A DNA stretch of 48,787 nt from NCBI RefSeq assembly GCF_900185725.1, contig NZ_FYAU01000011.1, positions 1 through 48,787 of the forward strand, given 5' to 3'. Source of the stretch: Stappia sp. TSB10P1A (lineage in GTDB: Bacteria > Pseudomonadota > Alphaproteobacteria > Rhizobiales > Stappiaceae). The position numbers and the translations under genes were made by a program. Positions 1 to 48,787 of the stretch are shown one piece after another. The notes under the pieces were generated by a model. That model saw nothing but the letters and a program-made list of their open reading frames with translations, ran no database searches and had not been told where the DNA came from. Each line of letters starts with the position of its first letter. The first letter of the stretch is position 1.

Positions 1-72
1 CTCGCCCTGCACCGGCGGTGCCGCCGGGCGGGACGTCTGTGTACCTGAGGAAGCGCCACGTCGACCGAACAT
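1..72 (-). CDS. cpaF: CpaF pilus ATPase, N-terminal fragment (runs off left edge)
   Basis: Only the first 24 codons are inside the window. Reading leftward from an ATG at 70-72 gives MFGRRGASSGTQTS..., the short basic, then Ser/Pro/Ala-rich start usual for CpaF/TadA, the hexameric secretion ATPase that powers Flp pilus assembly from the cytoplasmic face of the inner membrane. It is the next gene after cpaE, 61 bases downstream, which is the normal cpa order. No domain of the ATPase itself is visible, so the call rests on this N-terminus and on gene order. Confidence 0.75.
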   Translation of the reverse strand, partial: MFGRRGASSGTQTSRPAAPPVQGE

Positions 73-89
73 CGTTACCTGCTCTCAAT

Positions 90-121
90 CGTCTCGAAGA
101 AGGGGCCGTCTCGAAGAAGGG
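90..121. repeat. 15-bp tandem direct repeat between cpaE and cpaF
   Basis: The unit CGTCTCGAAGAAGGG occurs at 90-104 and again at 107-121, two bases apart, in the cpaE-cpaF gap. It looks like a simple local duplication. The repeat lies upstream of the cpaF start and might affect translation or mRNA folding there, but nothing in it resembles a known operator. Confidence 0.6.
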
Positions 122-133
122 CCGCGATGCCGG

Positions 134-1456
134 TCACCCGGCTGCCTTGCCCTTCTTCAGGAAACGGGACACCAGCGATCCGAGCGCCAGCCCCTTTGGC
201 CGCGGCACCTCGCCGCGACCGGTCACCACCTGGGAAATCTGGGTGAAGATCTCCGCGGTGGCGTGCTTCTCGTCCTGCTCGCCGATCATCTGGCCGTTGT
301 TGGCGGCCGTGCCGAACAGCAGCGGATCGAAGGGAACCACCGCGACCGCCGACAATTCCAGCGCATCGGCGAACTCCGCCGCCTTGATCTCCGGCCGCTT
401 GGGCACGTTGACCCGGTTCAGCACCAGGCGCGGCGGCGCATCGTTGGGACGCAGTTGCCGCAAGGTGTCGATCATGTTCTTGGCGTTGCGCAGGTTGGCG
501 AGATCCGGCTCGGCGACGATCACCACCTCGTCGACGGCGGCGAGCACCCGGCGCACCCAGCCGCACCAGACATGCGGCAGGTCGAGGATCACCGCCGGCG
601 CCCCCTGCTTCATCACGTCGAGCAAGCCGTCGAAGCTGGTCTCGCCATGGTCATAGGTGCGGTCCAGCGAGGCCGGCGCGGCGAGCAGGCTGAGGCGCTC
701 GGCGCATTTCGACAGCAGCCGGTCGAGCATGGTCTCGTCGAGACGCTCGGGCGAGGAAACCGCCTCGAAGACGCCCTGCAGCGGGTCCTGGTTGAAGTCG
801 AGGCCGGCGGTGCCGAAGGCCAGGTCCAGATCGGCCAGCACCACGTCGCTCTCGTAGACCCGGGCGATCGACCAGGCGACATTGTGCGCCACGGTGGACG
901 AGCCGACGCCGCCCTTGGCGCCGACAAAGGCGATGGTGCGTCCCAGCGGCTCGGCATCCGGATTGACATAGAGCTCGCCGATCGCCCCGATGAGCTGAAA
1001 CAGGTTGATCGGCGCGACGAGGTAGTCGCTGATGCCGCGATGGATCAGGTCCCGGTAGAGCTTCACGTCGTTGACGTGGCCGATGATCATCACCTTGGTG
1101 CCGGCGTCGCAGACTTCCGCCAGTTGCTCCAGCCCCTGGATCAGCTTCGAGGCTTCCGTGCGGGTTTCCAGCAGAATCAGGTTGGGCGTCGGCGCCGAAC
1201 CATAGAAGTCGATCGCCGCCGCCAGGCCGCCCTTGTGCACCTTCACATGCGCCTTGGCCATGCGCCGGTCCTTGGCCGCGCTCTCGATCACCCGGGCGAT
1301 GTCGTCGCTCTCGCAGAAGGCCTGGATGGCGACCCGCGGCACGGCCTTGATGTCGATCGTGTCGGCATGCGCGTCGGCGGCGGGACCGGTGCCCATTTCC
1401 GGCTCATGCGGATACCCGTCCTCGTCCAGCGGAGTGTCGTATGCGAGGGTGTTCAT
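134..1456 (-). CDS. cpaE: CpaE, MinD/ParA-like pilus assembly ATPase
   Basis: 440 residues. CpaE is a cytoplasmic, membrane-associated ATPase of the Flp/Tad pilus that in Caulobacter positions the assembly machine at a pole. An N-terminal receiver-like region (about 40-165) lacks a clear phosphoacceptor site. It is followed by a ParA/MinD-type NTPase domain starting with a deviant Walker A, KGGVGSST at 181-188. The chain ends in a basic tail (LKKGKAAG). It lies between cpaD (18 bases upstream) and cpaF (downstream) in the usual order. The ATG at 1454-1456 is the only sensible start. The family call is firm; a polar localiser role is inferred from the Caulobacter homologue. Confidence 0.95.
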   Translation of the reverse strand: MNTLAYDTPLDEDGYPHEPEMGTGPAADAHADTIDIKAVPRVAIQAFCESDDIARVIESAAKDRRMAKAHVKVHKGGLAAAIDFYGSAPTPNLILLETRTEASKLIQGLEQLAEVCDAGTKVMIIGHVNDVKLYRDLIHRGISDYLVAPINLFQLIGAIGELYVNPDAEPLGRTIAFVGAKGGVGSSTVAHNVAWSIARVYESDVVLADLDLAFGTAGLDFNQDPLQGVFEAVSSPERLDETMLDRLLSKCAERLSLLAAPASLDRTYDHGETSFDGLLDVMKQGAPAVILDLPHVWCGWVRRVLAAVDEVVIVAEPDLANLRNAKNMIDTLRQLRPNDAPPRLVLNRVNVPKRPEIKAAEFADALELSAVAVVPFDPLLFGTAANNGQMIGEQDEKHATAEIFTQISQVVTGRGEVPRPKGLALGSLVSRFLKKGKAAG

Positions 1457-1474
1457 CCGTCCAGCTCCTCCGGA

Positions 1475-2251
1475 TCAGTTCGCCGCGTCCGAGACGCGCG
1501 AGCCGTCGCCTTCCTTGTAGTCGGCGGCGGTCTGCTCGCCGGCCCGATACTTGCCGTAGACCGTGCCGCGACGGATCTGGTCGGCCGGCGTCGAGGCGCG
1601 CGGATAGAGCAGGTCCGTCGGGTTGTCGACCATGGCGGCGAGGTTCGCCTGCGTGGCGCAGCCGAAATTGTAGTATTGCGTGTTGTTGAGATGCGGGTTG
1701 TGACGCATCCCGTCGCCGCCGCCGGTGATGTTGTCCGGCCACTGGCCGCAGGGGCCGGTCCTGGCCTGCAGACCGGAATAGGCCAGCCGCACCGGCGCCG
1801 AGACCTGCGGGTCCTGCACCGGATAGCTGCGGGTGGCGATGCGCTTCGGCGAGGCGCCTCCCTGCACCAGCGACTTGCGGATCTCCGGCAGCACCGCATG
1901 CACCGCCGCCTCGTTGCCGGCACCGGAGGGTACGATGATCTCCATCGCGCCGCCGCCGCGCGACTGTGCCTCGGCCGCAAAGCTGGAAACCACCGCCGAG
2001 AGCTGCGGAGACAGGCGGCGCATGTCGCTGCCGACCGGCAGATCCAGCGTCTTCACCCCTTCCGACACCACGATCGGATGGCGCAGGCGGTAGTCGTTGG
2101 TGGCCAGCGCCTCCACCGTCGGCTGCTGGGTCTGGCAGGCGGCCGCCATCAGCGCGGCGAGAACCGCCAGAGCCGGCGTGACGGCCCGGACCCGCTGTGC
2201 GGACGCGACTGGGCGCTTTTCGGATGCAGGAAGCATGGGACCGGTCCTCAT
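1475..2251 (-). CDS. cpaD: CpaD, pilus assembly lipoprotein
   Basis: 258 residues. CpaD is an outer-membrane lipoprotein that helps place the CpaC secretin. The N-terminus has a basic stretch, a hydrophobic run and a lipobox-like Cys (LMAAAC, about residue 39), so a lipidated periplasmic protein is expected. The C-terminal part contains the conserved Cys-Gly-Gln-Trp (PCGQWPDN) and NFGCATQANLAAMV motifs typical of the TIGR02522/CpaD family. The start ATG overlaps the cpaC stop as ATGA, indicating translational coupling. A second in-frame ATG five codons later is also possible. Confidence 0.93.
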   Translation of the reverse strand: MRTGPMLPASEKRPVASAQRVRAVTPALAVLAALMAAACQTQQPTVEALATNDYRLRHPIVVSEGVKTLDLPVGSDMRRLSPQLSAVVSSFAAEAQSRGGGAMEIIVPSGAGNEAAVHAVLPEIRKSLVQGGASPKRIATRSYPVQDPQVSAPVRLAYSGLQARTGPCGQWPDNITGGGDGMRHNPHLNNTQYYNFGCATQANLAAMVDNPTDLLYPRASTPADQIRRGTVYGKYRAGEQTAADYKEGDGSRVSDAAN

Positions 2252-3657
2252 TCGTAGATAAAGCCGACCTGACCGTGATAGGCGCCCTGGCCGGGATCGC
2301 CGGACACCCGGTACATGCGGTTGAGACGGTTCAGGAAGATGGTTCCGCCGTCGGTGGCCGGCGCAAGGTTGCGGGTCGGCTCGACCAGCTCCGAGCGGGC
2401 CGTCGGCCTGACGGTATAGGGGGTGACGAAGACGGCGAGCTCGGTCTCCTGGCGCAGGAAGTCGCGGCTCTTGAACAGGGCTCCGAGAATCGGGACCTGC
2501 ATCAGGCCCGGCACACCGTTGAGATCCTGCTTGTAGGATTCCTTCAGCAGGCCGGCCATCACCAGCGTGCCGCCGGAGGGCAGTTCGACGGTGGATTCCG
2601 CCCGGCGAACCTTCAGCGCGGGAATGACCAGCGCGCCGATCGACACCGCCCCTTCCTGGGTGATCTCGCTGACCTCGGTCTTGATGCGCAGCGAGATGCG
2701 TCCCTCGCTGAGGACGACCGGCGTGAAATCGAGACCGACACCGAACTTCTTGAACTGCACGGTGATCTTGTTGTTGTCCTCGGCGATGGGAATCGGGAAC
2801 TCGCCGCCGGCCAGGAAACTGGCATTCTCGCCCGAGATCGCTGTCAGCGTCGGCTCGGCGAGCGTGCGGATCACCCCGTCGCGCTGCAGGGCCTGCAACT
2901 GGGCGTTCAGCCGGGAGCCGCCGGCCAGGAACCCGCCGCCGGCGCTGCCGCGGCCGACGATGTTTGAGTTGACGGAGAAGTCCGGGTTGTTGTTGAAGCT
3001 GGCGCTGTAGTTGCCGATGCCGATGGTGCCGGACAGGTTGACGCCGAGCTGCTTGATGATCGAGCGCTCGACCTCGGCAACCGTCACCTTGAGGTGGACC
3101 TGGTCCTTGCCGCTCACCGAGACCATGTTGAGCACCGGCAGCGCCTTGCCCTCGACCTTGGCGAAGCGGTCGGCGAGATCGGCGGCCCGTTGGGCGTCGG
3201 CGGTGCTGGAGGCCGTACCGCTGAGGACGATGTTGCCGTTGACCGACTCGGCCGTGATGTCGGCTCCGGGAATGGAGCGGCGGATCATCATGTTGAGGTC
3301 GGTGGTGTCCTGCTCCACCGCCAGATCGAAGCTGGCGATCTGGTTGCCGCCGCGCCCGAACAGGAACAGGCTCGCCTGCCCGGCCTTGTTGCCGAGGATG
3401 AAGACCCGGCGCGACGAGCGCACCACCGCATCGGCGATCTCCGGGTTGGAGACGATGACGTCGCTGACTTCCTCGCCGAGGTTGATCACTACGGAGCGGC
3501 CGAGGCCGACCTTGAGCATCCGCCCGGCGACCCGCTCTCCGGCCTGGATCGTGACCGACTTGGGATAGCCGTCGGCGCGGGCCGCATCCATCCCGGCAAG
3601 GCCGGTGAGGACGAGGCAGATCGCCGTGCCGATCCGGAAGAAACGTTGAGCCAACAT
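2248..3657 (-). CDS. cpaC: CpaC, Flp pilus outer-membrane secretin
   Basis: 469 residues from the chosen start. It forms the outer-membrane ring through which the pilus passes. A signal peptide (about 1-28, cleavage near ARA/DG) precedes a pilus-assembly N-domain (GRSVVINL, VSNPEIADAVV), a BON-like segment (DLNMMIRRSIPG) and a C-terminal secretin domain with the usual VPILGALFKSRDF near the end. The start at 3657 was preferred over in-frame starts at 3678 and 3726 because AAGGAG lies seven bases upstream of it and the signal peptide begins directly there. It is 40 bases after cpaB and coupled to cpaD. Confidence 0.95.
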   Translation of the reverse strand: MLAQRFFRIGTAICLVLTGLAGMDAARADGYPKSVTIQAGERVAGRMLKVGLGRSVVINLGEEVSDVIVSNPEIADAVVRSSRRVFILGNKAGQASLFLFGRGGNQIASFDLAVEQDTTDLNMMIRRSIPGADITAESVNGNIVLSGTASSTADAQRAADLADRFAKVEGKALPVLNMVSVSGKDQVHLKVTVAEVERSIIKQLGVNLSGTIGIGNYSASFNNNPDFSVNSNIVGRGSAGGGFLAGGSRLNAQLQALQRDGVIRTLAEPTLTAISGENASFLAGGEFPIPIAEDNNKITVQFKKFGVGLDFTPVVLSEGRISLRIKTEVSEITQEGAVSIGALVIPALKVRRAESTVELPSGGTLVMAGLLKESYKQDLNGVPGLMQVPILGALFKSRDFLRQETELAVFVTPYTVRPTARSELVEPTRNLAPATDGGTIFLNRLNRMYRVSGDPGQGAYHGQVGFIYE

Positions 3658-3697
3658 CCGAGTACTCCTTGCCGTCATCACCGCGTCCCGATCCCGT

Positions 3698-4474
3698 TCA
3701 CCGCTGGGTCTGGACCTGGCTGGCAACGCCGAACTTCACAAAATTCACTCCGCCGCCGACGAGGCCAGGGTCGGCATCGTCCGCGGAATCCTGGGCCGAG
3801 CGCAGCACCAGGGCGATGGTTCCAAGCTGCGAGGCCTGGGCGACGACTTCGGCCTGGGCCGGCTCGAGTTCCAGCGTGGCGGTCTGTCCGGGAGGCAGCG
3901 CCTTGTCGTCCCGCTCGCCGGCCGTCGTCGTGTCGATGGCCAGAACGCGGACGTTCTGCAGGATGGTCTCGCTGGTGAAGGAATTGCCCGACCGGCTCGC
4001 CGACTGGCGCGTCAGGATCACGTCGACCTTGTCGCCCGGCAGGATGAAGCCGCCGGCCGCCGTCTGCGCCTCGACCGAGACCGCGATGGCGCGCTTGCCC
4101 TTGGGCAGGATGGTGGACATGAAGCCGCGGTCGCTGGCGATCAGGCGCTCCTCGCGGACCGGCTCGCCCTGATAGACCGGAGCCTTGGCGATGCGGCCGG
4201 ACAGCTCGTCGATGGCGTCAGGACGCTGCGAGCGCAGGAGCGCCGTGGACGGGGCGAGATCGCGCGGCCAACTGGTCCAGGCGAGATCGCGGGCCGAGAG
4301 TTGCTCGCCAAGACCAATGTCTTTGGCGGCGGTCAGGACGTCGTCCTTCTCCACCGTCTCGGTGACCATCACCGGGGCCGCCGGCGGCTCGGGATTGTTG
4401 GTCATCACCATCCGCGCCACCAAAACGCCGGCGGCGAGTGAAATGCCCAGAATGGCGAAACGTGCGATCTTCAT
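3698..4474 (-). CDS. cpaB: CpaB/RcpC pilus assembly protein
   Basis: 258 residues from the chosen start. It has an N-terminal membrane anchor (MKIARFAILG... to about residue 25), a SAF-like domain (DIGLGEQLSARDL) and the RcpC/CpaB core (KRAIAVSVE, GFILPGDKVDVILT). CpaB is a periplasmic inner-membrane-anchored protein needed for secretin function and glycan interaction. The frame stays open to an ATG at 4528, but the ATG at 4474 puts the hydrophobic anchor at the very N-terminus, as in homologues. Neither start has a good Shine-Dalgarno sequence. A roughly 200-base AT-richer gap upstream probably carries its promoter. Confidence 0.93.
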   Translation of the reverse strand: MKIARFAILGISLAAGVLVARMVMTNNPEPPAAPVMVTETVEKDDVLTAAKDIGLGEQLSARDLAWTSWPRDLAPSTALLRSQRPDAIDELSGRIAKAPVYQGEPVREERLIASDRGFMSTILPKGKRAIAVSVEAQTAAGGFILPGDKVDVILTRQSASRSGNSFTSETILQNVRVLAIDTTTAGERDDKALPPGQTATLELEPAQAEVVAQASQLGTIALVLRSAQDSADDADPGLVGGGVNFVKFGVASQVQTQR

Positions 4475-4555
4475 TGCCAGCACCCGCAGGGATCGAACCG
4501 GACCGGACGCTTTCGCGCCTTCGGTCATCGTGCGACTACTGTTGCAGGCAAATGG

Positions 4556-4570
4556 TCAAGACATGGTTAA
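4556..4570 (-). promoter_or_regulatory. Candidate CtrA-type binding site upstream of cpaB
   Basis: On the minus strand the sequence reads TTAA-N7-TTGA followed by C, one mismatch from the CtrA consensus TTAA-N7-TTAA(C). It lies about 82 bases upstream of the cpaB start in a gap (4475-4677) that is AT-richer than its surroundings. CtrA controls the pilus cluster in Caulobacter, so the position makes sense, but a site this short can arise by chance. The rest of the gap shows no gene. Confidence 0.3.
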
Positions 4571-4677
4571 TCAGACGTGAGCAATGTTGCTGAACATATG
4601 CTTAAGCTTTCGCAAATTGACAGCAGCACTTTTCTCTGTTGAGGATTTGTTAATCTTTGGCGCCGCCGAAGTCTCCG

Positions 4678-5184
4678 CTACGCCAGGAGGCGGAACCACG
4701 CGGACTGCGGATAGACCTGCAGGGCGGCGATGGACAGCGTCACACCATAGGGAATGCCGCGCGTATGATCGTGCAGGCGCAAGAGCCACTGGGTGCGCCC
4801 GGCGATGCCGGGCAGCAGAACGATGCCGCGGAAGCTGACGATGAGCAGCGTCAGACCCGCGCCATAGATGCCGGCGAGCACCAGGAACATCAGGAGGTCC
4901 TGCGACATTCCGAACCAGAGCGCCACGGCGGTGACGAGCTTGGCGTCGCCGCCCCCCATCCAGCCGAAGCCGAAGAACACGAGGCAGGCGGCCAGCGCGA
5001 GGCCCGCAGCCAGCAGATGCCAGCCGATCTCCACGGGGCCGATCCCGGCGAAGGGGGCGATGATTGCAAATCCGCCGATCAGCAGCAGCGACACCCGGTT
5101 GGGAATCTTCATCGTGAACAGGTCGGACACGCCGGCATAGGCCACCAGGCAGGGAAACAGCACCAGGATTGCCGCCTCGAACAT
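4678..5184 (-). CDS. cpaA: CpaA/TadV-type prepilin peptidase (family A24)
   Basis: 168 residues, almost entirely hydrophobic with about five to six membrane segments. It cleaves and may methylate the Flp prepilin at the inner membrane. The two catalytic aspartates are visible: one in SDLFTMKIPN near residue 21 and one in the GGGDAK signature near residue 80. The length suits the short A24 type that lacks an N-terminal methylase domain. The start has GGGAG seven bases upstream. It is the gene after flp, from which it is separated by two hairpins (5326-5390). Confidence 0.95.
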   Translation of the reverse strand: MFEAAILVLFPCLVAYAGVSDLFTMKIPNRVSLLLIGGFAIIAPFAGIGPVEIGWHLLAAGLALAACLVFFGFGWMGGGDAKLVTAVALWFGMSQDLLMFLVLAGIYGAGLTLLIVSFRGIVLLPGIAGRTQWLLRLHDHTRGIPYGVTLSIAALQVYPQSAWFRLLA

Positions 5185-5325
5185 TCGACCACTCCCTCAA
5201 CGGCGGGACCCGCCGGCTGCTGCATCATGCGCTGCGACACTTAAGGTCCGGTTGACGGCAGCCGGCAGTGGCGACAGCGCGTTGGCCGATCCGAACTGCG
5301 TCCGAGACCGGACCGAAACGAAAAC

Positions 5326-5343
5326 GGGCGGCCAAGGCCGCCC
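5326..5343 (-). terminator. Rho-independent terminator/attenuator after flp
   Basis: On the minus strand an 8-bp perfect stem (GGGCGGCC/GGCCGCCC) with a 2-base loop is followed by GTTTTCGTTTC. It sits 67 bases past the flp stop and before cpaA. It probably ends most pilin transcripts and lets a minority continue into cpaA-cpaF. Confidence 0.6.
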
Positions 5344-5363
5344 ACATCATCGGTGGCTTCCCG

Positions 5364-5390
5364 CGGCCCCGGATCTCGATACCGGGGCCG
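5364..5390 (-). other. Second hairpin in the flp-cpaA gap
   Basis: A 9-bp perfect inverted repeat (CGGCCCCGG / CCGGGGCCG) with a 9-base loop starts 20 bases after the flp stop on the minus strand. It lacks a T-run, so it is more likely a 3'-end stabiliser or processing barrier for the pilin mRNA than a terminator by itself. Confidence 0.45.
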
Positions 5391-5409
5391 TGGAGCCAGT
5401 CAGCCGATC

Positions 5410-5589
5410 TTACTTGTTGGACGCGGCGGTCAGCTCGGTCGACACGCGGGTGAACATCGCGGTGATCGAGTCGCCGGCAGCCGTCACGGCGGTGATGATG
5501 GCCACGCCGATCAGGCCGGCGATCAGGCCGTATTCGATGGCGGTCGCGCCGGATTCATCCTTGGCGAAACGGGCAAGAAACTTCTGCAT
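5410..5589 (-). CDS. flp: Flp/Fap-type pilin precursor
   Basis: 59 residues: MQKFLARFAKDESG, then ATAIEYGLIAGLIGVAII... This is the classic Flp prepilin, with a short basic leader, the cleavage region G/ATAIEY (Glu and Tyr five and six residues after the cut), one long hydrophobic helix and a short polar tail. It is the major subunit of the adhesive Flp pilus, processed by CpaA. AGGAG sits five bases before the ATG. It is transcribed leftward as first gene of the cpa operon and is followed by hairpins that probably give it a higher transcript level than the assembly genes. Confidence 0.95.
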   Translation of the reverse strand: MQKFLARFAKDESGATAIEYGLIAGLIGVAIITAVTAAGDSITAMFTRVSTELTAASNK

Positions 5590-5970
5590 GGTTGGCTCCT
5601 ACACTTCACTTGTTGTCTGCACCACCTCGTCGACCTTGTTGTTATTTCGGTCGCTCGAAGATGTTGCCACTATAGGAACCACACCTTGCCACAAGGTTAA
5701 ATTCGCCGAGGACAAGCAACAAGATGTGCGAGAGCAGTTCTATAGTTAATGCCATGAAAACATAATAGTCAGCATTTTAACCAAACCGCGACGACCGGGC
5801 AATTGCCCGCCCCATACGCCGGCGAGCGCGGCCCGCGAATCTTGGGCAAGCGCGCAAGGCAACCCGCGTTAACGACACTCGCAGAACGCATCCGGCCCGG
5901 TCGGGCGTTAGCCCTTCCTTCACCAATTTCCTTCATTCTCGCGAAGGAATTTTCGCTGAGGAGCATGCCC
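5590..5970. other. Divergent intergenic region of the pilus locus
   Basis: About 380 bases separate flp (leftward) from the rightward pilus genes. The part from about 5640 to 5790 is much AT-richer than the surroundings and contains several isolated TTAA half-sites, but no full TTAA-N7-TTAA. No convincing gene is seen. It presumably carries the two divergent promoters. Confidence 0.5.
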
Positions 5971-6450
5971 ATGTCGCAGTTTCGCGATGCCTTTCTCGCG
6001 TCCATCGCAACCGCGATCCTGGCCGCCGCCGTGCCGACGACCGGCGCGAATGCCCAGGACAGCGGCGTTCACGTCATGACGGACCGGGCGAAGGTGTTCC
6101 GCATCGACGCGCCGGCCGACACGGTCATTGTCGGCAATCCGGCGATCGCCGACGTCACCATGTATGACCGGCAGACGGTGGTGGTGACGGGCAAGCTCTA
6201 CGGCACGACCAACCTGGTCATCCTCGACAAGAACGGCGAGCCGATCATCGACGAGGTGATCACGGTCGCCGCCGCCTCCGGCGATATGGTCACCGTCCAT
6301 CGCAAGGGCGAGCGTTTCAGCTATTCCTGCGCGCCGAACTGCGAGCCGATGCTGCGCGTGGGCGACTCCGACGCCAGCTTCGAAATCCTCAACAAGCAGT
6401 CGGGCCAGCGCACCGACATGTCCGAAAAGGCCGCAGGTGTCGGCAACTGA
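5971..6450 (+). CDS. Stand-alone pilus-assembly N-domain protein (CpaC N-terminal-like)
   Basis: 159 residues. A signal peptide (cleavage near ANA/QD, about residue 29) is followed by a single domain matching the N-terminal domain of CpaC-type secretins: AKVFRIDAPADTVIVGNPAIADVTMYD, then GTTNLVILDKNGEPI. There is no secretin domain. Such small periplasmic proteins recur in rhizobial Tad loci and probably act with CpaC, which is inference. Two cysteines (YSCAPNCEP) might form a disulfide. The ATG at 5971 is chosen because GAGGAG lies seven bases upstream; the ATG six bases earlier would be only one base from it. Confidence 0.88.
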   Translation: MSQFRDAFLASIATAILAAAVPTTGANAQDSGVHVMTDRAKVFRIDAPADTVIVGNPAIADVTMYDRQTVVVTGKLYGTTNLVILDKNGEPIIDEVITVAAASGDMVTVHRKGERFSYSCAPNCEPMLRVGDSDASFEILNKQSGQRTDMSEKAAGVGN

Positions 6451-6498
6451 CGACATCGGCGCGGCCGACGCCGCTTCCCAACAACGAGTGCCAGAGAA

Positions 6499-7071
6499 AT
6501 GCTGAGAGACCGTCTCCTGCCTCGCTTCGCGCGCCTGAGACCGCTGCGCGCGGTGGTACGGGACCGCGAGGGCACGACGGCGATCGAGTTCGCTTTCGTC
6601 GCCATCCCGTTCCTGATGCTGCTGTTCGGGGTGATCGAGATCGGCCTCGCCTTCTTCGCCAACCAGGTGCTCAGCAACGCCACCATGGACGCGGCCCGGA
6701 TGATCAGGACCGGCCAGGCCCATGCCCAGGGCTTCAACGCCGAATCCTTCAAGCAGGCGGTGCTGAGCCGTCTTGCCGGCTTCCCGGTCACCGCCGACCG
6801 GCTGACCATCGATGTCGAGCGGATCGACAATTTTGCCTCGTTCTCCCCCAAGCCGCTGATCCAGGACGGCGAGCTCGTGGCGCAAACCGGCTACAACCAC
6901 GGTGAGGCGGGACAGATCATCGTGGTGCGGACGCTGTATCGCTGGCCGATGCTGTCGGCGATGATGAAGACCGCCTATGGCGATCTCAGCTCCGGCGACC
7001 GGCTCCTCGTCGCCACGGCGGTCTTCCGCAACGAACCCTTCCCCTGGACAACGCAGCAGGCGAGCCAGTGA
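6499..7071 (+). CDS. TadE-like minor pilin/pseudopilin
   Basis: 190 residues. A basic N-terminal leader is followed by DREGTTAIEFAFVAIPFLMLLFGVIEIGL, the TadE signature: a pilin-like processing site (G/TTAIEF) and a hydrophobic helix. TadE/TadF-type proteins are processed by the CpaA/TadV peptidase and are needed in small amounts for Flp pilus assembly. The rest is a periplasmic domain without recognised motifs. It lies 48 bases after the CpaC-N-like gene and 2 bases before a second TadE-like gene, so the three form one rightward transcript. Confidence 0.9.
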   Translation: MLRDRLLPRFARLRPLRAVVRDREGTTAIEFAFVAIPFLMLLFGVIEIGLAFFANQVLSNATMDAARMIRTGQAHAQGFNAESFKQAVLSRLAGFPVTADRLTIDVERIDNFASFSPKPLIQDGELVAQTGYNHGEAGQIIVVRTLYRWPMLSAMMKTAYGDLSSGDRLLVATAVFRNEPFPWTTQQASQ

Positions 7072-7073
7072 CC

Positions 7074-7688
7074 ATGAGCAGCCGGAAGCGCAACGAAAGA
7101 CGCGACGGGCCATACCGGATCGTCAGGACGGTGGCGGCGCGGCTGGCGAGCGGGTTGCTGCGCGACCGGCGCGGCGTCGCTGCGGTGGAGTTCGCCCTGG
7201 TGCTGCCCTTCATGCTGGTGCTGTTCCTCGGCGTCACCGAACTCAACTCCGCCCTCACCCTGGACCGCAAGGTGAGCCAGGCGGCGAGCTCCGTGGCCGA
7301 TCTGGTCGCCCAGGCCGACAAACTGACCTCTTCGGAGGTCAACGACCTGCTGCAACTGTCGCGGGCCGTGCTCGATCCCTATCCGGAGGCGCCGCTGAGC
7401 ATGGTGGTCGCCAGTGTCTGGATCAAGGATGTGAACCAGCCGCGCGTCGTCTGGAGCCGCGCGATGAACACCTCCCAGTGGGGGGCCGGTTCGGCGCCTC
7501 CGATCGAATTGCCGCCGGAGCTGACCCAGCAGAAGGACACCTACCTCGTCGTCGCCCACGCGGAATACGAGCATCGTCCGACCTTTGCGGCCGTGCTGAA
7601 GGATGTCTTCAACAAAGCCACGATCACGCTCAGCGACACCTATTACCTGCGACCGCGCGTCAGCACGAGCGTCGCCTGCTGCAACTGA
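7074..7688 (+). CDS. Second TadE/TadG-like pilus protein
   Basis: 204 residues. DRRGVAAVEFALVLPFMLVLFLGVTEL is again a TadE-type processing site (G/VAAVEF) plus hydrophobic helix, followed by an extracytoplasmic domain ending in VACCN. It probably works with the preceding protein as a minor pilus component. ATG at 7074 is preferred, though a GTG at 7068 overlaps the upstream stop and cannot be excluded. It is too short to be a full TadG, which carries a VWA domain. Confidence 0.88.
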   Translation: MSSRKRNERRDGPYRIVRTVAARLASGLLRDRRGVAAVEFALVLPFMLVLFLGVTELNSALTLDRKVSQAASSVADLVAQADKLTSSEVNDLLQLSRAVLDPYPEAPLSMVVASVWIKDVNQPRVVWSRAMNTSQWGAGSAPPIELPPELTQQKDTYLVVAHAEYEHRPTFAAVLKDVFNKATITLSDTYYLRPRVSTSVACCN

Positions 7689-7725
7689 TCGGCGCCACCA
7701 GTCGGCGCTCCGGCGCCGCCGGACC

Positions 7726-8877
7726 CTAGTCGCGCCCGCCGAGCGGCGTCATCCGCCCGCGTGACGCGGCGCCCGCATCCGGCGGGAAGGCGGCAGCGAC
7801 CGGCGCATAGTCCCGCGCCTCCACCGGCACGAAGCCGCCGCTCGAGACAGCCGCCGCCACCTCCTTCCCCGTCATCACCGCGACAATCGCACGGCGAATC
7901 TCCTGCGGCAGATCGCGCCGCACCACATGCGGCGCACCGGCAATCGGCTCGGACGCCCAGACGACCTCAAGGCCATCCGTCTCGACGGCGCGTCGCCGCA
8001 GGTCCCGCAAGGTGCCGCTCGAATAGCCTTCGGCCGGCTCGCCCTTCAGCGACGACCAGGCGAAGGCCACATCCGCGTCCCCGCGAATGAGCGCCAGCGC
8101 GGCCGCGACCGGATCGGGATGCTCGATCAACGCCGCCTCCTCCCGCCCAAGATCGACACCGATGGCGGCGGCGGCGGCGATCTGCGCCAGCCGGCTGCCC
8201 AGCGCCGCGCGCGGGCCGGTGGCGATGCGCCGTCCGGCGATCTCGGCGAGGGACGCAACCCCCTCGCCGGCCCGGGCCAGAACGATCGCATGCCAGCGCA
8301 CCTCGCCATCAGGCAGGCGCGGGGCGACCAGCGGTTCCAGGCATCGGCAGTCCCGATCCGCCTCGGCATAGGCCGAGGCGGACAGCGGCGCGTAATCAAT
8401 CTCCGCCGCCAGGATCGCACGCTGCAAATGGGCGAGATCGCGATAGGCGATCAGCAGCACGGGGATGCGCAGACCCGCCTCCAAGGCCTCCCGGAGCGGC
8501 GCGACCCGGCCGAAATCGCCGGCTGCAGGGTCCATGACCACGCCGACGCGCAGCTCCGGCAGGAGGGCAAGGCGCGCCGGATCGAAGGCCGGCGCGGCGG
8601 CGTCCGGATGTGCACCGGATGGGCCGGCATCGGTCGGGCCGGACGTGTCCGTATCATCCAGCCAGGGCAGGAAAGCCGGGCCGTTCACCTGTGGCGGTCC
8701 GTTGTCCTGCATGTCCTGCTGGAGGTCCTCCTGGGCGCGCAGCCGCTCGCCCGAGGCGGCGGCGACCAGCACGGCCAGCAGCGCGGCAGCCGCGCGCCTC
8801 GACAAGAGGCGGGACAGGCGTGTCGATCCGCCATTTGCCTCTTGCCCCGAACGGGATCGCCGCGCCAGTCTCGTCAT
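7726..8877 (-). CDS. Orphan PhnD-like periplasmic binding protein
   Basis: 383 residues from the chosen start. A long basic N-region, a hydrophobic signal segment (AAAALLAVLVAAASG) and then an acidic/Pro/Gly-rich linker (about 60-105) lead into a PhnD/PF12974-type ligand-binding domain (LRVGVVMDPAAGDFGRVAPLREALE, DYAPLSASAYAEA, RRIATGPRAALGSRLAQ, DADVAFAWSSL). This family binds phosphonates or phosphite, but many relatives bind other anions. No permease or ATPase is nearby, so a sensory or unknown role is as likely as transport. Upstream in-frame ATGs at 8928 and 8967 would overlap the divergent HAD gene. Confidence 0.7.
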   Translation of the reverse strand: MTRLARRSRSGQEANGGSTRLSRLLSRRAAAALLAVLVAAASGERLRAQEDLQQDMQDNGPPQVNGPAFLPWLDDTDTSGPTDAGPSGAHPDAAAPAFDPARLALLPELRVGVVMDPAAGDFGRVAPLREALEAGLRIPVLLIAYRDLAHLQRAILAAEIDYAPLSASAYAEADRDCRCLEPLVAPRLPDGEVRWHAIVLARAGEGVASLAEIAGRRIATGPRAALGSRLAQIAAAAAIGVDLGREEAALIEHPDPVAAALALIRGDADVAFAWSSLKGEPAEGYSSGTLRDLRRRAVETDGLEVVWASEPIAGAPHVVRRDLPQEIRRAIVAVMTGKEVAAAVSSGGFVPVEARDYAPVAAAFPPDAGAASRGRMTPLGGRD

Positions 8878-8926
8878 TCCTTCAGTTTGTCCGAGGGCCG
8901 CAGCGCCCGCAATCCCGTGAGCCGTC

Positions 8927-9544
8927 ATGAGCGCCCGTCCCGACACCGTGGTCTTCGACATCGGCAATGTGCTGATCCGCTGGGACCCCCGCCTCCTCTA
9001 TCGCAGCATTTTCGGAAACGAGACGGATGCCGACCGGTTCCTCAGCGAGGTGCTGCCGCCGGAATGGAACCTCGAACAGGACCGGGGGCGCAGCTTCGCG
9101 GACGGCATTGCGGAAGCCCTGGCGCGGCGCCCCGATCACCGCGAGGAGATCCTCGCCTGGGACAGGCGCTGGCACGAAATGGTGCCGGGGGAGGTGCCAG
9201 GCAGCGTCGCGATCCTGAAATCGCTGAAGGCGTCGGGCGTGCCTCTTTACGCGATCACCAACTTCTCGTCCGAGAAATTCGCGGAATGCGAAAGCCGCTT
9301 TCCCTTTCTGGCGGAGGACTTCATCGACGTGGTCGTGTCCGCGCATGAACGGCTGGTCAAGCCGGATCCGCGCATCTACCACGTGCTGTTCTCGCGCAAC
9401 GACCTCGCCCCCGCCGACACGGTGTTCATCGACGACAGCCTGGCGAACGTCGAAGCGGCGAAGTCCGTCGGCATGCATGCGATCCATTTCACCGATGCCC
9501 CTGCCCTCAAGGCTGCCCTTCAGGATCTCGGCTTCCCGCTATAG
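8927..9544 (+). CDS. HAD-superfamily (IA) phosphatase, YihX-like
   Basis: 205 residues. All four HAD motifs are present: I VVFDIGNVLIRWD (nucleophile Asp11, with Asn in place of the usual general-acid Asp, as in YihX and related HAD-IA enzymes), II ITNFSSEKF, III the Lys in LVKPDPRIY, IV FIDDSLANVEAAK. Length and motif I resemble glucose-1-phosphate phosphatase YihX, but the substrate cannot be read from sequence. It is divergent from the PhnD-like gene and converges with the HDAC-like gene with only 9 bases between them. Confidence 0.85.
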   Translation: MSARPDTVVFDIGNVLIRWDPRLLYRSIFGNETDADRFLSEVLPPEWNLEQDRGRSFADGIAEALARRPDHREEILAWDRRWHEMVPGEVPGSVAILKSLKASGVPLYAITNFSSEKFAECESRFPFLAEDFIDVVVSAHERLVKPDPRIYHVLFSRNDLAPADTVFIDDSLANVEAAKSVGMHAIHFTDAPALKAALQDLGFPL

Positions 9545-9553
9545 AGACGCGAC

Positions 9554-10585
9554 TCAGCCGGCCTCGAAGCCCGCCAGAACATTGACGCAATTGGTGCCGA
9601 GCGCATCGACCGCGTAGCCTCCTTCCATGACGAAGACGGTCGGCAGGCCGAGGCCCGCGAGCGCCGCCCCCATGCGGGTGAAGTCGTCATGAACGAGACG
9701 GAAACGGGAGATCGGGTCCTTCTCGTAAGCATCGAGGCCAAGCGAGACGACCAGCGTATCGGGCCGGAAGGCGGCAATGCGATCGATCGCGGCGGCAAGC
9801 GCCCGCGACCACACCTGCCAGTCGGCGCCCAGTTCCAGCGGATAGTTGGCGGTGAAGCCCGCTCCCGCCCCATTGCCCGTCTCGGCCGCATGACCGAGGA
9901 AGTAGGGATACTCCTCACGCGGGTCGGCATGGATCGACAGGAAGAAGACGTCGGGGCGATCGTAGAAGATCGACTGGGTACCGTTGCCGTGGTGGTAGTC
10001 GACATCGAGCACGGCAACGCGCTCGGCCCCCGCATCGCGCAGCCACTGGGAGGCGATCGCCGCGTTGTTGAGGAAACAATAGCCGCCGTAATAGTCGGCG
10101 GCGGCATGGTGTCCGGGCGGACGGCACAGGGCGAAGGCGGCGCGCTCCCCGCCGGCGACGAGGCGGGCGGCCGTCAACGCCGAGTTGGCACTGGCGCGGG
10201 CCGCGACGAACGTGTGCTCGCCGAGCGGCGTGCCGGCATCGAAGGAATAGCGGCCGAGCAGCCCGTCGACGTGGTCCGGCACCGGCTCGATGTTGAGCCC
10301 GCGCACCGGCCAGACGAAGGGGAATGCCTCGCCGCTGCGGCCGAGATCGGTCCAGCGGCTCCAGAAACTCTCCAGAAACGCGAGATAGCCGGCGTCATGG
10401 ACCCGGGCGAGCGGCTCCATGCCGAAATCCTCCGGCTCCAGCAGTTCGCCGAGGCCGCGGGTCAGCACCGCATCGCGGACCATCTCGGCGCGCGCGGGGA
10501 TCTCCACCGCCGGCTTCAACATGCCGTCGGAAATCTCCTGCTTGGGATCGTGGGCGAGTTGTCCGGCGGAAAACACGGTCTTCAT
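9554..10585 (-). CDS. Histone-deacetylase-family amidohydrolase (acetylpolyamine amidohydrolase type)
   Basis: 343 residues, full length for the class II bacterial HDAC-like family that deacetylates polyamines or other acetylated amines with a catalytic zinc. Visible landmarks: RPPGHHA (tandem catalytic histidines), GYCFLNNAAI, DVDYHHGNGTQ (zinc Asp and His), LGLDAYEKDP (second zinc Asp) and the C-terminal MEGGYAVDALG. It is cytoplasmic, with no signal. The start overlaps the stop of galM as ATGA, so the two are translated from one message although no metabolic link is evident. An acetylpolyamine substrate is inferred from family resemblance. Confidence 0.9.
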   Translation of the reverse strand: MKTVFSAGQLAHDPKQEISDGMLKPAVEIPARAEMVRDAVLTRGLGELLEPEDFGMEPLARVHDAGYLAFLESFWSRWTDLGRSGEAFPFVWPVRGLNIEPVPDHVDGLLGRYSFDAGTPLGEHTFVAARASANSALTAARLVAGGERAAFALCRPPGHHAAADYYGGYCFLNNAAIASQWLRDAGAERVAVLDVDYHHGNGTQSIFYDRPDVFFLSIHADPREEYPYFLGHAAETGNGAGAGFTANYPLELGADWQVWSRALAAAIDRIAAFRPDTLVVSLGLDAYEKDPISRFRLVHDDFTRMGAALAGLGLPTVFVMEGGYAVDALGTNCVNVLAGFEAG

Positions 10586-11607
10586 GACATCTGATCCTCA
10601 TGCCCGATCTGGGAAAAACGATACTCGGTTACCTGCCGATAGAGCTCCCCCGGCCGCAGGACGGCTCCGGCGAAATGCCTGTGGTTGGGACTGTCCGGCC
10701 AGCGCTGCGGCTCCAGGCAAAGCCCCGCGCGCGGACCGTACCGGCGCCCGTCCAGCCCCGGACAGGGCACGGCCAGCTTGCCGCCGTCGTAGACTTGCAG
10801 GCCGGGCTCGGTCGTCAGCACATCCATGACAAGGCCGCTCCCCTGTCCGACAACGCGCGCGACGGGGCGTGGTTCGCCCATTGGCACGGTGGACAGGCAG
10901 AAATTGTGATCATAGGAGACGCACACGCCCTCCGCGTCAATCCGGCGCAGGCGGCGGAAGTCGAACGGCGTTCCGGAAACGGGGCGCACCTCGCCGGTCG
11001 GAATCGCCTCGTCGTCGACGGGAAGATAGGCATCGGCCTCGATCCGCAGCAGGTGGCCGCCGATATCGGCAGAGCCGTCGAGATTGAAATAGCTGTGGGT
11101 CGCAAGGTTGACCAGGGTCGGCCGGTCGGTCACCGCCTCCAGCACGATACGCAGCCTGTCGCCGGCTCGCGGGAGCTCGTAGCGGGCGGTTGCCTCGACG
11201 CGGCCGGGATAGCCGGCCTCGCCATCCTCCGACACGAGCGCCATCACCGCATGCGCCGGCCCCGTCTCGCGCAGGGACCAGAGCCGCCGGGAGAAACCGT
11301 TCGCTCCGCCATGCAGGTGATTGCGGCCGCGCTCGTTGCGGTCGAGTTGGACCTCCTCGCCATCGAGCCGGAACCGGCCACCGGCAATGCGATTGGCATG
11401 ACGGCCGGCGATCACCCCAAAATAGGGGGAATGTGCGAGATAGGAGGCCAAATCGTCAAAGCCGAGCACCACGCTGCGACCGTCGACGCGCAGATCCGTG
11501 ATGGCCGCACCGATCGTCATGATGGCGGCGGAGAGCTCGCCGCGCGCGATGGCAACACGCTCGACCGGCGTTCCATCGGCAAGCTGGCCGAACTGACTGA
11601 CGCTCAT
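10582..11607 (-). CDS. galM: Aldose 1-epimerase (mutarotase)
   Basis: 341 residues. It interconverts alpha and beta anomers of aldoses such as galactose or glucose. Landmarks: AGRHANRIAGG, NHLHGGANGFSRRLW (first active-site His region), NLATHSYFNL (catalytic His) and GLCLEPQRWPDSPN (catalytic Glu). It is first in a two-gene unit, coupled by ATGA to the HDAC-like amidohydrolase. Only 91 bases separate it from the aspartic protease upstream, which is transcribed in the same direction. Confidence 0.93.
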   Translation of the reverse strand: MSVSQFGQLADGTPVERVAIARGELSAAIMTIGAAITDLRVDGRSVVLGFDDLASYLAHSPYFGVIAGRHANRIAGGRFRLDGEEVQLDRNERGRNHLHGGANGFSRRLWSLRETGPAHAVMALVSEDGEAGYPGRVEATARYELPRAGDRLRIVLEAVTDRPTLVNLATHSYFNLDGSADIGGHLLRIEADAYLPVDDEAIPTGEVRPVSGTPFDFRRLRRIDAEGVCVSYDHNFCLSTVPMGEPRPVARVVGQGSGLVMDVLTTEPGLQVYDGGKLAVPCPGLDGRRYGPRAGLCLEPQRWPDSPNHRHFAGAVLRPGELYRQVTEYRFSQIGHEDQMS

Positions 11608-11698
11608 TTCAGGTGATTCCCGCTGTCTCGCACGGCCCGGCCGCGCGGCACGGGCCGCGACACTATAGCCGCACGGACACCGAAATCACCGGGGACGG

Positions 11699-12214
11699 CT
11701 ACTGTATCAACCGCATCGTGCCAGAGCGGATATCGACCGTGGCAAGACGGCCGAGCACCGACATGCCGATCAGCGGCAGTTCCAGCGTCCCCTTCGGCAT
11801 CACCAGCGCCTCGACATTGTCGAGGCGGATGCTGCCGAGGCGCAGTTCGCGCAAGGTGACGGGCGCGGCGAGCGCCACGCCGTTGGCGGTGCGCACCTGC
11901 ACGACGAAAGCCGACTTTGCGGGGCGAATCCCGGACTTTTCCGCCACATCCAGAGGCAGAGCGAGCGTCGTGGCACCGGTGTCGATCAACGAGCGCACCG
12001 GACGGCCATTGATATGGGCGCTGACCTCGTAATGACCGCCGCGTCCAGCCTTCAGCACGAGAGTACGCAGACCCGACGGCGGAACAGGTTCGTGCGCCTC
12101 CTGCCGCGCGGCCGCGGCAACCGGCGCATCCTTGAAATAGTCGCGCAGCAGATCCGGCGCGAAGACGGCAGCCACCACGACGATGACGGCGATCATCAGA
12201 TAGCGTGCCACCAT
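11699..12214 (-). CDS. Membrane-anchored retroviral-type aspartic protease (TIGR02281 family)
   Basis: 171 residues. One N-terminal transmembrane segment (about 5-22) is followed by a periplasmic clan-AA aspartic protease domain with the single catalytic motif SLIDTGATTLALP and the downstream hydrophobic-Gly signature IGMSVLGRL. With one DTG per chain it should act as a dimer, as retropepsins do. This family is widespread in alphaproteobacteria; its substrates are generally unknown. It stands alone, with no obvious partner in the neighbouring genes. Confidence 0.88.
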   Translation of the reverse strand: MVARYLMIAVIVVVAAVFAPDLLRDYFKDAPVAAAARQEAHEPVPPSGLRTLVLKAGRGGHYEVSAHINGRPVRSLIDTGATTLALPLDVAEKSGIRPAKSAFVVQVRTANGVALAAPVTLRELRLGSIRLDNVEALVMPKGTLELPLIGMSVLGRLATVDIRSGTMRLIQ

Positions 12215-12363
12215 TCCCTGTCCCAGTTTCCGTTTTGCCGTTGCGCGCTCGATCCGAACGCTGCCACGGGACGCTTAGCAAGGGATGAAGCCGGCGCCGG
12301 CGGATGCAAACGCGGTTTCCGGCACGTTACCGGAAGCTGCCGCTTTGAAACGAACGGCAGGTC

Positions 12364-13287
12364 TCAGGCGGCAAACGTCTCGCAGGCGAGCGTGTCGGCG
12401 AGCTTCGCAATGGCCCCCGCCTCGGGCGAGGAGGACTGCGCCCCGTTCGCCGTGCAGGCCAGGGCGCCGGCGGCAGTGCCTTCCAGCAGGGCGCGACCGA
12501 TCTCCGCCCCCCGGTCGAGCGCCGCGGCAAGGGCGCCGACAAAGGCATCGCCAGCGCCGGTCGTGTCGACCACGTCGACCTCAGGCGCGGCAACGCGCCA
12601 GCGGATCTTGCCCTTCTGGGCGATCAGCCCGCGCGCGCCGAGAGTGACGACAGCGAGCCGATCCTCGCCGGACAGCGCCGCGCAATGGGTCTCCGGCACC
12701 GGGCTCTCGCCGGCGCCGAGCGCCGCAGCCAGTTCCGCTGCCTCCACCGAATTGGCGACAACGACATCGACATCGGGCACGAGGCGCGCAAGCTCGGCAT
12801 CACCGGAGGGCGCGGCGTTCAGCAGCACGCGGGCGCCGCAGAGCCGAGCGCGGCCGATGGCATCGGCGATCGGCCCCGGGCTCAGCTCACGCTGCAGCAC
12901 CAGCAGGTCGCCCCGCGCCAGTCGGCCGTCGAGCCAATCCGCGACGACCCTCGCATTGACGCCGCTGGCGCACATGATCAGGTTCTCGCCCTTCGCGTCG
13001 ACGCCGATCATGGCAATGCCGGTGCTGCCGTCGAGATGGCGCACACCGGAAAGGTCGACGCCGGCGCGCTCGATATTGGCAAGCGCTGCGGCGGCATGGG
13101 CATCGCGGCCGACCGCGCCGATCATCCTGACCTTCGCCCCGGCGCGCGCCGCCGCCAGTGCCTGGTTGGCGCCCTTGCCGCCCGGAAACGTCTGGTGATC
13201 GGGGCCGACCACCGTTTCACCGGGCGCGGGAAGACGCGGCAGGGCGACGACGAGATCGAGATTGATGGAGCCGAAGACAGTGATCAC
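12364..13287 (-). CDS. rbsK: Ribokinase (PfkB family)
   Basis: 307 residues. It phosphorylates ribose to ribose-5-phosphate. The N-terminal GSINLDLVV, the sugar-binding GGKGANQALAAARAGA and the C-terminal anion hole with catalytic Asp, DTTGAGDAFVGALA, are all present. The start is a GTG at 13285-13287 with GGAG eight bases upstream; the frame remains open further upstream but that part overlaps the SDR gene and has no family similarity. It is the last gene of the nucleoside/ribose run and starts 31 bases after the SDR gene. A weak hairpin (12317-12335) without a T-run follows. Deoxyribose or another pentose as substrate cannot be excluded. Confidence 0.93.
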   Translation of the reverse strand: MITVFGSINLDLVVALPRLPAPGETVVGPDHQTFPGGKGANQALAAARAGAKVRMIGAVGRDAHAAAALANIERAGVDLSGVRHLDGSTGIAMIGVDAKGENLIMCASGVNARVVADWLDGRLARGDLLVLQRELSPGPIADAIGRARLCGARVLLNAAPSGDAELARLVPDVDVVVANSVEAAELAAALGAGESPVPETHCAALSGEDRLAVVTLGARGLIAQKGKIRWRVAAPEVDVVDTTGAGDAFVGALAAALDRGAEIGRALLEGTAAGALACTANGAQSSSPEAGAIAKLADTLACETFAA

Positions 13288-13318
13288 GATGCCTGCTCCT
13301 GCGGTTTGGCCAAAGGGA

Positions 13319-14083
13319 TCAGATCCAGCCGCCGTCGACGACATAGGTCTGGTTGGTGCAAGCACCGGCGGCATCGGAGCAGAAGAACAGCACGACGCGG
13401 GCGACATCCGCCGGCACCAGCTTCCGCTTGAGGCACTGCCGCTCCATGATCTCGCGCTCGCCGGCCTCGTCAAGCCAGAGCGCGATCTGGCGCTCGGTCA
13501 TGATCCAGCCCGGCGCGATGCAGTTGACCCGGATGTTGTCGGGGCCGAGATCGCGGGCCAGCGAGCGCGTCAGGCCGACAACAGCGGACTTGGCGGCCGT
13601 GTAGCCCGCCATGCCGCCCTGCCCGATCATCCAGGAGATCGAGCCCATGTTGACGATGGCGCCGCAGCCGAGCTTGCGCATGTCGCCTGCCACGGCCTGG
13701 GTGCAGAAGAACTGGTGCTTGAGGTTCACCGCCATGCGGCTGTCCCAATAGTCGGGCGTCACGTCGTCCAGCCGGTGGCGCTCGTCATGGGCGGCGTTGT
13801 TGACGAGAATGGAGACGGGGCCGAGCGCCTCGCGCAGGTCGGCGATTGCCGCTCGGGTCGCCTCGATGTCCGTGAGATCGGCGCGGGCGAAGCGGACGCT
13901 CGCCCCGGCGCTTTCCAGCTCCGCGACAAGCGCGCGCGAGGGCTCCTCGCTGAGGTCGATGAAGCCGACAGAGGCCCCTTGCGCAGCGAACTGGCGGACG
14001 ATCTCCGCGCCGATACCGCCGCCACCGCCGGTGACCAGCACCGTCCTGCCCTTCAGATCCGGGTAGATCGCCTCGCCTGTCAT
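13319..14083 (-). CDS. Short-chain dehydrogenase/reductase
   Basis: 254 residues, classical SDR. The NAD(P)-binding motif VTGGGGGIGAEIV, the NNAAHD motif, the catalytic Ser in GSISW, and YTAAK (catalytic Tyr/Lys) are all visible. Asp in GFIDLSEEP after beta-2 suggests NAD rather than NADP. GGGAGGAG four bases before the ATG at 14083 decides the start. Lying between upp and ribokinase, it may oxidise a sugar, perhaps ribose or deoxyribose or its lactone precursor. That is inference from position only; SDR substrate cannot be read from sequence. Confidence 0.88.
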   Translation of the reverse strand: MTGEAIYPDLKGRTVLVTGGGGGIGAEIVRQFAAQGASVGFIDLSEEPSRALVAELESAGASVRFARADLTDIEATRAAIADLREALGPVSILVNNAAHDERHRLDDVTPDYWDSRMAVNLKHQFFCTQAVAGDMRKLGCGAIVNMGSISWMIGQGGMAGYTAAKSAVVGLTRSLARDLGPDNIRVNCIAPGWIMTERQIALWLDEAGEREIMERQCLKRKLVPADVARVVLFFCSDAAGACTNQTYVVDGGWI

Positions 14084-14129
14084 GTCTCTCCTCCCCGAAC
14101 GGCCGCTCCGGATCCGGTCCGCGCCGGCT

Positions 14130-14177
14130 GGTCGGATCATTTAATTCGGAATGAAAAATAATACAACAGATCCGACC
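14130..14177 (-). promoter_or_regulatory. Inverted repeat with AT-rich centre upstream of the SDR gene
   Basis: A 9-bp perfect inverted repeat (GGTCGGATC / GATCCGACC) encloses a 30-base strongly AT-rich centre, unusual for this genome, in the gap between upp and the SDR gene. The centre holds a second small dyad (TCATT...AATGA, about 14140-14155). It is a likely promoter/operator for a separate SDR-rbsK transcript. No specific regulator family can be assigned. Confidence 0.4.
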
Positions 14178-14186
14178 GCGAAGGCG

Positions 14187-14816
14187 CTATTTGGTGCCGT
14201 ACATGCGATCGCCGGCATCGCCGAGGCCGGGCATGATATAGCCCTTCTCGTTCAATCGCTCATCGATGGCGGCGGTGAAGATCGGCACGTCCGGATGGAC
14301 GGCGTTGAACTTGGCGATGCCCTCGGGCGCTGCCAGCAGGCAGAGGAAGCGGAGCTGGGTGGCGCCGCGCTCCTTGAGCCGCTGGACGGCGGCAATCGCC
14401 GAGTTGGCGGTCGCCAGCATCGGGTCGACGACCACCACCAGACGTTCGGCCAGATCCTCCGGCGCCTTGAAATAGTATTCGACCGGCTCCAGCGTCTTGG
14501 GATCACGGTAAAGACCGATATGGGCGACACGGGCGGCCGGCACCAGTTCCAGCATGCCCTCCAGCAGCCCGTTGCCGGCGCGCAGGACCGAGGCGAAGAC
14601 CAGCTTCTTGCCCTCGATGATCGGCGCCGACATGGTCTGCAGCGGCGTCTCGATCTCCACGGTGGTGATCGGCAGGTCGCGCGTCACCTCATAGGTCAGC
14701 AGCACCGAAATTTCCCGCAGCAGGCGGCGGAAGCCCTGGGTCGAGGTGTCCTTCATCCGCATGTGCGTCAGCTTGTGCTGCACCATCGGGTGATCGATTA
14801 CGGTTGCTCCGCTCAT
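14187..14816 (-). CDS. upp: Uracil phosphoribosyltransferase
   Basis: 209 residues, the normal length. It converts uracil and PRPP into UMP, salvaging uracil released when the upstream cdd and deoA products degrade cytidine and (deoxy)uridine. Motifs: HPMVQHKLT near the start, the PRPP loop [13 protein letters not shown] and the C-terminal uracil-binding [14 protein letters not shown]. The ATG at 14816 gives the standard UPRT N-terminus (VIDHPMV); upstream in-frame ATG at 14888 adds a low-complexity stretch without similarity. Confidence 0.95.
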
Positions 14817-14842
14817 CTCGCGCCTCTCCGCTTGCCCTGTCA

Positions 14843-14871
14843 GGAGGCGGCCGCCTCCGGAAGCCGCCTCC
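14843..14871 (-). other. G+C-rich hairpin between add and upp
   Basis: A 9-bp perfect stem (GGAGGCGGC / GCCGCCTCC) with an 11-base loop, partly self-repeating, lies downstream of the add stop. There is no T-run, so it may slow or partly stop transcription between add and upp but is not a standard terminator. Confidence 0.35.
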
Positions 14872-14957
14872 GGCTCCCTTCCTGTCATAGATCAACCGGC
14901 CGCCCAGCGGAACCGTGCGGGCAGGACCTTGGCCCTGCCGTCCACCGACTTCCCCGC

Positions 14958-15977
14958 TCAGCCGTCGCCGCGCAGTGCCGCATGTTCCGACAGGCGCAGA
15001 ACCAGCCGGCGCCGCGTATCCTCATCGCAGAAGGCGGCACCGATCGCCGTACGGGTGATCGTCAGCAGCTCGTCCTCCGACCAGCCGAAGGTTTGCGCGC
15101 AACTGCGGTATTCGTGGCCGAGCGTGGTGCCGAAGAAGGGCGGATCGTCGGAATTGAGCGTGATGCGGCAGCCGGCGCGGCGTAGCAGGTTGACCGGATG
15201 AAAGCGCAGGTTTGAATAGAAGCCGAGCGCGACATTCGATCCCGGACAGACCTCCAGCACGATGCCCTCCGCCGCGATCCGCGCCACCACCGCCCGGTCC
15301 TCGATGGCCCGCACGCCGTGGCCGATACGCCGAACACGCAGGAAGTCGAGCGCAGCGGTGACGCTTTCCGGGCCGCAGACCTCGCCCGCATGGGCGGTGA
15401 GGCCAAGACCCGCCTCGGCCGCCATGCGGAAGGCGCGGGCGAAATTCGCCGGATGGCCCTGGCGCTCGTCGCCGGCAAGGCCGAAGCCGGTGACCAGCGG
15501 ATGCGGGGCGGAGATGACCTGCGCCACCACCTGTTCGACCGCGCGGGCCCCGAAATGGCGCACGCCGATGGCGATCATCCGCGCTTCGATGCCGGTGTCG
15601 GCACGCGCCTGCTCGATGCCGGCGGCAAGGCCGGCGACATAGTCGCCATAGGCCAGGCCCGCGCCGGCGGCATGATCGGGCGAAATGGTCAGCTCGGCAT
15701 AGATCGCACCTTCCGCCGCCAGCATGCGCAAGTAAGTGCCGGAAAGCAGCGCATAGTCCTCCGGCGTGCGGAAGACCCGGCTTGCCCGGTCATAGGCCGC
15801 GAGGAATTCGGAGAAGTCGTTCCAGAGGTAGCGGCCGCGCTCGTCGAAGAGGCCCTCGACATCCTGCCCGTGGCGCTTTGCCAGGCGCCGCACGAGGTCG
15901 GCCGGCGCCGCCCCCTCGATATGCACATGCAGCTCCGCCTTGGGCACCGGCGGTCGCGGGTTGGCCGGTGTCGGCAT
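14958..15977 (-). CDS. add: Adenosine deaminase
   Basis: 339 residues. It deaminates adenosine and deoxyadenosine to (deoxy)inosine, which the purine nucleoside phosphorylase of this locus can cleave. Zinc ligands and catalytic residues are visible: HVH at 17-19, the substrate-site Gly region HIEGA, LTAHAGE (zinc His and catalytic Glu), RIGHGV (catalytic His), CPGSN and the metal Asp in NSDDPPFFG. It starts 5 bases after the PhyH-like dioxygenase gene, so they share a transcript. A related adenine or 6-aminodeoxyfutalosine deaminase is less likely given the nucleoside neighbours. Confidence 0.92.
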   Translation of the reverse strand: MPTPANPRPPVPKAELHVHIEGAAPADLVRRLAKRHGQDVEGLFDERGRYLWNDFSEFLAAYDRASRVFRTPEDYALLSGTYLRMLAAEGAIYAELTISPDHAAGAGLAYGDYVAGLAAGIEQARADTGIEARMIAIGVRHFGARAVEQVVAQVISAPHPLVTGFGLAGDERQGHPANFARAFRMAAEAGLGLTAHAGEVCGPESVTAALDFLRVRRIGHGVRAIEDRAVVARIAAEGIVLEVCPGSNVALGFYSNLRFHPVNLLRRAGCRITLNSDDPPFFGTTLGHEYRSCAQTFGWSEDELLTITRTAIGAAFCDEDTRRRLVLRLSEHAALRGDG

Positions 15978-15982
15978 GACCG

Positions 15983-16846
15983 TCAGAATCCGCGCATCGG
16001 GTTTTCCGGAGCGCGCAGCAGCCAGTTGTCGGGCGACCAGCGGGCGGCACCATCCACCAGATGCAACGCATAGGCATGGCGCGAGCGCGGCGAGCGGTTC
16101 GGTGCCGAGCGATGCGGCACCAGCCCGTGCAGCACCACCAGCGTGCCCTTGGGGGCGACCAGCGGCACGTCGCCGGCGAGCGGCGTGTCGTCGAGGCGCT
16201 CCATCACCAATGCATCGCCGTCATAGTGGAAGCGCTGGCGCAGCGGCGCCAGATGCCCACCCGGCCCGCCAAGCAGGCCGCCATTGGTCTCGTCCGCGTC
16301 TTCCAGCGCGAACCAGAAGCCGGTGCACGACAGCGGCTCGGTGTGCAGGAAGGTGGAATCCTGATGGCAATTGACCTCGCCGCCAATCTCCGGCGGCTTG
16401 AAGATATACATGGACTGGGCGAGCAGCGGCGCGGCAAGGCCGAGGCTCGCTGCGGTGCGGGCAAGCCGGGGATCGCGCGAGAACCGCTCGAACACCGGGT
16501 CGAGATCGTGCAGCGCGTGGCCGACCTTGTTGAGCGCCACATGCTTGTCGCGCTGCAGCCGGCCCTGTGCGTCGAACGCCTCCTCCTCGAAGAAGAAACG
16601 GATCTTGTCGCCGCTTTCGCGGAAATAGCGGTCGCGGGCGTGGCTCTGGGCACCGGTCTCGAAGACGGAGGCATGCTCGTCCGGATCGAAGGCGTCGATC
16701 AGCTCGGCCATGCGGGCCTTCAGCGCATCACATTCCTCCGCCGACTTGTAGCCGGTGAGCACCAGAAAGCCGTCCTGCGCATAGGCTTCCTTCATCTCCG
16801 GCGTCAAAACGCCATCCACTGGTGCGGAAAAGGACCGTGCGATCAT
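15983..16846 (-). CDS. Phytanoyl-CoA dioxygenase-family (PhyH/PHYHD1-like) Fe(II)/2-oxoglutarate enzyme
   Basis: 287 residues. The iron facial triad is visible as HQDSTF (HxD) and a distal His in LVPHRSAPNRSP, whose following Arg would bind 2-oxoglutarate. The overall pattern (GFLVLTGY at the N-terminus, HALHDLDPVFERFSRDPRL, YIFKPPEIGGEVNCHQD) resembles the PHYHD1 branch rather than fatty-acyl PhyH. GGAG six bases upstream of the ATG at 16846 is better than the ATG at 16858. It lies between deoB and add, 5 bases from add, in a long nucleoside-catabolic run, which suggests a nucleoside, base or sugar-phosphate substrate. That is inference; no substrate is known from sequence. Confidence 0.85.
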   Translation of the reverse strand: MIARSFSAPVDGVLTPEMKEAYAQDGFLVLTGYKSAEECDALKARMAELIDAFDPDEHASVFETGAQSHARDRYFRESGDKIRFFFEEEAFDAQGRLQRDKHVALNKVGHALHDLDPVFERFSRDPRLARTAASLGLAAPLLAQSMYIFKPPEIGGEVNCHQDSTFLHTEPLSCTGFWFALEDADETNGGLLGGPGGHLAPLRQRFHYDGDALVMERLDDTPLAGDVPLVAPKGTLVVLHGLVPHRSAPNRSPRSRHAYALHLVDGAARWSPDNWLLRAPENPMRGF

Positions 16847-16945
16847 GCGCGTCTCCATTTCGGGGCATCGGCAATGCCGAGTCGCCCCCGTCAGTCTACC
16901 GAGAGGATCGGACGGGCTCCAGTTCGACGGACCCCGCTCCCGATG

Positions 16946-18166
16946 TCAGAGGAAGGACGTGCCGTGCCGTCCCGGCGCCAGCCCCAGATGGGCGGCGATG
17001 CTCTCGCCGATGTCGGCGAACGTGTCGCGAACGCCGATCACCTTCGGCGAACCGCCCTCGATCAGACCGATCACCGGCACCCGCTCGCGGGTGTGGTCGG
17101 TGCCGCGCCAGGTCGGATCGCAGCCGTGATCGGCGGTGAGAAGCAGCAGGTCGCCCGGCCGCAGCCGCGCCAGCAACTCCGGCAGCCGGCGATCCAGGGC
17201 CTCAAGCGCGGCGGCATAGCCCGGCACGTCGCGGCGGTGACCGTAAAGGCTGTCGAAGTCGATATAATTGGCGAAGATCAGGTCTCCCTCGCCGGCCCTG
17301 TCCATCGCCTCCAGCGTGCGGTCGAACAGCGCGTCGTTGCCGGCCGCCTTCAACACTTCGGACACGCCCTGATGGGCGAAGATGTCGGAGATCTTGCCGA
17401 TGGTCAGCGTCCGGCGACCGGCTTCGAGCGCACGGTCGAGCAGGGTCGGCTCCGGCGGCAGCACCGAATAGTCGCGCCGGTTGGCGGTGCGCTCGAAGCC
17501 GGACACGGCATCGCCGACGAAGGGCCGCGCGATCACGCGGCCGATATTGTAGGGATCGACCAGACGGCGGACGGTCTCGCAAAGCCGGTAGAGCCGCTCC
17601 AGGCCGAAATGCTGCTCATGCGCGGCGATCTGGAACACCGAGTCGGCGCTGGTGTAGCAGATCGGCTTGCCGGTCCGCACATGCTCCTCGCCGAGGTCGG
17701 CGATAATCACCGTGCCGGAGGCATGAGTGTCGCCGAGGATGCCGGGCAGGCCCGCCTCGCGGATGATCGCCTGCGTCAGTGCCGCCGGAAAGGTCGGCAC
17801 CGTGTCCGGGAAATAGCCCCAGTCGAAAGCGACCGGAACGCCGGCGATCTCCCAGTGGCCGGACGGCGTGTCCTTGCCCCGCGACGTCTCGCTTGCGGTG
17901 CCGAAGATGCCGATCGGCTCAACCGATCCGTCCAGACCCGCCGGCACCTTGCCGGTCGCAAGCTGCGCCGCGCGGGCAAGGCCGAGCGCGGTCATGTTGG
18001 GCAGGGCAAGCGGACCGGAGCGCAGGCCTTCGCGGTCGCCCTCGCCCCGCATGCAGGCGCTCGCGATGTGGCCGAGCGTGTCGGAGCCCTCGTCGCCGAA
18101 GCGAGCGGCATCGGGTGCGCCACCGATGCCGAAACTGTCCAAGACGCACAGGATCGCGCGTGCCAT
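16946..18166 (-). CDS. deoB: Phosphopentomutase
   Basis: 406 residues, standard length for DeoB of the alkaline-phosphatase-like metalloenzyme superfamily. It converts (deoxy)ribose-1-phosphate, produced by the two phosphorylases, into the 5-phosphate. Motifs: [11 protein letters not shown] (metal Asp), [15 protein letters not shown] (phosphothreonine/metal region) and [24 protein letters not shown] lies six bases before the ATG. It follows deoA after 82 bases, the largest gap so far in the run, which contains a small G+C hairpin without a T-run (18190-18208). Confidence 0.95.
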
Positions 18167-18248
18167 GAGGTTTCCCCGTTGTCATTGTCGGGCGGTTGTG
18201 TCCCGCCCCGTTGCAGTTCCGAAACTCCGGTTGCCGATCCGGGCCGCC

Positions 18249-19571
18249 TCAGGCGGGCGGCGCGATCCGCTCCACGACGACGGGCCGATCCTCGACGTCG
18301 CGCGGCGCGCCGAGCCGATAGGCGGTGCGCACCGTCTCCGCCGCCCGGCGCGCCGACGCCTCGTCGGCGGCATGAACGATGGCAAGCGGGGCGTCGCTGT
18401 CGGCGGAATGGCCGATGCCGGCAAGGTGCACCAGGCCCACCGCCGGGTCGATTACATCGCTGGCCCGGCGGCGCCCGCCGCCGAGTTCGACGACGGCAAC
18501 GCCGATGGCGCGCGCGTCGACGCCGACGACGGTGCCCGGCTCCTGCGGATAGACCGGCAGTTCCACCGGTGCGGCAGCGAGATAGGCTTCCGCCTTTTCG
18601 ACGAAGTCCGCCGGGCCGCCAAGGGCCGAAACCATCCGGGCGAAGCGCTCGGCCGCCGCACCGCTGGCAAAAGCCTCCCGCATCTTCTCCGCCCCCTCCT
18701 GCGCATCGGCGCAGATCCCGCCAAGGACGAGCGCTTCGGCACCGAGCGCCACCGTGACGTCGAACAGACGGTTGTCGACCGCCCGCCCTGTCAGGAAGTC
18801 GACGGCATTGCGCATCTCGACCGCGTTGCCGGCGGCGGAGGCCAGCGGCTCATTCATGTCGGTCAGCAGCGCGCTCGTGCGGCAGCCGGCGCCATTGGCA
18901 ACGGTCACAAGGCTTTCGGCCAGTGCCCTTGCCTGCTCCCGCGTCGCCATGAAGGCCCCCGTTCCCCATTTCACATCGAGGACGAGGCCCTGCAGGCCGG
19001 CGGCGAGTTTCTTCGACAGGATCGAGGCGGTGATGAGGTCGAGGCTTTCGACCGTGCCGGTCACATCGCGAATGCCGTAGAAGCGCTTGTCGGCCGGCGC
19101 GAGATCCGGCGTCTGACCGATTATCGCGCAGCCGACCTCGCGCACCACCTTGCGGAACAGTGCATTGTCGGGCTGCGTCTTGTAACCGGGGATGGCATCG
19201 AACTTGTCGAGCGTGCCGCCGGTATGGCCAAGGCCGCGGCCGGAGATCATCGGCACGGCCGCGCCGCAGGCGGCGAGCGCGGGGGCCAGCATCAGGGAGA
19301 CATTATCGCCGACACCGCCCGTCGAGTGCTTGTCGAGGACCGGCGCGTCGATGTCGGACCAGTCCAGCACCGTGCCGCTGTCGCGCATCGCCAGTGTCAG
19401 CGCGACGCGCTCGTCCAGCGACAGTCCGCGGAAGAACACGGCCATGGCAAGCGCCGCCACCTGCCCTTCCGAGACGCTATCGTCGGTCAATCCCTTGATG
19501 AAGAAGGCGATCTCTTCGGGGGCGAGCGTGCCGCCGTCGCGCTTCTTGCGGATCAGTTCCTGCGCCAGCAT
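18249..19571 (-). CDS. deoA: Thymidine phosphorylase
   Basis: 440 residues. It phosphorolyses thymidine and deoxyuridine to the base and deoxyribose-1-phosphate. Family landmarks: [18 protein letters not shown] (glycine-rich phosphate site), [14 protein letters not shown] and [23 protein letters not shown]. The ATG at 19571 begins the typical [14 protein letters not shown]-terminus; the open frame upstream of it overlaps deoC and is not homologous. It starts 4 bases after the deoC stop. Confidence 0.96.
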
Positions 19572-19575
19572 GGGG

Positions 19576-20352
19576 TCAGTATCCTTTGGCGGTGGTCGGT
19601 TCGCGCCCGTCGAGCGCGGCAAGCAGGGCATCAAGCAGGCCGCTCGCGCCGAAACGGAAATGCGGGGCCGAAACCCAGTTCGCCCCCAGGATACGGTCGG
19701 CGATCGCCAGATAGGCCGCCGCATCCGCGACGGTGCGAATGCCGCCGGCAGGCTTGAAGCCGATCTCGGGACCGCCCTCGCGCCGCACTTCCTCGATGAC
19801 CGTCAGCATGATCTCCGCCGCTTCCGGGGTGGCGTTGACCTTCACCTTGCCGGTCGAGGTCTTGATGAAATCGGCGCCGGCGGCAATCGCCAGCAGAGAG
19901 GCGGCATGGACGAGCAGCGCATCGCCAATCTCGCCGGTCTCCAGGATCACCTTCAGCAGCCGGTCGCCGCAGGCCTCGCGCACCTTGCGGATCTGCGTCT
20001 CGGCGAAGCCGCGCCGGCCGGCGAGCAGGGCGCGATAGGGCATGACCAGGTCGATCTCGTCGGCGCCGGCGGCAATCGCCTGGCGGGTCTCGGCGACGAC
20101 GGCCAGCGTGTCGTCGCCGCCTTGCGGGAAGTTGACGACGGTTGCCACGCGCACACCGGAGCCGGCGAGCAGGGTCGCGGCCTGGGCGACGAAGCGCGGC
20201 CAGATACAGACCGCTGCGACGGGACCATGGGGTGTCACCGCGCGGGCACACAGCGTGTCGATGTCGGCCGTTGTGCAGGTGTCGTCGAGATTGGTCAGAT
20301 CGACCAGCGGCAGCGCGCGCCGCGCCACCTCGGCGGAGGTCATATCAGGCAT
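19576..20352 (-). CDS. deoC: Deoxyribose-phosphate aldolase
   Basis: 258 residues, class I aldolase that splits 2-deoxyribose-5-phosphate into glyceraldehyde-3-phosphate and acetaldehyde. The Schiff-base Lys is in DFIKTSTGK and the second active-site Lys in [18 protein letters not shown] is also typical. The longer E. coli-like form is present. The ATG at 20352 has AAGGA eight bases upstream and overlaps the end of the phosphorylase gene by 8 bases; another ATG at 20343 is possible. Confidence 0.95.
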
Positions 20353-21157
20353 TTCCAAGGTCCTTGACGAAGCGGCGGATCAGCCGCTTCAGCGCGTCGA
20401 CGGCCATCAGCGCGGTCGACTTGGTTTCTTCATGCGACAGGCCGTGCGCCTGCAGGCCCGCACCATAGTTGGTGATGGTGGAGATCGCGGCAACGCGCAG
20501 GCCGAGATAGCGGGCCAGGATCACCTCCGGCACCGTCGACATGCCGACCGCGTCCGCACCCAGGAGTTTCGCCATGCGGATTTCCGCAGGCGTCTCGAAG
20601 GAGGGGCCGGAGAACCACATGTAGACGCCTTCGCCGAGCGCGATCTCCTCTTCCGTCGCGAGCGTCTTCAGGCGCGCGCGAAGGTCAGGATCGTAGGCGG
20701 CGCTCATGTCGAGAAAGCGGCGATCGCTTTCCTCGCCGATCAAGGGGTTGAGGCCCGACCAGTTGATGTGGTCGCTGATCAGCATCGGCGTGCCGGGGGC
20801 GAACTCCTGACGCAGGGACCCGGCCGCGTTGGTGAGCAGCAGCGTGTCGCAGCCGAGCGCCTTCAGCGTCTCCAAGGGTGTACGCATGACGTCGGCGCCG
20901 CCGCCCTCGTAGTAATGGGCGCGGCCGGAGAGCACGACCACCGGCACCTCGCCGAGGCGACCGGCGACCAGTTCGCTGCCATGCGAGGAAACGGAGGAGA
21001 CCGGAAAGCCCGTGAGCTTGGAATAGGGGATGCGGACGGCGTCCTCGACCTCCTCGGCCAATTGGCCGAGGCCGGAGCCCAGCACCATTGCGACGCGGTA
21101 ATCGCCCGGTCTTGCGGCGCGGACCGTTTCCGCGCATTCCGGCCCGTAGCCGCTCAT
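20345..21157 (-). CDS. punA: Purine nucleoside phosphorylase (trimeric class)
   Basis: 270 residues. It cleaves (deoxy)inosine and (deoxy)guanosine to base and pentose-1-phosphate. Landmarks of the trimeric PNP class: VLGSGLGQLAE (phosphate loop), GRAHYYEG (phosphate His), TNAAGSL, FSGPSFETPAEIRM, GADAVGMSTVPEV and ITNYGAG with the base-binding Asn. The ATG at 21157 overlaps the cdd stop as ATGA and has a strong GAGGAGAGG upstream. Methylthioadenosine phosphorylase is excluded by the Asn in the NYGAG region. Confidence 0.93.
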   Translation of the reverse strand: MSGYGPECAETVRAARPGDYRVAMVLGSGLGQLAEEVEDAVRIPYSKLTGFPVSSVSSHGSELVAGRLGEVPVVVLSGRAHYYEGGGADVMRTPLETLKALGCDTLLLTNAAGSLRQEFAPGTPMLISDHINWSGLNPLIGEESDRRFLDMSAAYDPDLRARLKTLATEEEIALGEGVYMWFSGPSFETPAEIRMAKLLGADAVGMSTVPEVILARYLGLRVAAISTITNYGAGLQAHGLSHEETKSTALMAVDALKRLIRRFVKDLGNA

Positions 21158-21564
21158 ATATCCCTCTCCTCGTCCTTGAGAACGAACCGGGCCGGCAACA
21201 GTTCCGCCATGGTCAGCGTGCGGCGCAGCCCGGTGTCGTCGCAGATGTGCACCGGCACATCGTCGCCGGCGAATTCGGCAAGTCTCTGGCGGCAGCCGCC
21301 GCAGGGGGTGCACAGCGCCGCCTTTGCGGTGACCAGCACTTCGACCACGTCGCCCGGCCGGCCGCCGGCGGCCACCATGGCACCGAGTGCAGTGGTCTCG
21401 GCGCACCAGCCTTCGGGAAAGCTGGCGTTTTCCACATTGCAGCCGGCGAAGATCCGACCATCCCGGGTGGCGAGGGCGGCGCCGACGCGAAAACCGGAGT
21501 ATTTCGCATGCGCATTCTCGCGGGCCGCGCTGGCGGCAGCGAACAACTCGTCGAAACGGCTCAT
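21154..21564 (-). CDS. cdd: Cytidine deaminase
   Basis: 136 residues, the small tetrameric type. It deaminates (deoxy)cytidine to (deoxy)uridine. Zinc and catalytic residues are in CNVENASFPEGWCAET (Cys, Glu) and LCTPCGGCRQ (two Cys ligands). AAGGAGG precedes the ATG. It is 23 bases after the second permease gene and coupled by ATGA to the phosphorylase, linking transport to catabolism in one transcript. Confidence 0.96.
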   Translation of the reverse strand: MSRFDELFAAASAARENAHAKYSGFRVGAALATRDGRIFAGCNVENASFPEGWCAETTALGAMVAAGGRPGDVVEVLVTAKAALCTPCGGCRQRLAEFAGDDVPVHICDDTGLRRTLTMAELLPARFVLKDEERDI

Positions 21565-21587
21565 GTCATCCTCCTTGCCGGCACCGC

Positions 21588-22556
21588 TCAGCTACGTTCC
21601 TTGACATAGGCGACGCCGCCGGCGCGAGGGGGAACCGCCTTGCCGATGAAACCGGCCAGCAGCACCACGGTGAGGATGTAGGGAAGCGCCTGGATCGCCT
21701 GCACCGGCACCTCGCCGATGCCCGGCACCTGCTGGCCCTGCAGGCGGATCGCCACCGCATCGAGGAAGCCGAAGAGCAGGCAGGCGAACATCACCGGCAC
21801 CGGCTTCCACTTGGCGAAGATCAGCGCCGCCAGCGCGATGAAACCCTTGCCGGCCGTCATGTTGGCGATGAAGCTCGCCGACTGGCCGATGGAGAGATAG
21901 GTGCCGGCGATGCCGCACAGGATGCCGGTACAGATCACCGCGCGGTAGCGCAGCCAGGTGACGGAGATGCCGGCCGTATCGACCGCGCCGGGATTCTCGC
22001 CGACCGCGCGCAGGCGCAGGCCGAAGCGGGTGCGATAGAGCACCCACCAGGAGAAGGGGACCGCAAGGAAGGCCACATAGACCAGGATGTTGTGACCCGA
22101 CACGAGCTCGTAATAGATCAGGCCGATCACCGGCACATCGCGCAGGCTCTCCGCCAGCGGCAAGGTCAGTTCTCCGAAGCGGCCACCTCCGCTCACGGAC
22201 GGCGTGCGCCCGCCCTGGCCGAACCAGGCCTGGCCGAGCAGCGCCGTCAGGCCGATCGCCAGGAAGTTGATGGCAACGCCGGAGACGATCTGGTTGCCCC
22301 GATTGGTGATGCAGGCAAAGCCATGCACCAGAGCCAGCGCCACCGAGATGACGATGCCGGCGGCAAGACCGATCCAGGCGGAGCCGCTGAGCGCTGCTGC
22401 CGTCCCGGCGGCGAAGGCCGCCCCCAGCATCTTGCCTTCGAGGCCGATGTCGAAGACGCCGGAACGCTCGGAATAGAGCCCGGCAAGGGCAGCCAGCAGC
22501 AGCGGCGTGGAAAGCCGTGCGGTGCTGTCGAGGACGAAGATCAGGGTTTCGAACAT
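21588..22556 (-). CDS. Nucleoside ABC transporter permease (second of pair)
   Basis: 322 residues with about eight to nine hydrophobic segments, belonging to the BPD_transp_2 (RbsC/LivH-like) permeases of BMP-type uptake systems. Typical elements: the early GLYSERSGVFDIGLEGKML segment conserved in this subfamily, and GENPGAVDTAGISV, the cytoplasmic coupling loop. It forms the transmembrane channel with the preceding permease. GGGGGAA lies four bases upstream of the start. It begins 10 bases after the first permease. Confidence 0.92.
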   Translation of the reverse strand: MFETLIFVLDSTARLSTPLLLAALAGLYSERSGVFDIGLEGKMLGAAFAAGTAAALSGSAWIGLAAGIVISVALALVHGFACITNRGNQIVSGVAINFLAIGLTALLGQAWFGQGGRTPSVSGGGRFGELTLPLAESLRDVPVIGLIYYELVSGHNILVYVAFLAVPFSWWVLYRTRFGLRLRAVGENPGAVDTAGISVTWLRYRAVICTGILCGIAGTYLSIGQSASFIANMTAGKGFIALAALIFAKWKPVPVMFACLLFGFLDAVAIRLQGQQVPGIGEVPVQAIQALPYILTVVLLAGFIGKAVPPRAGGVAYVKERS

Positions 22557-22566
22557 GGCTTCCCCC

Positions 22567-23673
22567 TCACGCCGCCGGAGCCGGCCGGGCGGCCAGCACG
22601 CCGAAGATGCGCAGCAGCGCCGGGCGGAACATGTGCTCCAGCGCGCCGGCGAACAGGATCACCAGACCCTGGATGACGACGATCATGTCGCGGGTGATCG
22701 CCGGCATCTCGAAGGCAAGTTCCGCCCCGCCCTGATAGAGCATGCCGAACAGGATGGCGGCGAAGACGATGCCGACAGGATGCGCACGGCCCATCAGCGC
22801 AACGGCAATGCCGACGAAGCCGTAGCCGGAGACGAACTCGATCAGCAGCCGGTGCTGGGAGCCCATGATCTCGTTGATCGCCATCATGCCGGCAAGACCG
22901 CCGGACATCAGCATGGTGACCACGGTGATGCGCAGCGGCGAGATTCCGGCATAGACGGCGGCGACCGGATTGGCGCCGAAGGTGCGGATCTCGTAGCCGA
23001 GCCGGGTCCGCCAGACGATCACCCAGACCAGCAGGCAGGCGGCGAGCGCCAGCAGGAACGAGAAGTTCACCGGCGCGGAGCCGAAATTGGTCCCCGGCAA
23101 CACGTCCTGCAGCAGCGGCAGGCGGCCGCCACTCTCGAACGTGCGGGTCTCCGGCTGCATCGACCCGCGTTTCGACAGAAGGTTGACCAGCAGGTAGACC
23201 ATCAGCGAGGCGGCGATGAAGTTGAACATGATAGTCGTGATGACGACGTGACTGCCGCGCTTGGCCTGCAGGATCGCCGGGATGAAGGCCCAGGCCGCGC
23301 CGAAGGCGGCAGCCCCCGCGACCGCGAATGGCAGCGTCACCCACCACGGCACATAGCGATCGAGCGCAAGGCACGCCAGGGCGACGCCGAGACCGCCAAG
23401 ATAGGCCTGCCCCTCGCCGCCGATGTTGAACAGGCCCGCATGGAAGGCAATCGCGACGGCAAGGCCCGTGAAGATGAAATTGGTCGCGTAGAACAGGGTG
23501 AAGCCGATGCCCTCGTTCCAGCCGAGCGAGCCCCAGACCAGAACCTTGACCGCCTCGACCGGGTTCTCGCCGATCAAGAGCACCACCAGGCCCGAGACCA
23601 GGAAGGCGGCGGCGACATTGAGTGCCGGCATCAGCCCGTAATCGACCCAGCGCGGAAGCTGCCCCGCCGTCAT
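22567..23673 (-). CDS. Nucleoside ABC transporter permease (first of pair)
   Basis: 368 residues with about nine to ten hydrophobic segments. LFNIGGEGQAYLGGLG, FIPAILQAKRGSHVVITTIMFNFIA and FGANPVAAVYAGI are the hallmarks of the larger permease of NupP/BmpC-type systems. The start ATG overlaps the ATPase stop (ATGA); upstream in-frame sequence belongs to the ATPase gene in another frame. It pairs with the smaller permease next to it. Confidence 0.92.
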   Translation of the reverse strand: MTAGQLPRWVDYGLMPALNVAAAFLVSGLVVLLIGENPVEAVKVLVWGSLGWNEGIGFTLFYATNFIFTGLAVAIAFHAGLFNIGGEGQAYLGGLGVALACLALDRYVPWWVTLPFAVAGAAAFGAAWAFIPAILQAKRGSHVVITTIMFNFIAASLMVYLLVNLLSKRGSMQPETRTFESGGRLPLLQDVLPGTNFGSAPVNFSFLLALAACLLVWVIVWRTRLGYEIRTFGANPVAAVYAGISPLRITVVTMLMSGGLAGMMAINEIMGSQHRLLIEFVSGYGFVGIAVALMGRAHPVGIVFAAILFGMLYQGGAELAFEMPAITRDMIVVIQGLVILFAGALEHMFRPALLRIFGVLAARPAPAA

Positions 23674-25208
23674 TCCGCCGCCTCCTGTCCACTGGCGCCC
23701 GCCATCAGCAGGCCCAGCTCGCTTTCCGCCGTTTCGGGTGCTCGTTCGCCGACAACCTTGCCGTCGAACATGACCAGCACCCGGTCGGCCAGCGCCCGGA
23801 TCTCGTCGAGTTCGACCGAGACCAGCAGGACGCCCTTGCCGGCGTCGCGCAGGGCGACGATACGCTTGTGAATGAACTCGATGGCGCCGATGTCGACACC
23901 GCGCGTCGGCTGGCCGACGAGCAGGATGACCGGGTCGCGCTCGATTTCGCGCGCCAGCACGATCTTCTGCTGGTTGCCGCCGGAGAAATTGGCGGTCTTC
24001 AGCATGCACTCGGCCGGGCGGATGTCGTATTTCTCGATCTCGGTCTTCGCCGCCTTGCGGATCCGATCGAAGTCGAGGAAGGGACCGCGCCCATAGGCCG
24101 GGTCGCGGTGATAGCCGAGAATGGCGTTCTCGCATTCGGGAAAGCGGGTCACCAGTCCCATCCGGTGGCGGTCTTCCGGCACATGCGCGAGCCCGAGCCC
24201 GCGCATTGCGGCGGGATCCGTGCCGCCTTGCGTCAGATCCACCCGGGTCCCGTCGACCGTGACGGTGCCCGATATCACCGCGCGGATGCCGGCGATCGCT
24301 TCCAGCAGTTCGGACTGGCCGTTGCCGGACACGCCGGCAATGCCGACGATCTCGCCGGCGCGCACCTCCAGCGAGACATTGCGCACCACATCAACGCCGC
24401 GCGCGTCGCGCACTGTCAGGTTCTCCACCGTCAGAACCGGACGGCCGGGCTGGGCCGGTCCCTTCTCGACTTCCAGCAGGACGCGGCGGCCGACCATCAG
24501 TTCGGCAAGCTCGCCCATCGAGGTCTTCGACGTCTGCCGCGTCGCGACGATCTCGCCGCGCCGCATGACGGAGACCTCGTCGGTCACGGCCATGATCTCG
24601 CGCAGCTTGTGGGTGATCAGCAGCACCGTCTTTCCCTCGTCGCGCAGCACGCGGAGAATGCGGAAGAGGTGATCGGCTTCCGCCGGGGTCAACACGCCCG
24701 TCGGCTCGTCGAGGATCAGGATGTCGGCGCTGCGGAACAGCGCCTTGAGGATCTCCACCCGCTGCTGCAGGCCGACGGGAAGGTCCTCGATCAGCGCGTC
24801 GGGATCGACCTTGAGATCGTAGTCGTCGGCAAGGCGCTTCAGCTCGGCCCTGGCCTTCGACATCCCGCCGGCGAGCAGAGCGCCGCCTTCGGCGCCGAGA
24901 ATGACGTTCTCAAGCACGGTGAAGTTCTCCACCAGCATAAAGTGCTGGTGGACCATGCCGATGCCCAGCGCGATCGCTGCCTGGCTGGAGGGAATGGAGA
25001 CCTTCCTGCCGTCGACGCGGATCTCACCGGAATCGGCGTGATAGAAGCCGTAGAGGATCGACATCAGCGTCGACTTGCCGGCACCGTTCTCGCCGACAAT
25101 GCCGTGGATCGAGCCCTTCTTGACCTTCAGGTGGATGTCCTTGTTGGCGTGGACCTGTCCGAAGCGCTTGTCGACGCCGACGAGTTCGATGGCAAGCTGG
25201 TCGCTCAC
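23670..25208 (-). CDS. Nucleoside ABC transporter, double ATP-binding subunit
   Basis: 512 residues with two fused nucleotide-binding domains, as in NupO/RbsA-type ATPases. First domain: Walker A GENGAGKST, a degenerate signature (LPVGLQQRVE) and Walker B ILILDEPTGVL. Second domain: degenerate Walker A GVSGNGQSEL, signature SGGNQQK, and LLVGQPTRGVD in place of the usual DEPT. The second domain's Walker variants are normal in this family and imply one active ATP site. The start is GTG at 25208 within GTGA of the upstream stop, with GGGGAG eight bases before it. Confidence 0.94.
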   Translation of the reverse strand: MSDQLAIELVGVDKRFGQVHANKDIHLKVKKGSIHGIVGENGAGKSTLMSILYGFYHADSGEIRVDGRKVSIPSSQAAIALGIGMVHQHFMLVENFTVLENVILGAEGGALLAGGMSKARAELKRLADDYDLKVDPDALIEDLPVGLQQRVEILKALFRSADILILDEPTGVLTPAEADHLFRILRVLRDEGKTVLLITHKLREIMAVTDEVSVMRRGEIVATRQTSKTSMGELAELMVGRRVLLEVEKGPAQPGRPVLTVENLTVRDARGVDVVRNVSLEVRAGEIVGIAGVSGNGQSELLEAIAGIRAVISGTVTVDGTRVDLTQGGTDPAAMRGLGLAHVPEDRHRMGLVTRFPECENAILGYHRDPAYGRGPFLDFDRIRKAAKTEIEKYDIRPAECMLKTANFSGGNQQKIVLAREIERDPVILLVGQPTRGVDIGAIEFIHKRIVALRDAGKGVLLVSVELDEIRALADRVLVMFDGKVVGERAPETAESELGLLMAGASGQEAAE

Positions 25209-26203
25209 AGCGGACACTCCCCGTCGCTGACCGCGTCGTGCACGGTGATCGTGCCGTCGGCGATCCTGGCGGCCGCCTCGCCGGCCGCCGCCTCCATCTG
25301 CGCGGTGACGAGCGCGCGGTTGTTGTCGTCGATCACCCAGTCCATGCCGCCCTCCGCCAGGCCAAGCACCTCGAGGCCGGCGCTCCATGTGCCCGCCTGC
25401 GTGTCGGCGAAGTTGCGATAGACGGCAACATCGACGCGCTTGCGGATCGAGGTAAGGATGTGGCCGGGGTGCAGGCCGTTCTGATTGCTGTCGGTGCCGA
25501 TGCCGAGAACGCCGGCATCGGCCACGGCCTGCAGCACACCGATGCCGGTGCCGCCCGCGGCCTGGATGATGACATCGGCGCCGCGCTTGATCTGGCCACG
25601 CGCAAGCTCCGCGCCGCGCGCCGGATCGGCAAAGGCCGCCGGCGTGTCGCCGGTCATGTTGAAGAGAACCCGTATGTCGGGCGAAACGGATGCCGCTCCC
25701 TGACGGTAGCCGCACAGGAACCGGCGAATGATCGGGATATCCATGCCGCCGACGAAGCCGATGGTCCCGGTTTTCGACGCCATCGCGGCCAGCAGGCCGG
25801 CGATATAAGAGCCCTCATGCTCGCGAAAGACGACGGAGCGCACGTTCGGTGCCTCGACCACCATGTCGATGATCGAGAAATTCGTTTGCGGATAGTCCTT
25901 GGCCGCCGCCGCGACCGCCGCCGCCTGATTGAAGCCAATGGCAACCACCGGCTCCGCCCCGCGCGCGGCAAAGCCCCGCAGCGCCTGCAGGCTGTCGGCA
26001 TCGCGAGCAATCTCGAAGTCCCGATAGGGTTCGCCGGTGTCGGCGGCAAACCGCTCGGCGCCACGGAAGGCGGCTTCGTTGAACGAGCCGTCGAACTTGC
26101 CGCCGACGGAATAGACGAGCACCGGCTCACCCGCCGCGGGTGTCGCGGCAAGACCCGCCGCAAGGGCAAGGATCGCAACCGTTTTCAGGATAGGCGTCAT
26201 CAC
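25205..26203 (-). CDS. BMP-family (basic membrane lipoprotein/PnrA-like) nucleoside-binding protein 1
   Basis: 332 residues. A signal peptide (cleavage near AAG/EP, about residue 26, no lipobox) is followed by the Bmp/PnrA periplasmic-binding fold: VYSVGGKFDGSFNEAAF, IIDMVVEAPNVRSVVFREHEGSYIAG, IGFVGGMDIPIIRRF, TDSNQNGLHPGHILTSIRKRVD. In this family the Asp and Gly residues of these segments contact nucleosides. Two Cys (FLCGY and the C-terminal ECPL) are conserved with the paralogue. It is the second of two tandem BMP genes and is coupled to the ATPase gene. A ligand preference different from the paralogue is inferred. Confidence 0.92.
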   Translation of the reverse strand: MMTPILKTVAILALAAGLAATPAAGEPVLVYSVGGKFDGSFNEAAFRGAERFAADTGEPYRDFEIARDADSLQALRGFAARGAEPVVAIGFNQAAAVAAAAKDYPQTNFSIIDMVVEAPNVRSVVFREHEGSYIAGLLAAMASKTGTIGFVGGMDIPIIRRFLCGYRQGAASVSPDIRVLFNMTGDTPAAFADPARGAELARGQIKRGADVIIQAAGGTGIGVLQAVADAGVLGIGTDSNQNGLHPGHILTSIRKRVDVAVYRNFADTQAGTWSAGLEVLGLAEGGMDWVIDDNNRALVTAQMEAAAGEAAARIADGTITVHDAVSDGECPL

Positions 26204-26236
26204 CGCTGTCCCGCATCGCCAGCCCCGAAATGGGGC

Positions 26237-26271
26237 GGCATGCGCCGCAGGCCCTGCCCGCGGCGCATGCC
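26237..26271 (-). other. Strong intercistronic hairpin between the two BMP genes
   Basis: A 12-bp perfect inverted repeat (GGCATGCGCCGC / GCGGCGCATGCC) with an 11-base loop begins 7 bases after the stop of the first BMP gene. A smaller GCCCC/GGGGC hairpin follows at 26222-26236. There is no T-run. In binding-protein operons such structures protect the upstream mRNA from 3' decay and raise binding-protein levels above the membrane subunits; that role is inferred here. Confidence 0.6.
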
Positions 26272-26278
26272 TGTCACC

Positions 26279-27277
26279 TCAGAAGGGGCAGCTTTCGCTC
26301 GCCATGTAGTCATGGACGACGATCTTGCCGGAGATGATGTCGGCCTTGGCCTGGTCGACCGCCGCCTTCATGTCGTCGGTGATCAGCGGTTCGTTGTGCT
26401 CGTCGAGAGCCCAGTCGACACCGCCCTCGGCAAGGCCGAGCGAATAGATGCCCGAGGTCCAGTTGCCGTCCTTGGCGTCGGTGAAGGCCTTCTCGACGGC
26501 AATGTCGACACGCTTCAGCATGGAGGTCAGCACCTTGCCCGGATGCAGGGCGTTCTGGTTGCTGTCGACACCGATGCCGAGCTTGCCGGCATCGGCCGTC
26601 GCCTGCAGCACGCCGAGGCCGGTGGCACCGGCGGCGTGATAGATCACGTCGGCGCCGCGGTCGATCTGCGACTTGGCAAGCTCGCCACCCTTGGCCGGGT
26701 CGTTGAAGGCCGCGCCCGTCGAGCCGGTCATGTTCTCGAAGATCTCGGTATCGGCGTTGGTCTCCTTGACGCCCTGCTTGTAGCCGCAGGCGAACTTGCG
26801 GATGAGCTGGATGTCCATGCCGCCAACAAAGCCGACCTTGCCACTTTCCGACGCCATCGCCGCCAGCTTGCCGACGATGTAGGAGCCTTCATGCTCCTTG
26901 AAGAGGATCGAGCGGACGTTCGGCAGGTCGACGACCATGTCGACGATGGCGAACTTGGTGTCGGGGAATTCCGCCGCCACCTTTTCCAGCGCGTTGGCAT
27001 GCAGGAAGCCGATGGCGATCACCGGATTGGCGCCGCGACGGGCGAAATTGCGCAGCGCCTGCTCGCGCTGGCTGTCGTTCTGGATCTCGAAGTCGCGATA
27101 GTCGATGCCGGTCTCGGACTTGAACTTCTCCGCGCCGATGAACGCCGCCTCGTTGAAGGACTTGTCGTACTTGCCGCCGAGGTCATAGACGACCGCCGGC
27201 TGGATATCCTGAGCCAGCGCCGTACCGGCGAGCAGGACCGCCGCCGCGGCCCCGAGAATCACGCTTTTCATCACCAT
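26279..27277 (-). CDS. BMP-family nucleoside-binding protein 2 (first in operon)
   Basis: 332 residues. The signal peptide ends near ALA/QD (about residue 22). The mature part matches its neighbour closely (VYDLGGKYDKSFNEAAF, IVDMVVDLPNVRSILFKEHEGSYIVG, VGFVGGMDIQLIRKFACGY, DSNQNALHPGKVLTSMLKRVD), so they are tandem paralogues from a duplication. It uses the same two Cys (FACGY, C-terminal ESCPF). GGAGGT five bases before the ATG is the strongest ribosome site of the operon. It begins 29 bases after the regulator gene. Confidence 0.93.
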   Translation of the reverse strand: MVMKSVILGAAAAVLLAGTALAQDIQPAVVYDLGGKYDKSFNEAAFIGAEKFKSETGIDYRDFEIQNDSQREQALRNFARRGANPVIAIGFLHANALEKVAAEFPDTKFAIVDMVVDLPNVRSILFKEHEGSYIVGKLAAMASESGKVGFVGGMDIQLIRKFACGYKQGVKETNADTEIFENMTGSTGAAFNDPAKGGELAKSQIDRGADVIYHAAGATGLGVLQATADAGKLGIGVDSNQNALHPGKVLTSMLKRVDIAVEKAFTDAKDGNWTSGIYSLGLAEGGVDWALDEHNEPLITDDMKAAVDQAKADIISGKIVVHDYMASESCPF

Positions 27278-27306
27278 GACTTACCTCCACCTGTTTCCCG
27301 CCGGCC

Positions 27307-28284
27307 TCATGCCGAGCGGGCTTGTCTGGTTCCTTCCGCGACGGCCAGGGCTCGCCCCAGGTTCTCGTCGACGATCAGGTCCGTGATCAGCCCCGCGCGC
27401 AGGGCGGCGCGCGTTGCCTCAAGCTTGCCGAGCCCGCCGGCCAGCGCGACGATACGCGCGCCCCGAACAGCCTCGAAGGGCAGTCCGACGGCCTTGTCGC
27501 CCAGCTTTGCGGGCACGAGACGTCCGTCGCGACCGATAAACCGGCCCATCAGGTCGCAGACCGCGCCGGTGGCGATCAGGTCGCGCTGCTCCTCGCGCGA
27601 GATCAGGTCGCGGCTGATGAGATGGCCGTCATCCTCGACCGAGCCGATGCCGATGACGAACAGGTCCGAGGCGCGGGCCCGCTGCAGCAGCGCCTGCACG
27701 CTGCGCTGGCCGAGGAACGTGTCGCGCTCGGCAACACTCTCGGCGAGATAGGGGACGGGCAGGTAATAGCCCTCGCCGCCGGTGCGCTCGGCCAGTTGCT
27801 GGACGACATCGAACGGATTGGCGGAGAGCTTGCGGGTCAGCGAGCCGGAAATCGACACGATGCTGAGATCCGGACGCTGGATGCGCGGCATCATCTCGAC
27901 TGCGGCCTTGAGGGTGCGGCCCATGCCGACGCCGAGCTGGACGAGCGAGGGATTGCCAAGCAGACTGGCAAGATGCGGGCCTGCAACCTCGGCAATCGCG
28001 CGGATGGCCGAGGCGTCGTCGCAGTTGCCGATGTCCGGAGCGACCAGGCAGGAGGACAGGCCATGGGCATCCGCCAGCGCCGCCTCGATCTCCAGGCAGT
28101 CGGACGGACGGCCGACGATCTGGAAGCGGACGAGACCGGTCTTCTGGGCGTGGGCGATGAGCCGGTGGACCCTGGCGGTCGAAATGCCGAGGCGCGTGGC
28201 GATCTCGCCCTGCGTCGCACCGCCGACAAAGGACATCCACGCGGCGCGGATCGCCATGTCTGTTGTCCAGTCGCCTGCCTGCAT
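27307..28284 (-). CDS. SorC/DeoR-type sugar-phosphate-responsive transcriptional regulator
   Basis: 325 residues. An N-terminal helix-turn-helix (GATQGEIATRLGISTARVHRLIAHAQ, about 22-47) is followed by the PF04198 sugar-binding domain (LGVGMGRTLKAAVEMM, SISGSLTR, LFVIGIGSVEDDG, DLMGRFIGRDG, ALAGGLGKLEATRAAL). Bacillus DeoR, a SorC-family repressor of nucleoside genes that responds to deoxyribose-5-phosphate, has this architecture. As first gene of the leftward nucleoside run it very probably controls it. The effector (deoxyribose- or ribose-5-phosphate) is inferred from context. Confidence 0.9.
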   Translation of the reverse strand: MQAGDWTTDMAIRAAWMSFVGGATQGEIATRLGISTARVHRLIAHAQKTGLVRFQIVGRPSDCLEIEAALADAHGLSSCLVAPDIGNCDDASAIRAIAEVAGPHLASLLGNPSLVQLGVGMGRTLKAAVEMMPRIQRPDLSIVSISGSLTRKLSANPFDVVQQLAERTGGEGYYLPVPYLAESVAERDTFLGQRSVQALLQRARASDLFVIGIGSVEDDGHLISRDLISREEQRDLIATGAVCDLMGRFIGRDGRLVPAKLGDKAVGLPFEAVRGARIVALAGGLGKLEATRAALRAGLITDLIVDENLGRALAVAEGTRQARSA

Positions 28285-28377
28285 GCCCGTTCCCGTCGTC
28301 CCCGCCTGCTGGGACGGCCGCCGCGCGGCACCTGCCGCGTCGGAACGAAATGCCGGACCCCTCGCCTGTGGCTGAAA

Positions 28378-28405
28378 ATTTCTTCAGCTCTTGAGATTTC
28401 TTTCA
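28378..28405. promoter_or_regulatory. Candidate operator: direct repeat ATTTCTT(T)CA
   Basis: ATTTCTTCA at 28378-28386 recurs as ATTTCTTTCA at 28396-28405, start-to-start spacing 18 bases, within an AT-richer patch about 94 bases upstream of the regulator start. SorC-family regulators bind repeats close to their operon promoters, so this is a candidate site for the local regulator. Evidence is position and repetition only. Confidence 0.25.
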
Positions 28406-28486
28406 ATCAGACTGCATGAGCGCCCGACCAAGGTCAAGCACGTTCGCAACAAGCCGCAGTGGAAGACGGCAGTTTCCTCGTTTCCC

Positions 28487-28520
28487 GGCAAATCCTGCCT
28501 GGCCGCCGGCAGGATTTGCC
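28487..28520. repeat. Perfect 13-bp inverted repeat (hairpin)
   Basis: GGCAAATCCTGCC at 28487-28499 and GGCAGGATTTGCC at 28508-28520 form a perfect 13-bp stem with an 8-base loop. On the plus strand TGGATTTCTT follows. It is not downstream of any recognised gene, so it is not an ordinary terminator. It could end a small RNA or be a regulator dyad. Confidence 0.65.
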
Positions 28521-28880
28521 TGGATTTCTTGCAGAATGGCCCTATTTGCCGAAAGGAAGGGCAGTTGTCCGAGTGATGGGCGCTGCGCGCCCCCTGCGTG
28601 AGGAACGCCGGAGGGAATCGTTAACCGGCTGAGCGGGATCGAGTTTCGCAAGGCGCACAGATTGCGGCTCGCGAACCAACCCGGCAAAACGGTTTCCCTT
28701 GGCGAAAACACCAGGTTTCCGCAGCGTCTGGCACGGCTCTTGCTCATTGCCGGTTATCGCCAGAGCGCCGGAAGGAAGCCGCAGACCTGCGGTCGGGAGA
28801 GGGAACGGACGCGAGATAAGGCACGAACGAGGAGCGTCGGACAAGGCAGGAGCCCTTCACCGGTTGAAGGAGTTTCGACC

Positions 28881-29741
28881 ATGTGCGTGCCAGTTCTCTC
28901 CCCGAAGGCAGGACAGACCCTGCCTGCCCGCATCGCCGGAACGCGTCACGTGCTCGCCGGCTGGATCGTCTGCGTCATGGCTCTCGCCAATCCGGCGGCC
29001 GCTGCCGGCAACGCCTCCGTCTTCGGATACGGCTACGATCCCGAGCGCGAGGTCGACGTCGAACTCGTGCTGGCCGTCGACATTTCCCAGTCGATGGACA
29101 AGGAAGAGCAGGAGATCCAGCGGGCCGGTTATGTGGCGGCCCTGACCTCGCCCGAGGTCGTCGACGCGATCCGCTACGGCCCGACCGGGCGCATCGCCAT
29201 CGCATATATGGAATGGGGCAGCGCCAGCGACCAGTTCATCGTCGCGGACTGGTCCGTGATCAGCGACCACGCCTCGGCGGCGGCCTTCGCCGCAAAGATC
29301 GCCGAAGCCCCCTTGCGGCAAAGCCAGAGAACCTCGATCTCCGCCGCCATCGCTCATTCCGTCGCGATGATGGCAACGAGCGACTATCAGGGCCTGCGCA
29401 AGGTCATCGACATTTCCGGCGATGGTCCCAACAACCAGGGCGGCAAGGTCAGCATCTTCCGCGACCAGGCGATCGCCGCCGGCATCACCATCAACGGACT
29501 GCCGCTAATGCTGAAGGCGGATCGCGACACCTGGCAGGCCATGCTGAACGTCGACCACTATTATGAGGACTGCGTGATCGGCGGACCCGGGCATTTCTCC
29601 ATACCGGTGCGCTCGCGCGAGCAGTTTGCCGATGCGATCCGCATGAAGCTGGTGCTGGAGATCGCGGGGCTGATGCCGGAGCGGCCGCTCGTGCACCGGG
29701 CAAGCAGCCGCAAGCCGGTCAATTGCGGACTCTATGATTGA
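28881..29741 (+). CDS. DUF1194 secreted VWA-like protein
   Basis: 286 residues. A signal peptide (cleavage near AAA/GN, about residue 42) is followed by a von Willebrand factor A-like domain: VLAVDISQSMDKEEQ with the MIDAS DxSxS, a Thr/Ser region in QSQRTSISAAIAHS and DISGDGPNNQGG. This is the DUF1194 family, common in alphaproteobacteria and exported; its function is unknown, but the metal-ion-dependent adhesion site suggests divalent-metal-dependent protein binding. GAAGGAG eight bases before the ATG at 28881 decides the start. It is not linked to its neighbours by short spacing. Confidence 0.9.
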   Translation: MCVPVLSPKAGQTLPARIAGTRHVLAGWIVCVMALANPAAAAGNASVFGYGYDPEREVDVELVLAVDISQSMDKEEQEIQRAGYVAALTSPEVVDAIRYGPTGRIAIAYMEWGSASDQFIVADWSVISDHASAAAFAAKIAEAPLRQSQRTSISAAIAHSVAMMATSDYQGLRKVIDISGDGPNNQGGKVSIFRDQAIAAGITINGLPLMLKADRDTWQAMLNVDHYYEDCVIGGPGHFSIPVRSREQFADAIRMKLVLEIAGLMPERPLVHRASSRKPVNCGLYD

Positions 29742-29809
29742 GCAGCTCCGGCCGGGTGACGCCCCCTTGCAAGGAGCGGCTTTCAACCCGGCGCGTAAGC
29801 GGGTACATC

Positions 29810-29885
29810 CTAGTCATCCGAATCTGAAGTTCGTCACAGTTCATGGCATGCTCCGTACGAACTTCAGTTTCAAAAGGATGACTAG
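29810..29885. repeat. Palindromic element A (CTAG-bounded double-stem)
   Basis: 76 bases. Outer stem CTAGTCATCC / GGATGACTAG (29810-29819, 29876-29885) and inner stem CTGAAGTTCGT / ACGAACTTCAG (29824-29834, 29857-29867) surround a 22-base loop. Left arm is 25 bases, right arm 29, the right having 4 extra bases between stems. It is markedly AT-richer than its surroundings and is a homologue, in reverse orientation, of element B 13 bases away. Confidence 0.85.
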
Positions 29886-29898
29886 CAAGTTTATGTTT

Positions 29899-29975
29899 CT
29901 AGTGTGGCTTTCGAATTTGAAATACGCTCTGGGTGTGCTGTCAAAATGAGGCGTATTTCAAATTCACCACACTAG
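29899..29975. repeat. Palindromic element B (CTAG-bounded double-stem, mirror of A)
   Basis: 77 bases. Outer stem CTAGTGTGG / CCACACTAG (29899-29907, 29967-29975) and inner stem AATTTGAAATACGC / GCGTATTTCAAATT (29914-29927, 29951-29964) surround a 23-base loop. Here the left arm is the 29-base one and the right arm 25, the mirror of element A. Long arms of A and B agree at 19 of 29 positions and short arms at 16 of 25, while each element keeps its own stems paired. Confidence 0.85.
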
Positions 29976-30029
29976 GCTCAGGATCCGTATCCGCTTGTCC
30001 GCCACCGCCAGAGACCACGCAGGATCGCC

Positions 30030-30491
30030 TTGACCGGAACCGCGAGCCCCTTGCCCGACACACGTCCCGCCAAGCCGTCGCTGGCGCTGGTCGCCCATGA
30101 TGCCCGCAAGGACGAGATGGTCGCCTTTGCCAAGGCGCATGAGGACAAGCTTGGCTCCTTCCGCCTAGTGGCGACCGGGACCACCGGCGGGCGCATTCTC
30201 GAGGCCTGTCCGAGCCTGGTGATCGAGCGGCTGAAGAGCGGCCCGCTCGGCGGCGACCAGCAGATCGGCGCGATGATCGCGGAAGGTCGGCTGCAAGGGC
30301 TCATCTTCCTCGTCGATCCCTTGTCGCCCATGCCGCATGATGTCGACGTCAAGGCGTTGATGCGCCTTGCTCTTGTCTACAACATCCCGATGGCGCTGAA
30401 CCGGGCAACGGCCGATATCCTGCTGCGCTCGGCGCGCCTTGCCGGCCTTCCGACCACTTCGACCACTCCCGAAATCTTCCCCCAGGCCTGA
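30030..30491 (+). CDS. mgsA: Methylglyoxal synthase
   Basis: 153 residues, standard length. It converts dihydroxyacetone phosphate to methylglyoxal and phosphate, a phosphate-recycling bypass of glycolysis. Motifs: [11 protein letters not shown] near the start, TGTTGGRI (phosphate loop), [14 protein letters not shown] (catalytic Asp) and [19 protein letters not shown] (catalytic His and Asp). No ATG is available before the conserved region; a TTG at 30030 with AGGA five bases upstream is the best start, which would hold translation low. It overlaps glk by one base (TGATG). Confidence 0.93.
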
Positions 30492-31546
30492 TGACCCTGT
30501 CCCCGCCCAGCCTTCGCGGTTTCCGCTTTCCCGTGCTCGTCGCCGATATCGGCGGCACCAATGCCCGTTTCGCGATCGTCACCGACACCCATGCCGCGAC
30601 GAAGGTCTACGGCTCCGTGCCCACCGCCGATTTCCCCGGCCTTGCCGAGGCGGCGATCGCGACGGTGCTCGACCACACCTCGGTCATGCCGCGTACGGCC
30701 GTGCTCGCGGTGGCGGGGCCGGTCACCGGCGACCGCATTCCCATGACCAACGCCGACTGGGTGATCGAGCCGCGCGAGTTGATCCGCCGGCTCGGCCTGG
30801 AAAGCGTCGTGGTGCTCAACGACTTCGAGGCGCAGGCACTGGCCCTGCCCGGCCTTGCCGGCGACGACATCCGCCAGATCGGCGGCGGAACGGCACAGGC
30901 GAACGGCGCCAAGGTGGTGCTGGGGCCGGGCACCGGCCTCGGCGCGGCGGCCATGATCCATACCGCCGGCACCTGGGTCCCGATCCCGGGCGAAGGCGGC
31001 CACATGGAACTCGGTCCCGTCTCCGAGACGGACTATCGGGTCTGGCCGCATATCGAGCGGCAGGAGGGGCGCATCGGTGCCGAACGCATCATCAGCGGAG
31101 CCGGCCTGCTGCGCCTGTCGCGGGCCGTGGCGGCGGAAGCCGCGACCCACCGCGCCTTCGAGCGGCCCAGCGACGTGACCGAGGCGGCCGACGGCGGCGA
31201 CGAGATCGCCCTGCGCACCATGGACATCTTCGTGCGGGCGCTGGGGCGGGTGGCCGGCGACTTCGCCCTCACCTTCCTCGCGCGCGGCGGCGTCTTCCTC
31301 GGCGGCGGCATTCCCGGCCGCATCGACACCTATCTGGCGCATCCCGCCTTCCGCGCCTCGTTCGAGGCGAAGGCTCCGCATTCGGCGCTGCTTGCCTCGA
31401 TCCCGACCTTCCTGGTGCGCCATAGCAACCCGGCGCTGGAGGGGCTTGCAAGCTTCGCCCGTACCCCGACGCTGTTTGCCGTCGAGCTTGCCGGACGGCA
31501 CTGGAGCGCCGACGACGCCATGGGCTCCGCCGCGACACCGCAATGA
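30491..31546 (+). CDS. glk: Glucokinase (Glk family)
   Basis: 351 residues. It phosphorylates glucose to glucose-6-phosphate with ATP. ADIGGTNARFAIV is the phosphate-1 motif; AVAGPVTGDRIPMTN, VVLNDFEAQALALP (catalytic Asp), GPGTGLGAA, PGEGGHMELGP and FLGGGIPGRI complete the Glk (ROK-distant) family pattern. Start and stop both overlap neighbours (TGATG with mgsA, ATGA with hrpB), so the three are translationally coupled. Pairing of a glucose-activating enzyme with methylglyoxal synthase in one message is notable. Confidence 0.95.
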   Translation: MTLSPPSLRGFRFPVLVADIGGTNARFAIVTDTHAATKVYGSVPTADFPGLAEAAIATVLDHTSVMPRTAVLAVAGPVTGDRIPMTNADWVIEPRELIRRLGLESVVVLNDFEAQALALPGLAGDDIRQIGGGTAQANGAKVVLGPGTGLGAAAMIHTAGTWVPIPGEGGHMELGPVSETDYRVWPHIERQEGRIGAERIISGAGLLRLSRAVAAEAATHRAFERPSDVTEAADGGDEIALRTMDIFVRALGRVAGDFALTFLARGGVFLGGGIPGRIDTYLAHPAFRASFEAKAPHSALLASIPTFLVRHSNPALEGLASFARTPTLFAVELAGRHWSADDAMGSAATPQ

Positions 31547-34044
31547 GCAAGGCTGCCGCAACGCGGCCACCGCTTCCCATCGATGCGGTGCTGCCGGATC
31601 TGCTTGCCGTACTGGAAGCGCATACCGCCTGCGTGCTGGTGGCCGAACCCGGCGCCGGCAAGACGACGATGGTGCCGCTGGCCCTGCTCAATGCGACATG
31701 GCGCGACGACGGGCGCATCATCGTGCTGGAGCCCCGCCGGCTCGCGGCCCGCGCGGCGGCTGCCCGGATGGCGTCGCTGCTTGGCGAGGAGGTCGGCGGA
31801 CGGGTCGGCCTCAGGGTGCGGCTGGAGACGAAAGTCTCCGCCCGAACGCGCATCGAAGTGGTCACCGAAGGCGTCTTCACCCGGATGATCCTCGAGGATC
31901 CCGAGCTTGCGGGCGTTGCCTGCATCCTCTTCGACGAGTTTCACGAGCGCTCGCTGGACGGCGATCTCGGCCTTGCGCTCGCCCTCGATGCGCAAGGGGC
32001 GCTGCGCGAGGACCTGCGCATCGTGCCGATGTCCGCGACCATCGATGCCGCAGGCGTCGCCAGCCATCTCGGCGGCGTGCCGGTGATCCATTGCGAGGGA
32101 CGCAGCTTTCCGGTCGAGACCCGCTATCTCGGACGCGATGGCGACCGCGACATCGCGGCTCAGGTCGCGGGGGCGGTGCGCAAGGCACTGGCGGAGGAGA
32201 GCGGCTCGATCCTCGCCTTCCTGCCCGGTCAGGGCGAGATCCGCCGCGCGGCGGAGATGCTCCTGCCGCCCCTGCCCGCCGATACCGACCTCGCTCCCCT
32301 CTACGGTGCTCTCACCGGCGCGGAACAGAGTGCCGCCATTCGTCCGGCGGCGAGCGGCCGGCGCAAGGTGGTGCTGGCCACCTCAATCGCCCAGACCTCG
32401 CTGACCATCGAGGGCGTGCGGGTCGTCATCGACAGCGGCCTTGCCCGCGTGCCGGTCCATGAGCCGGCGACCGGTCTCACCCGGCTCGCGACTGTGCGGG
32501 CCTCGCGCGCCGCCGCCGACCAGCGGCGCGGCCGCGCCGGACGCATGGAGCCGGGCATCTGCTACCGGCTGTGGGACGAGGCGCAGACCGCCTCGCTGCC
32601 CGCCGACGACAGGCCCGAAATCCTGGAGGCGGACCTTTCCAGCCTGGCGCTCGACCTTGCCGCCTGGGGCGTCAGCGATCCCGCCAGCCTGCGCTTTCCC
32701 GACCAGCCGCCGGCGGCCGCCTGGAACGAGGCAGTCGCCCTGTTGCAGCGGCTCGAAGCGCTCGACGGCACGGGGCGGCTGACGGCGGAGGGCGAGCGCA
32801 TGCGCGCGCTGCCGCTGGCGCCTCGGCTGGCGCATATGCTGGTGCGGGCGGCGGAAACGGGAGAGAGCCGGCTTGCTTGCGAGACCGCGGCCCTGCTCTC
32901 CGAACAGGGACTCGGCGGGCGCTCGGCGGATCTTCGCCACCGCCTGATGGATTTTCGCCGCGCCCGCGATCCGCGCAGCACAGCCGCGCGCGGCATGGCC
33001 CAGCGCTGGCAATCGCTGATCGACAAGGGGCCGAGCGCGAAGACGACTTCGATGGCAGCAGGCGACACGGAAGCGGCCGGCAGGCTGCTGGCGCTCGCCT
33101 ATCCCGACCGGGTGGCGCAGGCGCAGGACGGGCGCGGCGGTTTCCGCATGGCCAATGGCCGGGGCGGGCGCGTCGACGAGGCCGATCCGCTGGCGCGCGA
33201 GCCGTTCCTCGTCGTCGCCGACCTGCAGGGCAATGCCGCGCGCGGCCGCATCCTGCTCGGCGCTCCAATCACGCGCGAGGAGATCGAGCAGCTTTTCGCC
33301 GGCGAAATCGAGGACGAGGTGCAGGTCGCCTGCGAGGCCTCGGGCTCTGTGCGAGCACGGCGGCTGCGCCGCCTTCGCCGGCTGGTGCTGCGCGAAGCTG
33401 TCGAGCCCAATCCCGATCCGGATGCCGTCGCCGCGGCTCTCCTTGCCTTCCTCAAGACACGCGGCGCCCGCGCCCTGCCCTGGAGCAAGGCCCAGGCGGC
33501 CCTGCGCGCCCGCGTCGTGACTTTGCGAGGGCTATTGCCGGCTGCCGAGGCCGAGGCCTGGCCGGATCTTGGCGACGATGCCTTGAGCGAAACGATGGAG
33601 GTTTGGCTCGGCCCCTATCTCGCGGGCCTGCGCAGCACCTCCGCGCTCGACGCCGAGATGCTGGGCAATGCGCTCGCCGCCCTGCTGCCGCAGCACCGGC
33701 TGGGCGAGCTCGACCGCTTGCTGCCGACCCATTTCGCCGCCCCGTCCGGCTCGCATGTCCCGATCGACTACGACCGCGAGGAAGGGCCGACGCTGCCCAT
33801 CCGGGTGCAGGAGCTTTTCGGCCTCGACCGGCATCCGGCGATTGCGGGAGGCAGCGTGCCGCTGATCCTGGAACTGCTGTCGCCGGCCCACCGGCCGATC
33901 CAGATCACCCGCGACCTGCCGGGCTTCTGGCGCGGCTCCTGGGCAGCGGTAAAGGCCGAGATGAAGGGCCGCTACCCCAAGCACCCCTGGCCGGACGACC
34001 CGCTTTCCGCCCCGGCGACCAACCGGGCCAAGCCGCGCAAGTAG
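31543..34044 (+). CDS. hrpB: HrpB, DEAH-type ATP-dependent helicase
   Basis: 833 residues, normal for HrpB. Helicase motifs in order: Walker A AEPGAGKTTMVP, Ia LEPRRLAARAAA, II DEFHERSLDGD (DEFH instead of DEAH, usual in HrpB), III MSATIDA, IV-V ATSIAQTSLTIEGV, VI QRRGRAGRMEPG. The C-terminus carries the HrpB-specific domain (DYDREEGPTLPIRVQELFGL, LSPAHRPIQITRDLPGFWRGSW, YPKHPWPDDP). It is a cytoplasmic RNA helicase whose cellular role is poorly defined. It is coupled to glk by ATGA and converges on putA with 34 bases between stops. Confidence 0.96.
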   Translation: MSKAAATRPPLPIDAVLPDLLAVLEAHTACVLVAEPGAGKTTMVPLALLNATWRDDGRIIVLEPRRLAARAAAARMASLLGEEVGGRVGLRVRLETKVSARTRIEVVTEGVFTRMILEDPELAGVACILFDEFHERSLDGDLGLALALDAQGALREDLRIVPMSATIDAAGVASHLGGVPVIHCEGRSFPVETRYLGRDGDRDIAAQVAGAVRKALAEESGSILAFLPGQGEIRRAAEMLLPPLPADTDLAPLYGALTGAEQSAAIRPAASGRRKVVLATSIAQTSLTIEGVRVVIDSGLARVPVHEPATGLTRLATVRASRAAADQRRGRAGRMEPGICYRLWDEAQTASLPADDRPEILEADLSSLALDLAAWGVSDPASLRFPDQPPAAAWNEAVALLQRLEALDGTGRLTAEGERMRALPLAPRLAHMLVRAAETGESRLACETAALLSEQGLGGRSADLRHRLMDFRRARDPRSTAARGMAQRWQSLIDKGPSAKTTSMAAGDTEAAGRLLALAYPDRVAQAQDGRGGFRMANGRGGRVDEADPLAREPFLVVADLQGNAARGRILLGAPITREEIEQLFAGEIEDEVQVACEASGSVRARRLRRLRRLVLREAVEPNPDPDAVAAALLAFLKTRGARALPWSKAQAALRARVVTLRGLLPAAEAEAWPDLGDDALSETMEVWLGPYLAGLRSTSALDAEMLGNALAALLPQHRLGELDRLLPTHFAAPSGSHVPIDYDREEGPTLPIRVQELFGLDRHPAIAGGSVPLILELLSPAHRPIQITRDLPGFWRGSWAAVKAEMKGRYPKHPWPDDPLSAPATNRAKPRK

Positions 34045-34078
34045 CACGTGCTCGGCCCGGCAGTCCGTAAAGTAGGCC

Positions 34079-37000
34079 TCAGTCTTCCTCGGCCATGGCG
34101 ATCAGGCTGGCATTGCCGCCGGCCGCCGCCGTGTTGATCGAGACGACCTGCTCCAGCGCGAAGCGGCCGAGATAGGCCGGGCCGCCGGCCTTCGGGCCGG
34201 TGCCGGACAGGCCGGATCCGCCGAAGGGCTGGGTGCCGACCACCGCGCCGATGGTGTTGCGGTTGACATAGACATTGCCGACCGACAACCGGTCGACCAC
34301 GGCCGCCACCGTCGCGTCGATGCGGCTGTGCACGCCGAGCGTCAGGCCGTAGCCGGTCGCGGCGATGGTCTCCAGCATCTTCGGCAGGTCGGATGCCTTG
34401 TAGCGCACCACATGCAGGATCGGGCCGAAAGTCTCCTTGGTCAGTGCATCGGGCCTGTCGAGCTCGACGATATGCGGCGCCACCCAGGTCCCACGCGCCA
34501 GCGCCCCGCCGGGCGCCTCGCCCGCATAGAGCAGCTTCTGGGTGCGGCGCATCTCCCCCACATGCGACAGCAGACGGTCGCGGGCATCGAGGTCGATCAC
34601 CGGGCCGATGTCGGTGGCCGGATCCGCCGGATCGCCGAGCGACAATTCGCTCGCCGCACCCTTCAGCATCTCGAGCTGCTTGTCGGCCACGTCCTCCTGC
34701 AGGTAGAGCAGGCGAAGCGCCGAGCAGCGCTGGCCGGCGGAGCGGAAGGCCGACATCATCACGTCGTCGCAGACCTGCTCCGGCAGCGCCGTCGCGTCGA
34801 CCAGCATGGCGTTGATGCCGCCCGTCTCGGCGATCAGCGGCACGATGGGACCGCGCTTGGCCGCAAGCGTCCGGTTGATCGCCCAGGCCGTTTCGGTCGA
34901 GCCGGTGAAGGCGACGCCGGCAACGCGCGGCTCGGCGACCAGCGCCGCGCCCAGTTCGCGCCCGCCGGGCGCCAGCAGGAACACATCCTCCGGCACGCCG
35001 GCGGCATGGATCAGCTTTGCCGCCTCGAAAGCGATCAGCGGCGTCTGCTCGGCCGGCTTGGCGATCACCGCATTGCCGGCCAGCAGCGCCGCGGTGATCT
35101 GTCCGAGGAAGATCGCCAGCGGGAAATTCCACGGCGAGACGCAGACGAAGACGCCGCGCCCGCGCAGGCGGTAGCGGTTTTCCTCGCCGGTCGGTCCGGG
35201 CATCAAGGTGCCTTCGCCGAACTGCTTCACCGCCTCGGCGGCGTAGTAGCGGCAGAAGTCGACCGCCTCGCGCACCTCGGCAAGGCCGTCGGGCAGGGTC
35301 TTGCCGGCCTCGCGGGCGAGCAGCGCCATCAGCCGCGGCGTCTCCGCCTCCAGCAGGTCGCCAAGCCGGGCGATGGCCGCCGCCCGCTGGTCGACAGGCG
35401 TGCGCGACCAGCGCGCAAAGCCCTTGAGGCCCGCGTCGAACATCGCCGAGACGTCGTCGGGCGTCGCCTCGCGCACGGAGCCGACATGGGTCGCGCCATC
35501 GATCGGCGACAGGACCGAGCGCTCCTTACCGCGCGCCTCCACGCCCGGATAAAGCGGGCCCGCCCCCTCGACCATACGAGGCGCCTTCGCCATCTCCTCG
35601 ACCAGCCGCGAGCGGTCGCGGGCAAGGCCGAACTCCAGGCCTTTCGAGTTGTTGCGGCTTTCCCCATAGAGCGCGGCTGGCAGCGGGATCTTCGGATTGC
35701 GGGCGCGGGTGCCTCCGGCCAGCAGATCGTGCGGGCGGGCAAGCAGCCGCGAGATCGGCACGGAAGCATCACCCACCGCCGAGACGAAGGACGAGTTGGC
35801 GCCGTTTTCCAGCAGGCGGCGAACCAGATAGGCCAGCAGATCGCGATGGCCGCCGACGGGCGCATAGATGCGGCAGGGATGCCCGTCGCGCTCGGTCACG
35901 GCCTTGTAGAGGCTCTCGCCCATGCCGTGCAGGCGCTGGAACTCGAAGCCGCCCTCGTTGCCGGCCATGGCGATGATCTGCGCGACCGACAGCGCGTTGT
36001 GGGTGGCGAATTGCGGATAGATGCGGGCTCGCGCGCCGAGCAGCGCCCCGGCGCAGGCGAGATAGGAGAGGTCCGTTGCCGCCTTGCGGGTGAAGACCGG
36101 GAAGTCCTCCAGCCCGCGCTCCTGCGCGCGCTTGATCTCGGTATCCCAGTAGGCGCCCTTGACGAGACGCACCATGAAGCGGCGATCGAGCCTCTCGGCG
36201 AGACCGATGATCCAGTTGACGGCGGCGAGCGCCCGCTTCTGGTAGGCCTGGATGGCAAGACCGAAACCGTCCCAGCCGGCAAGCGAGGGATCGGCCGCAA
36301 CGGCGGCGAAGATGTCGAGCGAGATCTCCAGCCGGTCGGCCTCCTCCGCGTCGACCGTGAAGTTGAGATTGTGGCGCTTGGCCGCCTGGGCGAGCTTGAG
36401 CAACTGCGGCACCAGTTCGTCGCGCACGCGCGTGCCCTTGACCGCTTCATAGCGCGGATGCAGCGCCGAGAGCTTGACGGAAATGCCCGGGCGGGCGGGC
36501 AGTTCGCCCTTGCCGGCCGCCGCACCGATCGCCTCGATCGCATCCGCATAGGAGCGGAAGTAGCGCTCGGCATCGCCGGCGGTGCGGGCGCCCTCACCCA
36601 GCATGTCGTAGGAGTAGCGGTAGCCCTTGGCTTCCTGACCCTTCGCCCGCGACAGGGCGCCCTTGATGGTCTCGCCGAGCACGAACTGGTGGCCGAGAAT
36701 CCGCATCGCCTGGCGCGTCGCCGCACGCACTGCCGGCATGCCCATGCGCTTCACCAGGGCGGCAAGGATCGTATTGGGCTGCTCGCCCGGATGCAGCAGG
36801 CGCGAGGTGACGCCGAGCGCCCAGGAGGAGGCGGAGACCAGCCAGGTGTCGGATGCCCCCCCTTCCGATTCGTCGAAGCGGGCAGCGGCCAGCTTGTCCT
36901 CGATCAGTTTGTCGGCGGTCACTGCGTCCGGCACGCGCAGCAGCGCTTCGGCCAGCACCATCAGCGCCAGTCCCTCGCGGGTCGACAATCCGTATTCGCG

Positions 37001-37222
37001 CAGGAAGTCCTCGACGCCGCCGAGGCCGCCGATCGCCGAGCGGATCGACTGGATGTAGCCGGAGGCGATGTCGTCGATCCGCGCCTCGGTCGCCTCGTCG
37101 AAGGCGATCTTGCCCAGAAGACCGCGAACGGCGCTGTCGTCGGAGGGCGCGAAGGGAGCGCGGAAAGGAGAAAGATCGGTCTGAGACAGCGCGGCGGGCG
37201 CGCGTTCCGGGGCAGAGGTCAT
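34079..37222 (-). CDS. putA: PutA, bifunctional proline dehydrogenase / glutamate-semialdehyde dehydrogenase
   Basis: 1047 residues. It oxidises proline to glutamate in two steps, with FAD and NAD. The N-terminal part has an arm/helical region and then the PRODH barrel (RMVKGAYWDTEIKRAQ, YPQFATHNA, FQRLHGMGESLY). The C-terminal aldehyde dehydrogenase has SPWNFPLAIFLGQ, FTGSTETAW, ETGGINAML and the catalytic Cys in GQRCSALR near residue 833. There is no N-terminal ribbon-helix-helix, so unlike E. coli PutA it should not repress its own gene; the divergent Lrp-type gene takes that job. CTGGAG precedes the ATG at 37222. Confidence 0.97.
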   Translation of the reverse strand: MTSAPERAPAALSQTDLSPFRAPFAPSDDSAVRGLLGKIAFDEATEARIDDIASGYIQSIRSAIGGLGGVEDFLREYGLSTREGLALMVLAEALLRVPDAVTADKLIEDKLAAARFDESEGGASDTWLVSASSWALGVTSRLLHPGEQPNTILAALVKRMGMPAVRAATRQAMRILGHQFVLGETIKGALSRAKGQEAKGYRYSYDMLGEGARTAGDAERYFRSYADAIEAIGAAAGKGELPARPGISVKLSALHPRYEAVKGTRVRDELVPQLLKLAQAAKRHNLNFTVDAEEADRLEISLDIFAAVAADPSLAGWDGFGLAIQAYQKRALAAVNWIIGLAERLDRRFMVRLVKGAYWDTEIKRAQERGLEDFPVFTRKAATDLSYLACAGALLGARARIYPQFATHNALSVAQIIAMAGNEGGFEFQRLHGMGESLYKAVTERDGHPCRIYAPVGGHRDLLAYLVRRLLENGANSSFVSAVGDASVPISRLLARPHDLLAGGTRARNPKIPLPAALYGESRNNSKGLEFGLARDRSRLVEEMAKAPRMVEGAGPLYPGVEARGKERSVLSPIDGATHVGSVREATPDDVSAMFDAGLKGFARWSRTPVDQRAAAIARLGDLLEAETPRLMALLAREAGKTLPDGLAEVREAVDFCRYYAAEAVKQFGEGTLMPGPTGEENRYRLRGRGVFVCVSPWNFPLAIFLGQITAALLAGNAVIAKPAEQTPLIAFEAAKLIHAAGVPEDVFLLAPGGRELGAALVAEPRVAGVAFTGSTETAWAINRTLAAKRGPIVPLIAETGGINAMLVDATALPEQVCDDVMMSAFRSAGQRCSALRLLYLQEDVADKQLEMLKGAASELSLGDPADPATDIGPVIDLDARDRLLSHVGEMRRTQKLLYAGEAPGGALARGTWVAPHIVELDRPDALTKETFGPILHVVRYKASDLPKMLETIAATGYGLTLGVHSRIDATVAAVVDRLSVGNVYVNRNTIGAVVGTQPFGGSGLSGTGPKAGGPAYLGRFALEQVVSINTAAAGGNASLIAMAEED

Positions 37223-37343
37223 GACGACTCCAGATCGAAGGCATACGCTCGCGGCGGATCCTGCGACCCGCCGCTCCACTCCCCGAACAAGCCTCGTTCT
37301 TCGGAGATTTTCGTATTATACTGCCGGATATGCCGTGAATTTC

Positions 37344-37376
37344 GGCAAAGATTGGCAATCATAATGGAATTTTGCC
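37344..37376. promoter_or_regulatory. Candidate PutR operator in the putA-putR gap
   Basis: GGCAAA at 37344-37349 and TTTGCC at 37371-37376 form an inverted repeat around an AT-rich centre, ending 1 base before the chosen putR start. The 155-base divergent gap (37223-37377) is AT-rich and must contain both promoters. Lrp-type regulators bind loose AT-rich dyads; this is a reasonable but weak candidate. Confidence 0.3.
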
Positions 37377-37377
37377 T

Positions 37378-37863
37378 GTGAAATCCGAAACTGCCGTGCA
37401 ATCCACGGGACTAGACCGTATCGACCGCCGCATCCTCGAAGTGCTTCAGGTCGACGGCCGCATCACCACGACGGATCTCGCCGCAAGGGTCAACCTCTCC
37501 CCGACCGCGACGGCGGAACGGATGAAGCGGCTGATCCGCGAGGGATATATCCTGCGCTTTTCCGCCGAACTCGATCCGCTCCGCCTCGGCCAGGGGCTGC
37601 TGGTGTTTCTCCAGGTCAAGCTCGACCGGACGACGCCGGACGTGTTCGACGCCTTCGCCCGGGCGGTGAAGCGGGTGCCGCAGGTGCTGGAATGCCATAT
37701 GGTCGCCGGCGGCTTCGACTATCTGGTCAAGGCCCGCGTCTCCGACATGGCGGCCTATCGCAAGCTGCTGGCCGACGCCGTCCTCGATCTTCCCGGCGTG
37801 CGCGAGACGCACACCTACGCGGTGATGGAAGAGGTCAAGGACACGCATGTCCTGCCGCTCTAG
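37378..37863 (+). CDS. putR: Lrp/AsnC-family regulator of proline catabolism (PutR-like)
   Basis: 161 residues from the chosen start. The N-terminal helix-turn-helix (LDRIDRRILEVLQVDGRITTTDLAARVNLSPTATAERMKRL) and the C-terminal RAM ligand-binding domain (CHMVAGGFDYLVKARVSDMAAYRKLL, RETHTYAVMEEVKDTHVLPL) are typical. In Agrobacterium and Rhodobacter a divergent Lrp-like PutR activates putA in response to proline, and the arrangement here is the same. No ATG fits; GTG at 37378 is chosen over TTG at 37372 and GTG at 37396, none with a strong ribosome site. Confidence 0.9.
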   Translation: MKSETAVQSTGLDRIDRRILEVLQVDGRITTTDLAARVNLSPTATAERMKRLIREGYILRFSAELDPLRLGQGLLVFLQVKLDRTTPDVFDAFARAVKRVPQVLECHMVAGGFDYLVKARVSDMAAYRKLLADAVLDLPGVRETHTYAVMEEVKDTHVLPL

Positions 37864-37969
37864 GCGCGATGCGGACGAACACGGCAGCGGCAACAGCGTC
37901 ACGAAGCCGTGTGTTGACCGTCATTGCAGGGGCTTGCGACACAATGCGAAACGGGAAGGGGGACTCCAC

Positions 37970-39217
37970 ATGACCGACACTCGCCTGCTGCCGCGGCTGA
38001 TGCGCGGCGCCCTGCTGGCCGCCACGCTCGCCCTGCCGCTGACGGTCGCAACGGGCCGCGCCGCGGAGGCCGTCGACCCGGCCGCCTGGAACGAGGTGCT
38101 GGCGCAGGCGAAGGGGCAGACCGTTTACTTCCACGCCTGGGGCGGGGAGCCGCGGATCAACGCCTATATCGCCTGGGCCGGCGAGCAGGTGAAGCAGCGG
38201 CACGGCATCACCGTGGAACAGGTGAAGGTGGACGACACCGCCAATGTGGTCGCCCGCATCGTCGCCGAGAAGGCGGCCGGCAAGGACAGCGGCGGCGCTG
38301 TCGATCTCGTGTGGATCAACGGCGAGAATTTCGTGTCGCTGAAGCAGTCGGGCCTGCTGATGACGCCGGGCTGGGCAACGAAGCTCCCCAACTGGCCGCT
38401 CGTCGATGTGGAGAACAAGCCGGCGGTGGTGACCGATTTCACCGAACCGACGGACGGGCTGGAAAGTCCCTGGGGCATGGCCAAGCTCGTCTTCATGCAC
38501 GACACGGCGACGCTGCCCGAGCCGCCGAAGACGCTCGCCGCCTTCGCCGAGTATGCGAAAGCCAATCCCGGACGCTTCACCTATCCGCAGCCGCCGAACT
38601 TCCATGGCTCGACCTTCCTGAAGCAGGTGCTCGCCACCACCATCGCCGACCCCGACAAACTGTCCCGCCCCGTCGACCCGGCAACTTTCGAGGCCGATGT
38701 CGCCCCGCTCTTCGCCTATCTCGACGACCTGCATCCGAACATGTGGCGGCAGGGTCGATCCTTCCCGCAGAACCAGCCGGCCCTGCGCCAGTTGCTGGCC
38801 GACAGCGAGATCGACATCGCCTTCACCTTCAATCCCGCCGGCGCCTCCGCGGCCATCGCCGCCGGCGAACTGCCCGACACCGTGCGCACCTTCGTGCTGG
38901 ACGGCGGCACCATCGGCAACGCTCATTTCGTCGCCATTCCGTTCAATGCCAGCGCCAAGGCCGGCGCCCTTGTCCTCGCCAACTTCCTGCTGTCGCCCGA
39001 AGCCCAGGCGCGCAAGCAGGATCCGGCGATCTGGGGCGATCCGACCGTGCTCGCGGTGGAGCGGCTGGAGACGGCTGAGCGGGAGCGCTTCAACGCGCTC
39101 GATCTCGGCATCGCCACCCTGTCGCCGGAGGAGCTCGGGCCGGTGATCGACGAGCCGCATGCCAGTTGGATGGTCGAACTGGAGCGCGCCTGGACGGCCC
39201 GCTACGCCTCGCAGTGA
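37970..39217 (+). CDS. YnjB-type ABC transporter substrate-binding protein
   Basis: 415 residues. A signal peptide (cleavage near GRA/AE, about residue 31) precedes a family-1-like periplasmic binding domain: YFHAWGGEPRINAYIAW, GAVDLVWINGENFVSLKQSGLL, SPWGMAKLVFMHD, YPQPPNFHGSTFLKQ, FNPAGASAAIAAG. The HAWGG and WINGENF signatures match the YnjB/COG4134 group, whose ligand is unknown (thiamine has been proposed for YnjBCD). GGGGGA lies upstream of the ATG. It is followed by its permease and ATPase; the upstream 106 bases contain no TPP-type riboswitch motif that I can see. Confidence 0.9.
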   Translation: MTDTRLLPRLMRGALLAATLALPLTVATGRAAEAVDPAAWNEVLAQAKGQTVYFHAWGGEPRINAYIAWAGEQVKQRHGITVEQVKVDDTANVVARIVAEKAAGKDSGGAVDLVWINGENFVSLKQSGLLMTPGWATKLPNWPLVDVENKPAVVTDFTEPTDGLESPWGMAKLVFMHDTATLPEPPKTLAAFAEYAKANPGRFTYPQPPNFHGSTFLKQVLATTIADPDKLSRPVDPATFEADVAPLFAYLDDLHPNMWRQGRSFPQNQPALRQLLADSEIDIAFTFNPAGASAAIAAGELPDTVRTFVLDGGTIGNAHFVAIPFNASAKAGALVLANFLLSPEAQARKQDPAIWGDPTVLAVERLETAERERFNALDLGIATLSPEELGPVIDEPHASWMVELERAWTARYASQ

Positions 39218-39251
39218 CCGCGCGACGCGCAGAGCGGCGGTCGCAGCACAT

Positions 39252-40934
39252 ATGCTGAAGCTCGCCCCGGCGCTCACGCTCACCCTGATGCTGGGGCCGG
39301 TTGCGGCCGGGCTCTTCGGAACCCTGCTGCCGGCGGCCGGTTATGTGCCGGCGCTCGGCGGCACCGCGATGTCGCGGGAGCCGCTGCGCCTGCTGCTCGG
39401 CCAGCCCGGCATCGGCCAGTCCGCGCTGCTCTCGCTCGGCACCGGCCTTGCCGCGACGCTCGGCGCCTTCACGGTCGTGGTGCTGTTCACCGCCGCCTTC
39501 GAAGGCAGCCGCTTCTTCCGGCTGCTGCGCCGGCTGCTGTCGCCGCTGATGGCGGTGCCGCATGCCGCCGCCGCCTTCGGCCTCGCCTTCCTCATCGCCC
39601 CCTCAGGCTTTGTCATGCGACTTCTGTCGCCCTGGGCGACCGGCCTCCAGCGCCCGCCGGACCTGCTGATTGTCGGCGACCCGCTTGGGCTGACGATGAC
39701 GCTCGGCCTGATGGCGAAGGAGATCCCGTTCCTGTTCCTGATGCTCCTTGCCGCCCTGCCGCAGGCAGACCCCTTGCGCAGCCAGCGCGTGGCGGCAAGC
39801 CTTGGCTATGCGCCCGTCGCCGGCTGGCTGACCACCGTCTTGCCACGCGTCTATCCGCAGATCCGTTTGCCGGTCTTTGCCGTCCTTGCCTATGCCACCT
39901 CCGTCGTCGATGTGGCGCTGATCCTCGGGCCGACCACGCCGCCGCCGCTCGCCGTGCGGCTGACCGGATGGATGAACGATCCCGATCTGTCGCTGCGCTT
40001 CATGGCTTCGGCCGGCGCATTGGCACAGCTTGGCCTCAGCCTTTTCGCCATTCTCCTGTGGATCTGCGGCGAGCGGCTTGCCGCGATGCTCGGCCGCCGC
40101 TGGATCGAGGGGGGACGGCGCAGCGCGGCGGAACGTCTGATCCCCGCCCTGTCGGGAAGCGCGATGGCGCTTCTTGCCACCGCGATGCTTGCCGGTCTTG
40201 CGCTGCTGGCGCTGTGGTCGCTCGCCGGTCCCTGGCGCTTTCCCGATACGCTGCCCCATCACCTGACACTGCGGGCCTGGATGGTGCACGGGCCGGCGGC
40301 AGGCGATGCTATCGCCACCACGCTCGCCATCGCCCTACCGGTCATCGCCGTCGCGATCGCGCTCGCCCTTGCCTGCCTGGAGAACGAGACGCGCGACGGG
40401 CGGCCGGTTCAGCATCGTTCGCTGCCACTGCTCTATCTGCCCCTGATCGTGCCGCAGATCGCCTTCCTGTTCGGGCTCCAGATCCTGTTCCTGATGGCCG
40501 GGCTGCACGACACGCTCCTTGCGGTCGCACTCGGCCACATGGTCTTCGTCCTGCCTTACGTCTTTCTGGCGCTGTCCGATCCCTGGCGCGCGGTCGATCC
40601 GCGCTACGGCCATATGGCCAGTGCCCTCGGCGCCTCGCCTGCCCGCAGCTTCTGGCGGGTGCGGCTGCCGCTCGCACGCAAGGCGGTGGCGACGGCGGCC
40701 GCGCTCGGCTTCGCCGTTTCCGTCGCGCAATACCTGCCGACCCTGTTGATCGGCGGCGGCCGGGTGTCGACGGTGACGACGGAGGCGGTGGCGCTCGCCG
40801 CCGGCGGCAACCGGCAACTCATCGGCCTCTATGGCCTGCTGCAGATGCTGCTGCCCTTCGCTGCCTTCCTGCTCGCGGCGGCGATCCCCGGCGTCGCCCA
40901 TCGCCGACGCGCTGACGGCGAGGCCGCCGCATGA
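39252..40934 (+). CDS. YnjC-type ABC transporter permease (fused double permease)
   Basis: 560 residues with about twelve hydrophobic segments and two binding-protein-dependent permease modules, each with a coupling loop (AASLGYAPVAGWLTTVLPRVYPQIRLP in the first half, ASALGASPARSFWRVRLPLARK in the second). A single chain therefore forms the whole channel, as in YnjC, ThiP and FbpB. The ATG at 39252 has a poor ribosome site; the first hydrophobic helix begins a few residues later. It lies 34 bases after the binding protein and is coupled to the ATPase by ATGA. Confidence 0.9.
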   Translation: MLKLAPALTLTLMLGPVAAGLFGTLLPAAGYVPALGGTAMSREPLRLLLGQPGIGQSALLSLGTGLAATLGAFTVVVLFTAAFEGSRFFRLLRRLLSPLMAVPHAAAAFGLAFLIAPSGFVMRLLSPWATGLQRPPDLLIVGDPLGLTMTLGLMAKEIPFLFLMLLAALPQADPLRSQRVAASLGYAPVAGWLTTVLPRVYPQIRLPVFAVLAYATSVVDVALILGPTTPPPLAVRLTGWMNDPDLSLRFMASAGALAQLGLSLFAILLWICGERLAAMLGRRWIEGGRRSAAERLIPALSGSAMALLATAMLAGLALLALWSLAGPWRFPDTLPHHLTLRAWMVHGPAAGDAIATTLAIALPVIAVAIALALACLENETRDGRPVQHRSLPLLYLPLIVPQIAFLFGLQILFLMAGLHDTLLAVALGHMVFVLPYVFLALSDPWRAVDPRYGHMASALGASPARSFWRVRLPLARKAVATAAALGFAVSVAQYLPTLLIGGGRVSTVTTEAVALAAGGNRQLIGLYGLLQMLLPFAAFLLAAAIPGVAHRRRADGEAAA

Positions 40935-41623
40935 CCGATGCCCTCGTTTTCGACCAGGTCCGCATCGTGCTTGCCGGGCGCGCGTTGATCGCTCTCGACC
41001 GGAAGATCTCGCCCGGCGAGGTGCTGACGGTGATGGGTCCCTCCGGCATCGGCAAGTCGACCCTGCTCGCCTATGCGGCCGGTTTCCTCGACCCGGCCTT
41101 CAGCGCGCAGGGACGGGTGCTGTCCGGCCCCCTCGACCTCACCCGCCTGCCGCCGCATCGGCGACGCCTCGGGCTGCTGTTCCAGGACCCGCTGCTATTT
41201 CCGCATATGAACGTCGGCGAGAACATCGCCTTCGCCCTGCCCGCAGATCTGCGCGGCCGCGAGCGGCGAGGGGCGGCGGTTGCCGCGGCCCTCGCCGATG
41301 TCGACCTCGCCGGCTTCGAGGCCCGCGATCCGGCCACCCTGTCCGGCGGCCAGAAGGCGCGCGTCGCCCTGATGCGGGTGCTGGAGTCGCGGCCAAGGGC
41401 GCTCCTGCTCGACGAGCCGTTCTCCCGGCTCGACGCGGCGCTGCGCGACCAGATCCGCAGGCTCGTCTTCGACAAGGCGCGCGCGCGCGGCCTGCCGGTG
41501 CTGCTCGTCACCCATGACCGGGCCGACGCGGAGGCCGCCGCCGGTCCGGTGCTGGACTTCGGCAGCCCCTCCGCCGCCGATCAGCCGGCCGCGTCGGCGG
41601 CCTCCGACTGCAGCAGGCCGTAG
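40931..41623 (+). CDS. YnjD-type ABC transporter ATP-binding protein
   Basis: 230 residues, one nucleotide-binding domain: Walker [11 protein letters not shown]-loop [12 protein letters not shown], signature [13 protein letters not shown], Walker [14 protein letters not shown]-loop VTHDRADA. It energises the YnjBC-like uptake system. The C-terminal tail ([18 protein letters not shown]) runs 43 bases into the 3' end of the convergent bacterioferritin gene. The substrate of the transporter cannot be deduced. Confidence 0.93.
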
Positions 41624-42066
41624 CGCTCGATGCCGATCTGCTCGATCAACTGGAGCTGCGTCTCCAGATAGTCGATATGCGCTTCCTCATCGACCAGAAG
41701 ACCCTCGAAGAGCAGCTTGGAGACGTAATCCCCCGCGGCCAATGACACCTCTCGCGCCTCCTTGTAGAGCGCGCGGGCGGAATACTCGCCGGCCAGATCC
41801 GCTTCCATCACATCTTTCAGCGACTGGCCGATGCGCAGCGGATCGAGGCTCTGCATATTCGGAAAACCGCCGAGAAAGAGGATCCGCGCGATCAGCCGGT
41901 CGGCATGCGCCCGTTCCTCCATCGATTCCTCGAGTTCCTTCGCGGCCAGCTTCGCGTAACCCCACTCGTCGAGCATGCGATGATGCAGCCAGTACTGGTT
42001 GACGGCGGTCAATTCGTGCCGCAGAGCCTTGTTGAGATAGTCGATTACCCTGGCATCACCCTTCAT
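41581..42066 (-). CDS. bfr: Bacterioferritin with Arg at the heme-ligand position
   Basis: 161 residues. It oxidises and stores iron in a 24-subunit shell. All di-iron ferroxidase ligands are present at E. coli numbering: Glu18, Glu51, His54, Glu94, Glu127, His130. The residue that ligates heme in typical Bfr, Met52, is Arg here (codon CGG), with a Met at 49 instead, so heme binding in the usual way is doubtful. The ATG at 42066 gives the canonical [15 protein letters not shown] start. It overlaps bfd by 11 bases and the convergent ABC ATPase gene by 43. Confidence 0.95.
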
Positions 42067-42289
42067 CGCTGCTCTTCCCCGCTGTCGACGACGTATCCTT
42101 GTCCGCCGGTGCTTCCTCGTGAATGATCGGTATGACGGTGCTGAAACAGCTACCGCAACGCGGGCGCTTGCCAAGCGCGCGAAACACCGCACCCGGCGTC
42201 ACGACCACGCGGTCGGGCCCGGACTGCAGTTCGCGCGCGGCCTTGCGTAACTCCTTGTCCGTCAGGACATTGCAGGAACAGACGATCAC
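42056..42289 (-). CDS. bfd: Bacterioferritin-associated ferredoxin
   Basis: 77 residues. Four Cys in a CxC...CxxC pattern (Cys4, Cys6, Cys45, Cys48) bind a [2Fe-2S] cluster as in Bfd/BFD-like domains ([22 protein letters not shown]). Bfd delivers electrons to bacterioferritin to release iron, binding near the heme in Pseudomonas; how it would work with the Arg52 Bfr here is an open question. It is upstream of bfr and overlaps it by 11 bases. Its C-terminal tail ([16 protein letters not shown]) is polar and probably disordered. Confidence 0.95.
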
Positions 42290-42993
42290 GGCGGGTCCCG
42301 ACCGGCCTCATCGACCGGCCTTTCTCATAAAGTTGAATTTTCGACACTACATATGGGACAGTCCGGTGCGATGCAAACCCGTTGCGTCGAAAGCTGCTGC
42401 GCATGGCTGCCCCTCGGCAAGCCGGCGCCTTCACCGCCGGGTCTCATGTCGCCGCTCTCCTTCAGTGCCCGCATACGCTGCCCGGCACAAGAACCAAGGA
42501 CAGGCGCAACATGTGCCGCGCTCATCCCTGCAACGTGCACGGCGATCATTCCGCCACGCACGACTGGCCTTGCAAGGATCGACCAGCCTTCCAGAATTTC
42601 GTCTGCCGGCAATGTTCAATATATCGAAAATATTGCAAGAAATGCCCCCAAGCGCCAGCGAAACTCGCAGGAAATTACAATTGAAACTCCATCTCCACCT
42701 GAAGTTTACCAAGAGTTAGTCAGATTGACCTATACCCTACCAGGAAACGCGCCCAAAAATCCGCTGCCGGCAATCGGCCTGGCGGATCCCCCGGGGTCCC
42801 GGTCTGGCATTGCCAGCAAGACATGATCGACACCGAGCCTTGCGTCGAAATCCTCGCGCAGGACAAATTCTGTCTTCGCTTAAAACTGATAGAAACAAGA
42901 AATTCTTCCGGTAACTACAATTTTACACTTTTACAACAAGCAATAATACTGATGAATTTACGCGGAAGAACTCCGCAAAGAGGAAGACCAACC
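42290..42993. other. Long non-coding region between bfd and the chemoreceptor genes
   Basis: About 700 bases. The part from about 42600 to 42990 is clearly AT-richer than the genome. Several open frames exist on both strands, but none shows the G/C-rich third positions of neighbouring genes or a recognised motif. It must contain the leftward bfd-bfr promoter and the rightward chemoreceptor promoter. I found no clear Irr, RirA or Fur box. Confidence 0.5.
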
Positions 42994-44709
42994 ATGACCC
43001 TGCTCTCGCGCCTCAACCTGGTTTCAATCGTCTCGATGGCGGCAGCGCTCACGGTGGTGCTTGCTCTGGGAACTGTCGCAACCGTCATCTACCTGGTCAT
43101 CGCCGAGCGGATCACCCATGACGCCGTGACTCGCCAGGACGCCAGCCTGCGGATTGCCGCGACGATCGTCGACCGCGACATGCCCGGCACCTCCGTGACC
43201 TGGGGATCGGACGGCAATGTCAGCCGCGTGATCATGGAGAGTATTCCCGACGAAATCTCCGACCACACGATGATCGATACGATCGGGCGCATGACCGGCG
43301 AAACGGTCACCGTGTTCAAATGGGATCCGGAGAGCCGCGACTTCTGGCGCAAGACCACCAATGTCATCAAGCCGGATGGAGATCGGGCCGTCGGCACGCC
43401 GCTCGGCAAGACCGGCGCGGTCTATCCGGTCGTCACCAAGGGCCAGACGTTCCGGGGCGAGGCGGTGATCCTGGGAACGCCCTATTACACGATCTATGAG
43501 CCGATCTATTCGCCGGGCGGCGACATCGCCGGCATCCTCTATGCCGGGGTGCGCAAGTCGACGATCAATGCGCTGATGGACTCGGTCACCCGCCAGATGA
43601 TGATCGCCTTCCTGCCGATCCTCGTTCTCGCCGTCGGCGGCATGGCCCTGCTGACCCGCCGTCTGCTGAAGCCGATCCCGCAGCTTTCCGAAGTGGCCCA
43701 TCGCATCGCCGACGACGATCTGGCGGTGGAGGTCCCCTACACGGACCGCAAGGACGAGATCGGCCAGCTCAGCGGCGCCATCAATGTGCTGAAAGCGCGG
43801 GCGGTCGAGCGTCAGGGCCTCGCCGCCGAGCGCGAAAACTCCGCCAGCGAGAGCCATCGCCGCCAAAGCGAGATGGAAGCCCTGATCGCGGATTTCCGGG
43901 ACAAGGTGCAGACGCTGATCGGGACGGTGAGCGCGACGGCGAGCGGGCTGGACGAGACCGCGCGGGCGCTCTCCTCCTCGGCCCAGGAAAGCGCCGAGCG
44001 CGCCAGCGAGACCACCCAGGCAAGCTCGATCGCCACCGACAGCGTCCAGACCGTCGCCAGCGCCGCCGAGGAACTCTCCGCCTCCATCGCCGAGATCTCC
44101 CGGCAGGTCGGCCAGACCACCCAGGTCGTCGATCAGGCGACCCAGGGCACCCACCAGACCAACGAGAAGGTCGCCGGCCTTGCCGCCGCCGCCAACAAGA
44201 TCGGCGAGGTCGTCTCCTTGATCCAGGCGATCGCCGAACAGACCAACCTGCTCGCCCTCAATGCCACCATCGAGGCGGCGCGGGCGGGCGAGGCCGGCAA
44301 GGGCTTCGCCGTCGTCGCCGCCGAGGTCAAGGAGCTCGCCACCCAGACCTCCAAGGCGACCGAGGAGATCGGCGCCCAGATCGCCGCCATCCAGGGCTCG
44401 ACCGGCGAGGCCGTCGCCGCCATCGGCGAGATCGCCCAGATCATGCAGGACGTCAACGGCTACACCGCATCGATCGCCTCCGCCGTCGAGCAGCAGGGCG
44501 CCGCCACCAGCGACATCTCCCGCTCGGTCCAGCAGGCGGCCGAGGGCACCGGCGCCGTCACCCGCAACATGGAACTGCTCGCGAGCACCGTCGACAGCAC
44601 CTCCTCAGCCGCCGACAACGTCCTCGACGCCTCAGGCGCCATGAGCCGCAACACCGACGCCCTCAGGCAGGAAATCGACAGGTTCCTCAGCCGCGTGGCC
44701 GCTGCCTGA
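42994..44709 (+). CDS. Methyl-accepting chemotaxis protein with a single Cache_3-like sensor
   Basis: 571 residues. Transmembrane helix 1 (about 10-35), a periplasmic Cache-type domain (36-200; [50 protein letters not shown]), helix 2 (201-223), HAMP (about 224-275) and the cytoplasmic signalling domain with the conserved tip [23 protein letters not shown]. Cache_3 sensors bind small organic acids in studied receptors; the ligand here is unknown. There is no C-terminal CheR-binding pentapeptide. GAGGAA eight bases before the ATG at 42994 decides the start. A terminator follows. Confidence 0.92.
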
Positions 44710-44760
44710 GTCGTTTGTCAGAGCTCCGCCGGACCTGCCGACGATTATATCCGATGATGT

Positions 44761-44787
44761 GCGGCGCGCCCCGACCGGGCGCGCCGC
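44761..44787 (+). terminator. Rho-independent terminator after the first chemoreceptor gene
   Basis: An 11-bp perfect stem GCGGCGCGCCC / GGGCGCGCCGC with a 5-base loop, followed by TTCTGTT, 51 bases after the stop. The tail has few T residues, so termination may be incomplete. Confidence 0.65.
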
Positions 44788-44907
44788 TTCTGTTCAAGCC
44801 TCTGGAATCGCTTAGGTTGTTTTCTGGAAAAAATTCCCCATGATTTTACCGAAGATTCACGGACGGCTGCCTAGGGTTCCACAACGAACGGGTGTGGAGG
44901 ATTATTG

Positions 44908-47343
44908 ATGTCCCGGCTGTTGGGCCTGATTGGCAATCTCGGATTTGCCGCCAAGATCGGTGGTGGCTTTGCAATCGTGCTGCTTCTTGCAGCCGTACTC
45001 GGCGGTGTCGGCACGATGGCCATCGGCGGCCTGACGCAGCAGATGGACACGTCACGAATCGCAACTGGCGTTGTCGCCAGCCTGCAGGAAGTTTCGGCGG
45101 CGCGGGAGACGTTCCTCCAGAGCCGCCAGACGGAAGACGCTACGAAGATGGAGGCCGAGGTCGGCGCTCTGGCCCGCCAGTTGGAAGCGCTGCGCGCCTC
45201 CGTCGCAGGCGATGCGGCCGCCGGCCGTGCGGTTGACGCGGCGATCCAGTCCGTTTCCGTGATGCGCAGCAACTTCGCCGATGTCGGCTCGGAGATCGGC
45301 CGCCAGCAGGAGCTGTCCGGTGAACTGGCAGCGTCCATCGCCCGCCTCGGTGATCTGTCCAATCAGATCAACGGCGACATGCAGATCGTCCGGCGCGATG
45401 CCAAGCGCGAAAGCCTGCGCGCCGCAGCAACCCGGCGGAAGGCGGATGACATCATCCGCTTCGTCGTGGCGCTGCGCGAGGAAGCGCTGCGCACCCAGTA
45501 CCTGTTCCTGCGCTCCACCACCTCGACGACGTCGGGCCTGCTGGAAGAAGCGATCGCGGAAGCCGGAAAGCTTGGCGACAATGCCCGTGCCCTGACCAAC
45601 GCCCGCGTCGACGGCGTCGACCAGGCCAGCGTCGAGCTGCTGGCGGGCCGCGCCACCGAACTGCAGGAGCAGTTCACCCTGCTTGCCGGGACCACGTCCT
45701 TCGCCGACGTTCACCGGCTGCGGGCACAGATCAACAAGACGCTGGAGGACATCGTCCTCGCTGCGAAAGACGTCCAGACCTCCGCCTACAAGGCGATCGA
45801 CGCCGTCCAGCAGGAAGTCCAGGCCCGCGACATCGCCTTGATCAAGGTCGATCTGGTCTCCGCCAATGCCAGCGACCTGTCCAAGCAGGCGCTGAACGTC
45901 AAGGCGACGACCCTCGGCTTCATGTCCGGCTTCGGCACCATCGAGGCCGACAGCGTGCTGCGCGACATTTCCGAACTGAGCTTCGTCGCCGGCACGCTTG
46001 CCGCATCGGCCAGCCAGTTCCCGGAAGTGGCCGAAAAGGTGCAGCTCGCACAGGCCGAGATCGACAGCTACCGCAACTCCTTCGAGAATATGCTCAACAG
46101 CCTTGGCGCGGTTCGCACCTCCTCGGGAGAACTTGCCAGCGTCACTGCCGACATGCGCCGCCAGATCACCTCGCTCGCCAGCGAGCAGGCTGATCGGGCC
46201 GCCAATTCAGGCGCTGCCAGCTTCTGGACCATCGTGGTGACCCTGGCCAGTGTCGTCGGCCTCGGCGTCGCCGTCGCCATCGTTCTGTCGCTCGCCATCA
46301 CCCGCCCGACGCGCCGCCTGACCGCGGTCATGGGGCGCCTTGCCGAGGGCGATACCGATGTCGAGATCGACGGCACGGAGCGCGGCGACGAAATCGGCGC
46401 CATGAGCCGGACGGTCGAGGTGTTCCGCGACAATGCCCGCGAGCGTGCCCGCATGCGGGAAGAGCAGGAGCGCGAGCAGCAGGCCGCTGCCGCCCGGCAG
46501 GCCCGCGTCGACGAGCTGATCGGTTCCTTCCGCGCCCAGGTTCAGGAATTGCTGAGCTCGGTCGGCGACACCGCCGCCGGGATGGAGGCGACGGCCCGCG
46601 ATCTCACCCGCATCGCCAGCGAAAGCGCCGGGCGCGCCGAAGAAACCACCCGGGCCAGCGGCGCGGCCACCCAGAACGTGGAAAGCGTCGCGACGGCGGC
46701 CGAGGAACTCGCCGCGTCGATCGCCGAGATCGCCCGGCAGGTCGGCCAGACCACCGAAGTCGTCAACCAGGCGACCCAGGGCACCCGTCAGACCAACGAG
46801 AAGGTCGCCGGCCTTGCCGCCGCCGCCAACAAGATCGGCGAGGTGGTGACCCTGATCCAGGCGATCGCCGAACAGACCAACCTGCTCGCCCTCAACGCCA
46901 CCATCGAGGCGGCGCGGGCGGGCGAGGCCGGCAAGGGCTTCGCCGTCGTCGCCGCCGAGGTCAAGGAGCTCGCCAACCAGACCTCCAAGGCGACCGAGGA
47001 GATCGGAGCCCAGATCGCCGCGATCCAGGGCGAGACCAAGGAGGCCGTGGAAGCGATCGCCGCGATCACCCAGACGATGCAGGAGGTCGACAGCTACACC
47101 TCCGCCATCGCCGCGGCCGTCGAGCAGCAGGGCGCGGCGACCAACGAGATCTCGCGCAACGTCCAGAACGCGGCCGAAGGCACGACGTCGGTCACCAGCA
47201 ACATGGGCGAGTTGGCCAATGCGGTCGCCGAGACCAATGCCTCGGCCGACATGGTGCTGGTCGCCTCCGGCGATGTCGGCGAGAAGACCCGCCAGTTGCG
47301 CGGTCAGATCGACAGGTTCCTCAGCGATGTCGCTGCGGCCTGA
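44908..47343 (+). CDS. Methyl-accepting chemotaxis protein with a long helical (HBM-like) sensor
   Basis: 811 residues. Helix 1 (about 16-40), a very long, almost entirely helical periplasmic region of nearly 400 residues (41-437) resembling but exceeding the usual 250-residue HBM (helical bimodular) sensor, helix 2 (438-464), HAMP (465-515) and a methyl-accepting signalling domain with the tip [26 protein letters not shown] receptors such as McpS sense TCA acids; the ligand here is unknown. GGAGG precedes the ATG at 44908; a TTG three bases earlier is less likely. Its signalling domain is nearly identical in DNA to that of the gene before it. Confidence 0.92.
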
Positions 47344-47374
47344 TCCAACCGAACATTGACGCCTTCAACACGAG

Positions 47375-47411
47375 CACCCCGCCGGTTTTTTTCCGGCGGG
47401 GTGTTTTGTTT
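47375..47411 (+). terminator. Rho-independent terminator after the second chemoreceptor gene
   Basis: A perfect 11-bp stem CACCCCGCCGG / CCGGCGGGGTG with a 7-T loop, followed by TTTTGTTT, 31 bases after the stop. It is the clearest terminator in the window. Confidence 0.9.
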
Positions 47412-47443
47412 GGGATGTGGGTCTGTTTGAGGGTTTCGGGGTT

Positions 47444-48244
47444 TCAGGTTTTGAGTTTTGCGACGGCGCGCTTGGCCATGACGGTGATGAGGTTTGCGCG
47501 GTAGTCGGCGGAGCCGTGGATGTCGGAGATGAGATCGTCGGCATCGGTCGCGACGGAGGCTGCCGCGTCGGGCGTGAAGCTCTGCGACAGCGCCTGTTCC
47601 AGCCCCGCGTGGCGGAAGACGCCGTTCGACCCGGCACCCGTCACCGCCACCCGCACGCCGCCGTCGCTGCGCGCCACGAAGACGCCGGCCATCGCATAGC
47701 GCGAGGCCGGGTTCGGATATTTGGCATAGGCGCAGGCCGCGCAGGCGGGGATCTCGACGCCCGTCACGATCTCCCCCTCCTCCAGCGCCGTCTCGAACAG
47801 GCCGGTGAAGAACTCCTCAGCCTCGATCCGCCGCCGGTCGGTGACGATCGTCGCCCCCAAGGCCAGCATCGCCGCCGGATAGTCCGCCGCCGGGTCGTTG
47901 TTGGCGATCGACCCGCCGATCGTGCCGCGGTGGCGCACATGCGGGTCGCCGATATGGCCGGCAAGCTCGGCAAGACCCGGCACCAGGCGCCGCACGCTCA
48001 GTGAGCCGGCAACCTCCGCATGGGTCGTCGCCGCCCCGATCCGCAGGCCCCCACCCGTTTCAGTGATCCCCTTCAGATCGGCGACATGGGTCACGTCGAC
48101 AAGGTCGGACGGCGCCGCCAGCCGCTGCTTCATCGTCGGCAGCAGGGTCATGCCGCCCGACAGGATCTTGCCGTCCTCGCAAGCGGCGATCTTCGCCGCC
48201 GCATCGGCGACGCTCGTCGCCCGGTGATAGGTCGTCTCGTACAT
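47444..48244 (-). CDS. Medium (FAD-binding) subunit of a CoxM/xanthine-dehydrogenase-type molybdenum hydroxylase
   Basis: 266 residues. The FAD-binding signatures [16 protein letters not shown] and the second [20 protein letters not shown] are clear, followed by the CO-dehydrogenase flavoprotein C-terminal domain. It passes electrons from the molybdenum subunit and [2Fe-2S] subunit to NAD or quinone. GGAGGAGC precedes the ATG at 48244. It follows the large-subunit gene after about 200 bases. The [2Fe-2S] small subunit is not in view. The substrate (CO, an aromatic, a purine or nicotinate) cannot be settled from this part. A purine substrate would fit the nucleoside locus, but the two are 20 kb apart. 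Confidence 0.9.
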
Positions 48245-48395
48245 CCCGCTCCTCCCTCGCCCGGCAGTCCGGCCGGGCCTCTTGCTCGCCTGCTGCAGCG
48301 CCCCCGCGGCCAAGCCGTGCGGGAGCGCCATCCTCAATCAAGATCCTGCGCGGATCGCGCCGCTGCCCTCTTCGGCTGCCCTCTTCGGCAGCCTG

Positions 48396-48459
48396 TGCCT
48401 GCGCAGCGCAGATCACTCCGCTGCTTCTGCCTGCGCAGCGCAGATCACTCCGCTGCTTC
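48396..48459. repeat. Perfect 32-bp tandem duplication spanning the large-subunit stop codon
   Basis: The 32 bases at 48396-48427 are repeated exactly at 48428-48459. The right-hand copy includes the last codons and stop of the large subunit (AEAAE, TGA at 48445-48447); the left-hand copy is a second version of that end in the intergenic gap. A related short repeat (GCTGCCCTCTTCG) lies just left of it at 48363-48388. It looks like recent slippage; it does not change the coding frame. Confidence 0.85.
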
Positions 48460-48787
48460 TGCCGGCCGGGCCGCCCGCAGCGCCGCCCACACCGCCTGCG
48501 GCGTCGCCGGCATCTCCAGCGCGTTCGTCCCGATCGCGTCGGTGACCGCATTGATCACCGCCGGCGGCGAGCCGATCGCCCCGGCCTCGCCGCAGCCCTT
48601 CATCCCCAGCGGGTTGCCCGGGCACGCCGTCACCGTCGTCATCAGCCGGTAGGACGGCACATCGTCCGCCCGCGGCATCGTGTAGTCCATGTAGGACGCC
48701 GACAGGAGCTGGCCGTCCGCGTCATAGGACGCGTTCTCCAGCAGCGCCTGGCCGATGCCCTGCGTCAATCCGCCATGCACCTGGCCT
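48445..48787 (-). CDS. Large (molybdopterin-binding) subunit of a CoxL/xanthine-dehydrogenase-type enzyme, C-terminal fragment
   Basis: Only the last 114 codons are in the window; the gene runs off the right edge. [17 protein letters not shown] and [20 protein letters not shown] are the C-terminal signatures of the aldehyde oxidase/xanthine dehydrogenase molybdenum subunit, the second holding the catalytic Glu that activates the substrate water. It is upstream of the FAD subunit in the same direction. The active-site loop that separates true CO dehydrogenases (CoxL form I) from the rest lies outside the window. Confidence 0.92.

Follow-up and report, generated by a model that had tools for sequence, protein, structure and literature searches.

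Rhizobium-specific intergenic mosaic elements (RIME) are intergenic palindromic repeats of rhizobia. According to a 2007 review (PMC2229807), the CIR repeats of Caulobacter and Brucella consist of a pair of long inverted repeats and a connecting linker, with TA termini and a GANTC site at a terminal loop. They are approximately 103–110 bp in length and contain multiple stop codons in all six frames. The same review lists the target duplication of CIR as "?", and their mobility is left unexplained. Bru-RS appears to be the Brucella form of CIR. Among insertion sequences, TA duplication is reported for the IS630 family, with a preference for CTAG named in a title cited there (PMC2170065), and IS711 is reported to duplicate TA within YTAR (PMC2266754).

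The locus described here lies in the window, defined as the whole 48,787-nucleotide stretch of DNA that was analysed. Two hairpins, A and B, and a 13-base linker form one gene-free insertion of 166 bp at positions 29810–29975. It shares with CIR and Bru-RS the two long inverted repeats with a linker and the 5'-TA at the termini (62 of 113 copies begin and end with CTAG, and the others are altered at one end or both). It differs from them in length, and in that its single GANTC, at position 29820, is placed within a stem arm, whereas that of CIR is exposed in the terminal loop. The six frames of the element contain 4, 3, 1 and 4, 7, 2 stops, so that one frame has a single stop. Empty sites and a target are documented for the present element, where the review gives "?" for duplication in CIR. 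A second, 111-bp element in the same genome is CIR-like, with two hairpins, a loop GANTC, CTAG ends and 4-nucleotide linker-side asymmetries.

The original prediction knew of no named element with this layout; the published description of CIR supplies one. Compared with CIR and Bru-RS by description, the 166-bp element is best regarded as a new variant of that layout and not as a member. The open literature that was searched contained no description of this repeat family.

Structure of the element upstream of mgsA

The element is flanked by a DUF1194 gene (PF06707, E 4e-77) and by mgsA (NF003559, E 1.5e-52). Hairpin A is 76 bases in length (29810–29885), with a left arm of 25 nucleotides (10 + 15), a right arm of 29 nucleotides (15, a 4-nucleotide AAAA bulge, and 10) and a loop of 22 nucleotides. 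Hairpin B is 77 bases in length (29899–29975) and is mirrored, with arms of 29 then 25 nucleotides and a 23-nucleotide loop. The two are separated by 13 bases (29886–29898). On re-reading of the sequence, the positions, sizes and arms first given for both palindromes were exact, and B is the inverted relative of A that it was taken to be, as B, once reverse-complemented, aligns with A. The features, all unstranded, are as follows.

29810–29975: whole inserted element, CTAG to CTAG; single-CTAG empty orthologous site in genome G005.
29811–29812: left copy of the probably duplicated TA, proposed from family empty sites and the end tally.
29973–29974: right copy of the probably duplicated TA, proposed on the same grounds.
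29810–29819: A outer stem, left arm; pairs with 29876–29885; two-sided changes in 6 of 10 pairs in 15 copies.
29820–29834: A inner stem, left arm, with GAATC at 29820; pairs with 29857–29871; two-sided changes in 9 of 15 pairs.
29835–29856: A loop, from the sequence; column conservation below that of the arms.
29857–29871: A inner stem, right arm; complementarity and 15-copy covariation.
29872–29875: AAAA, the 4-nucleotide bulge of A, on the arm facing the linker; 93 of 107 copies have a net asymmetry of −4.
29876–29885: A outer stem, right arm, ending in the inner CTAG; complementarity and covariation; the inner CTAG of two other copies has been entered by other elements.
29886–29898: conserved 13-nucleotide linker CAAGTTTATGTTT; with at most two mismatches allowed, 29 of 87 genomes of Stappiaceae match its pattern, as do 6 of the 384 others in the class sample.
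29899–29908: B outer stem, left arm; covariation; the C at 29908 opposes A here and is T in the family consensus.
29909–29912: TTTC, the 4-nucleotide bulge of B, on the arm facing the linker; 100 of 107 copies have a net asymmetry of +4.
29913–29927: B inner stem, left arm; full complementarity to 29951–29965 and covariation.
29928–29950: B loop, from the sequence.
29951–29965: B inner stem, right arm; complementarity and covariation.
29966–29975: B outer stem, right arm, ending in CTAG; complementarity and covariation.

The folding energies of both hairpins, on both strands, are far below those of shuffled sequences (z −6.6 to −8.9; 0 of 200 shuffles as good). The element is also richer in A+T than its host, as predicted, with a G+C content of 42% against 67.5% for the window. 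Rfam gave no family at gathering score in the window. At a relaxed threshold, hairpin B matched mir-7131 (27.4 bits, E 0.001, cut-off 74) and CLRN1-AS1 (E 0.18), both eukaryotic RNAs and judged to be chance matches.

Copies, target and empty sites

The window's own genome (G000) contains approximately 18 copies, some of them partial. A search with the full element gave 20 matches, which reduce to 17 distinct places since one copy is split by a nested insert and some are partial, and one further arm pair is present on contig C17. The DNA of hairpin A alone identified 15 same-sense places in this genome at E ≤ 3.1e-8, the window copy counted. At E ≤ 0.001 the full element matched 10 of 41 genomes, own included. 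Five of these have 15–20 matches each (G000 20, G002 19, G019 16, G024 16, G005 15), G010 and G012 have 8, and three others have 3–4. The remaining 31 genomes, seven of the same genus among them, gave no match at this threshold.

A search with the linker, allowing two mismatches, matched 29 of 87 Stappiaceae genomes, again with the own genome included. There were 36 matches in G077, most with the same linker letters, and 19 in G100, against 6 matches of the reversed linker over all 87 genomes. In a class-wide sample the linker matched 7 of 385 genomes, the own genome and six others in four further families, and the control gave one match. Exact-pattern matches (23 stretches) include Hongsoonwoonella, Stappia sediminis, Roseibium, a strain labelled "Rhodobacterales", and metagenome genomes labelled Nitratireductor and Sphingobium. 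Thirteen plasmid records also matched. In nine of them (Roseibium, Labrenzia) the match extends over 80% or more of the query; the other four (two Sphingopyxis, one Sphingobium, one Aminobacter) are partial matches. The same design with different stem letters is found in several alphaproteobacterial groups. An absence of further copies and of conserved pairing had been named as the outcome that would reduce the locus to a local duplication; dispersed copies and conserved pairing were found instead.

The length is 162–168 bp in 115 of 122 full hits, a set that contains at least one antisense artefact (L186_2295m); the table of pairs that includes this artefact does not enter into the main claim. 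The copies in G077 include a burst of near-identical sequences that looks active. At locus L186, two copies are arranged in tandem and have one CTAG in common. A virus-like contig (L349, IMGVR_UViG_3300033180_000047) with genes for the large and small terminase subunits contains two copies, the second of which is cut by the contig end and begins in a CTAG that holds the terminase stop codon. The phages of INPHARED gave no match to the element. In the metagenome genome labelled Nitratireductor, the element is at most about 200 bases from the end of the stored stretch on several contigs (L074, L079, L081, L083, L086, L088 and L089), perhaps because high copy number broke the assembly.

Shorter forms are also present. 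In G100, nine places (L286–L294) have a single hairpin of approximately 72 bp, several of which are composed of an A-type left arm and a B-type right arm, as if the short arm repeats had recombined. Two sphingomonad plasmids carry solo A-like or B-like hairpins with CTAG or near-CTAG feet. These single hairpins are either deletion products or smaller mobile units.

Empty orthologous sites, proposed as a check of the prediction, were identified at the window locus and at three of eight other loci. At the mgsA locus of G005 the flanks are joined at one CTAG, where the window reads CTAG, 158 bases, CTAG. For the other loci, the joined flanks of eight own-genome copies were used as queries, and five gave no junction-spanning match. 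The site of copy C36 is empty in G001, G002 and G005. That of copy C30:116198 is empty in G005 and G008 and occupied in G002 and G012. At copy C28:369186, the empty site of G005, G008 and G012 is CTAT; G000 and G002 are occupied there and have CTAG...CTAT. This is the pattern expected if TA is duplicated and the element proper runs from G to C; an element that carried its own CTAG into a CTAT target, left on the right, would fit too.

The target of the element is CTAG. This tetranucleotide is rare in the window: a Markov model predicts approximately 33 occurrences and there are 9, of which 4 are inside the element; the element therefore brings CTAG along. Insertion is suggested to duplicate the TA of the target. 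Since CTAG is a palindrome, most copies read alike under TA and CTAG duplication. The end tally comprises 113 readable copies, 45 of 158 hits having been dropped as duplicates or for unreadable ends. The outermost bases vary at 19 of 226 places and the first and last element bases at 4 of 226 (Fisher p 0.002, with copies that are not all independent). Odd outer bases beside an intact TA occur at either end of the element, in 6 copies on the left and 5 on the right. Some of these are related or secondary: the CTAT copies L027 and L150 represent one insertion, L053 has CTAT where its orthologues L147 and L151 have CTAG, and the TTAG of L059 is the entry point of a later insertion sequence. Once orthologues, L059 and L053 are removed, odd outer bases are left in approximately four insertion groups on the left side and three on the right. 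Because these independent groups are few, and CTAT is seen at a single locus, TA duplication is kept here at the level of a suggestion.

Worth noting is that, among the altered end tetranucleotides of the 113 copies, CCAG is the commonest form at the left end and CTGG at the right end, the same change when read outward. A preference for stop codons as targets was also considered. Of 145 ends, 35 have an open frame of 150 codons or more in register with the TAG. The other frames give 20 and 17, and the excess is weak.

The element is itself a site of insertion. In L123 (contig C30 of G000, copy 128766–129046), the 111-bp two-hairpin element is inserted at the inner CTAG of hairpin A. It has CTAG ends, GANTC in a loop and 4-nucleotide linker-side asymmetries, as noted above, and has 4 full-length matches in the own genome. 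In L124 (G019:C13:51444-51875), a 257-bp element with the ends GGTCTGGACC occupies the same inner CTAG of another copy. In L059 and L268 (G002), an 827-bp insertion sequence with the ends AGGCCTGTGGGGATTCA is present in the left CTAG of a copy. These 827 bases are common to three places, and the same transposase match was found at five. A published parallel to insertion into the element is the reported preference of IS711 for Bru-RS repeats (PMC2266754).

Stem covariation and the bulges

Covariation was examined in an alignment of 15 hand-picked copies from several families (A3), aligned without regard to structure. The rows are not independent events, as three are from family f33, four from f144 and two from G100. 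The predicted joint change of both arms holds in this alignment: 28 of 50 pairs are changed on both sides, with a shuffle mean of 15.9 and 0 of 500 shuffles as high. In total, 94.9% of cells are paired, compared with 23–41% in slid controls. One of five covariation measures, the number of further pair types, is not above shuffles (41 versus 40.1; 212 of 500). The competing pairing of A-left with B-right and A-right with B-left reaches 74.6% and 11 double-changed pairs, and the end pairing of A-left with B-right alone reaches 70% of cells, against 94–96% for the hairpins. Because the competing pairing is weaker, the hairpins themselves are conserved beyond what the similarity of A and B would give.

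A bulge of 3–4 nucleotides is present on the linker-side arm of both hairpins in 14 of the 15 copies. The B hairpin of G042 reads −8, and the Aminobacter copy has a split A bulge. The larger set from which the net asymmetries listed above were counted comprises 107 copies, 6 of the 113 having been skipped.

Several single copies, all in G077 and other genomes of its genus, have arms that have been corrected to match. In L201, B has no bulge and is matched to the other arm. In L213, A has acquired TTTT opposite AAAA. The A bulge is lost in L218 and L298, and in L188 the B bulge is lost and the loop inverted. The sole G-T pair in the arm stem of the burst copies has become Watson-Crick in 3 of 18 G077 copies, from either side, and L207 (G100) has a private two-sided change. 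Private changes in paired positions were counted without L186_2295m, four old G077 copies and one G100 copy. Those that break or weaken a pair number 15 in G077 and 16 in G100, and those that make or keep a Watson-Crick pair number 3 and 1.

These observations bear on how the paired changes arise, for which selection on a hairpin or hairpin-templated repair had been offered as alternatives. Both apply, and only the choice between them falls away: repair is seen in the arm correction and loop inversion of single copies, and the bulges that are kept are read as selection. That template switching alone keeps the pairing, with no selection, is a reading that concerns covariation and not mobility. 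Arm homogenization and spacer inversion are what template switching is reported to yield (PMC8604942), and the homogenized arms and inverted loop in single copies, together with the G-T pairs turned Watson-Crick from either side, are of this kind. Template switching would, however, erase the bulges, yet of 107 copies, 93 keep the linker-side bulge in A and 100 keep that in B, and private changes break or weaken pairs more often than they make or keep them. Template switching alone is therefore distinctly improbable as the whole account. Because bulges survive although arm correction erases them, and pair-breaking private changes outnumber pair-making ones, selection among propagating copies is inferred in addition.

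Mobilization of the family

No mobilizing enzyme was identified among the sequences searched. A Y1 (HUH) transposase was found in 0 of 29 carrier genomes and in 12 of 58 non-carriers (E ≤ 1e-5; p 0.007). The DDE_3 domain of IS630 was found in both groups, in 8 of the 29 carriers and 25 of the 58 non-carriers (p 0.24). The heavy carriers G000, G002, G005, G019, G024, G077 and G100 all lack it. DDE_Tnp_1 (PF01609) was present in 10 of 13 carriers examined and 4 of 5 non-carriers. The window genome lacks it, as do carriers G066 and G094. No arm pair at the spacing of an insertion sequence was seen around a transposase in G077 or the single-contig G100 with two mismatches allowed, and arm patterns with three mismatches gave no autonomous parent in the own genome. 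A scan of 62 transposase loci gave no matching ends, the best two-end score being 30 of 46. Between two G100 copies that are 2.3 kb apart, no transposase frame was recognizable by eye and Pfam gave no family for three translated stretches. The same was true by eye of two arm places 2.8 kb apart on own-genome contig C35, the left one a 3-mismatch match.

The dispersed copies, the empty sites and the CTAG target support the proposal of a non-autonomous mobile palindrome family. We consider it likely, from sequence comparison, that the element is mobile but non-autonomous, one of the alphaproteobacterial two-hairpin repeats with the CIR/Bru-RS layout, and moved in trans by a putative transposase; this confidence in mobility comes from the empty sites and the dispersal. 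A paired operator or a structured leader RNA regulating mgsA had also been suggested. The element is 54 bases upstream of the mgsA start and folds strongly, as such a role would lead one to expect, but the mgsA locus of 13 other genomes of the genus has no element (E ≤ 1e-10), copies elsewhere adjoin other genes (e.g., thioesterase/SDR on a Roseibium plasmid, and terminase), and the Rfam search at gathering score also speaks against it. As the role of the family, regulation of mgsA is extremely improbable and the suggestion is not supported; in this strain the element may still affect mgsA secondarily.

Two other modes of mobility were weighed against movement by a transposase acting in trans on the two-hairpin element. 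In a REP/BIME-like mode, a Y1 HUH transposase (RAYT) would read the folded single strand and paste it beside CTAG. The bulged hairpins, the foot tetranucleotide, the inverted dimers with a conserved spacer and the solo units resemble REP dimers as described in PMC3733652, but the superfamilies named there are tagged GTAG and CGTC, whereas the present element has CTAG at both feet and neither tag. With odd outer bases at both ends that fit TA duplication better, and no Y1 gene in the 29 carriers, this mode is very unlikely. The element could also be an ordinary MITE, derived from an insertion sequence of the IS630/Tc1 or IS5/IS427 type; its terminal repeats would be CTAGTNNNNNGAATYTGAA and the hairpins would be incidental. 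This overlaps the explanation preferred here and differs from it solely in what is recognized. The CTAG target and the suggested TA duplication would be shared with such MITEs, given the reports on IS630 and IS711 cited above, and the single-hairpin derivatives in G100 keep the outer arms. The element differs from them in having a long hairpin at each end and no matching parent seen: neither G077 nor G100 yielded an autonomous copy with these ends, the scan of the 62 loci was as described, and the DDE_3 transposase expected of an IS630/Tc1 parent is confined to 8 of the 29 carriers, none of them among the seven heavy ones. The A-left/B-right end pairing, at 70% of cells, is also conserved less than the hairpins. 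An ordinary MITE is thus somewhat unlikely.

Under the preferred explanation, of a two-hairpin element moved in trans, a putative transposase of the TA-duplicating type would recognize the element ends, possibly as folded or mirrored arms. From the suggested TA duplication and the CTAG preference, our best guess is a trans-acting enzyme of an IS630-like or IS711-like (YTAR) type, perhaps lost by now. The TA of the target would be duplicated on insertion, leaving G...C as the element proper, and the rarity of CTAG would tend to spare genes. The hairpin design may persist since copies that lose hairpins would stop spreading, while template switching would supply paired changes. A further proposal, which we hold tentatively and as rather unlikely, is that the mirrored hairpins, linker-side bulges and linker are the recognition signal of a structure-reading mobilizer, belonging neither to HUH nor to the DDE families tested, and common to the two-hairpin repeats of alphaproteobacteria.

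The covariation seen here calls for caution in proposing RNA function from covariation alone, as template switching can partly supply it in stems while the bulge is apparently selected. The element adds a new branch to a class of bacterial repeats that is poorly understood. A structure-reading mobilizer, if true, would explain the movement of CIR, Bru-RS and the present family. With its empty sites, its target and an active-looking burst, the family makes the question of CIR target and mobility testable.
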